Below are positions 1 through 37,074 of a DNA stretch of 37,074 nt, piece by piece. The notes below the pieces were generated by a model. That model saw nothing but the letters and a program-made list of their open reading frames with translations. It had not been told where the DNA came from and made no database searches. Numbering within the stretch: position 1 is the stretch's first letter; every line of letters starts with the position of its first letter. Both the position numbers and the translations under genes were made by a program. The stretch is from Deltaproteobacteria bacterium (GTDB lineage: Bacteria > Desulfobacterota > Desulfobaccia > Desulfobaccales > 0-14-0-80-60-11), in NCBI GenBank assembly GCA_030018495.1, contig JASEFS010000034.1, positions 1 to 37,074 on the forward strand. The letters run 5' to 3'.

Positions 1-1
1 G

Positions 2-55
2 TTTATCCGAAAGGTCTGGCTAATCGTATCTCTGATTTATGCAACTAAGTACTAG
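2..55. repeat. Left copy of a perfect 54-bp terminal inverted repeat
   Basis: Bases 2-55 are the exact reverse complement of bases 37021-37074, and identity stops at base 56. The next gene ends intact at base 71. The pair sits at the two extreme ends and encloses ordinary housekeeping genes with no transposase, so a ligated adapter or linker, or an assembly artefact, is more likely than a mobile-element end. Confidence 0.9.
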
Positions 56-70
56 CTTCGCACCGCCTGC

Positions 71-1441
71 TTAAAATTTATAAGACGCGCTTAAACCGAG
101 GGAGTGGGTGCTGCTTTCATAACGGCCGTTGGCCTGAAACTGGGGAGGCAGAGGCACCCCGTTGAAGGTCAACCGGTTGTTTTTATCGCGGCTTTCCGTC
201 AGTATGTAATTGTAGGCAATGCCAAGCGTCAACCGCCATACTTTCAAGTCACTGCCCACTGTAAAAATATGGCGGTCGGCATCCGGCACCTGCGGTTCGA
301 AGGTCTCATCCGGCACCGGGGTCAGATCATAGATATACCCCGCCCGGATTTTCATATTCTCATTTACCTGGTAGTTGGCGCCGAAGCGAAAGGCCCAGGC
401 ATCGTTCCAATTCTTGGGCTGTGAGATAGTGGAGGTCAAAACACCGTTTACCAGAATCGGCCGGCTGAGCTTGATGTCCAGCCGGTCATAAGAAGACCAT
501 CCTGTCCAGGTCACATCGAAATTGACCGTCAAGGGCTGGAACCGGCTTAAAGAAATTCCCGCGGTAACGGACGGCGGAAAGGTCAGTTTCACCGTTCCGG
601 GAATCTTGGGCTGAGCCGGGAATGGCCTCGGCAGGACCAGTTCCAGATCTCCTTCATAATTTACCGCAATGTGGCTCCGGTAGGACACCCCGACTTTGAA
701 GCCGGCCGCCGGCTCATAGAGCACCCCAAAATTGAAGCCCGCGCCGCTGGCGTCGCCCTCCAGCTTGCTTTCGCCATCAGGCAGTTGCACGGGCCCGGCA
801 AAGATGGGAATTTTTCGCTTCAATTCCGCGGAAGTCCACAAAAAGTTCGGGCCCATGGCTACAGACAGGTTTTCCAGAATCTTGATGGACAGAACCGGAT
901 TGAAATTATATGTCTTCAGATCGGAAAAAGTGGTGATATATCTGCCGGCCCATTCGGGATGCCAGGCGCTGCCCAAGCCGAAGGGGACAAAAAAGCCGAA
1001 GCCTGCGGCGACGTGGTCATTGAAGGGATAAACCAGGTAAATGGACGGAGAGCGGTAGATACGGTGGTTGGTCTGGGAAAACCCGCCTGGGCCATGGAAT
1101 TCCCGGTCCGGATAGTTATAAGTGGTGCCGATATAGAGCTCCGGCCGGGTTAGCTGGCTGATGCCCGCGGGGTTGTAAAAGATGGCGGAGGGATCGCTGG
1201 CTTCGGCCACAAAGGCATTGCCCTGGCCCATGGCCGCAGTGCCCTGCTGCATCAGGGCGAAGCCCGCGGCCCGGACGGGAGGGAGGGGCAATGCCGCGGT
1301 CAGAACAGCTGCTGATACTAGTGCCGACAGGAGAAAATTAGCCGACTTCCGGCGCCATAAACAATAATGGACAATCCCGAAGATCGGCTGGAATGACTGG
1401 CCCGGATGACGAAATAGTCGACTGAAAATATAGAGAGACAT
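71..1441 (-). CDS. OMPP1/FadL/TodX-family outer-membrane transport protein
   Basis: A 456-residue protein of the FadL family, outer-membrane beta-barrels that let long-chain fatty acids or other hydrophobic compounds diffuse in. A basic stretch (RRK, about 30-32) and hydrophobic core (about 35-52) form a signal peptide with likely cleavage before GFALMQQG near residue 60. The family hallmark NPAG is at 90-93, preceded by a Ser/Asp-rich FadL-type segment. The rest is alternating beta-strand sequence ending in Tyr-Lys-Phe, a typical barrel C-terminus with terminal Phe. The start at 1441 is supported by GAGG seven bases upstream, although the resulting n-region before the signal core is unusually long (about 30 residues). 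Substrate cannot be told from sequence; hydrocarbon or aromatic substrates are as likely as fatty acids. Confidence 0.88.
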   Translation of the reverse strand: MSLYIFSRLFRHPGQSFQPIFGIVHYCLWRRKSANFLLSALVSAAVLTAALPLPPVRAAGFALMQQGTAAMGQGNAFVAEASDPSAIFYNPAGISQLTRPELYIGTTYNYPDREFHGPGGFSQTNHRIYRSPSIYLVYPFNDHVAAGFGFFVPFGLGSAWHPEWAGRYITTFSDLKTYNFNPVLSIKILENLSVAMGPNFLWTSAELKRKIPIFAGPVQLPDGESKLEGDASGAGFNFGVLYEPAAGFKVGVSYRSHIAVNYEGDLELVLPRPFPAQPKIPGTVKLTFPPSVTAGISLSRFQPLTVNFDVTWTGWSSYDRLDIKLSRPILVNGVLTSTISQPKNWNDAWAFRFGANYQVNENMKIRAGYIYDLTPVPDETFEPQVPDADRHIFTVGSDLKVWRLTLGIAYNYILTESRDKNNRLTFNGVPLPPQFQANGRYESSTHSLGLSASYKF

Positions 1442-1765
1442 CTCTGAACCTCATGCCGTTTAGCCCTTCCTGATTTAATTAATTTTTTGGATTTTATGGA
1501 TGCCGGAATGAATTAGCTTAAACTTGGGGTGAGATTTAATAGAAGATCGGCAAAAAAATCTACAAAAAACCGTTGGTAAAAAAGAAATATTTACCTAAAT
1601 AGTGACTTGCGAAACCTAAAAACGATCTCAGGGAAATTCTGAAAGCAGCCCGCTTAACGCCGGACCGTTTGTCTGGGAAGATTTAAGAGGGAATTTTCGA
1701 ATAAAAGCCGGGCCGCCTGTTTTGATGGCCCGGCTTTACAGGTTAAAGCAAATATGGACGCTGAA
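1442..1765. other. Intergenic region upstream of the FadL-type gene
   Basis: A 324-base gap, AT-richer than its surroundings. Its right part holds the terminator of the gene at 1766-2206 and the remainder must contain the FadL promoter. I see no convincing -35/-10 pair and no coding potential. Confidence 0.5.
1704..1737 (-). terminator. Rho-independent terminator of the 1766-2206 gene
   Basis: A perfect 11-bp stem (1704-1714 with 1727-1737) around a 12-base loop. Read on the minus strand it is followed by TTTTATT. It lies just past the stop codon of the secreted OB-fold-like gene. Confidence 0.85.
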
Positions 1766-2206
1766 TCACTGCTGCTGCCGCCGCTGTCCCTGGCCGGCCC
1801 ATTTCGGGACGCCGCGGTCGTCCCGCAGTTCCATGGTTTTGCCGTCCTTTTTCACTTCCTTGGCAATAATGGCGGGCTTGCCGTCCATCGTCACCCGGGA
1901 ACCGGTAACCTGCACTTTGTCGCCTTCTGAGAACTTCATTTCCTGCTTGTCCAGATAGGATTTGGGCCCCAGGTGAACGGGCAGGGTTTCTTTATCGGTT
2001 TTAACCTTGAGATGCACGCCTTGATAAGGGCCGGTGGTAACGGTCTCCATCGAGGTCACCTGCCCGGTGATGGTTTCCTCCATTTGGGGTTTGTACATCT
2101 GGCCGGCCCCTTTCCCCGGCCCCATGCCCTGCTGGGCCAAAGCGCCGCCTGCCAGAGCCAGAGCCAGAATACACGCCGCCGCCAAAACAAAATGAACTTT
2201 TCTCAC
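1766..2206 (-). CDS. Small secreted OB-fold-like protein, unknown role
   Basis: A 146-residue protein with a clear signal peptide (MRK, hydrophobic 6-20, cleavage about after ALA at 22-24). A Gly/Met/Gln-rich linker follows, then a compact domain that begins with TGQV and continues with alternating strands and turns (SEGDKVQVTGSRV). This resembles small periplasmic OB-fold domains (BOF/DUF5666-like), and the C-terminus is a polar Gln/Arg tail. The start is GTG, chosen because a strong AAGGAGGG site lies seven bases upstream. It has its own terminator and is divergent from the HAD gene, so it is probably monocistronic. Periplasmic location is inferred from the signal peptide; no enzymatic residues are recognisable. 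Confidence 0.75.
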   Translation of the reverse strand: MRKVHFVLAAACILALALAGGALAQQGMGPGKGAGQMYKPQMEETITGQVTSMETVTTGPYQGVHLKVKTDKETLPVHLGPKSYLDKQEMKFSEGDKVQVTGSRVTMDGKPAIIAKEVKKDGKTMELRDDRGVPKWAGQGQRRQQQ

Positions 2207-2314
2207 AGTTGTCCCTCCTTTGGGTTTGCTATATACGTCTAAGCAGCAAAGCTTATAATTAAGCTATCCAGAAAAAGCTGCGATGCAACCTGCAACGTTA
2301 ATGGCCGGTAAAAC

Positions 2315-2947
2315 ATGGCTGCAATAAAGGCGATCATTTACGATTTGGACGGAGTGCTCATCGACTCCCGAGCCGCCAACGCCGCCTTTTACAACCAGAT
2401 CCTGCGCAACTTCGGGATGCCGGACATCACCCCGGAGCAGTTGAGGCAAGCGCAGTTCCTCACTTCAAAAGAAGCCGTTGACCTCCTTTTCCAAGGCACT
2501 CCTTATCAGGCCGCGGCCCAGGACTACCAGAGTAAGGTGGATAATCGCCCATTTCTGCCGCTCATCAGCCTGGAACCCAACGTCAAGGAAACCCTGGCGC
2601 GGCTGCGCCCTGCCTATGGCACGGCCATCGCCACCAACCGGGGCCGGAGCCTGACCCTGGTGCTGGAGAGCCTGGGATTGGCGGCATTTTTCGATGTAGT
2701 TGTCTCCAGCCTGGATGTGGTCAATCCCAAACCCCATCCGGAAAGCCTGCGGCTCATCCTCCGGCATTTCGGCATCAACCCCCAGGAAGCTGTCTACATA
2801 GGGGACGCCGAGGCGGACCGTTCGCTGGCGGCTGGCGCCGGGGTTCCTTTTCTAGCTTACAAAAACACGGATTTGGAGGCGCTGTACCACCTCCAGGATC
2901 ATACCGAGCTGCACCAAATCCTCGCAAACTGGCCGCAAGACCGCTGA
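2315..2947 (+). CDS. HAD-superfamily hydrolase (phosphoglycolate phosphatase / beta-PGM-like)
   Basis: A 210-residue cytoplasmic HAD phosphatase. All four motifs are visible: I, DLDGVLIDS with nucleophile Asp10 and acid/base Asp12; II, ATNRGRS with the phosphate-binding Thr; III, the Lys in NPKPHPESL; IV, GDAEADR with the Mg-binding acidic pair. The helical cap inserted after motif I (about 15-85) places it in subfamily I with Gph and beta-phosphoglucomutase, so the substrate is a small phosphate ester such as 2-phosphoglycolate, not determinable here. A TATAAT box at 2254-2259 is a plausible -10, but no good -35 or Shine-Dalgarno is seen. It is followed by 167 bases before the ATPase gene and need not be part of that unit. 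Confidence 0.85.
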   Translation: MAAIKAIIYDLDGVLIDSRAANAAFYNQILRNFGMPDITPEQLRQAQFLTSKEAVDLLFQGTPYQAAAQDYQSKVDNRPFLPLISLEPNVKETLARLRPAYGTAIATNRGRSLTLVLESLGLAAFFDVVVSSLDVVNPKPHPESLRLILRHFGINPQEAVYIGDAEADRSLAAGAGVPFLAYKNTDLEALYHLQDHTELHQILANWPQDR

Positions 2948-3114
2948 AGCCCGGACACTTTTGATTTTTCAGGGGCCCCCCGAAGGCAAAAATTGCCTGG
3001 ATTTATCGGCTTGCGCCGACACCCCTAATGGTTATCTTGAAGGTAGGAATTTCTTCAGGCGAGCCCAGGTCACGGGCCCGCTCCGACTTCCAGCATACTC
3101 CCCCTGAGGTTTGG

Positions 3115-5922
<2,808 letters not shown>

Positions 5923-6044
5923 ACAGCCCGAGAAACATAAAGCGGGTGCTTCAGCAGTGAACTTGGTGGGGTTGCTAAGCAGCAATTTGCGAATCTGAGA
6001 AATTTCAAAAAGACATAAACCGATGCAAATAAGCGAGATACCCG

Positions 6045-6206
6045 ATGAAAACCTGCTTATGGCTCGCGGTGGCGCTCTGGGTGGTGTTCCCGGGCTGTGC
6101 TCCGGTAAATTACCGCGAAACCAGGGATAATCCTTATGAGCACGCCGATGCCGTTCATGAATCGCGCTTTCCGTTGTGCTCGGCGGCGCACGCCGTCAAG
6201 GATTGA
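6045..6206 (+). CDS. Candidate 53-residue lipoprotein in the copper cluster
   Basis: An ATG-initiated frame of 53 codons. The N-terminus is MKT, a hydrophobic stretch (about 4-15) and FPGC, so Cys18 may be a lipidated residue, although the -3 position is not canonical. The mature part would be about 35 polar residues with three His and one more Cys, enough to bind a metal. The stop codon lies 15 bases before the start of the Met-rich gene and just upstream of that gene's ribosome site, so the two are probably co-transcribed. The ribosome site is poor (GCGAGA, about ten bases upstream). No family is recognised. The signal-peptide pattern and position support a real gene, but it remains a prediction. 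Confidence 0.5.
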   Translation: MKTCLWLAVALWVVFPGCAPVNYRETRDNPYEHADAVHESRFPLCSAAHAVKD

Positions 6207-6221
6207 TCAAAAGGAGGGAAT

Positions 6222-6644
6222 ATGAAATTCGTGTTAATGGCAACTCTGGCAGCCGCTTTAGTGTTCGGTCCGGGCGCGGCGGCGGCCCAGATGCACGGCG
6301 GCAGCGGCATGCATGGCGGTTCCGGTCAGCATATGACGGGATCCGGGCAGCAGCACATGGCAGGCCAGCATATGATGGCACCCGGCATGATGCGCAATAC
6401 CGGCATCATGAGCGACATGATGCGGGACATGCACCAGATGATGGCCCAGGGGCAAATGACCCCGGCCCAGCAGCAGGAGATGATGCAGATAATGCATCAA
6501 ATGGGCGGCATCATGCAGGAAATGCAAGGTCCTCAGGGGGCTCAGACGGAGGCCCGGCACACCGAACAGCTACAGCAGATGCAGCAGCGGCTGCAGGAAA
6601 TGAAAAGCCAAATGCAGCAGCCAAAGTCAGCGCCGGCCCGGTAA
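6222..6644 (+). CDS. Secreted Met/His-rich, probable copper-binding protein
   Basis: A 140-residue protein preceded by an excellent AAGGAGG site. A signal peptide (hydrophobic 4-15, Ala-rich cleavage region about 18-22) is followed by a low-complexity mature part. It has 26 Met and 8 His in total, as HM, MM and MH pairs, and a Gln-rich amphipathic C-terminal third that may be coiled coil. No Cys is present. Clustered Met with His is typical of periplasmic proteins that hold Cu(I)/Ag(I), and the position downstream of the copper ATPase supports this. No defined family is recognised, so the copper role is inferred from composition and context. Confidence 0.78.
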   Translation: MKFVLMATLAAALVFGPGAAAAQMHGGSGMHGGSGQHMTGSGQQHMAGQHMMAPGMMRNTGIMSDMMRDMHQMMAQGQMTPAQQQEMMQIMHQMGGIMQEMQGPQGAQTEARHTEQLQQMQQRLQEMKSQMQQPKSAPAR

Positions 6645-7040
6645 ACAGGCGCTCATTTTGCGGCTCGCTTTCTGGCCAAATCGAGGACACCGGCAAGCCA
6701 GTAAATCTCGACCTAAAAATTGCAAGGCTGCTATTTACCGGCTCCTTCTGCACCGGATAACTTGGGCTGCGCCCCGGAAAGGCCTTTGAACATGGCGCTA
6801 TTGCTTTCTTCAGGGACTTTTCCTTTTAATGACTCAGGCCAAACGCTCTTTTAACCGGCGATTGCAGGAGCGCGACTACTTTCGTATAATGAAGGCGCGC
6901 CCGCTCGACCTAATGCTTTTCAGGAAAAATATGACTCCGAAAATGAAAATGAGCCTATGACTTGGTGGAAAGAAATTTCACCGAAGATTCACTCTATGAT
7001 TACGCCTGCAACCAATGAGATGAACTCCTGAAAACCAGAA
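6645..7040. other. Intergenic region between the Met-rich gene and tRNA-Arg
   Basis: 396 bases. The only convincing element is the sigma-70 promoter at 6862-6890. Downstream of it a frame open from 6855 to 7031 has no start before an ATG at 6957 (24 codons), which could be chance or a gene remnant. No terminator for the Met-rich gene is obvious. Confidence 0.5.
6862..6890 (+). promoter_or_regulatory. Sigma-70-type promoter, probably for tRNA-Arg
   Basis: TTGCAG (6862-6867) and a consensus TATAAT (6885-6890) are separated by exactly 17 bases. Transcription would begin near 6897, about 145 bases before the tRNA. Confidence 0.65.
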
Positions 7041-7117
7041 GCGCCTGTAGCTCAGCAGGACAGAGCAACGGACTTCTAATCCGTCGGTCGCAGGTTCGAA
7101 TCCTGCCAGGCGCGCCA
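7041..7117 (+). tRNA. tRNA-Arg (anticodon UCU)
   Basis: A 77-base cloverleaf with encoded CCA. The acceptor stem pairs 7041-7047 with CAGGCGC just before the discriminator G. The anticodon stem starts at 7068 and the loop CTTCTAA (7073-7079) holds TCT at 7075-7077. The T arm has GTTCGAAT flanked by GCAGG/CCTGC. It reads AGA, and by wobble AGG. Confidence 0.97.
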
Positions 7118-7275
7118 ATCTTGAAATAGGCCGGTTCCTCAAACCTTTTGGTTTTAGGCAGTTCCGGCCGACTCAGCACTTTGGCACACACAAATTTAGC
7201 GGCGGTTCGCGCATTCCCCCCATACAGGCTCGTCCCGGAAAGCAGAAACCTCTCAACAGATATCCAGGCCTGATA

Positions 7276-8376
7276 TCAGCCCCTTGCTGCCGCAACGACG
7301 CGCTTGTCCAAACGAGACCCCAGTTCCGCCTCAGTGGGGCTGGCCCCGAACACCCCCTGCCAGATGCGCGGGCTTTCCATGCAGAGATAGATTTCCACCC
7401 CCGGCAAAGCCTGCTCCAGCCATTCCCGCAGCCGGCCGTACAGCTCCAGGCGCAGTGTCTTGAAATAGCGCAGCTTGCCGTCCGGGGCCAGGACCATCTC
7501 CGCCGCGGCGAAGCGGCAGGAGGGATACCGGGTCATGGTGATTTCCCGCAAGGCCGGCAGAAAGCGAAGGGCTCCCAGGCTTATCCAGACGACGGCTTCA
7601 GGTGACACGGCCGCGGCCAGCCGGGCCACCGTGTCCCGGTAGGCCTCCTCCCAACCCGGGAAATAAATGATGGGGTCGAAGTGAAAGGCCAGGCGGAAAC
7701 CCGCGTCCTGGGCCTGCCGGGCGGCCTTGAGACGGGCGCCCAGCGAGGCTGAGCCCCTCTCCGCATTCCTGACGATAGCCGGGGGATTGAGGGACCAGGC
7801 GAAGATCACCTGGCGATTGGGACCCAGGGGCAACAGTGGCGCCAAGTCGTGCCACTTTGTCTTAATTTCCAGGACCGCCCTCGGATGACGGGCAAAAAAC
7901 GGGATGAGGCGTTCATTTAGCCCCATGATTCCGTCCAAGGCCAGGCTGTCGCCGAATTCGCCGGTGCCCAGGCGCCGGATTTTTTCCGGATCTTCCGCCA
8001 GCTTCTGATCCAACTCGGCCAGCAGGTCCTCTATGTTGACGAAAATAGTGGTGACGGGAAGATTGATATAGCTTTGCAAAATGCAGTAAGCGCAGTCAAA
8101 GGGGCAATTGACCGTCACCTGCAAGGTTTGATAGCCGCAGCAGACATAGTCTCTGGTGCCCGGACACGGGCGCCAAAAAGGGCCTTTTTGTAAAGCCAGG
8201 AGCAGGGTGGTTTTGGACTCGGCCAGCCACAGGGCCGGATCAGCCGCAGGTCGCCGCAACGCCGAGATATCAGGAATTTCCTCTACCGGAACGTCGGGCA
8301 GGCGCGCCAGAATGCGCCGCGTCGTTTCGTAACCCTGGACGCCGTTTTCCAGGATGATTTTCCGGAAGGACTTCAT
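7276..8376 (-). CDS. Spore-photoproduct-lyase-like radical SAM protein
   Basis: A 366-residue protein with the radical SAM cluster CPFDCAYC (Cys91, Cys95, Cys98) followed by LQSY, the arrangement of the SPL family rather than generic radical SAM enzymes. Further Cys residues (71, 79, 80) precede the cluster. SPL proper repairs the 5-thyminyl-5,6-dihydrothymine photoproduct in spores; homologues are widespread in non-sporulating deltaproteobacteria, where their substrate is not established as far as I know. Later segments (FGDSLALD, EIKTKW, WSLNPP, FHFDPII) match barrel strands of the family. The start at 8376 lacks a good ribosome site, so a slightly different start is possible. The nearest upstream coding trace on this strand is the phosphatase remnant. 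Confidence 0.82.
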   Translation of the reverse strand: MKSFRKIILENGVQGYETTRRILARLPDVPVEEIPDISALRRPAADPALWLAESKTTLLLALQKGPFWRPCPGTRDYVCCGYQTLQVTVNCPFDCAYCILQSYINLPVTTIFVNIEDLLAELDQKLAEDPEKIRRLGTGEFGDSLALDGIMGLNERLIPFFARHPRAVLEIKTKWHDLAPLLPLGPNRQVIFAWSLNPPAIVRNAERGSASLGARLKAARQAQDAGFRLAFHFDPIIYFPGWEEAYRDTVARLAAAVSPEAVVWISLGALRFLPALREITMTRYPSCRFAAAEMVLAPDGKLRYFKTLRLELYGRLREWLEQALPGVEIYLCMESPRIWQGVFGASPTEAELGSRLDKRVVAAARG

Positions 8377-8452
8377 AGACCAAGAACGGCGGCAACCTCA
8401 CCTATAACCTGGGAGGTATTCACCCATACTCCCTGCCTTGTCCGGTTATCTC

Positions 8453-8596
8453 CTAAAAATCCACATAAGGCCCCCGCTCCATGCTCCGCAAATGGCAGGT
8501 GTCGTTAAGCAGCATGATGTTCCAGGCGGCGCCGGTCCACAGGAAGCGGTTAATAGCCGTGGTGTCCTGGCCGATGCGCCAGAAATGGGAGTTGTC
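8453..8596 (-). pseudogene. C-terminal remnant of a histidine-phosphatase (GpmB/CobC-like) gene
   Basis: On the minus strand a 47-codon frame, bounded upstream by TAG at 8597-8599 and ending at the stop 8453-8455, contains FWRIGQD and MLLNDTCHL. These resemble the end of two-histidine-type phosphatases, where a FWxxxQD element is followed by a strand and LNDTCHL. There is no start codon and no N-terminal RHG catalytic part in the region upstream. I read this as the 3' stub of a deleted gene. The family assignment rests on my memory of the motif and needs a search. Confidence 0.5.
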
Positions 8597-8911
8597 CTAA
8601 TTGAAAAAGACCAGGGTGAGGGGAGGGTAGCAGCGGATGGATTTTCTTCGCCCCCACCCTGGCTCCCCTCCCATCCGGCGGCCTCAGAAGGGAGGAGAAA
8701 TCCTTAATGGACATCGGTCCTGGTTGCAATTGGGAACAAGCTAAAGCCAAAATCACCGCGTTACCTTTCTCCCTTCGGCATTGGCTACACTGAACCTTTT
8801 GGCGGATACCAAACTTTCTTCGCCCTTTTCTCTAATTCAGCCTTGAAGTCTGGCGCTGCCATAGCTGCCGGGGAGCATGAAGGCCCAAACCCCCGTTCTC
8901 TATGAGGGCCG
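8597..8911. other. Non-coding stretch between phosphatase remnant and riboswitch A
   Basis: About 315 bases with no supported gene on either strand. On the minus strand, where riboswitch A should lead to a gene, there is only a 25-codon frame. The sequence has C- and G-rich runs and looks degraded. Confidence 0.5.
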
Positions 8912-8992
8912 AAAAAAGACTTCTGCCCGTTGGACAGAAGTCATCAGCTCTCGCCCTCAAGGGCGGGCGTTAGGCGGACTTCATCGCCTCTA
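8912..8992 (-). promoter_or_regulatory. Fluoride (crcB-type) riboswitch A with intrinsic terminator, no intact gene behind it
   Basis: Read on the minus strand: GGCG/CGCC closing stem from 8988, loop with GAAGUC, a CGCCC-UUGA-GGGCG hairpin, then CUGAUGACUUCUG. The GAAGUC pairs perfectly with GACUUC as the long-range pseudoknot. The 3' aptamer strand doubles as the left arm of a terminator (8935-8942 with 8918-8925) followed by six U. A TTGACA-like -35 (9025-9030) lies upstream at the same place as in copy B, so it has its own promoter. It stands 107 bases after the hppA stop codon and may also end hppA transcripts. Confidence 0.85.
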
Positions 8993-9098
8993 ACCATTTT
9001 AAATTCTGCCATTTTTAACGTGAATGTCAACCAACCGACTTTCCAAGGGGCAAAGGTCGGCCGCGGCAACCGGCCTTTTGCCTGCAACATTGCAACGG

Positions 9099-11146
9099 CT
9101 ATTTCAGCAGCAGCGGCACCAACAGCAGGGCCACAATGTTCACCACTTTGATCATGGGGTTGATGGCCGGTCCGGCGGTGTCCTTGTAGGGATCCCCCAC
9201 GGTATCGCCGGTAACCGCAGCCTTATGGGCATCCGAGCCTTTGCCGCCGTAAAGGCCGTCTTCAATGGCCTTCTTGGCGTTGTCCCAGGCCGCGCCCCCC
9301 GACGTCATGGATACAGCCACAAACAAACCGGTGACGATGGTGCCGATGAGCATGCCGCCCAGGGCCACCGGCCCCAAACCCGGAGTGAAGCCCACGATGA
9401 TGGGAGCAAAAACCGGAATAGCAGCAGGGGCCATCATCTGCTTTAAAGCCGCCTTGGTGACGATGTCCACACACCTGCCATATTCGGCCTTGGCCGTGCC
9501 TTCCATGAGGCCTGGGATTTCCCGGAACTGGCGCCGCACTTCTTCCACCACGCCGCCGGCGGCTTTCCCCACCGCTTCCATGCATAGGGCGGAGAAAAAG
9601 TAGGGAAGCAACCCGCCGATGAACAGGCCGGCCAGCACCCGGGGGTCGGATAACTCAAAGCTCAAGCCTTGGGGAAAGGACCGGGAATACTCGGCGAACA
9701 GCACCAGGGCAGCCACTGCCGCGGAGCCGATGGCATAACCCTTGGTCACCGCCTTGGTAGTATTCCCCACTGCGTCCAAGGGGTCGGTGGTTGCCCGGAT
9801 TTCCTCGGGCAAGGGGGCCATTTCGGCTATGCCGCCGGCATTGTCGGTAATGGGCCCATAGGAGTCGATGGCCACTACAATGCCGGTCATGGAGAGCATG
9901 GCCACCGCCGAGAGAGAGATGGCATAGAGCCCGGAAGTGGCATGTGAATAGCCGCCCCCCAGATGAAAGGCCGCCATGATGGCGGCGACAATCACAAACA
10001 CCGGCAAAGCCGTCGCCTTCATGGAGATGGCCAGGCCCTGGATGATATTGGTGCCGTGCCCGGTGGTGGAAGCCAAAGCGATGGATTTTACCGGATAGAA
10101 GCTTTTGGAGGTGTAGTACTCGGTGATCATGACTATGAGGAAGGTGAGGAGCACGCCGATGACCGCCAGGAGAAAAACGTTAAAGGGAGGGATGACGAAG
10201 CCGTCCTTGGCGGCGACGTCGGCCATGAACCTATTGGCGAGGGGGTAGAAGCCGATGGCGGCCAGGATGCCTGATGAGCCAAAGCCTTTATAAAGAGCCC
10301 CCATGATATACTGGGATTTTCCCAGCTTGACGAAGAAGGTGCCGAGAATCGAGGCTAAGATGGCCACGCCGCCGATGAGCATGGGAAACAGGACCGCCAT
10401 GGGTTTGTCGTGGCCATAAACCGTGTGGGCCAGCAACATGGAGGCGACCACCGTTACCACATAAGTCTCATAAAGGTCTGCGGCCATGCCCGCGCAGTCG
10501 CCCACGTTATCGCCTACGTTGTCGGCAATCACTGCGGGGTTGCGGGGGTCGTCTTCGGGGATTTCAGCTTCAACCTTGCCCACTATATCGGCGCCCACGT
10601 CCGCGGCTTTGGTGTAAATGCCGCCGCCCACCCGGGCAAAGACCGAGATCAGGGAGCAGCCGAAGCCCAGGCCCACCATAGAGTACATGGCACGCTCCGG
10701 CTCAAGGGAGGTAACCGTCTGAAAGAAACCGGCCACGGAAAGCAGCGCCAGGCCCACCACCAAGAGGCCGGTTACCGAGCCGCCTCGGAAGGCCACTGCC
10801 AAAGCCTGGGCCATGCCGGCGTAAGCGGCCTGGGCCACCCGCACGTTGCTGCGGATGGCCACCTGCATGCCGATCCAACCACACGTGGCCGAACCGACGG
10901 CGCCGATGAGAAAGCCGATGGCCACATACTTACCCAGGCCGAAGAGCAGCACAAAGATGACCGCTCCCACCAGGCCTGCGGTCTTGTATTCCCGGTTCAG
11001 GAAGGCATTGCCCCCTCCAATACTGCGGCATTTATTTCTCGCATCCGGGGGGTGCCGGTGTCCTTCTTGAGAACCCAATAAATAGTGATCAAGCTATAGA
11101 CCACCCCAGCCATGCCACACAACAGCGCAAAACCAACAATACTCAT
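9099..11146 (-). CDS. hppA: Membrane-bound K+-independent proton-pumping pyrophosphatase (frameshifted near 5' end)
   Basis: An integral-membrane pyrophosphatase that couples PPi hydrolysis to H+ export. The substrate-site blocks are present: [29 protein letters not shown], and C-terminal Asp/Lys-rich blocks ([21 protein letters not shown]). [10 protein letters not shown] carries Lys and Thr at the two positions that mark K+-independent H+-pumps. The true start is 11146, with AAGGAGGG seven bases upstream, encoding [11 protein letters not shown] and a first helix. About residue 46 the frame breaks at a run of five G (11011-11015 on plus), and coding continues in another frame with [10 protein letters not shown] to 9099. 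One extra base would restore a protein of about 680 residues, normal for the family. This may be a sequencing error or a real lesion. It is preceded by riboswitch B. Confidence 0.9.
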
Positions 11147-11247
11147 CTCATACCCTCCTTCGGCTGCAATATAATTAGTTAATAGGGTCAGGGCTTCATC
11201 CAAGCCCTCGGCTTGATCCTCCTGTTTTTCGACCCCGATCCCGGCCC

Positions 11248-11335
11248 AAAAAAAAGACTTCTGCCCGGAGGGGACAGAAGTCATCAGCATCACGCTTAAG
11301 AGGCGGAGCGCTTAAGGCGGACCTCATCGCCTTAT
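11248..11335 (-). promoter_or_regulatory. Fluoride riboswitch B controlling hppA
   Basis: Minus-strand RNA: GGCGAUGAGGUCCGCC (closing stem GGCG/CGCC), a CGCU/AGCG hairpin and CUGAUGACUUCUG. GAGGUC pairs with GACUUC (one G-U) for the pseudoknot. The terminator uses the same 3' strand (11275-11282 with 11256-11263) and is followed by eight U. Fluoride binding should hold the aptamer and block the terminator, turning hppA on. Spacing to the hppA start is about 100 bases. Confidence 0.92.
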
Positions 11336-11339
11336 TATT

Positions 11340-11370
11340 TTTATATTGGACCTTTTTAAACGCATGTCAA
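11340..11370 (-). promoter_or_regulatory. Promoter of riboswitch B / hppA
   Basis: A consensus TTGACA (11365-11370, minus strand) is followed 18-19 bases later by ATATAA/TATAAA (about 11340-11346). The first aptamer bases follow directly, as expected for a 5' leader. Confidence 0.6.
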
Positions 11371-11467
11371 GCAGGATTAATTTTTTCTCCGATGCCAACC
11401 CCGGCCTTAGGCCATGGATAGGTGAAAAAATCCTTGCATTCGGAAATCCATCGATTTACTCTAATAA

Positions 11468-11560
11468 ACAGGCGATGGAGTCCGCCTGGGGGATATCCTC
11501 CCTAACCGCGCAAAGCTAATGGCTCCTGGTCACTTACGGGCGATCAGGGGCCTTTTGTTA
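11468..11560 (+). promoter_or_regulatory. Fluoride riboswitch C controlling the antiporter-DAC-mutS operon
   Basis: Plus-strand RNA: GGCGAUGGAGUCCGCC from 11471, then an extra 5-bp hairpin (GGGGG/CCUCC, loop AUAU), a short GC-rich loop, and AGCUAAUGGCUCC. GGAGUC pairs with GGCUCC (one U-G) in the pseudoknot. The terminator stem GGCUCCUGGUC (11521-11531) with 11542-11552 is followed by UUUUGUU and overlaps the aptamer 3' strand, so fluoride should allow read-through. This element decides the start of the next gene: an in-frame ATG at 11519 lies inside the aptamer and cannot be the usual start. Confidence 0.9.
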
Positions 11561-11599
11561 TTTCAGGCTTGCCCCATGGTCGCTTATGAGGAGAACAGC

Positions 11600-12805
11600 A
11601 TGGAGCAAGTGTGGTACACCGCGGCGGCCTGGGTGGGAGTAGCCTTCCTCGCCAGCCTCATTTCCATTCGCCTGGGCATCTCCGTAGCCTTGATAGAAAT
11701 TTTCCTGGGAGCGGTCGCCGGCAACTTCGACGCATATTTCGCCTCCGCCATTTTCCAGTCCAATTCCTGGATCAATTTTCTGGCCGGCTTCGGTTCGATA
11801 ATTTTGACCTTCCTGGCCGGGGCCGAAATCGAGCCGGAAACCTTCCGTAAGCAGTTGATCCCCAGCCTAACCATCGGCACGGTTGCCTTTTTGAGCCCTT
11901 TCCTGGGATGTATGGCATACGCCCATTATGTCAGCGGCTGGAGTATCCAGGCCGCCCAGATTGCTGGGATCGCCCTGTCCACCACCTCCATGGCAGTGGT
12001 CTATGCGGTGATGGTTGAAACCCGTCTGAACGAAACCGAGACGGGAAAGCTAATCCTGGCGGCTTGCTTCGTTAATGACCTGGGTACGGTGCTGGCCTTG
12101 GGCCTGATTTTTGCCAATTACGACATCTGGCTGGCGATTTTTGCCGTGATCACCATAATTACCTTGATCTTGCTTCCGGATATCAGCCACATGGTTTTCG
12201 CCCAGTGGGGCGGCCGGGTCAGCGAACCTGAGATCAAATTCATCTTCTTTGTCCTCCTGGCCTTGGGCGGCCTGGCCGTCTCGGCCCGCAGCGAGGCGGT
12301 GCTGCCGGCCTATCTTATCGGAATCGTGGTAGCGGGCCTGTTCGCGCAGAACAAGGTCATCATGTTACGAATGCGGTCTACCGTTTTCGCCTTGTTGACC
12401 CCCTTCTTCTTCATTAAGGCTGGCACCCTGGTGTCCGTCTCCGCCCTGATTGTCGGAGTCGGGGCGCTGTTCGCCCAGTTTGGGATGAAAATGGTTACCA
12501 AAGTCTTCGCCGTGTGGCCCACCTGCCGGATATTCAGAATGTCAAGCCGGATAACCAACTACACCACCTGCATGATGTCCACCGGCCTCACTTTCGGCAG
12601 CATCTCCGCCTTGTATGGCTTGAATTATGGGTATATTACGCAGGCCCAATATTCCATTTTGGTCGCGGCGGTGATCGGCTCCGCGGTGATTCCTACCATC
12701 ATCGGCCAGCTCTTCTTTCAGCCCCGTGAAACTGATCTGAAACGGGATTCTGAGTTTTCATATAGCGGCACCGCCGAAAACTTTTTGCACACGCCGGAAG
12801 AATGA
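11600..12805 (+). CDS. CPA-type cation/proton antiporter under fluoride riboswitch control
   Basis: A 401-residue membrane protein with roughly a dozen hydrophobic segments, of the monovalent cation:proton antiporter type (Kef/NapA-like core, no C-terminal RCK/TrkA domain). The FLAGAEIEP helix (about 71-79) and a discontinuous-helix ion site at N159-D160 (CFVNDLGTV) are visible. Asn-Asp rather than Asp-Asp is generally seen in electroneutral exchangers. The start at 11600 has GAGGAG six bases upstream and lies just past riboswitch C. It is the first gene of a likely three-gene operon (38-base gap to the next). Expected role: Na+ or K+/H+ exchange at the inner membrane during fluoride stress. 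A fluoride substrate is possible but unproven; it is not a Fluc or CLC-F protein. Confidence 0.87.
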   Translation: MEQVWYTAAAWVGVAFLASLISIRLGISVALIEIFLGAVAGNFDAYFASAIFQSNSWINFLAGFGSIILTFLAGAEIEPETFRKQLIPSLTIGTVAFLSPFLGCMAYAHYVSGWSIQAAQIAGIALSTTSMAVVYAVMVETRLNETETGKLILAACFVNDLGTVLALGLIFANYDIWLAIFAVITIITLILLPDISHMVFAQWGGRVSEPEIKFIFFVLLALGGLAVSARSEAVLPAYLIGIVVAGLFAQNKVIMLRMRSTVFALLTPFFFIKAGTLVSVSALIVGVGALFAQFGMKMVTKVFAVWPTCRIFRMSSRITNYTTCMMSTGLTFGSISALYGLNYGYITQAQYSILVAAVIGSAVIPTIIGQLFFQPRETDLKRDSEFSYSGTAENFLHTPEE

Positions 12806-12843
12806 CGGCCGGGTACAATAACTGGCTTGCGAAGGTTTGACTG

Positions 12844-13359
12844 ATGTTGGTTGCCCACCTTTTGGACAAGATCTGCTCCCTCAAAGAAAGCGCCAACCGC
12901 CCGGTCCTGGAAAGCGTCCTGACTCTGGCCCTGGAAATCGCTCATGAGGGAAGAGGGGGAAGGAAGGTCGGCACCATCTTCATGGTGTTTGATTCCGCAG
13001 AAGTGCTGAAACGTTCCAAATGCCTGATTTACGATCCCTTGCTGGGGCATCCCGAGCCCTTGAAGAGCATCGATCATGCCGATATGCGGGAGACCGTCAA
13101 GGAACTGGCCCGGCTGGACGGGGCCTTTGTGGTGTCTGAGGAAGGCATGGTGCTTTCAGCCTGCCGCTATCTCAATGCCTCGGCCGAAGGCATCAACCTG
13201 CTGATGGGATTGGGCTCCCGCCATATGGCCGCCGCCTCCATGACCAGAGAGACGCAGGCCCTGGGCGTGGTGGTCTCGGAAAGCTCGGTGGTCAGGGTTT
13301 TTGCCAAGGGGGAACTTATAGAAGAGCTTGTCCCGGAAGTATTGGTGCGTAGCCGGTAA
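12844..13359 (+). CDS. DisA_N/DAC-domain protein (possible diadenylate cyclase)
   Basis: A 171-residue stand-alone DAC domain, the fold that condenses two ATP to c-di-AMP. The nucleotide motif DGA is at 92-94 (LDGAFVVSEEG) and the second motif reads R126-H127-M128 within GLGSRHMAAASMT, where the family norm is Arg-His-Arg. The third arginine is therefore missing and activity is uncertain. There are no membrane helices and no DisA DNA-binding part, so it is soluble, closer in architecture to short DAC proteins. The start at 12844 has GAAGG eight bases upstream. It lies between an ion antiporter and a MutS-like gene behind a fluoride riboswitch. c-di-AMP is known to control K+/Na+ transport in several bacteria, so local control of the antiporter is an attractive inference. 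Confidence 0.82.
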   Translation: MLVAHLLDKICSLKESANRPVLESVLTLALEIAHEGRGGRKVGTIFMVFDSAEVLKRSKCLIYDPLLGHPEPLKSIDHADMRETVKELARLDGAFVVSEEGMVLSACRYLNASAEGINLLMGLGSRHMAAASMTRETQALGVVVSESSVVRVFAKGELIEELVPEVLVRSR

Positions 13360-13416
13360 GAAAGCTGTAAACGGAAGGAAAAATAGACATGGGAGCCAAG
13401 AATCTGACTATTTTCA

Positions 13417-14478
13417 ATGCTCAAAAAAGAACTGAGCGATGATTATTTTGCCACCATCCAAGAGCAGCTGGGTGAATTGAAATTCCCTAACGGAGTTTTT
13501 ATAAGTGCTGAATTGGGTAAGGGCAATAAAGGCATTAATTACGTTCTTCATAAACTTCAAGACAAACAGAAGGGTTGGCTGGAACGAATTTTTGGTAAAA
13601 AAACCAGCTATACCTTCCGAATCCCGCCTCGCGATGAAATTGGCGCCAGGGCCTTGGGCGAATTAAGAGCCAGGGGGATTAATCTGGTAGCCAATGCCCT
13701 CGCCCAGTCAGTTGACCACATTCTCAGTTTTTTCAACTCATTGAAGACCGAAATGGCTTTTTATGTCGGGTGCTTGAATTTGCACGATCATCTTGCGGAC
13801 AAAGGAGAGCCTTTATGCTTTCCCTTGCCTTTGGCCTCCAGCGAACGTAAGGAACGTTTTAAGGGATTGTACGATGTCTGCCTATCTCTGAGCCTGGGAC
13901 AAAGGGTCGTGGGCAATGAATTGAATGCTGACGATAAAGAACTTGTAGTAATCACCGGCGCCAACCAGGGGGGTAAATCAACTTTTTTACGCAGCCTGGG
14001 ACTGGCCCAATTAATGATGCAATGCGGTATGTTTGCCCCTGCGGAGTCTTTCTCCGCCAATATCTGCGACGGCCTGTTCACGCATTACAAACGGGAAGAA
14101 GACGTTACCATGAGCAGCGGCAAGCTGGATGAAGAACTCAGTAGATTTAGCGATATCGTAGTTAATATAAAGGAAAATTCCCTGTTATTGCTTAATGAAT
14201 CGTTTGCCGCGACCAATGAAAGGGAAGGTTCGGAAATCGCCCGGCAGATAATTTCTGCTTTATTGGAAAAGCGTGTAAAGATTTTTTTTGTTACCCACCT
14301 TTATGAATTCGCCCATGATTTTTATGACCAGAAAATGGAAAACGCCATTTTCCTGCGGGCGGAACGCCAAGATGACGGAGTGCGGACCTTCAAAATAGTC
14401 GAAGGCGCACCTTTGGAAACCAGCTACGGCAAAGATTTGTATAAAAGCATATTCAAAATAAGCGGGATGGCTTGCTAA
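13417..14478 (+). CDS. Short MutS-family ATPase, probably shortened at its 5' end
   Basis: A 353-residue protein whose C-terminal half is a MutS ATPase: Walker A GANQGGKS (181-188), the STFLRSLGLAQ helix, a Walker B-like LLLLNES (256-262, Asn in place of the usual Asp) followed by FAATNEREG, and VTHLYEFA. The first 170 residues are helical core without the mismatch-binding domain. The ATG at 13417 has no ribosome site. A good one (GGAAGG) precedes an ATG at 13389 that is in another frame and stops soon. In-frame sequence upstream of 13417 reads LFS before a TGA, and homologues as I remember them extend well beyond this point, so a 5' deletion or a frameshift is likely. Base composition is clearly AT-richer than its neighbours. 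It ends the fluoride-riboswitch operon. Confidence 0.83.
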   Translation: MLKKELSDDYFATIQEQLGELKFPNGVFISAELGKGNKGINYVLHKLQDKQKGWLERIFGKKTSYTFRIPPRDEIGARALGELRARGINLVANALAQSVDHILSFFNSLKTEMAFYVGCLNLHDHLADKGEPLCFPLPLASSERKERFKGLYDVCLSLSLGQRVVGNELNADDKELVVITGANQGGKSTFLRSLGLAQLMMQCGMFAPAESFSANICDGLFTHYKREEDVTMSSGKLDEELSRFSDIVVNIKENSLLLLNESFAATNEREGSEIARQIISALLEKRVKIFFVTHLYEFAHDFYDQKMENAIFLRAERQDDGVRTFKIVEGAPLETSYGKDLYKSIFKISGMAC

Positions 14479-14749
14479 CGTTGATGTTCCCGCGACGACG
14501 GCCATATCTGCGCGTTTAGGCCCCGGGCTACTTATCCTGCCCGCAGTGCTCGTTAATCATCATTGCCTGGCAATGCAGTCAACCGGAGGGGCCTTTTGCA
14601 TTGCTGAGCGGGAGAGCGGGCAGACACCCCGAGAGACTCCGGGTCCTCAGAAGAAAGCCCGGTGCAGTTCAAAAAGTGTTCCCTTGGCGGGCCTTACCGG
14701 AACTCCCGGCGGTTTCAGGTTAACGGGAATTTTGTTATAAATACACATC

Positions 14750-14962
14750 ATGTTCAAGGAACGGGTACGCGGCTGGTGGCGTCGTCTGCTTAATAATTTG
14801 CCCTGGCGCCAACCGCGGCTGCCCGTTTGGGGAGAGGGCTCTCCCAAAGTCCTGGGCGTCTGCCGGCGATGCGGCGCCATGGTGATGGAAGGCTGGCACG
14901 CCGAAGCAGAGGATGGCTGCCTGTGCCGGCGGTGCGCCCACAGCTTGGCGGATAAGGAATGA
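14750..14962 (+). CDS. Small zinc-ribbon protein
   Basis: A possible 70-residue protein with a basic, Trp-rich N-terminus and two knuckles, CRRC (38-41) and CRRC (59-62), the spacing of a small zinc ribbon. No Shine-Dalgarno is present. A TATAAAT sequence lies just upstream, so the message could be leaderless or the start could differ. The region between the mutS-like stop and this gene (271 bases) holds only nested hairpins around 14561-14604 without a U tail. No family recognised; paired Cys motifs are the main evidence that it is coding. Confidence 0.5.
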   Translation: MFKERVRGWWRRLLNNLPWRQPRLPVWGEGSPKVLGVCRRCGAMVMEGWHAEAEDGCLCRRCAHSLADKE

Positions 14963-15043
14963 CAACCAGGCGAACCCTCCCGCTGCCCTGGAGATTTAGG
15001 AAAGCGGGCACTGAGGCCCGCCCCACCGGGTTTTTTCCCGATC

Positions 15044-16033
15044 TCAAGTGATCTTGAGAAAATCCTTCATTTCCCCCAGACCCCGCTTCCTGGCCTCCAG
15101 GTAAACTTCAAACCCCAGGCTTAAGTCCTGGATTATCAGGCCGGTGGAGTCGAAGACGGTGATCTCTTCGGCGCTCTGCCGCCCCGGCTTTCTGCCCGCC
15201 ACCACCTCCCCCAAAGAGCCGTAAACCTGCTCGGGAGTGATGTCGCCCCGGCTCAGCGGCACGTTGATTTCCCCGGAATGGGAGGCCTGGGCCCAGTCGT
15301 CCACGACAATTTTGGCGGCCTTGAGAATATCCGGGTCAAGCTCCTGTTTGCCCGCGGCGTCCGCGCCGATGGCGTTGATGTGAGTTCCCGGCTTCACCCA
15401 GCGCCGCTCCACCAGGGGGATTCTGCTGGGCGTGGCGGTGACCAGGATGTCCGAAGCCAGCGCGGTTTCCTGGGGAGTCGGTTCCAGGCGGGTTTTGACG
15501 CCGTACGCGGCTTGTACTTCCTCCTTCAGGGTCAAGGCCTGCTTGTGGGCGCAATCACAGATGATTACTTCTTCTATGGGCCGGACTTTCAGGACCGCGG
15601 CAATCTGGGTGCGGGCCTGCTGACCGGCGCCGATAACCCCCAAACGCCGCGCATCGGGGCGGGAAAGAACTTCCGCGGCCACCCCGCCGGCCGCGCCGGT
15701 GCGGAAATTGGTGATGTGGGTGCCGTCCATATCCGCCCATTCCAGCCCTGTTTCGGGGTCGTTTAGAATAATTTTGGCCATCACGGTGAGGAGACCGCGT
15801 TTGGGGTTTTCCGGGTGCACGTTGACCCACTTTAAGCCGCACACGTGACCGCGTTTTAAAAAAATCTCGCCGTACATGGCGCGAAAGTCACCGGCAGCCA
15901 GATTCAGGTAAGCTTTGGGGGGCATGTTCACCCGGCCTTCCCCGTAAGCGGTAAAGGCCTCCCAGGCCGCAGCCAGGGCCAGGTCCATGGTGAGAATCTG
16001 CATCACTTCACTGCTGGTCAGAATGAGACTCAT
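15044..16033 (-). CDS. Ornithine cyclodeaminase / mu-crystallin family protein
   Basis: A 329-residue NAD(P)-dependent enzyme of the OCD/mu-crystallin family, which includes ornithine cyclodeaminase, archaeal-type alanine dehydrogenase and pyrroline-2-carboxylate reductase. Features: Lys68 in GLKWVNVHPENP, RTGAAGG at 111-117, and the Rossmann loop GVIGAGQQA (about 132-140), followed by DDWAQASHSGEIN near the substrate-side loop. The start at 16033 is preferred over an ATG at 16045 because that upstream ATG is part of a GGGAGG site. Length is normal. No neighbouring ornithine or alanine pathway gene narrows the substrate, so I leave it open. Confidence 0.85.
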   Translation of the reverse strand: MSLILTSSEVMQILTMDLALAAAWEAFTAYGEGRVNMPPKAYLNLAAGDFRAMYGEIFLKRGHVCGLKWVNVHPENPKRGLLTVMAKIILNDPETGLEWADMDGTHITNFRTGAAGGVAAEVLSRPDARRLGVIGAGQQARTQIAAVLKVRPIEEVIICDCAHKQALTLKEEVQAAYGVKTRLEPTPQETALASDILVTATPSRIPLVERRWVKPGTHINAIGADAAGKQELDPDILKAAKIVVDDWAQASHSGEINVPLSRGDITPEQVYGSLGEVVAGRKPGRQSAEEITVFDSTGLIIQDLSLGFEVYLEARKRGLGEMKDFLKIT

Positions 16034-16045
16034 CGGGCCTCCCAT

Positions 16046-16224
16046 CAGTAGTCAGTGGCCAGTGGCCAGTGAACAGTAGCTAGGTTGCCAAACAATATTT
16101 TCCCTGCGACTGCAGTCTCAGACATGGTTAATGCTTGTTAGGTCATTAAAGATCTTTAGGTAGTTCATAGACTTCGGCCCGACTACTGACTGCTGATTAC
16201 TGACCACTAACCACTGCCCCCTGG
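16046..16224. repeat. Intergenic cluster of short AGTGGCC/ACTGACC-type repeats in inverted orientation
   Basis: The left end (about 16045-16080) is built from units like CAGTAGT, CAGTGGCC, CAGTGGCC and CAGTGAAC. The right end (about 16180-16224) carries the opposite-strand form, such as GACTACTGACTGCTGATTAC followed by TGACCACTAACCACTG. The two arms could pair imperfectly across about 100 bases of AT-richer DNA. This looks like a decayed intergenic repeat, not a terminator. Confidence 0.6.
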
Positions 16225-16232
16225 CACCTGCC

Positions 16233-16748
16233 CTACCGCGCCTGGGCCATGAGAAAAGACAGCAGGCGGGCGGCAGCAGGTTTTTCCAGATGGATTACCA
16301 GGTCCGCTTCCCGGCAAGGGATCTGACGTACCTTGAAGTTTCCTGTAACCTTCATTTCGCAGACCTCTTTTCCCGCCGGCCGGGCCTTTAACTGCGAGAC
16401 CTCGGCAAAAATAAACAGTTTGGCCTGCGGCAGGTGAACAGCGCTAAGGGTGAGCTGCTCGGTTAATTCCGAGGGCGGAGAGGCTGACAAGGGAAGGTCC
16501 AACTGCTGGGCTGCCGCAAATTTTTCGGCCTGGGAGATAAATTTTTCCCTTGGAGAGAGACCGACTTCGATGCTGATCCCAGCTTCAAAGGTCTCTTCCG
16601 GGATTGCTGTGACGTCAAGGTTTGCCACCCTCAGGATGAAGGTGGTGCCATGGTGGCAGTCCCATTGCAACGGGGTGGTCTCGAAGGTCTGAAGTACATA
16701 CCCTGCCGATGGAAATGCGGCTTTAAGCTTCAGGCAGTCCAAGAACAT
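16233..16748 (-). CDS. Hypothetical protein, mixed alpha/beta, unknown function
   Basis: A 171-residue soluble protein that I do not recognise. No signal peptide or membrane segment is present. Strand-rich sequence in the first 100 residues (for example TTFILRVANLDVTAI and the following strand) suggests a beta-sandwich-like N-terminal part, and the end (about 150-171) is a basic/hydrophobic helix. Two Cys residues (5 and 31) precede a His-His pair, and two more occur at about 129 and 145, without clear metal spacing. The start at 16748 has a weak purine-rich site (GGGGGAAAG). It is divergent from the IscU gene with a 105-base gap holding both promoters. Confidence 0.6.
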   Translation of the reverse strand: MFLDCLKLKAAFPSAGYVLQTFETTPLQWDCHHGTTFILRVANLDVTAIPEETFEAGISIEVGLSPREKFISQAEKFAAAQQLDLPLSASPPSELTEQLTLSAVHLPQAKLFIFAEVSQLKARPAGKEVCEMKVTGNFKVRQIPCREADLVIHLEKPAAARLLSFLMAQAR

Positions 16749-16853
16749 AAGGTTCTTTCCCCCGGAATAAACAATTCTTTCTGAGGATGCTAGTTGACCG
16801 CGAAATTTCCGAGAATTATAATAGTCTTACTCATTTTTGTGAAGGGAGAAGCC

Positions 16854-17375
16854 ATGTATTCCCAAACCGTCATGGATCATTTCAAAAATCCCCGCAATGT
16901 CGGCGAAATTCATGATGCCGACGGGGTCGGCGAAGTAGGCAATCCCGTGTGCGGGGATATGATGAATATCTATATCAAGGTGAAGGACAACCGCATCGAT
17001 GACATCAAGTTCAAGACCTTTGGGTGCGGCTCGGCCATTGCAGTGTCCAGTATGATTACGGAAATGGCCAAAGGCAAGACCCTGGAAGAAGCCATGAAGA
17101 TCACCAACAAGGACGTAGCCGAGGCTCTGGACGGTCTTCCCAAGAACAAGCTGCATTGCTCCAATCTGGGGGCCGACGCCCTGCACGCGGCCATCAAGAA
17201 TTACCTGGACCGCAAGGCCGGCAAGGTGGTTGACCTGGAAAAAGCCCGGGAAGAGCACGTCAAAGCCCCTGGCGGCGAAGGCTGCTACTGCCCCTACTGC
17301 CAAAAGGAGGTAGCCGAAGAGGCCCCCTTCTGTCTGTTTTGCGGCACGGAAATTCCCCACGAACACGACCACTAA
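16854..17375 (+). CDS. iscU: IscU/NifU-type Fe-S scaffold with C-terminal zinc ribbon
   Basis: A 173-residue scaffold for Fe-S cluster assembly. The IscU_N domain (1 to about 125) has the three cluster cysteines: Cys33 in NPVCGD with the conserved Asp35, Cys58 in FGCGSA and Cys102 in LHCSNLGADAL. Unlike ordinary IscU (about 125-130 residues), a linker then leads to a zinc-ribbon-like tail with CPYC (146-149) and CLFC (160-163), plus Cys144 and a His-rich end. The LPPVK chaperone motif of classical IscU is replaced by LPKNK. The start is set at 16854 by a GAAGGGAG site; an in-frame upstream ATG at 16794 lacks support. It is followed after 23 bases by the NifS-like gene, so the two form an operon. 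Confidence 0.92.
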   Translation: MYSQTVMDHFKNPRNVGEIHDADGVGEVGNPVCGDMMNIYIKVKDNRIDDIKFKTFGCGSAIAVSSMITEMAKGKTLEEAMKITNKDVAEALDGLPKNKLHCSNLGADALHAAIKNYLDRKAGKVVDLEKAREEHVKAPGGEGCYCPYCQKEVAEEAPFCLFCGTEIPHEHDH

Positions 17376-17398
17376 AGCGCTGATTAGAGGAAGCTGTC

Positions 17399-18574
17399 AT
17401 GGGCGTCATCTACCTTGATCATCTATCCGGCACGCCTCTGCACCCCAAGGTGAAAGAGGCCATGATCCACCACATCAACACGGTCTATGGCAACCCGGTG
17501 AGCGACCACCGCATGGGGCAGGCGGCCTCCCAGGCCCTGGAAAAGGCCCGGGAGCAGGTGGCGGCTCTCATCAACGCCGGCGATCCAACGGAAATTGTCT
17601 TTGAATCCGGCGGCACCGAGTCGGTTAACCACGCGATCAAAGGGGTGGCCATCGGCCTCAGGGAAAAAGGCCGGCACATCATCACCACCAATATTGAGCA
17701 CAAATCGGTCCTCAATTCCCTGCGCACCCTGCGGCTCCTGGACTATCAGGTGACCTCCCTGGACGTCGATGCCCACGGCTTGGTGGACCCGGCCGCGGTG
17801 GAAAAAGCCATCACCCCGGACACCATCCTGATCAGCATCATGCTGGCCAACAATGAAATCGGCACCCTGGAGCCCATCGCGGACATCGCCAAGATTGCCA
17901 AAAAAAATAAAGTGCTGTTACACACTGATGCGGTTGACGCAGTGGGTGTGATTCCGGTGGACGTGAAAAGCCTGGGCGTCGATCTCCTGAGTCTGGCGGC
18001 CAACCAGTTCTATGGCCCGCCGGGAGTCGGGGCGCTCTATATCAAGAAGGGCACGCCGGTGTGGCCGCTACTTGACGGGGGTATGCAGGAGAACAAGAAA
18101 CGGGCCGGCACCGAAAACCTCATCGGCATCGTCGGCTTGGGCATGGCCGCGGAGTTGGCCAAGCAGGAGATGGCTGAGAGGGCTCCCCGGCTTCAGGCCC
18201 TGCGGGACCGCCTGCAGGAGGGTTTGGTGGCCCGCATCCCCGATATAGTCATCAACGGCCATCCCACCCTGAGGCTGCCGCATCTGCTGTCAGTTTCGTT
18301 CAAGTACATCGAAGGCGAGAGCCTGATGCTCATGCTGGATGATGAAGGCATTTGCGTCTCCACCCGCTCCGCCTGCGCGTCGGGGTCGCTGAGGGCCTCC
18401 CATGTGCTCATTTCCACCGGCCTGGATTTCGCCACGGCCCAGGGGACGCTGCTCTTCAGTCTGGGGCGGGACAACACCGAGGCCGATGTGGATAAAGTGA
18501 TCCAGGTGCTGCCGGGTATCGTCCAGACCCTGCGCGACATGTCGCCCCTTTACAAAAAGGAGCAGGCCGGATAG
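17399..18574 (+). CDS. NifS/IscS-like class V aminotransferase lacking the PLP lysine
   Basis: A 391-residue protein with the NifS/IscS fold. The PLP-stacking His (EHKSVLNS, H101), the HTDAVDAVG block with the pyridine-binding Asp, the RAGTEN block and the mobile-loop cysteine (SACASGS) are all present. The decisive oddity is the Schiff-base position: where desulfurases have Ser-x-His-Lys before the GP-G loop, this protein has AANQFYGPPG with Gln203 (codon 18005-18007). The Gln of the usual D-A-x-Q is Asp. Without the lysine, standard cysteine desulfurase chemistry is not expected. From memory, Archaeoglobus fulgidus IscS also lacks this Lys (Asp instead) and was proposed to supply a cysteine ligand to IscU. 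The start has GAGG nine bases upstream, and a terminator follows. Confidence 0.88.
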   Translation: MGVIYLDHLSGTPLHPKVKEAMIHHINTVYGNPVSDHRMGQAASQALEKAREQVAALINAGDPTEIVFESGGTESVNHAIKGVAIGLREKGRHIITTNIEHKSVLNSLRTLRLLDYQVTSLDVDAHGLVDPAAVEKAITPDTILISIMLANNEIGTLEPIADIAKIAKKNKVLLHTDAVDAVGVIPVDVKSLGVDLLSLAANQFYGPPGVGALYIKKGTPVWPLLDGGMQENKKRAGTENLIGIVGLGMAAELAKQEMAERAPRLQALRDRLQEGLVARIPDIVINGHPTLRLPHLLSVSFKYIEGESLMLMLDDEGICVSTRSACASGSLRASHVLISTGLDFATAQGTLLFSLGRDNTEADVDKVIQVLPGIVQTLRDMSPLYKKEQAG

Positions 18575-18600
18575 CCGGTGCACCGCTTTGTGCCGGAAAA

Positions 18601-18630
18601 AAAGCCGGGCCAGACCCGGCTTTCTTTATT
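18601..18630 (+). terminator. Terminator of the iscU-nifS-like operon
   Basis: A 9-bp perfect stem AAAGCCGGG (18601-18609) with 18615-18623, a five-base loop and a CTTTATT tail, 26 bases after the stop codon. Confidence 0.88.
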
Positions 18631-18698
18631 CCCCCATAATATCGCTGTTCCGAAAAATTCTTTATAAGGGCGGTTCGCAAACCGCCCCTCCGGGCTTT

Positions 18699-19118
18699 TC
18701 AATCCCGGATAAATCTCAATTCCTTCAATTTCTCAAGTAGCTTCTCTTTCGGGAATATCCCTTCATTGCGGTAAACCTCTTTGCCGGAAGCATCCAGAAA
18801 GACCTGGGTGGGCACGAAAATGATATGAAATTCTTTAAAAAGTCGTTCATCCGGGTCTCTATACACAAAGCGGATTTCCAGTTGATCCCGGTAGCGGGCC
18901 TTGACCTCCAGGAGGATGGCTTCCATTTCCTTGCAGATGGGGCAGAGCGGCCGGGAGAATTCGATGATGGTCGGCTTGCCCGGAGGCGGAGATAACGTCT
19001 GACCAGGACTCGGGTCAACCCAGCAGGTCAAAATGCCGGTTGCCAGGAGGACCAGCGCCGGAATAAAGCTTTTTCGCAGTATGAGCATGAAGTTGATATG
19101 TTTGCACCGATAAAGCAT
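18699..19118 (-). CDS. Secreted thioredoxin-fold protein with CPIC motif
   Basis: A 139-residue exported thioredoxin-like protein. A basic/hydrophobic N-terminus (about 11-31) is a signal peptide or membrane anchor and ends at a Cys (32) that might be lipidated, though the lipobox is poor. The redox motif is C59-P-I-C62 in EFSRPLCPICKEME, and the cis-proline region FVPTQVF and the LDASGKEV hairpin complete the fold. Such proteins reduce or shuffle disulfides outside the cytoplasm. The start could be 19118 or Met11 at 19088; neither has a good ribosome site. It is convergent with the nifS-like gene and lies 53 bases from the PEBP gene on the same strand. Confidence 0.8.
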   Translation of the reverse strand: MLYRCKHINFMLILRKSFIPALVLLATGILTCWVDPSPGQTLSPPPGKPTIIEFSRPLCPICKEMEAILLEVKARYRDQLEIRFVYRDPDERLFKEFHIIFVPTQVFLDASGKEVYRNEGIFPKEKLLEKLKELRFIRD

Positions 19119-19171
19119 CAGCGCGTATTAGCCTGGTAAAGGAAATGCCTTCCGGGGCGAGCATAGTTCCT

Positions 19172-19723
19172 TTACTGGCTGTAATAGCCGGTGAGGCTCC
19201 CCTGAGCCAGTATCTTGCCTTCCAGGGCCTTTTTGAATTCCGCCAGACCGGCGTTAGGCTTCAGGTCCAGTTTGGCAACATTCAGAGCATAAACGGTGGT
19301 CACGTACGGATGGTCGCCGGTGCCCTTGGGCGGTTGGGGGCCGCCGTACGCGGGCTTGCCCCAGGAATTTTTGAGTTCAACGGCGCCCGCGGGCATATTC
19401 TTGCCGGAAGCGCCCTCGGCCAAGGAGTCGGCGTCCGCCGGAAGGTTGATTACCAGCCAGTGTACCCAGTTATTGGCCACCGGGTGGGGGTCCACGATGG
19501 ACAGAGCGAAAGACTGGGTGCCGGCGGGCGCGCCGCTCCACTGCACAGGGATGGAAAGGTTTTGCCCCCCCGCGCCTGGCATGACGTATTTTTGCGGAAT
19601 CTTGCCGCCTTCCTGAAAAGCTGTGGAAGTCACTTCCATGGCTTTACCTCCTTGAACAGGCATGCTGATAAGGAAAACAAGGCTCCCTAACCACAACATA
19701 AGCGCCCAGGGTCGTCTCGTCAT
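19172..19723 (-). CDS. Exported PEBP (YbhB/YbcL-type) protein
   Basis: A 183-residue member of the phosphatidylethanolamine-binding protein family. The start at 19723 has GGAGG seven bases upstream and yields a clean signal peptide (MTRRPW, hydrophobic to about 22). The ligand-pocket motifs are seen: SIVDPHP with NNWVHWLVINLP, and the YGGPQPPKGTGDHPYV block with the family's Gly-Pro and His-x-Tyr elements. Bacterial YbhB/YbcL proteins bind small anionic ligands or inhibit enzymes; their job in most bacteria is unknown. Periplasmic location is expected. Confidence 0.88.
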   Translation of the reverse strand: MTRRPWALMLWLGSLVFLISMPVQGGKAMEVTSTAFQEGGKIPQKYVMPGAGGQNLSIPVQWSGAPAGTQSFALSIVDPHPVANNWVHWLVINLPADADSLAEGASGKNMPAGAVELKNSWGKPAYGGPQPPKGTGDHPYVTTVYALNVAKLDLKPNAGLAEFKKALEGKILAQGSLTGYYSQ

Positions 19724-19810
19724 GTCCCCGCCCTCCAAAATTCCTCTGGAAGTTTCCGGCAAACAGCGCGCTTCGCGCCGGATGGCCTGGTAAATGGAGA
19801 ATTTCGCAGT

Positions 19811-20647
19811 CTAATCATCATCCAGATAATTTTTAAGAAACTCCGCCCATTCCCCCACGGGTTCCAGTTCCAGGTACCTCCTCCAATACTTTCGGGCTGA
19901 GTCGATTTTGCCCTGCTTTTCCAGAGTCCTGGCCAAATTCAGGCAAGCCTCGGAGAAGGTCGGTTCGGCCTCCAGTGCTTGCTGATAATGAAGCACGGCC
20001 TCATCCAGCCGGCCTTTCTCCTCCAAAAGGTTGGCCAAATTGTGGTTGGCTTCAGCGTGGGCAGGATCGGCTTCCAGGGCCTGACGATAGTGGCTTTCGG
20101 CCCCTTCCAGATGGCGCCAGCGGTAGAGGATGTTGCCCAAGTTGACCAGGGCGTCCGGATGGTCCGCCTTGAGGGCCAGAATGGCCGCGTATTTCTCCCG
20201 GGCCTCCTCCAGGGCGCCGCGGCCCTCGCAGTTTAAAGCCTGCAGGAAAAGGGCGCCGAGATCGGCTCCGGCCAACGGAATGACGCGGCCGGCCGGGGCG
20301 CTGAAATTCATATGGAGTTGGCCCTCAGGCGTAAAGCAGCGCTGCTTTTGGGACAGGACGATTCTCTGGCGGGAGGCGGCAAAACGCACCTGGGAGAGGG
20401 GTTCGGCGATCTCCGGACGCCGCTTTTTCAAGTGCTCCACGCAGGCCCGGATCTTATGCAGGGACACCCCTTGATCCCGCAGTTCCTTGATGGTCCTGAG
20501 AGCCACCAAGCCTTGAAAATCAAACCACAGACGCTTCGGGGGCCGCCGCGTATGGGGCACCAGGCCCAGACGGGTCCAATAGCGCACCCGCGCCTCCGCG
20601 ATGCCCGCCAATCTGGCCACTTCCTGGGGAGTAAAGAGCTTCTTCAT
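19811..20647 (-). CDS. MerR-type HTH regulator fused to TPR repeats
   Basis: A 278-residue protein. Residues 1-75 form a MerR winged helix (FTPQEVARLAGIAEARVRYW, then a wing and an EL-RDQGVSL helix). A linker of about 60 residues follows, then three consecutive tetratricopeptide repeats from about 165 to 265 with the W-x-x-L-G-x-x-Y/A-x-x-x-A spacing (DALVNLGNILYRW, AEANHNLANLLEEKG, SEACLNLARTLEKQG). There are no Cys effector residues, so metal or redox sensing as in MerR/SoxR is unlikely; the TPR part probably binds a protein partner. I know this architecture mainly from deltaproteobacteria. No strong ribosome site precedes 20647. Confidence 0.85.
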   Translation of the reverse strand: MKKLFTPQEVARLAGIAEARVRYWTRLGLVPHTRRPPKRLWFDFQGLVALRTIKELRDQGVSLHKIRACVEHLKKRRPEIAEPLSQVRFAASRQRIVLSQKQRCFTPEGQLHMNFSAPAGRVIPLAGADLGALFLQALNCEGRGALEEAREKYAAILALKADHPDALVNLGNILYRWRHLEGAESHYRQALEADPAHAEANHNLANLLEEKGRLDEAVLHYQQALEAEPTFSEACLNLARTLEKQGKIDSARKYWRRYLELEPVGEWAEFLKNYLDDD

Positions 20648-20796
20648 GACCGCAGCCTATGAATGCCGGCTCCCGAATGTGCCCTGCCAAATCCCCGTCC
20701 AAGTTTTGCCCAAGATTGATTCTACAACATAATGATAAATCAGGGGGGGTAAAAAAATGGCTGAGGCTTGCCGAGGAAGGCAATGTCCGAAGAGGC

Positions 20797-20829
20797 AAAA
20801 AAAGATGAGCCTTGGGGAGGCTCATCTTT
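20797..20829 (-). terminator. Terminator of the selenoperoxiredoxin gene
   Basis: A perfect 11-bp stem (20801-20811 with 20819-20829) and seven-base loop. On the minus strand a run of T follows. It lies 45 bases past the peroxiredoxin stop. Confidence 0.85.
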
Positions 20830-20874
20830 AATAAATTTGAGTAATTTTTGAGTTTTATAAAACCTAATGACCCC

Positions 20875-21477
20875 TTAGAACGCCATTTCCGGGGCCCAGA
20901 TTTCGCAAACCTTGCCGGCCAGGCCGGCCTCAGGTTTCAAGGTTTGCTTGCCGGGCTCCCAGCCTGCAGGTGTGGCTTCTCCCGTGCCCCGGACATGGGC
21001 GCAGGCCTTCAACTGCCGGATCATTTCCGCGATATTGCGGCCGATGGCCGGAGCCAGCACTTCTATGGCCTGGATGTTGCCATCCGGGTCGATGAGAAAC
21101 CGCCCCCGCAGGTCCACGCCGGCTTCCCGGTCATAGACATCGTAAAGCTGGCCGATTGTGCCGCCGGGATCTGAAAGCATGGGATAGGGAAGGCCTCCAT
21201 CCACCATCTTGGAGAGCTCGCCCTCCTGCCAGACCTTATGGGTGTAGGGGCTGTCCACGCTGATGGCCAATACCACGGCGCCCATTTCCTGCAGGTCCTT
21301 GTAACGGACGGCAACTGCCGTCAATTCAGTGGGTCAGACGAAAGTAAAATCGCCGGGATAGAAATAGAGCATCACCCATTTGCCGCGAAAATCGCTCAAT
21401 TTCACTTTTTTGATTTCGCCATCCATATAAGCGGTGGTTTCAAAATCCGGGGCCGGCTTGCCGACGCGTGCAGACAT
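20875..21477 (-). CDS. prxU: Selenocysteine-containing peroxiredoxin (in-frame UGA at the peroxidatic site)
   Basis: A 200-residue AhpC/Prx-type thiol peroxidase read through an in-frame TGA (21334-21336). Before it comes FYPGDFTFV and after it PTELTAVA, so residue 48 is exactly the peroxidatic cysteine position, as in known PrxU selenoproteins. The start at 21477 has AAGGAGG six bases upstream. A SECIS-like hairpin follows the UGA. The C-terminus has TPAGWEPG where typical 2-Cys enzymes have Cys-Pro-Ala-x-Trp. The remaining cysteines are in KACAHV and GKVCEIW, so the resolving residue is not at its usual place. A pipeline without selenocysteine handling would split this into two frames. Substrates would be H2O2 and organic peroxides in the cytoplasm. 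Confidence 0.93.
21307..21336 (-). promoter_or_regulatory. SECIS-like hairpin with UGA codon of prxU
   Basis: On the minus strand the UGA (21336-21334) is followed after 10-11 bases by GACGGC-AGUU-GCCGUC (21322-21307), a 6-bp perfect stem whose loop contains G-U. The loop starts 17 bases after the UGA, within the window accepted for bacterial SECIS elements. Confidence 0.75.
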
Positions 21478-21550
21478 TGGGGTCCTCCTTACCTGAAGAA
21501 TATTTAGAAAATAAGCCCGGCTCTCCCCAGGGTCAAGGGCGTGGGGGCAG

Positions 21551-22621
21551 TTAAGGACCGCCGATCCATTTCTTTTTTCTGAAAAAGAGGAGCATTCCCA
21601 GAAAGACTGCTCCCATAAAGCCCAAAACGACAAAATAGCCCCAGCGCCAGTCAAGCTCCGGCATATATTTGAAATTCATGCCGTAAATTCCGGCAATAAA
21701 GGTGAGAGGAATGAAAATGGTGGCGATGATGGTCAGCACCTTCATGACTTCGTTCAGCCGGTTGCTGACGCTGGAAAGGTACACATCCAGCATGCCGGAC
21801 AGCATATCCCTGAAGGTCTCGATTGTGTCGATCACCTGAATGATGTGATCGTAAACGTCTTTAATATAAAGCGAGGTGCCCTCTTGAATCAGAGGCGATT
21901 CCTGCCGCTCCAACTGACTGAGCACTTCTCTCAGAGGCCATACCGCACGCCGTAAAATGATCATGACCCGTTTCAAACGGTGAATCTGGTGCACCGTCTG
22001 GGGGTCGGGCCGGGAAACCAGCTCTTCTTCCATTTCTTCGATGGTCTCCCCCAGATCCTCCAGAATCACGAAGTAATGGTCCACGACCAGGTCCATCAGG
22101 GAATAAGCCAGATAGTCCGGTCCCGCCCTGCGGATTTTGCCTTTGGACTTGATCCGCTCCCTGATGGTGTCGAATATAGCTTCATCATTTTCATGCAGGG
22201 AAATGACAAAATGCGGGCCCACAATCAAACTGAGTTGATCGGAGCTGATTTCCTGAGCCTTTTCCTGGTGGCTGATCATTTTCAGGACCAAATAGAGGTA
22301 ATCGCCATAATCCTCCAGCTTGGGGCGCTGGTTGGTGTTGAGAATGTCTTCCACCACCAGGGGATGCAGGGAAAAACACTCCCCCAGCTTCTCAAGATTC
22401 CGAACGTCCTGGAGGCCGTTGACGTCCAGCCAGGTGATTTTGCGGGCCTCAGGCAAAATCAGGCATTCTTCCAGGGAAGTGAGTTTTTCTTCGGTATAGG
22501 TTTCCTGGTTATATACCACCAAAGTGGCTTTGAACTTCTTTTCCGCCTTGTCCCCCACGTAAACCAGGGACCCGGGGGGCAAACCCGCTTTTTGGGAAAT
22601 TTTTTTGACTATCCTGGCCAT
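21551..22621 (-). CDS. corA: CorA-family Mg2+/Co2+ transporter
   Basis: A 356-residue inner-membrane metal channel of the CorA family. A large acidic/helical cytoplasmic domain (1 to about 290) is followed by two C-terminal membrane helices, with the selectivity motif Tyr-Gly-Met-Asn ([12 protein letters not shown]) after the first, and a basic RKKKW tail. The start at 22621 (MARIVKKIS) gives normal CorA length and has GGGGTG upstream. Frames to 22642 or 22768 are open, but the extra residues have no CorA character. Its leader has a strong hairpin with a U tract (22767-22805) that could be the previous gene's terminator or an attenuator. Confidence 0.92.
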
Positions 22622-22766
22622 ATTCACCCCGCCTGAGGACATTTTCCTTGAATATAAAGAAAGAAGCCGGAGAAAGGGAATAATTATCTGGAGGCAACAG
22701 ACTCGCCGAACGCGATGACCACTCTGAAAGCCACTTTGTGAAGACCGGACTGACGGAGATAACCGC

Positions 22767-22805
22767 AAAAAAAACTGACCGGGTGGGGGAGGAACCCGGC
22801 CAGTT
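22767..22805 (-). terminator. Terminator or attenuator upstream of corA
   Basis: Arms 22773-22784 and 22794-22805 pair with one A-C mismatch. On the minus strand eight T follow. It is 300 bases past the hyuA stop and 146 bases before the corA start, so it may end hyuA transcripts or regulate corA read-through. Confidence 0.7.
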
Positions 22806-22829
22806 CGGTGAAAGGAGAAAGTATATGAA

Positions 22830-23103
22830 CTTTGATTAAGGGGGGGATGTGGGTACCTTATTTAGGTCCATATACGCTTTTAATTACATGCAGATATTAT
22901 GCCACAAATATAAACAATTATTATTGTAATAATATTAAATACATAAGCAAAATGGCGGTTTTATCTCCCCATAAATCACTTTGCCTCGGTTCAAAAATTT
23001 ATACCGTCAGGTGCAAGTATAAGTGCTTTATTAAATAACCTACCGGAATAATTTATATAAATATTTTTACCTGGCGATTGCACCCAAATTCAATTTTTTG
23101 TTT
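22830..23103. other. AT-rich intergenic island between corA and hyuA
   Basis: About 270 bases that are strongly AT-rich inside GC-rich DNA. It includes the palindrome TATTATT-GT-AATAATA (22919-22934), which could be an operator. A 68-codon frame (22832-23038, plus) exists but its composition is that of random AT-rich DNA and I do not accept it. The region must carry the corA promoter if corA is separate. Confidence 0.5.
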
Positions 23104-25071
23104 CTAGCGCGACAAGACCAGGTGGCCGGCTTCGGTGAGGTTTCCTGAAAAGCCAGGCAGCACCAGCTGGGTGGCGAATTCTTCCAAAATCAGGGCGGGC
23201 CCGGCAAACCTGAAGCCGGCCTCCAGGGACGGCCGCCAGTAAACCGGGACCTCTTCCGGGCCGCCGGGCAAAGTCACCAAATGTCGAGTCGGCAATTTGG
23301 GAATATTGCCCTTGGCCCGGGGCCGCAGGTTCGACAGCGGCAAGGCGGGCTCCTGTGCCAGAAAATGGGCCCGCAGAACCACGGCTTCAAGCTCCCGGTC
23401 GGGAAAGGCATGGCCGTAAAGCCGCCGATGCTTACGGTGAAAATCCTCTTTGAAGAAAGGGCTTAAGGGGACGCTCAGGGTGTAGGACTGCCCCCGGTAG
23501 CGCAGGTCCAACTCTCCGCTCACTGAAAAGCTCTCCGGCGGCAAGCCGTCCTCCGCCAAATCGGCCAGGCCGCGCTCGACCAGGGCCGCAAAGGCAGGTT
23601 GCAAATGCTCCCAGTTTAATTCAGGCTCTCGCCTTAGCAGCGTTTGGGCCAGGTCCCGCCTTAACCCGGCCAGGGCCATGCCCAGCGCGGAAAGCACCCC
23701 GGCCTGGGCCGGGATAATGATGCGGCGAACCCCCAACTCCTCGGCCAGTTCGCAAACGTGAAGGCCCCCGGCACCGCCGAAGCAGAACAGGGTGAAGTCC
23801 CGGGGATCGTAGCCCTTTTCCAGGCTTACCGCGGTGAGCGCCCGGGCCATATTGCTGTTCACCACGCGAATAACTCCCAGGGCCAGCTCCCGGGGGTTGA
23901 CGTCGAACTCCCCAGCCAGCCGCGTCAAAGCCTGCGCCGCGGCCTCCGGATATAGGTGCAGGCGGCCGCCCAAAAACGACTGGGGCAGCAGGCGACCCAA
24001 GTATAGCTGAGCGTCAGTGACCGTCACCTCCGAGGCGCGGCCGTAACAAGCCGGACCCGGGTCCGCCCCGGCGCTGCGGGGGCCCACCCGCAGCGCCCCG
24101 CCCTGGTCCCGATAGGCGATGGAGCCGCCGCCGGCCCCAACCGTGTGGATGTCCATCACCGGGATGCCCAGGGGGTAACCTTCCAAAGCATATTCGCTGG
24201 TGAAGGGAATTTCACCGGGAATCAGCGCCACGTCCGTGGAGGTGCCCCCCATGTCCAGGGTGAGCAGGCGCTCTTCCCCCAGGGCTCGCCCCAGCTTCCA
24301 AGCCCCGAAGACGCCCCCGGCCGGGCCGGAAAGCACCGTAGCAAGTCCCAGCGACGCGGCCCGGCGGGCGGGCAGAAAGCCGCCGTTGGACTGCTGAATA
24401 AAAAGAGAGGCGCTGGGCAGTTCCCGAATGAAATCATCAAGATAGCGGCTGAGTACGGGCGCCAGATAGGCGTTCAGCACCGTGGCCGAGGTTCGTTCGT
24501 ATTCCCGGAACTCAGGCAAAATGTCGGACGATAAATAGATGGGCGCCCCCAGGTCGGCCAGGGCTTCGGCCAGAAGCTTTTCATGGGAGGGGTTGGCATA
24601 AGCATGGAGCAGGCAGACTGCGATGGACTCAGAAGCCGACTTCCAAACCTCCCGCCTAATCCGGGCGATCTCATCGGCGCTGAGCGGCAGATAGACCGAG
24701 CCGTCGGCCCGCAGGCGTTCGCTCACGCCGACTACCCGCTCCCTGGGCAGGAGCGCCGGCGGTTTGGCCGGGGCCAGGCTGAAAAGCTCCGCCCTGGTTT
24801 GCCGTCCGATAAAAAGAACGTCTTCAAAACCCATGGTGGCGAGAAGCGCGACCCTGGCCCCTCGGCGGGTAAGAAAGGCGTTGGTGCCCACCGTGGTGCC
24901 GTGGACAAGCTCCACGCCGTCCAGGCCTTCAGGCCGGAGTTCCTTGAGGCCTTCCAGAATGGCGCCAAGGGGATTATCCGGGGTGGACGGGGTCTTGTGC
25001 ACCCGGCCCTCGCCGTCTTTCAGGAAGACGAAATCAGTAAAAGTGCCGCCGGTGTCGATGCCGATGCGCAT
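23104..25071 (-). CDS. hyuA: Hydantoinase/oxoprolinase family protein, HyuA-type subunit
   Basis: A 655-residue ATP-dependent amidohydrolase subunit of the HyuA family (N-methylhydantoinase A, acetophenone and acetone carboxylase alpha relatives). It shows the actin-like ATPase motifs GIDTGGTFTDF (3-13) and LDMGGTSTDVAL (about 275), HGTTVGTNA, GAGGGSIA and SAGADPGPACYG, plus the C-terminal barrel. HyuA normally works with HyuB, usually encoded next to it; no HyuB lies on either side here (AT-rich spacer then corA downstream; a divergent regulator upstream). The partner must be elsewhere, or this acts alone. The substrate is not predictable. Confidence 0.9.
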   Translation of the reverse strand: MRIGIDTGGTFTDFVFLKDGEGRVHKTPSTPDNPLGAILEGLKELRPEGLDGVELVHGTTVGTNAFLTRRGARVALLATMGFEDVLFIGRQTRAELFSLAPAKPPALLPRERVVGVSERLRADGSVYLPLSADEIARIRREVWKSASESIAVCLLHAYANPSHEKLLAEALADLGAPIYLSSDILPEFREYERTSATVLNAYLAPVLSRYLDDFIRELPSASLFIQQSNGGFLPARRAASLGLATVLSGPAGGVFGAWKLGRALGEERLLTLDMGGTSTDVALIPGEIPFTSEYALEGYPLGIPVMDIHTVGAGGGSIAYRDQGGALRVGPRSAGADPGPACYGRASEVTVTDAQLYLGRLLPQSFLGGRLHLYPEAAAQALTRLAGEFDVNPRELALGVIRVVNSNMARALTAVSLEKGYDPRDFTLFCFGGAGGLHVCELAEELGVRRIIIPAQAGVLSALGMALAGLRRDLAQTLLRREPELNWEHLQPAFAALVERGLADLAEDGLPPESFSVSGELDLRYRGQSYTLSVPLSPFFKEDFHRKHRRLYGHAFPDRELEAVVLRAHFLAQEPALPLSNLRPRAKGNIPKLPTRHLVTLPGGPEEVPVYWRPSLEAGFRFAGPALILEEFATQLVLPGFSGNLTEAGHLVLSR

Positions 25072-25237
25072 GGTTAAATGTCAAAAAGGGAACAGCCGCT
25101 CAGGAGCCGTTGGCGCTCTCAAAATCGTAGCGCCTGGAGTTATTTTGGCTTATCAATAACAATATAAGGTTGTCGTTTTCCACGAAGCATTATCGAAGCG
25201 AAGCATCTGCATCCTCCGTTTGCTCAGGTTGATTCTG

Positions 25238-25522
25238 ATGTCGACCATCCGTCAAGCTATCAAAGACCTGCTTCAGGAGCAACCCTTATCGGCCCTGGAG
25301 CTTTCCCAGCGCCTCAGCATTTCGGAAAAAGAAGTGCTGGGACACCTGGGCCACATCGCCAAGGCCCCCGGCCCAGGCCAGCGCTTTCATATCCTTCCTT
25401 CCGTGTGCAACATTTGCGGGTTTACCTTCAAAAAGCGCGACCGCCTCGCCACGCCCTCCCGCTGCCCTATATGCCGGCGCCAGTCCATCCGCCGGCCCCG
25501 CTTTCAAATAACCAAAGAATAG
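25238..25522 (+). CDS. Small HTH / zinc-ribbon transcriptional regulator (COG3357-like)
   Basis: A 94-residue protein. The first 45 residues form a winged-helix-type HTH (IRQAIKDLLQEQPLSALELSQRLSISEKEVLGHL), then a zinc ribbon with Cys57-x-x-Cys60 and Cys76-x-x-Cys79 (VCNICGF, CPICRR), ending in basic residues. This matches the predicted-regulator family in which an HTH is fused to a zinc ribbon, found mainly in archaea and deltaproteobacteria. The ATG at 25238 is preferred to an in-frame TTG at 25220. It is divergent from hyuA with a 166-base gap, so hyuA control is possible but unproven. Confidence 0.82.
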   Translation: MSTIRQAIKDLLQEQPLSALELSQRLSISEKEVLGHLGHIAKAPGPGQRFHILPSVCNICGFTFKKRDRLATPSRCPICRRQSIRRPRFQITKE

Positions 25523-25642
25523 CCTGCCGTCTTGCTTTTCGTCTGGTTGCAATTTTAAGACAGAAAATTGTGCGATCTGTAAGATATTGTTTGCTTGTGC
25601 GCTCATAGTATGCTAACGGTGGAAATGGGGCAAATGGGGGAT

Positions 25643-25885
25643 ATGGGTAAAATTGAGCTGAAAGAAACGTTTATGACGACCCGCGAGCTCGCCGACCTGC
25701 TCAGAGTGTCTGAAATGACCGTGCGCCGTCTGGCAAGCCGGGGTGAGATCGCTTGCTATCGCTTCGGGCGCAAGATGCGGTTTTCGGTTGACGACGTCCA
25801 GGAGTTTATGAAAAGGTCGAAGACCCGGGACAAGGCCATGGAAGTCCGGGAGCGCGGGCTCTTCAACGAATTAAAAGGAGACTGA
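25643..25885 (+). CDS. Excisionase-type helix-turn-helix DNA-binding protein
   Basis: About 80 residues with an Xis/BldC-like winged helix: FMTTRELADLLRVSE, MTVRRLASRGEIACYRFGRKMRF and SVDDVQEFMKR, followed by a charged helical tail. Proteins of this type bind DNA as small regulators or as recombination directionality factors. No integrase, attachment site or phage gene is nearby, so regulator is more likely. The start is uncertain: several Met codons (25610, 25625, 25634, 25643, 25673) are in frame, and 25643 is chosen for the GGGGG stretch just upstream. Confidence 0.72.
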   Translation: MGKIELKETFMTTRELADLLRVSEMTVRRLASRGEIACYRFGRKMRFSVDDVQEFMKRSKTRDKAMEVRERGLFNELKGD

Positions 25886-25992
25886 CCGAGCCGTCGCCGG
25901 CGGCTCATGTTGGCGAGGCGACAATATTCTTTGAGAATGGTAATGGCAGCGGTGCCACTGCATTCAAGATAACACAGTGAACGAGGGGGGAT

Positions 25993-26076
25993 ATGGGTTA
26001 CTGGCCTGATGTTCTGCTGGGGACCTCGGCTTTTTTGACGTTCATGCTGGGAGTTCTGACCTGGTTGTTGATGTAG
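25993..26076 (+). CDS. 27-residue single-helix membrane peptide (candidate)
   Basis: ATG preceded by GAGGGGGG. The peptide begins MGYWPD and continues as one hydrophobic helix (VLLGTSAFLTFMLGVLTWLL), ending Met-stop. The very short N-terminal polar part, aromatic belt and strong ribosome site are typical of small inner-membrane proteins such as subunits or regulators of larger membrane complexes. No family is recognised. Translation is inferred only from the ribosome site and the hydrophobic pattern. Confidence 0.42.
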   Translation: MGYWPDVLLGTSAFLTFMLGVLTWLLM

Positions 26077-26174
26077 AGGCCGATCCCAATTTGACGCGGC
26101 CAAGCCGGCCGCCGGCGATTGCCGATCGCCGGGCGTCGGGGGGGTGGCGGTCCGGCTTGATGATGGAGGAAGAC

Positions 26175-26270
26175 GTGAACTCGTGGGATGATTATCTCCT
26201 GGCAATCATCACCGGTATTATAGGAGGCGTGGCGCTGGCGGCGGGGGCGGCGGCAGTCTGGATGCAGTAA
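26175..26270 (+). CDS. 31-residue single-helix membrane peptide (candidate)
   Basis: GTG start with GGAGG five bases upstream. An in-frame ATG at 26160 would add five residues but has no ribosome site. The peptide starts with a polar NSWDDY and then runs as a Gly/Ala-rich membrane helix to VWMQ. It resembles the peptide at 25993 in layout (short acidic/aromatic head, one helix), and the two are on the same strand 98 bases apart, suggesting a pair. No known family. Confidence 0.42.
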   Translation: MNSWDDYLLAIITGIIGGVALAAGAAAVWMQ

Positions 26271-26471
26271 GGGGAGGGGGCCAAGGCAGCAAGAAGAAAG
26301 TGACACCTTGAGAGGACTGCGGCGGTTTGGCGCGGCCTGCCTCCCCCTGACTCGGGCCTGCTAATCCTTTAAATGCCAAATCCCCCGGCGCGCTCTTAAG
26401 CGGCATCCGGTCATTGAAACCCGATAAAGCTCCCCGTAGGTTCAGTAAAGGTTCAGCTTAAAAGCGCAAAC

Positions 26472-28751
26472 ATGAAGAAAGACACCGACGGTTCCAAACC
26501 GGGCGCGCCGGGCCAAAAGTCCCTGTGGCGGCGCTATCCCGCCTTCAACCTGGTGGTTCTGATCACTCTGACGGTCATGTTTCTGGCCGTCTTTCGCTTC
26601 CCGCTCACCGAATTTCTTGAGCTCAAGCTCTATGATCTCAAGTTCCGCTTCCGGGGACCGCGGCCGGTGGGCCAGGAAGTGAACATCGTTGCCATCGACG
26701 ACGCCAGCATCAAGGAAGTGGGGCGCTGGCCCTGGTCCCGGGAAGTGGCGGCGCGTTTGTTGGGCCGCCTCAAAGAAGCCGACCCAAAAGTTATTGTCAT
26801 GGACATCATCTTCGCGGAGAAGGAGATCACCGCGGGGGTGGAAACCCTGAAGCAGTTAAGCCGAAATCTGTCGCAAGCGGGCCTGTTGTCTTCGGGCATC
26901 GCCGCCATTATCAAGCAGGAAGAAGAGCGGGCCGATGTGGACCGGCAGTTGGCCAGGGCCATTGCCGGCGGCGCGCCTACAATCCTGGGGTTTTACTTCA
27001 ACGGCGTAGGCGGCAGGGCCATGGCGGCGCAGCCGGAGCAGTTCCTGGGGGCCAAGGCTGTGGAGGCCAGCACTTATAACCTGGTGCGCCTGCTGGACCG
27101 GCAGCCGCTGCAACTGCCGCTCCTGGGAGCTCAGGGAGCCGAGGTTAACCTGCCGGAAATGACCGAGGCCGCGGCCGGGGGCGGCTATTTCAACATGGTG
27201 CCCGACCCCGACGGGGTGGTGCGCTGGCTGCCCCTGGCCATCGCCTACGGTCCCGATATCTACGCCCCCCTGGCCCTGGTGGCGCTGCAGCATTACCGGG
27301 AGCGCCCGCCCCTGGGAATCACGCTCTCGATGACCGGGGTGAACGGCATCCGCCTGGGAAATCTGGACATCCCGGTAGACCGGTTCGGCCGCTTTAACAT
27401 CAACTACCCGGGCCCTCCCGGCGCGTTCCGCACCTACTCCGCGGCCGACGTGCTGGCCGGGCGTCTTCCCAAGGGAGCCCTTAAAGATAAAATCGTCCTG
27501 GTGGGCGCCACCGCGGTGGGCATTTATGACCTGCGGGTGACCCCGTTTTCCGGGGTGTCGCCGGGCGTTGAGATCCAAGCCGCGATTTTGGAAAACCTGC
27601 TTGAGGAGAATTTTCTCAAAATTCCTGGTTCTGCCCCGCTTCCCACCCTGTTGATCATTGCGGCTCTGGCCGCGGTTCTTGGAGTGGCCCTGACCCGGCT
27701 GGCAGCCGCGGGCGGCATTATCGTGGCACTCTTCCTGAGCATCGGGTACGTGGCGGTCAATTACGCCCTTTTTCTCCAAGGCTGGCGCCTGGAGTTGTTT
27801 TACCCGCTGCTGGCAGTCGGCGGCGTGTACACCGGAGTTACTCTGCTCAGGTTCTTGGCGGAGGAAAGAGCGCGCCTGCGCCTCCGAAAGGCCTTCCAGT
27901 CCTATGTGGCTCCCGCGGTGGTGGAGGAGATCATCCGCCACCCCGAGCGCCTGCGCCTGGGCGGCGAGCGCCGGGAACTCACCATCATGTTTTGCGATGT
28001 GCGCGGCTTCACCAGCCTGGCCGAAGGTCTGGAACCGGAAGCGCTGGTGGAGGTGCTCCACGATTTTCTAAATCCCATGAGCGACATCATCGTGCGGCAC
28101 GGGGGCACCATCGACAAGTATATCGGGGATGCCATCATGGCACTGTTCGGGGCGCCTCTGCCCCTTGAGGACCATGCTCCCCGGGCCTGCCGCACGGCTT
28201 TGGCCATGGCCGCGGCACTGAAGCGCCTGGATCAGGAGTGGGAGGCCGAGGGCAAACCGCCCCTCAAGGTCGGCATGGGCTTGAACACCGGTGTGGTGGC
28301 CGTAGGCAACATGGGCTCGGACCGCCTTTTCGACTACACCGCGATCGGCGACAACGTTAACCTCGCCTCCCGCCTGGAAGGGCTGAATAAGTATTACGGC
28401 ACCGATATCCTGATCAGCGCCCATACGGCGGGCGCGCTTAACGGCGGGTTCATCCTCCAGGAAGTGGATTTGGTCCAGGTAAAAGGCAAGAGGCACCCCC
28501 TGGCGATTTATGAACTCCTGGGCGAAGGCGCGCCGAGTCCGGAAATGGCCGAGTTTCTGGAGGTTTTCCACACCGGACTCAAGCTGTTCCGGGAGCGGGC
28601 CTGGGATGACAGCGCCCAAGCCTTCGTTCAAGCTGCCCGGCTTCAACCTGGGAATTCCCACGCGCAGCGCTACTTGAAGCTGGCGGAAAGATTTCGGGAG
28701 CAGCCGCCGGGGCCGGAATGGAACGGCGTGACGGTGATGGAGGGGAAATAA
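26472..28751 (+). CDS. CHASE2-domain membrane adenylate cyclase (class III)
   Basis: A 759-residue receptor cyclase. A short cytoplasmic tail and membrane helix (about 25-43) are followed by an extracytoplasmic CHASE2 sensor (about 50-365, with IVAIDDASIKEVGRWPW and KDKIVLVGATAVGI), then three membrane helices (about 380-465) and a class III cyclase domain (about 495-690). Catalytic residues are visible: metal-binding Asp in MFCDVRGFTS and KYIGDAIMALFG, the adenine-selecting Lys in DKYIGD and Asp in LFDYTAIGDNVNLASR, so cAMP rather than cGMP is predicted. The last 60 residues are helical and TPR-like. There is no strong ribosome site. CHASE2 ligands are unknown. The two small membrane peptides upstream could be linked, but this is speculative. 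Confidence 0.92.
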   Translation: MKKDTDGSKPGAPGQKSLWRRYPAFNLVVLITLTVMFLAVFRFPLTEFLELKLYDLKFRFRGPRPVGQEVNIVAIDDASIKEVGRWPWSREVAARLLGRLKEADPKVIVMDIIFAEKEITAGVETLKQLSRNLSQAGLLSSGIAAIIKQEEERADVDRQLARAIAGGAPTILGFYFNGVGGRAMAAQPEQFLGAKAVEASTYNLVRLLDRQPLQLPLLGAQGAEVNLPEMTEAAAGGGYFNMVPDPDGVVRWLPLAIAYGPDIYAPLALVALQHYRERPPLGITLSMTGVNGIRLGNLDIPVDRFGRFNINYPGPPGAFRTYSAADVLAGRLPKGALKDKIVLVGATAVGIYDLRVTPFSGVSPGVEIQAAILENLLEENFLKIPGSAPLPTLLIIAALAAVLGVALTRLAAAGGIIVALFLSIGYVAVNYALFLQGWRLELFYPLLAVGGVYTGVTLLRFLAEERARLRLRKAFQSYVAPAVVEEIIRHPERLRLGGERRELTIMFCDVRGFTSLAEGLEPEALVEVLHDFLNPMSDIIVRHGGTIDKYIGDAIMALFGAPLPLEDHAPRACRTALAMAAALKRLDQEWEAEGKPPLKVGMGLNTGVVAVGNMGSDRLFDYTAIGDNVNLASRLEGLNKYYGTDILISAHTAGALNGGFILQEVDLVQVKGKRHPLAIYELLGEGAPSPEMAEFLEVFHTGLKLFRERAWDDSAQAFVQAARLQPGNSHAQRYLKLAERFREQPPGPEWNGVTVMEGK

Positions 28752-29065
28752 AAGGCGAAAAGGAAAAGGCGAAAAGGTAAAGGAAAATTCTGCAATTCTC
28801 TCAGGGGCTCGGCTCACCGCCCCATTTTTTTGTGTCCCCCCGGCAGTTGCAAATGAGCCTTCGCCGCTCTGTATTTTAAAAATATGGGGACAGCCGCTCC
28901 CGGCTGTTCTTGGCGCAGAAGAGAGCGGCCCCCTGCCATTGATCAAGACCAAAAAAGTCGCGCATGAGCCTTTGGCTCTCTCAAACCCATGGAAAGCGTT
29001 GGTGGCACAGGCTTTCCAGCCTGGTCGATCGATCAACAACTTTCAAAGCAGCAGCAAACGGTTGC
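28752..29065. repeat. Intergenic region with GGCGAAAAGG purine repeats and small palindromes
   Basis: 314 bases between convergent genes. It opens with tandem purine-rich units of the GGCGAAAAGG type (28754-28785), also found beside fabD at 30030-30070. Further on are palindromes: GGACAGCC-GCTCCC-GGCTGTTC (about 28889-28910) and CAGGCT-TTCC-AGCCTG (about 29009-29024). There is no T-tailed terminator and no credible gene. Confidence 0.55.
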
Positions 29066-30007
29066 TCAAGCCTTCAAGGCTTCCAAAAAAGCTGCCAGGG
29101 TCGGTTGATCCTGGACGTTATGGAAGCGCTCCGCGGGTTCCTGGGGAAGGATTTTGCGGACCAGACCCTTCAGGACGTTTTTGGGGCCCACCTCCACCCA
29201 GGTGTCGACGCCTGAGGCCTTCATATTAAGGATCAGGTCGCAAAAACGCACCGGAGAAGTAAGCTGACGGGACATGGCCTCACGGATGCCGTCGGCAGTG
29301 TCCGCGGGCAGCGCGGTGGCATTGAGATAGATGGCTGTTGTCGGAGTTTGAAAAGTGCGGGCGGCCAGGAAATCGGCGAAATCCTGGGTGGCGCCGGCCA
29401 TCAAGGGCGAATGCCAGGCGCCTGAAACTTTTAAGGGCACGGCTCGCGCCCCCGCGGCCTTGGCCAGTTCGCCGGCTTTGGCCACCAGCTCCGGCGTCCC
29501 GGAGACCACGGTCTGCTCCGGGGTGTTGAAATTGGCCAGCGCAAAGGAGCCGGATTCGATAAGGAAGCCCAAGAGGTCCGCCAGCTTGTCCGGGGCCAAG
29601 CCGATGACCGCGGCCATGGCGCCCTTGTGCTTCTCAGCCTCCCGCTGCATGAGGCGGCCCCGCTCACGCACCGCGGCCAAGGTATCCCTGGCCGACAGCA
29701 CCCCGGCGGCATAGAGGGCGCTGTATTCCCCCAGGCTGTGGCCGCACACCGCCTGGGGTTTGAGCCCGGCCGCGACCAGCGCCTCAAAGACGCAGAGATT
29801 GACCACGGTGATGGCGGGCTGGAGATTCACCGTCTCGGTAAGCTTCTCCATGGGGCCCTCAAAACAGAGCCGCTTCAAAGGGAGGTTGGTGACCTCCTCG
29901 GCCAAGTCGAACAGCTCCCTCGCCTTGGGATGGGCCTCGTAAAAATCTTTCCCCATGCCGACGTATTGGGAACCCTGGCCGGGGAATAAAAATGCTATCT
30001 GAGTCAT
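29066..30007 (-). CDS. fabD: Malonyl-CoA:ACP transacylase
   Basis: A 313-residue FabD, which moves malonyl from CoA to acyl carrier protein at the start of fatty-acid synthesis. It starts MTQIAFLFPGQGSQYVGMG, with GQGSQ (10-14). The nucleophile Ser91 is in GHSLGEYSA, the substrate-binding Arg in RGRLMQ, and the catalytic His199 in GAWHSPLM. The start at 30007 has AGGAG six bases upstream; a longer open frame to 30124 runs through purine repeats and is not coding. It is the last gene downstream of the liv genes on the same strand, separated by a repeat-containing gap. No other fab gene is adjacent, which is unusual for fabD. Confidence 0.95.
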   Translation of the reverse strand: MTQIAFLFPGQGSQYVGMGKDFYEAHPKARELFDLAEEVTNLPLKRLCFEGPMEKLTETVNLQPAITVVNLCVFEALVAAGLKPQAVCGHSLGEYSALYAAGVLSARDTLAAVRERGRLMQREAEKHKGAMAAVIGLAPDKLADLLGFLIESGSFALANFNTPEQTVVSGTPELVAKAGELAKAAGARAVPLKVSGAWHSPLMAGATQDFADFLAARTFQTPTTAIYLNATALPADTADGIREAMSRQLTSPVRFCDLILNMKASGVDTWVEVGPKNVLKGLVRKILPQEPAERFHNVQDQPTLAAFLEALKA

Positions 30008-30029
30008 TGCCTGCTCCTGGAATCGCGAT

Positions 30030-30116
30030 AATGCGAAAAGGTGAAAAGGCGAAAAGGGAAAAAGGGAAAGAAACCGGCTGATACCAAATCCTTCCCCCTT
30101 TTCCTTCTTCGCCTTT
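30030..30116. repeat. Polypurine/polypyrimidine inverted repeat between livF and fabD
   Basis: Left arm 30048-30070 (GGCGAAAAGGG type units) and right arm 30091-30113 (CTTCGCC at the end) can form an imperfect hairpin of about 23 bp with a 20-base loop. The same unit is repeated upstream (GCGAAAAGGTGAAAAGG) and at 28754. No T tail of terminator type is evident. Confidence 0.65.
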
Positions 30117-30143
30117 CCGCCCACCCCTTCAGTTTGAATCTTG

Positions 30144-30854
30144 TTAAATACCTAGATACGTCCGCCGGATTTCATCGTTTTTCATCAATTCCCGGGCCGG
30201 GCCTTCCAAGTGCACCTTGCCTTCGGCCAGGACGTAGGCGTAGTCGCTCACGGCCAGGGCCATGGTGACGTTCTGCTCCACCAGGAGCATGGTTATCCCC
30301 AGTTCCTTGAGCGTGCCCAGGGATTCGAACAGGCTCAGAGCCAAAATAGGTGACAGGCCCAGGGACAATTCGTCAATGAACAGAATCTCCGGCTCGGCCA
30401 TGAGGCCCCGGGCCACGGCCAGCATCTGCTGTTCGCCGCCGCTCATGCTGCCGGCTTTCTGGTTTTGGCGCTCGGCCAGGCGGGGGAACATGGTGAATAC
30501 TTTGTCCAGGTTGGCCTTCATGGCCGCGTGAGCGCGGCGGGAGAAGGCCCCCATCTCCAGATTCTCATATACGGTCATGTCGGTGAAGAGCTGGCGGCCT
30601 TCGGGAACCAGCACCAGCCCGGCATTGGCCCGGGCGTGGGGCGACAGGCGGGTGATGTCCCGGCCCTGAAAGGTCACCGACCCCTGCCAGGGCTTCAGGA
30701 TGCCCATCACCGTGCGCAATAGTGTGGTTTTGCCCACGCCGTTGCTGCCCACCAGGGTGGTGAGCTTGCCCTTTTCCAGGCTCAGCGAAGCGCCCCAGAG
30801 GATTTGCACTTCGCCGTAGCCGGAAACCAAATCACGGATTTCCAAAAAGGCCAT
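30144..30854 (-). CDS. livF: Branched-chain/hydrophobic amino-acid ABC transporter ATPase LivF
   Basis: A 236-residue ABC ATPase of the LivF type. Walker A is GSNGVGKTT (about 36-44), the signature is MSGGEQQMLAVARGL, Walker B is ILFIDELSLGLSP, and the H-loop follows in TMLLVEQN. LivF and LivG form the ATPase pair that powers uptake through LivH/LivM. It is the last transporter gene of the operon, 69 bases after livG, separated by an A-rich spacer (GGTTTTTGG-type repeats on the plus strand) that weakens tight translational coupling. The start at 30854 has only a weak ribosome site. Confidence 0.95.
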   Translation of the reverse strand: MAFLEIRDLVSGYGEVQILWGASLSLEKGKLTTLVGSNGVGKTTLLRTVMGILKPWQGSVTFQGRDITRLSPHARANAGLVLVPEGRQLFTDMTVYENLEMGAFSRRAHAAMKANLDKVFTMFPRLAERQNQKAGSMSGGEQQMLAVARGLMAEPEILFIDELSLGLSPILALSLFESLGTLKELGITMLLVEQNVTMALAVSDYAYVLAEGKVHLEGPARELMKNDEIRRTYLGI

Positions 30855-30923
30855 AGCTTATCTTAGGTTTTTGGTTTTTTGTTCGCGGTTTTTGGTTCTG
30901 AAACGGACCTTAAGTTACCGTTA

Positions 30924-31670
30924 TTATCCTTCTATCAGTCTTTGGGTCAACTTGGGGTCGCCGAGATAGGCCTCGATGACCAGCGGGTTGTTCACCACTT
31001 CCTCGGGCAGCCCTTCGGCAATGACCTGCCCGTAGTCCAGCACGATGACCCGGTCGGAAACGTTCATCACCGCCTGCATGACGTGTTCGATCATCAAAAT
31101 GGTGATGCCGCCGGCCCGGATCTTTTGGATGGTCTCCAGCATCGCGGCGATTTCCGAGGGATTGAGCCCGGCCAGCACTTCGTCCAGGAGGAGCAGATAG
31201 GGCCGAGAGCCCAGGGCCCGGGCCAGTTCCAGCCGCTTCTTCTGGGCGACGTTCAGGCTGCTGGCCAGTTGATCGGCGCGGTCCAGCAAGCCGACTACGG
31301 CCAAAACTTCCTCCGCCCCGGATGCGGCCTGGCCCAGGGACAGGCACTCCCTACCGAAGCAGCCGCCCACCATGACATTTTCCCGCACTGTCAGGTCATT
31401 TAAGGGGCGCACCACCTGATAGGCACGGGCGATGCCCCGGCGGGCCACGTCGTAAGGCGGCAAGCCGGTGATATCTTCGCCGCGGAAAATCACCCGGCCC
31501 TTATTGGGGGCAAAGACGCCGTTGAGCACGTTGAACAGGGTGGTTTTGCCGGCGCCGTTGGGACCGATGAGTCCAAGGATCTGGCCTTCCGGCAGCTCGA
31601 AAGTAACATCGCTCAGGGCTTGAAGGCCGCCGAAGCGCTTGGTGACTTCTTGAACCTGAAGCAGCATCAT
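30924..31670 (-). CDS. livG: Branched-chain/hydrophobic amino-acid ABC transporter ATPase LivG
   Basis: A 248-residue ABC ATPase with Walker A GPNGAGKTTLFN, a LivG-type degenerate signature (LNVAQKKRLELARAL in place of LSGGQ), Walker B LLLLDEVLAGLNPSE and the C-terminal IEHVMQAVM H-loop. The start overlaps the livM stop by four bases (31667-31670), so translation is coupled. It begins with two Met codons and the exact start may be either. Confidence 0.95.
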   Translation of the reverse strand: MMLLQVQEVTKRFGGLQALSDVTFELPEGQILGLIGPNGAGKTTLFNVLNGVFAPNKGRVIFRGEDITGLPPYDVARRGIARAYQVVRPLNDLTVRENVMVGGCFGRECLSLGQAASGAEEVLAVVGLLDRADQLASSLNVAQKKRLELARALGSRPYLLLLDEVLAGLNPSEIAAMLETIQKIRAGGITILMIEHVMQAVMNVSDRVIVLDYGQVIAEGLPEEVVNNPLVIEAYLGDPKLTQRLIEG

Positions 31671-32635
31671 TCCAACAACTTTCGCGTCAGCGGGATGCGG
31701 TGGCGTATCCAGCCCACCACGCCGGCAGGGATAAAGAGAATGATAACCAGAAGGAACACCCCGGACACGGCCAAGTGCAGGCTTTTGAAGATGGGGCTGG
31801 TCAAAAGATAGCCCCGCAGTCCCTGATAAGTAACCGCCCCTAACATGGGGCCGAATACGGTGCCCATGCCTCCGAGCATGATCATGACTAAGGCTTCGAT
31901 GGACATGTGCAATTGAAACGCGTCCCCCGGCTCCACGTTGCCGTTTTTGAAAAAATACAAGGTGCCTATCATGCCGGGGAAGAAGGCGGAGATCATGAAG
32001 GCGATGGTTTTGGCCCGGGGGGCTTTGACGCCCATCACCATGGCTGCGTCCTCATCCTCCCGGATGGCCATGAGCCCCAGGCCGAAGCGGGAGCTTTTCA
32101 CCAACGAGCTGGCCAACAGCACCACCAGGGTGACCAGCCAGAGGTAGATAAAGGTGGTCCACAGGGCCGGGCCGGCGCCGCCGTATGCCTCATAGGCCGA
32201 GAATTGCACAAACAGGCCGGTGGCTCCGCCGAAGGGACCGAAGTTGCTCACAAAAGCCCGGGCGGCTTCATTGATGCCGATGGTGGCCAGGGCGAAGTAA
32301 GCCCCTCTGAGGCGCAGCACCGCCAGCCCCAAAAGCCCGGCCAGGGCGCCGGACAGCGCGCCGCCGGCGAGGGAAGCCGGTATAAGCGCCAGATTGTGCT
32401 GGCTGACAAGGTAAAACCCGAAATAGCCCCCCAGACCGAAAAAGACGATATGGCCGAAGCTTACATAACCGGTGTAGCCCAAAAGGATGTTGAGGCTGGA
32501 GGCCATGCCGATGAACATGAAGACCGTAAAGGTGGTCTCCCGCAGGGTGTCCTCGCCCTTGAGCAGCACCCAGACGCCCCAGACCAGGATAATCGCCAGG
32601 GGCAGCAGGTAGCCGAAACGGAGCCGGGTCTTCAT
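31667..32635 (-). CDS. livM: Branched-chain/hydrophobic amino-acid ABC transporter permease LivM
   Basis: A 322-residue inner-membrane permease with eight to ten hydrophobic segments. The LivM-type loop GLLGLAVLRLRGAYFALATIG, the ABC-contact EAA-like loop (LGLMAIREDEDAAMVMG) and the C-terminal GGMGTVFGPMLGA block are present. It starts one base after the livH stop codon and overlaps livG. It forms the transmembrane channel with LivH. Confidence 0.95.
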   Translation of the reverse strand: MKTRLRFGYLLPLAIILVWGVWVLLKGEDTLRETTFTVFMFIGMASSLNILLGYTGYVSFGHIVFFGLGGYFGFYLVSQHNLALIPASLAGGALSGALAGLLGLAVLRLRGAYFALATIGINEAARAFVSNFGPFGGATGLFVQFSAYEAYGGAGPALWTTFIYLWLVTLVVLLASSLVKSSRFGLGLMAIREDEDAAMVMGVKAPRAKTIAFMISAFFPGMIGTLYFFKNGNVEPGDAFQLHMSIEALVMIMLGGMGTVFGPMLGAVTYQGLRGYLLTSPIFKSLHLAVSGVFLLVIILFIPAGVVGWIRHRIPLTRKLLE

Positions 32636-33493
32636 CTATTTGGCTCCGAACAGGCCGGTGGGACGCACCACCAGCACCAGCACAAAAAGTCCGAATTCCA
32701 CCACCGGCACCCAGCTTACCGGCATAAAGGCAGGCACCAGGCCTTCCAAGCCCCCCAGGATAAGGCCGCCCAGCAAGGCGCCCAGGGGATTTCCCAGACC
32801 GCCCAGCACGCAGATGACGAAGGACTTGAGTTCGTAAGGGCCGCCGCTTAGGATGGTGAAGGGGAAGAAGGTGGCGATGAGGCCGCCGGCCACCGCGGCC
32901 AGCATGGTGCCCAACCCGAAACTCAAGGCCAGCACCGCGGCGGAAGGAATGCCCATAAGTTCCGCGGCTTCCCGGTTGTTGGCCACGGCCCGAATGGCCT
33001 TGCCGGGTCGGGTAAAATAAAGAAAAGAATACAGAAAAACGGTAACCAGCACCGCGCCCAGCGCGGCTATGAGACGCGTCAGGGGGATGGTGATCGGGCC
33101 GGCATCAAGGGATCCCATGGAAAAATCCACGTTATGGGGGGAAGTGCTGAACACCGCGGTGCCGATGCCGATAAGGATCATGTTTATGGCAAAAGTGGCC
33201 AGCAGCGTGGAAAGATGCGGGGCGTTGAGCACCCGGTGAACGGCCACGCCGTACATGACAAACCCGAAGAGCAGGCCCAGGACCGCCACCAGGAGAATGG
33301 CCAGGTAGGGATTCATCCCCGCCTGCGTAAAAAAGAGATAAGTGCCGAACATTCCCAGGGCGATGACCGGGCCGTGGGCCAGGTTGATGACCGTCATCAC
33401 GCCCCAGATGAGGGACAAGCCCATGGCGGCCAAACCGTAAACGAACCCCAGGACGATTCCGTCCGACAGCGAAGAGAGCACTTGATCGAGCAC
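32636..33493 (-). CDS. livH: Branched-chain/hydrophobic amino-acid ABC transporter permease LivH
   Basis: A 285-residue inner-membrane permease. It has the LivH N-terminal block (GLAAMGLSLIWGVMTVINLAHG), an ABC-contact loop (GKAIRAVANNREAAELMGI) and GGLGNPLGALLGGLILGGLE near the end. The start is GTG at 33493 with an AGGGTGA ribosome site. It follows a terminator hairpin that separates it from the binding-protein gene and is contiguous with livM. Confidence 0.95.
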   Translation of the reverse strand: MLDQVLSSLSDGIVLGFVYGLAAMGLSLIWGVMTVINLAHGPVIALGMFGTYLFFTQAGMNPYLAILLVAVLGLLFGFVMYGVAVHRVLNAPHLSTLLATFAINMILIGIGTAVFSTSPHNVDFSMGSLDAGPITIPLTRLIAALGAVLVTVFLYSFLYFTRPGKAIRAVANNREAAELMGIPSAAVLALSFGLGTMLAAVAGGLIATFFPFTILSGGPYELKSFVICVLGGLGNPLGALLGGLILGGLEGLVPAFMPVSWVPVVEFGLFVLVLVVRPTGLFGAK

Positions 33494-33506
33494 AGGTCAC
33501 CCTAAT

Positions 33507-33538
33507 AAAACCCGGCGCTCCCTTGGGGAAGCGCCGGG
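33507..33538 (-). terminator. Internal terminator between livK and livH
   Basis: Stem CCCGGCGC (33511-33518) with GCGCCGGG (33531-33538), extended by an A-T pair. On the minus strand TTTTATT follows. It lies 13 bases after the livK stop. Partial termination would give more binding protein than permease, as usual for such operons. Confidence 0.85.
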
Positions 33539-33551
33539 CCACAAAGAGGTC

Positions 33552-34841
33552 TTATTTGGCGTGATAGAAAACCGGTTTGGCGGTGGCCGCGGCTTCGGGC
33601 CACACTACCTGTTTCACCAAATTCTTTTTCTCGTCCCGCTGCCACTGGATATCGACCATGTCGTGGCCGATCTGCAGGCCGTGGGACTTTTCGGTGTCAA
33701 ACTTGATGCGGCCGTAGAAAGTCATAATATCCATCTTATCCAAAGCGGCTTTGACTTTCTCGGTGTCGGTGGAGCCGGCCGTGGCGATGGCCTTCTCCAG
33801 GAGCAGGCCGGCGACATAGCCCCCGGCGCTGTGATAGGTAGGAGGTTCCTTGAATTTGGCGGTATATTCTTTGGTGAAATCGGCGACGCTGATGCCGAAA
33901 TATTCTATGCCCATGGCTTTGGCGCCTTCAGGGCCGTATTTGACCTGGGGCTCCCACTGGCTGGGGCCGATGATGCCATAGGCCGCGTCGCCCAACTCAG
34001 CGAACTTGTCTTCCGGAGGTGCCACCAGCAGGGCCACCATCTTGGTCTTGAAGCCCTTCTCATACAGCTGCTTGGCAAAAGTGCTGGTGTCGGCGAAATG
34101 ACCGCCGCCCATGATGGCATCCACCCCCGCGGGAATTTTGTTGATGAAGGGCGCGAAGTCGGTGGTGCCCGGCTCGTAGCCTTCAAACAGGGCTACTTTG
34201 TAACCCTTGCTCTCGGCGTAGGTCTTAAGGGCGTTCACCACGTCGGTGGAAAACTTGTCTTTCTCATGAACGATGGCGATGGTTTTGGCCTTGGGATCCA
34301 TCTTGCTCAGGAGATCCAAGGCGCCGTTAAGATAGCGGCTGGCCGGGGTGTAGGTCTGATACACCAGGGTGTAGCCTTTTTTATAGGTGGAGTCCGAGGC
34401 GGCCCCGCAGGTGATCATGATGCGTTTGTACTGCTGGGCGATCACCGCGGAGGCATCGGCCAAACCGCTGCTGTAAGGGCTGATAAGAAAATCAGCTTTG
34501 TCTTCGTTGATAAGCTTCGTATAGAGCTCCTGCACCCGTTCTTTCTTACTTTCGTCATCATAGAACTTGGCGGTGAACTTTACCGCGCTGCCGTCCGGCA
34601 ATTTGACGCCCCCGGCGGCGTTAACCTGGTCCATCCAGAGGCTGAGCCCGTGAATCTGCCGCGTGGCTTCTACATTAAATTTTCCGGTTTGTGAGGCGGT
34701 AAAGCCAATGACCACGTTCTTGGCGGCGGCTTTGGCGGCAGGCGCGGCGGCTTTCTTTTCCTTCTGCGCCATAGAAGTTCCCGCTAGAATCAGGCTGAGG
34801 ATCGCCAGAGCCACAAGAAGCCATAACCTTGTCTTTCGCAT
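33552..34841 (-). CDS. livK: Periplasmic amino-acid-binding protein of the liv operon
   Basis: A 429-residue type I periplasmic binding protein. The start at 34841 has GGAGG five bases upstream and gives a signal peptide (MRKTR, hydrophobic 7-20, cleavage near SMA-Q). A Lys/Ala-rich linker (about 27-42) precedes the fold, which begins VVIGFTASQTG, with GLSLWMDQVNAAGGV and DDESKKERVQELYTKLI as typical family blocks. Relatives bind branched-chain or aromatic amino acids, short amides or aromatic acids; the substrate is not determined. It is the first gene of livK-H-M-G-F, with its own terminator behind it. Confidence 0.93.
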   Translation of the reverse strand: MRKTRLWLLVALAILSLILAGTSMAQKEKKAAAPAAKAAAKNVVIGFTASQTGKFNVEATRQIHGLSLWMDQVNAAGGVKLPDGSAVKFTAKFYDDESKKERVQELYTKLINEDKADFLISPYSSGLADASAVIAQQYKRIMITCGAASDSTYKKGYTLVYQTYTPASRYLNGALDLLSKMDPKAKTIAIVHEKDKFSTDVVNALKTYAESKGYKVALFEGYEPGTTDFAPFINKIPAGVDAIMGGGHFADTSTFAKQLYEKGFKTKMVALLVAPPEDKFAELGDAAYGIIGPSQWEPQVKYGPEGAKAMGIEYFGISVADFTKEYTAKFKEPPTYHSAGGYVAGLLLEKAIATAGSTDTEKVKAALDKMDIMTFYGRIKFDTEKSHGLQIGHDMVDIQWQRDEKKNLVKQVVWPEAAATAKPVFYHAK

Positions 34842-35058
34842 CGGTTCCTCCTTCGGATGGGTTTTTATTGAGATCAGGCAAAGCCTGAATTGCAGCACCT
34901 CAGAGCCCTTGCGCGCAGATTTCATAATTTAAACGAACTGGCCGAAAATTCAAGTAAAAAGTAGTCTGCCAATTTCCAAGCTCTTTATTTCCCTGGCAGA
35001 ATGTCTCGAAAGGCGCTATGGTAAGGGAAATGAATTTCCCGAGTAGAGGCTTGACTGC

Positions 35059-35865
35059 ATGCGCCTTTCTGCCATGAAATTATCACTCCCCGAGTCTTTC
35101 CTCCCCGGTCAGCCCTCTGTGGATTTTACCGTGAAGTGGAGTACGCGCCGCAAAACCATCGGCCTCCAGGTCACCACCGCGGGAGAGCTGGTGATCGCCG
35201 CGCCATTAGGCACTCCTCCTGAAACTATCAGGCAGGCTTTGGAAGCCAGCCAGAAGTGGATAACCCGCAAGCTGGCGCAGCGCCGGGAAGCCCTAAACCG
35301 CATCGATGCAGGCAAGGCCTATTACTTGGGGCAGGCTTATCCGGTGTGCTTCACCGCTAAGAATCGGCAAACGGTAAGGTTAATTGACGGCAAAATCCAC
35401 CTGAATAGCTCAGGCTCCGCAGACCTGATTTGGCACCTTCTCAAACTGTGGTACTTGCAGGAGGCAGAAGAGCGCCTCACTCAACGGGTGAGGCACTATG
35501 CCCGTTTTATGAAACTCAGGGTAGGCCCGATAGAGATGCGGGATTGGAAGCGGCGCTGGGGGGAGTGCCGGCCCGCTGCCAGGATGCTGCGCTTCAACTG
35601 GCGTCTGGTGCTTTTGCCCCCCTACATTTTGGATTACGTGGTGGCCCATGAGCTGACGCATCTGGCCGTTCCCGGCCACCCGCCCCGCTTCTGGCGCAAG
35701 CTGGCCAAAGTCATGCCCGACTGCCTGGAGCGGCGCCGCTGGCTCAACCGCTACGGTTCCCCTTTCCTCCTGTGGAAACTTGAAGTTGAGACCGCTGCTA
35801 AAGTGCCGAATGCTGCTGGGCCGCTTAAGAAAATGCCCAGGTGTTCTTATAAAAGCATTGATTAA
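35059..35865 (+). CDS. YgjP/SprT-type metallopeptidase-domain protein
   Basis: A 268-residue protein of the YgjP-like (DUF45, M48-related) family. The strand-rich N-terminus starts VKWSTRRKTIGLQV, then a central helical part, RRWGECRPA-type block and the zinc site HELTHLAVPGHPPRFW near 197-212 (two His and Glu of HExxH plus the downstream His). Family members are often linked to restriction or repair genes, but none is nearby. The last 25 residues are beyond the usual family end. The start at 35059 (GAGG about ten bases upstream) or 35074 (second Met) is possible. It is divergent from livK. Confidence 0.85.
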   Translation: MRLSAMKLSLPESFLPGQPSVDFTVKWSTRRKTIGLQVTTAGELVIAAPLGTPPETIRQALEASQKWITRKLAQRREALNRIDAGKAYYLGQAYPVCFTAKNRQTVRLIDGKIHLNSSGSADLIWHLLKLWYLQEAEERLTQRVRHYARFMKLRVGPIEMRDWKRRWGECRPAARMLRFNWRLVLLPPYILDYVVAHELTHLAVPGHPPRFWRKLAKVMPDCLERRRWLNRYGSPFLLWKLEVETAAKVPNAAGPLKKMPRCSYKSID

Positions 35866-35881
35866 TTGAGTATTTTTTGTA

Positions 35882-35899
35882 GGCGCAATTTATTGCGCC
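35882..35899. repeat. Short palindrome downstream of the YgjP gene
   Basis: GGCGCAAT-TT-ATTGCGCC is a perfect 8-bp palindrome 16 bases after the YgjP stop. No U tract follows on the plus strand, so termination is doubtful; it resembles a REP-like intergenic unit. From here to 36083 I see nothing else. Confidence 0.5.
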
Positions 35900-36083
35900 C
35901 TAAAGGACTTGATGAATCAAACCCCTGCAAGACTTTAAAAGAGGTCTCCAGTTGAAACCGGCAAGTCCGCCCGCCAAGGTGTTTAAATCATCTAAATTTT
36001 AATTTTGCTGAATTTCAGGGGAGGAGCAGCTAAGGCTATGGGGAATGATGGACAACGGGGAAAAAATTGATTAAGTAATCGTT

Positions 36084-37031
36084 ATGCCGGACGCCGAACT
36101 GACTGCCACCCCTTCCTTCAGGCAGCCGACCCCGACTCCCGAGGAGCTCCTCGAGGGTGAGGCCAGAAAAGAACGCCTGGGACCCTGGTACGCCACGGCC
36201 ATCTGCGGCAATGACATTACTTCCTCCTGCCTCTATGTTTCCGCCATTGCCACGGTCTACGCTCATGCCCTAGCCCCCTTGGCGCTCCTCATTGTTGCTG
36301 GCATCCTGTACCTTTACCGCAAAATTTATACCGAGGTGGTGGAAGCTCTGCCTTTGAACGGCGGGGCTTATAATTGCCTGCTGAACAGCACCCGTAAATT
36401 CACCGCGTCGGTGGCCGCGTGCTTTACGCTGTTGTCGTATCTGGCCACTGCGGTGATCTCCGCCAAGACCGCGGCCGAATATCTGGACAACCTGCTGCCT
36501 TGGTTGCCATCCATGGAGGTCACGGCGCTTATTCTCATTATCTTCGCGGGGCTCACTATTTTAGGAATCACCGAATCCGCCAAAGTAGCCCTGGTCATCT
36601 TCATCATTCATCTCACTACCTTGACCATATTTGTGGCTTTATGTCTGCCCATGGTGTTGACCTCTCATGAAACCTTTTTGATCAACTGGAATTCTTTGTG
36701 GCTTGAGGTGGAATGGCCCAGGGCCCTGTTTCTGGGGGTATCGGCCGCGATGCTGGGAGTGAGCGGCTTCGAGAGTTCCGCCAATTTCGTGGAGCAGCAG
36801 CGCCACGGGGTCTTCCGGCTGACCTTGCGCAATATGTGGCTGGCAGTTACCTTCTTTAATCCCATTATTGCCTTCCTGGCCTTGGGATTGCTGCCGGTGT
36901 CTGACATCAAGGTCTACCAGGATGCCCTTCTTTCCCGTTTAGGTTTGATGGTAGGGGGGGAATTGTTGCACCACGTCATTGTGGCGGACGCCTTCCTGGT
37001 CCTCTCCGGCGCAGTGCTCACTAGTACTTAG
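36084..37031 (+). CDS. APC-family amino-acid permease, truncated by the window end
   Basis: The N-terminal part of an amino-acid/polyamine/organocation permease (about 312 native residues; family length is usually 420-650). A polar head of about 35 residues precedes the first helix (ATAICGNDITSSCLYV, where APC proteins have their Gly-rich substrate loop). LNGGAYNCLLN is the typical second-helix block, and about eight membrane helices follow. The native sequence stops at 37020; the final codons and the stop come from the 54-bp terminal repeat, so the stop is not genuine. There is no good ribosome site at 36084. Confidence 0.85.
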   Translation: MPDAELTATPSFRQPTPTPEELLEGEARKERLGPWYATAICGNDITSSCLYVSAIATVYAHALAPLALLIVAGILYLYRKIYTEVVEALPLNGGAYNCLLNSTRKFTASVAACFTLLSYLATAVISAKTAAEYLDNLLPWLPSMEVTALILIIFAGLTILGITESAKVALVIFIIHLTTLTIFVALCLPMVLTSHETFLINWNSLWLEVEWPRALFLGVSAAMLGVSGFESSANFVEQQRHGVFRLTLRNMWLAVTFFNPIIAFLALGLLPVSDIKVYQDALLSRLGLMVGGELLHHVIVADAFLVLSGAVLTST

Positions 37032-37074
37032 TTGCATAAATCAGAGATACGATTAGCCAGACCTTTCGGATAAA
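37021..37074. repeat. Right copy of the perfect 54-bp terminal inverted repeat
   Basis: Exact reverse complement of bases 2-55. It interrupts the permease reading frame, which marks a foreign joint at 37020/37021. Confidence 0.9.

Follow-up and report, generated by a model that had tools for sequence, protein, structure and literature searches.

The window, by which we mean the whole stretch of 37,074 nucleotides of deltaproteobacterial DNA that was analysed, encodes an IscS/NifS homologue without the catalytic lysine, which is probably an IscS with a dead PLP site (a pseudo-desulfurase) that would serve IscU as a docking platform and offer it a loop thiol as ligand, the sulfur being made elsewhere. 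The family of Lys-less IscS proteins to which it belongs probably contributes to building Fe-S clusters without sulfur made from cysteine. A few archaeal Lys-less cases are already known, and the bacterial and archaeal family is large and little described; a literature search of partial coverage returned no description of the bacterial Lys-less family, of its link to TusA or of its link to a zinc ribbon, nor any activity, binding or complex data on a bacterial member.

The iscU-iscS gene pair and its active site

The Lys-less gene lies on the forward strand at 17399..18574 and encodes 391 aa matching PF00266 (1.1e-75); its ORF contains DLLSLAANQFYGPPGVGALY. It starts 23 bp after the end of its partner, an iscU/nifU-N scaffold gene on the same strand (16854..17375; 173 aa; PF01592, 6e-52). 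In a profile search, the window IscU reached 209 bits with TIGR03419, above the cutoff, and its closest PDB match is Archaeoglobus fulgidus IscU (4eb5_C). It ends in a C-terminal zinc ribbon (CPYC...CLFC, residues 145-166, 17286..17351, forward strand; PF13240 above cutoff). The window IscS scored 491 bits against TIGR03402 (NifS), below the cutoff of 531. Elsewhere in the window, at 7276-8397 on the reverse strand, an encoded protein resembles spore photoproduct lyase by eye.

Aligned with E. coli IscS, for which the exact sequence from the PDB was taken as reference, the window IscS is altered at four catalytic positions, namely Gln183 to Asp, His205 to Asn, Lys206 to Gln and Arg354 to Leu (E. 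coli numbering). Both the ORF and the alignment bear out the original prediction that Asn202 (AAC, 18002-18004) and Gln203 (CAG, 18005-18007) stand where His-Lys is expected, within the motif AANQFYGPPG, and also its remarks that the Gln near the pyridine-binding Asp is changed (Asp180 of the window protein, 17936..17938, on E. coli Gln183) and that the mobile-loop Cys is intact (Cys326, 18374..18376, on E. coli Cys328). A fourth change had been overlooked: Arg354, the binder of the substrate carboxylate according to structural work on NifS/SufS, is replaced by Leu352 (18452..18454, like the other sites on the forward strand). The residues corresponding to Thr76, His104, Asn155, Asp180, Thr243 and Cys328 of E. 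coli are kept. An AlphaFold2 model of the protein has a mean pLDDT of 90.7, with values below 50 only at 226-231 and in the Cys loop (324-331), and structure comparison places it close to human NFS1, E. coli IscS and A. fulgidus IscS (4hvk: VIA Z 52, rmsd 1.1).

Signature, constraint and distribution of the Lys-less family

Sequencing error or chance behind Asn-Gln is excluded, since the Lys is also replaced in 20 more orthologues at family level, taken from separate genomes (18 with Gln, 2 with Ile), and in two same-order orthologues (Gln). None of the close orthologues found within the class has the lysine; in its place stands Gln or, in two of them, Ile. In the phylum and beyond, the site is occupied by Gln, Pro, Ala, Asp, Thr, Ile, Ser, Arg, Val, Asn, Met or Leu. 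Because full-length profiles failed to split Lys-less from Lys-bearing copies, sequences were fetched and read directly.

In an alignment of 288 distinct IscS/NifS sequences (E. coli numbering), whose counts include kin sequences and do not equal independent events, Gln183, His205, Lys206 and Arg354 are all present in 165 and Lys206 is absent from 123. None of the four residues is left in 111 of these 123, and the other 12 retain one or two (eight His205 only, two His205 and Arg354, two Gln183). No Lys-bearing sequence among the 165 misses another of the four; Gln183 and Arg354 each occur in 165/165 Lys-bearing and 2/123 Lys-less sequences. No relocated conserved Lys was found in the Lys-less rows, where Lys exceeds 60% only at E. 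coli positions 84, 93, 139 and 389. This almost joint loss, with no new Lys in exchange, strongly supports the desulfurase inactivity that had been predicted, which we infer here from sequence: the residues gone would be the Lys of the internal aldimine, the Gln holding the cofactor oxygen, the His next to the Lys and the Arg for the L-cysteine carboxylate.

Other parts of the protein are conserved. Cys328 is present in all rows of the 288 that cover the site, one frameshifted row being gapped there, and Asp180, Glu77 and Arg240 are kept in all 288 sequences. About 97% or more of the Lys-less rows keep each fixed residue (four in all) of the C-terminal LRxxSP motif, and 104-105 of their 105 IscU partners keep the three cluster Cys and the Asp (positions Cys37, Asp39, Cys63, Cys106). 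Pairwise dN/dS among 21 family orthologues has a median of 0.19 and a maximum of 0.34; the Lys-less genes are under purifying selection. Some individual loci deviate in their own ways. One Lys-less iscS (L099) has its frame broken exactly at the Cys loop; three loci with AHNT, AQMT and AHLT signatures (L231, L258, L276) are further Lys-less variants adjoining iscU, with a second Lys-less copy in two genomes; and two loci near tusA, from Heimdallarchaeota and Methanosarcinaceae (L181, L208), have Thr at the Lys site and Asp for His104 and keep His205 and Arg354.

In a well-supported bacterial clade with 41 representatives, the window IscS stands together with the second Lys-less paralogue of its host. 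A single clade with A. fulgidus IscS2 was unrejected by the AU test on a 111-row set (p 0.777), whereas a 50-row set minus 24 trait-linked columns gave a borderline result against it (p 0.041). As these tree tests disagree, we gave up the claim that the Lys was lost independently.

Among 49 evenly drawn genomes of the phylum, 17 hold a Lys-less copy, and all 17 hold a Lys-bearing NifS as well. iscU is adjacent to 20 of 23 Lys-less versus 30 of 61 Lys-bearing copies in this sample, and dsrA occurs in 14 of the 17 Lys-less genomes versus 12 of the 32 others (Fisher p 0.006; p 0.013 when collapsed by family). The Lys-less IscS is thus tied to sulfidogenesis in the 49 genomes, but not strictly. 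Named carriers include Asgard archaea, Bathyarchaeota, ANME-2, Dehalococcoidia, Thermodesulfovibrionia, Smithella and Aminicenantes, and judging by organism names, from which the lifestyle was taken, the carriers appear to come mostly from anaerobic groups. A candidate for a desulfurase-free genome, a Bathyarchaeota chromosome with a Lys-less copy as its only NifS-type gene, was dropped; it also has a Lys-bearing SufS-like gene.

Sulfur source and role of the Lys-less IscS

The host genome, 99.97% complete, has three NifS-type genes: the window gene, a second Lys-less gene and a stand-alone Lys-bearing gene. The last, found in the search for a canonical desulfurase that the original prediction had suggested, is without iscU, and its Cys loop resembles that of selenocysteine lyase. 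Two IscU genes were found, both paired with a Lys-less IscS, and no SufS was found in the host genome. The second Lys-less gene (C8; motif GPALGAPKG) lies in the order tusA-iscS-rrf2-iscU, downstream of genes for HcyBio and a NIL-ferredoxin, which in methanogens are known to make homocysteine from sulfide; their position beside this operon fits sulfide use. At this locus, at about 4.4-8.5 kb of C8, the gene for IscU is followed by one for a protein that is HdrC-like by eye, and the locus as a whole is a probable case of sulfide-assimilation genes adjoining a predicted dead desulfurase. dsrA is present in the host genome.

According to the mechanism we propose, the pseudo-desulfurase, still with its IscS fold, its C-terminus facing IscU and its flexible Cys loop, would let IscU dock on it; the loop Cys would enter the IscU assembly site, and the cluster would be assembled on IscU from Fe2+ and sulfur that the Lys-less IscS does not produce, probably sulfide in a dsrA-bearing host. 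A putative structural or Cys-ligand role for IscU, as foreseen in the original prediction, draws support from the A. fulgidus precedent and from four features seen here: a loop Cys that does not vary, the LRxxSP motif, the adjacency to iscU and the purifying selection. For sulfide itself, which the prediction had also named, the dsrA link fits, but related loci often carry the gene of a persulfide carrier, TusA, and this part is not established. H2S is reported to restore Fe-S synthesis in anaerobic E. coli without iscS, iscU being required (PMC13015791).

Since many related loci carry tusA, persulfide delivery is a serious alternative to sulfide. TusA or the stand-alone Lys-bearing NifS would load the loop Cys, and the Lys-less IscS would act as a persulfide acceptor passing sulfur to IscU, with the first chemical step alone outsourced. 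Of 25 named Lys-less loci, 20 have a gene of the TusA family nearby, versus 0 of 54 Lys-bearing loci (Fisher 2e-14); L164, one of these 20, is a weak example within a long frame. The gene shares the strand of iscS and often lies 5-56 bp upstream of it, the distance being 16 bp in the second host operon. Where a genome has both kinds, tusA turned up only next to the Lys-less copy. With a Lys-bearing NifS in all 17 Lys-less census genomes, cysteine-derived persulfide could therefore arrive in trans. The E. coli TusA docks by IscS Cys328, but TusA and IscU are also competitors for IscS there (both from PMC11302665), and no tusA was found in the window or within the fetched flanks of the window gene's close relatives. 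For the window protein we regard such a relay as unlikely, though well worth keeping in mind.

Where TusA neighbours the related loci, it may deliver sulfur as persulfide; the window IscU has the zinc ribbon instead. Such a ribbon ends 66 of 105 IscU proteins of Lys-less loci versus 0 of 91 of Lys-bearing loci, and it is nearly exclusive with tusA at the Lys-less loci (64 ribbon only, 31 tusA only, 2 both, 8 neither), the window locus being of the ribbon type. This exclusion may represent one or a few events, because it partly tracks sub-clades.

Against the pseudo-desulfurase reading stands the retention of Asp180 and His104, with which the pocket may still accommodate PLP or PMP. A PLP enzyme of altered chemistry, which would turn over some substrate other than L-cysteine by means of non-covalent PLP/PMP or of another base, would agree with this and with the retained Glu77 and most of the phosphate-site Thr; it is nevertheless quite improbable, as Lys206, His205, Gln183 and Arg354 are lost, Asn155, Ser203 and, in 22 rows, Thr76 are changed among the Lys-less sequences, and a substitute conserved Lys is absent. 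That the gene is a decaying pseudogene or a functionless redundant copy is scarcely credible, for although the catalytic residues are gone, the constraint (dN/dS about 0.19), the intact frames and a loop Cys invariant over many phyla already contradict it. A docking and thiol-lending pseudo-desulfurase, by analogy with A. fulgidus, would be the simplest reading.

More tentatively, a desulfurase-free ISC branch could be widespread in anaerobic bacteria and archaea, in which the pseudo-IscS would provide a docking surface and a loop thiol, sulfur would come as sulfide or via a dedicated TusA, and a zinc-ribbon IscU would replace the TusA partner in the window lineage. To standard models the Lys-less genes resemble cysteine desulfurases, so the sulfur pathways of many anaerobes may be misannotated. 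The four-residue signature of a broad family, together with the TusA and zinc-ribbon links, makes of the few archaeal cases known so far a question open to testing: by what route Fe-S clusters can be assembled without desulfurase chemistry, a matter of relevance to early anaerobic life.

Comparison with known Fe-S systems

The window IscS fits the type of A. fulgidus IscS2 (IscS2-IscU system; PDB 4HVK, 4EB5, 4R5F), which likewise has the IscS fold, a replaced PLP lysine (Asp199), the loop Cys and an IscU partner. The two proteins share 44% identity, and the positions of Gln183 and Arg354 are also changed in A. fulgidus; they differ in the replaced pair, Asn-Asp in IscS2 and Asn-Gln in the window. 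The A. fulgidus precedent named in the original prediction is found in the literature, where the Lys-less IscS is reported to be inactive (PMC7585200) and its Cys321 to be a cluster ligand (PMC9769115). Members of the A. fulgidus clade have a tusA neighbour, and several have an IscU with a fused redox-like tail, whereas the window IscU has the zinc ribbon. At five Asn-Asp loci of this clade (L147, L148, L150, L160, L164), IscU has an added domain of about 100 aa at its C-terminus, which in L160 weakly matches Pyr_redox (PF00070).

A second archaeal protein, IscS1 of Methanosarcina acetivorans, is also reported to lack the catalytic lysine; it is one of three copies, and the recombinant protein went into inclusion bodies (PMC7585200). 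Canonical IscS/NifS proteins (E. coli IscS; 9wep) have the fold, the loop Cys and the C-terminal IscU-facing motif in common with the window IscS, but possess Gln183, His205, Lys206 and Arg354, all four of which the window protein is without. Among the minimal two-component Fe-S systems, MIS and SMS, the latter is retained mostly in archaea and uses sulfide (PMC12192291), and the host genome has an SMS-like SufC-SufB pair (SmsC/SmsB-like), its ATPase bearing a C-terminal CEKC. MIS has been described with a cysteine desulfurase, whereas the corresponding partner in the host genome is Lys-less.
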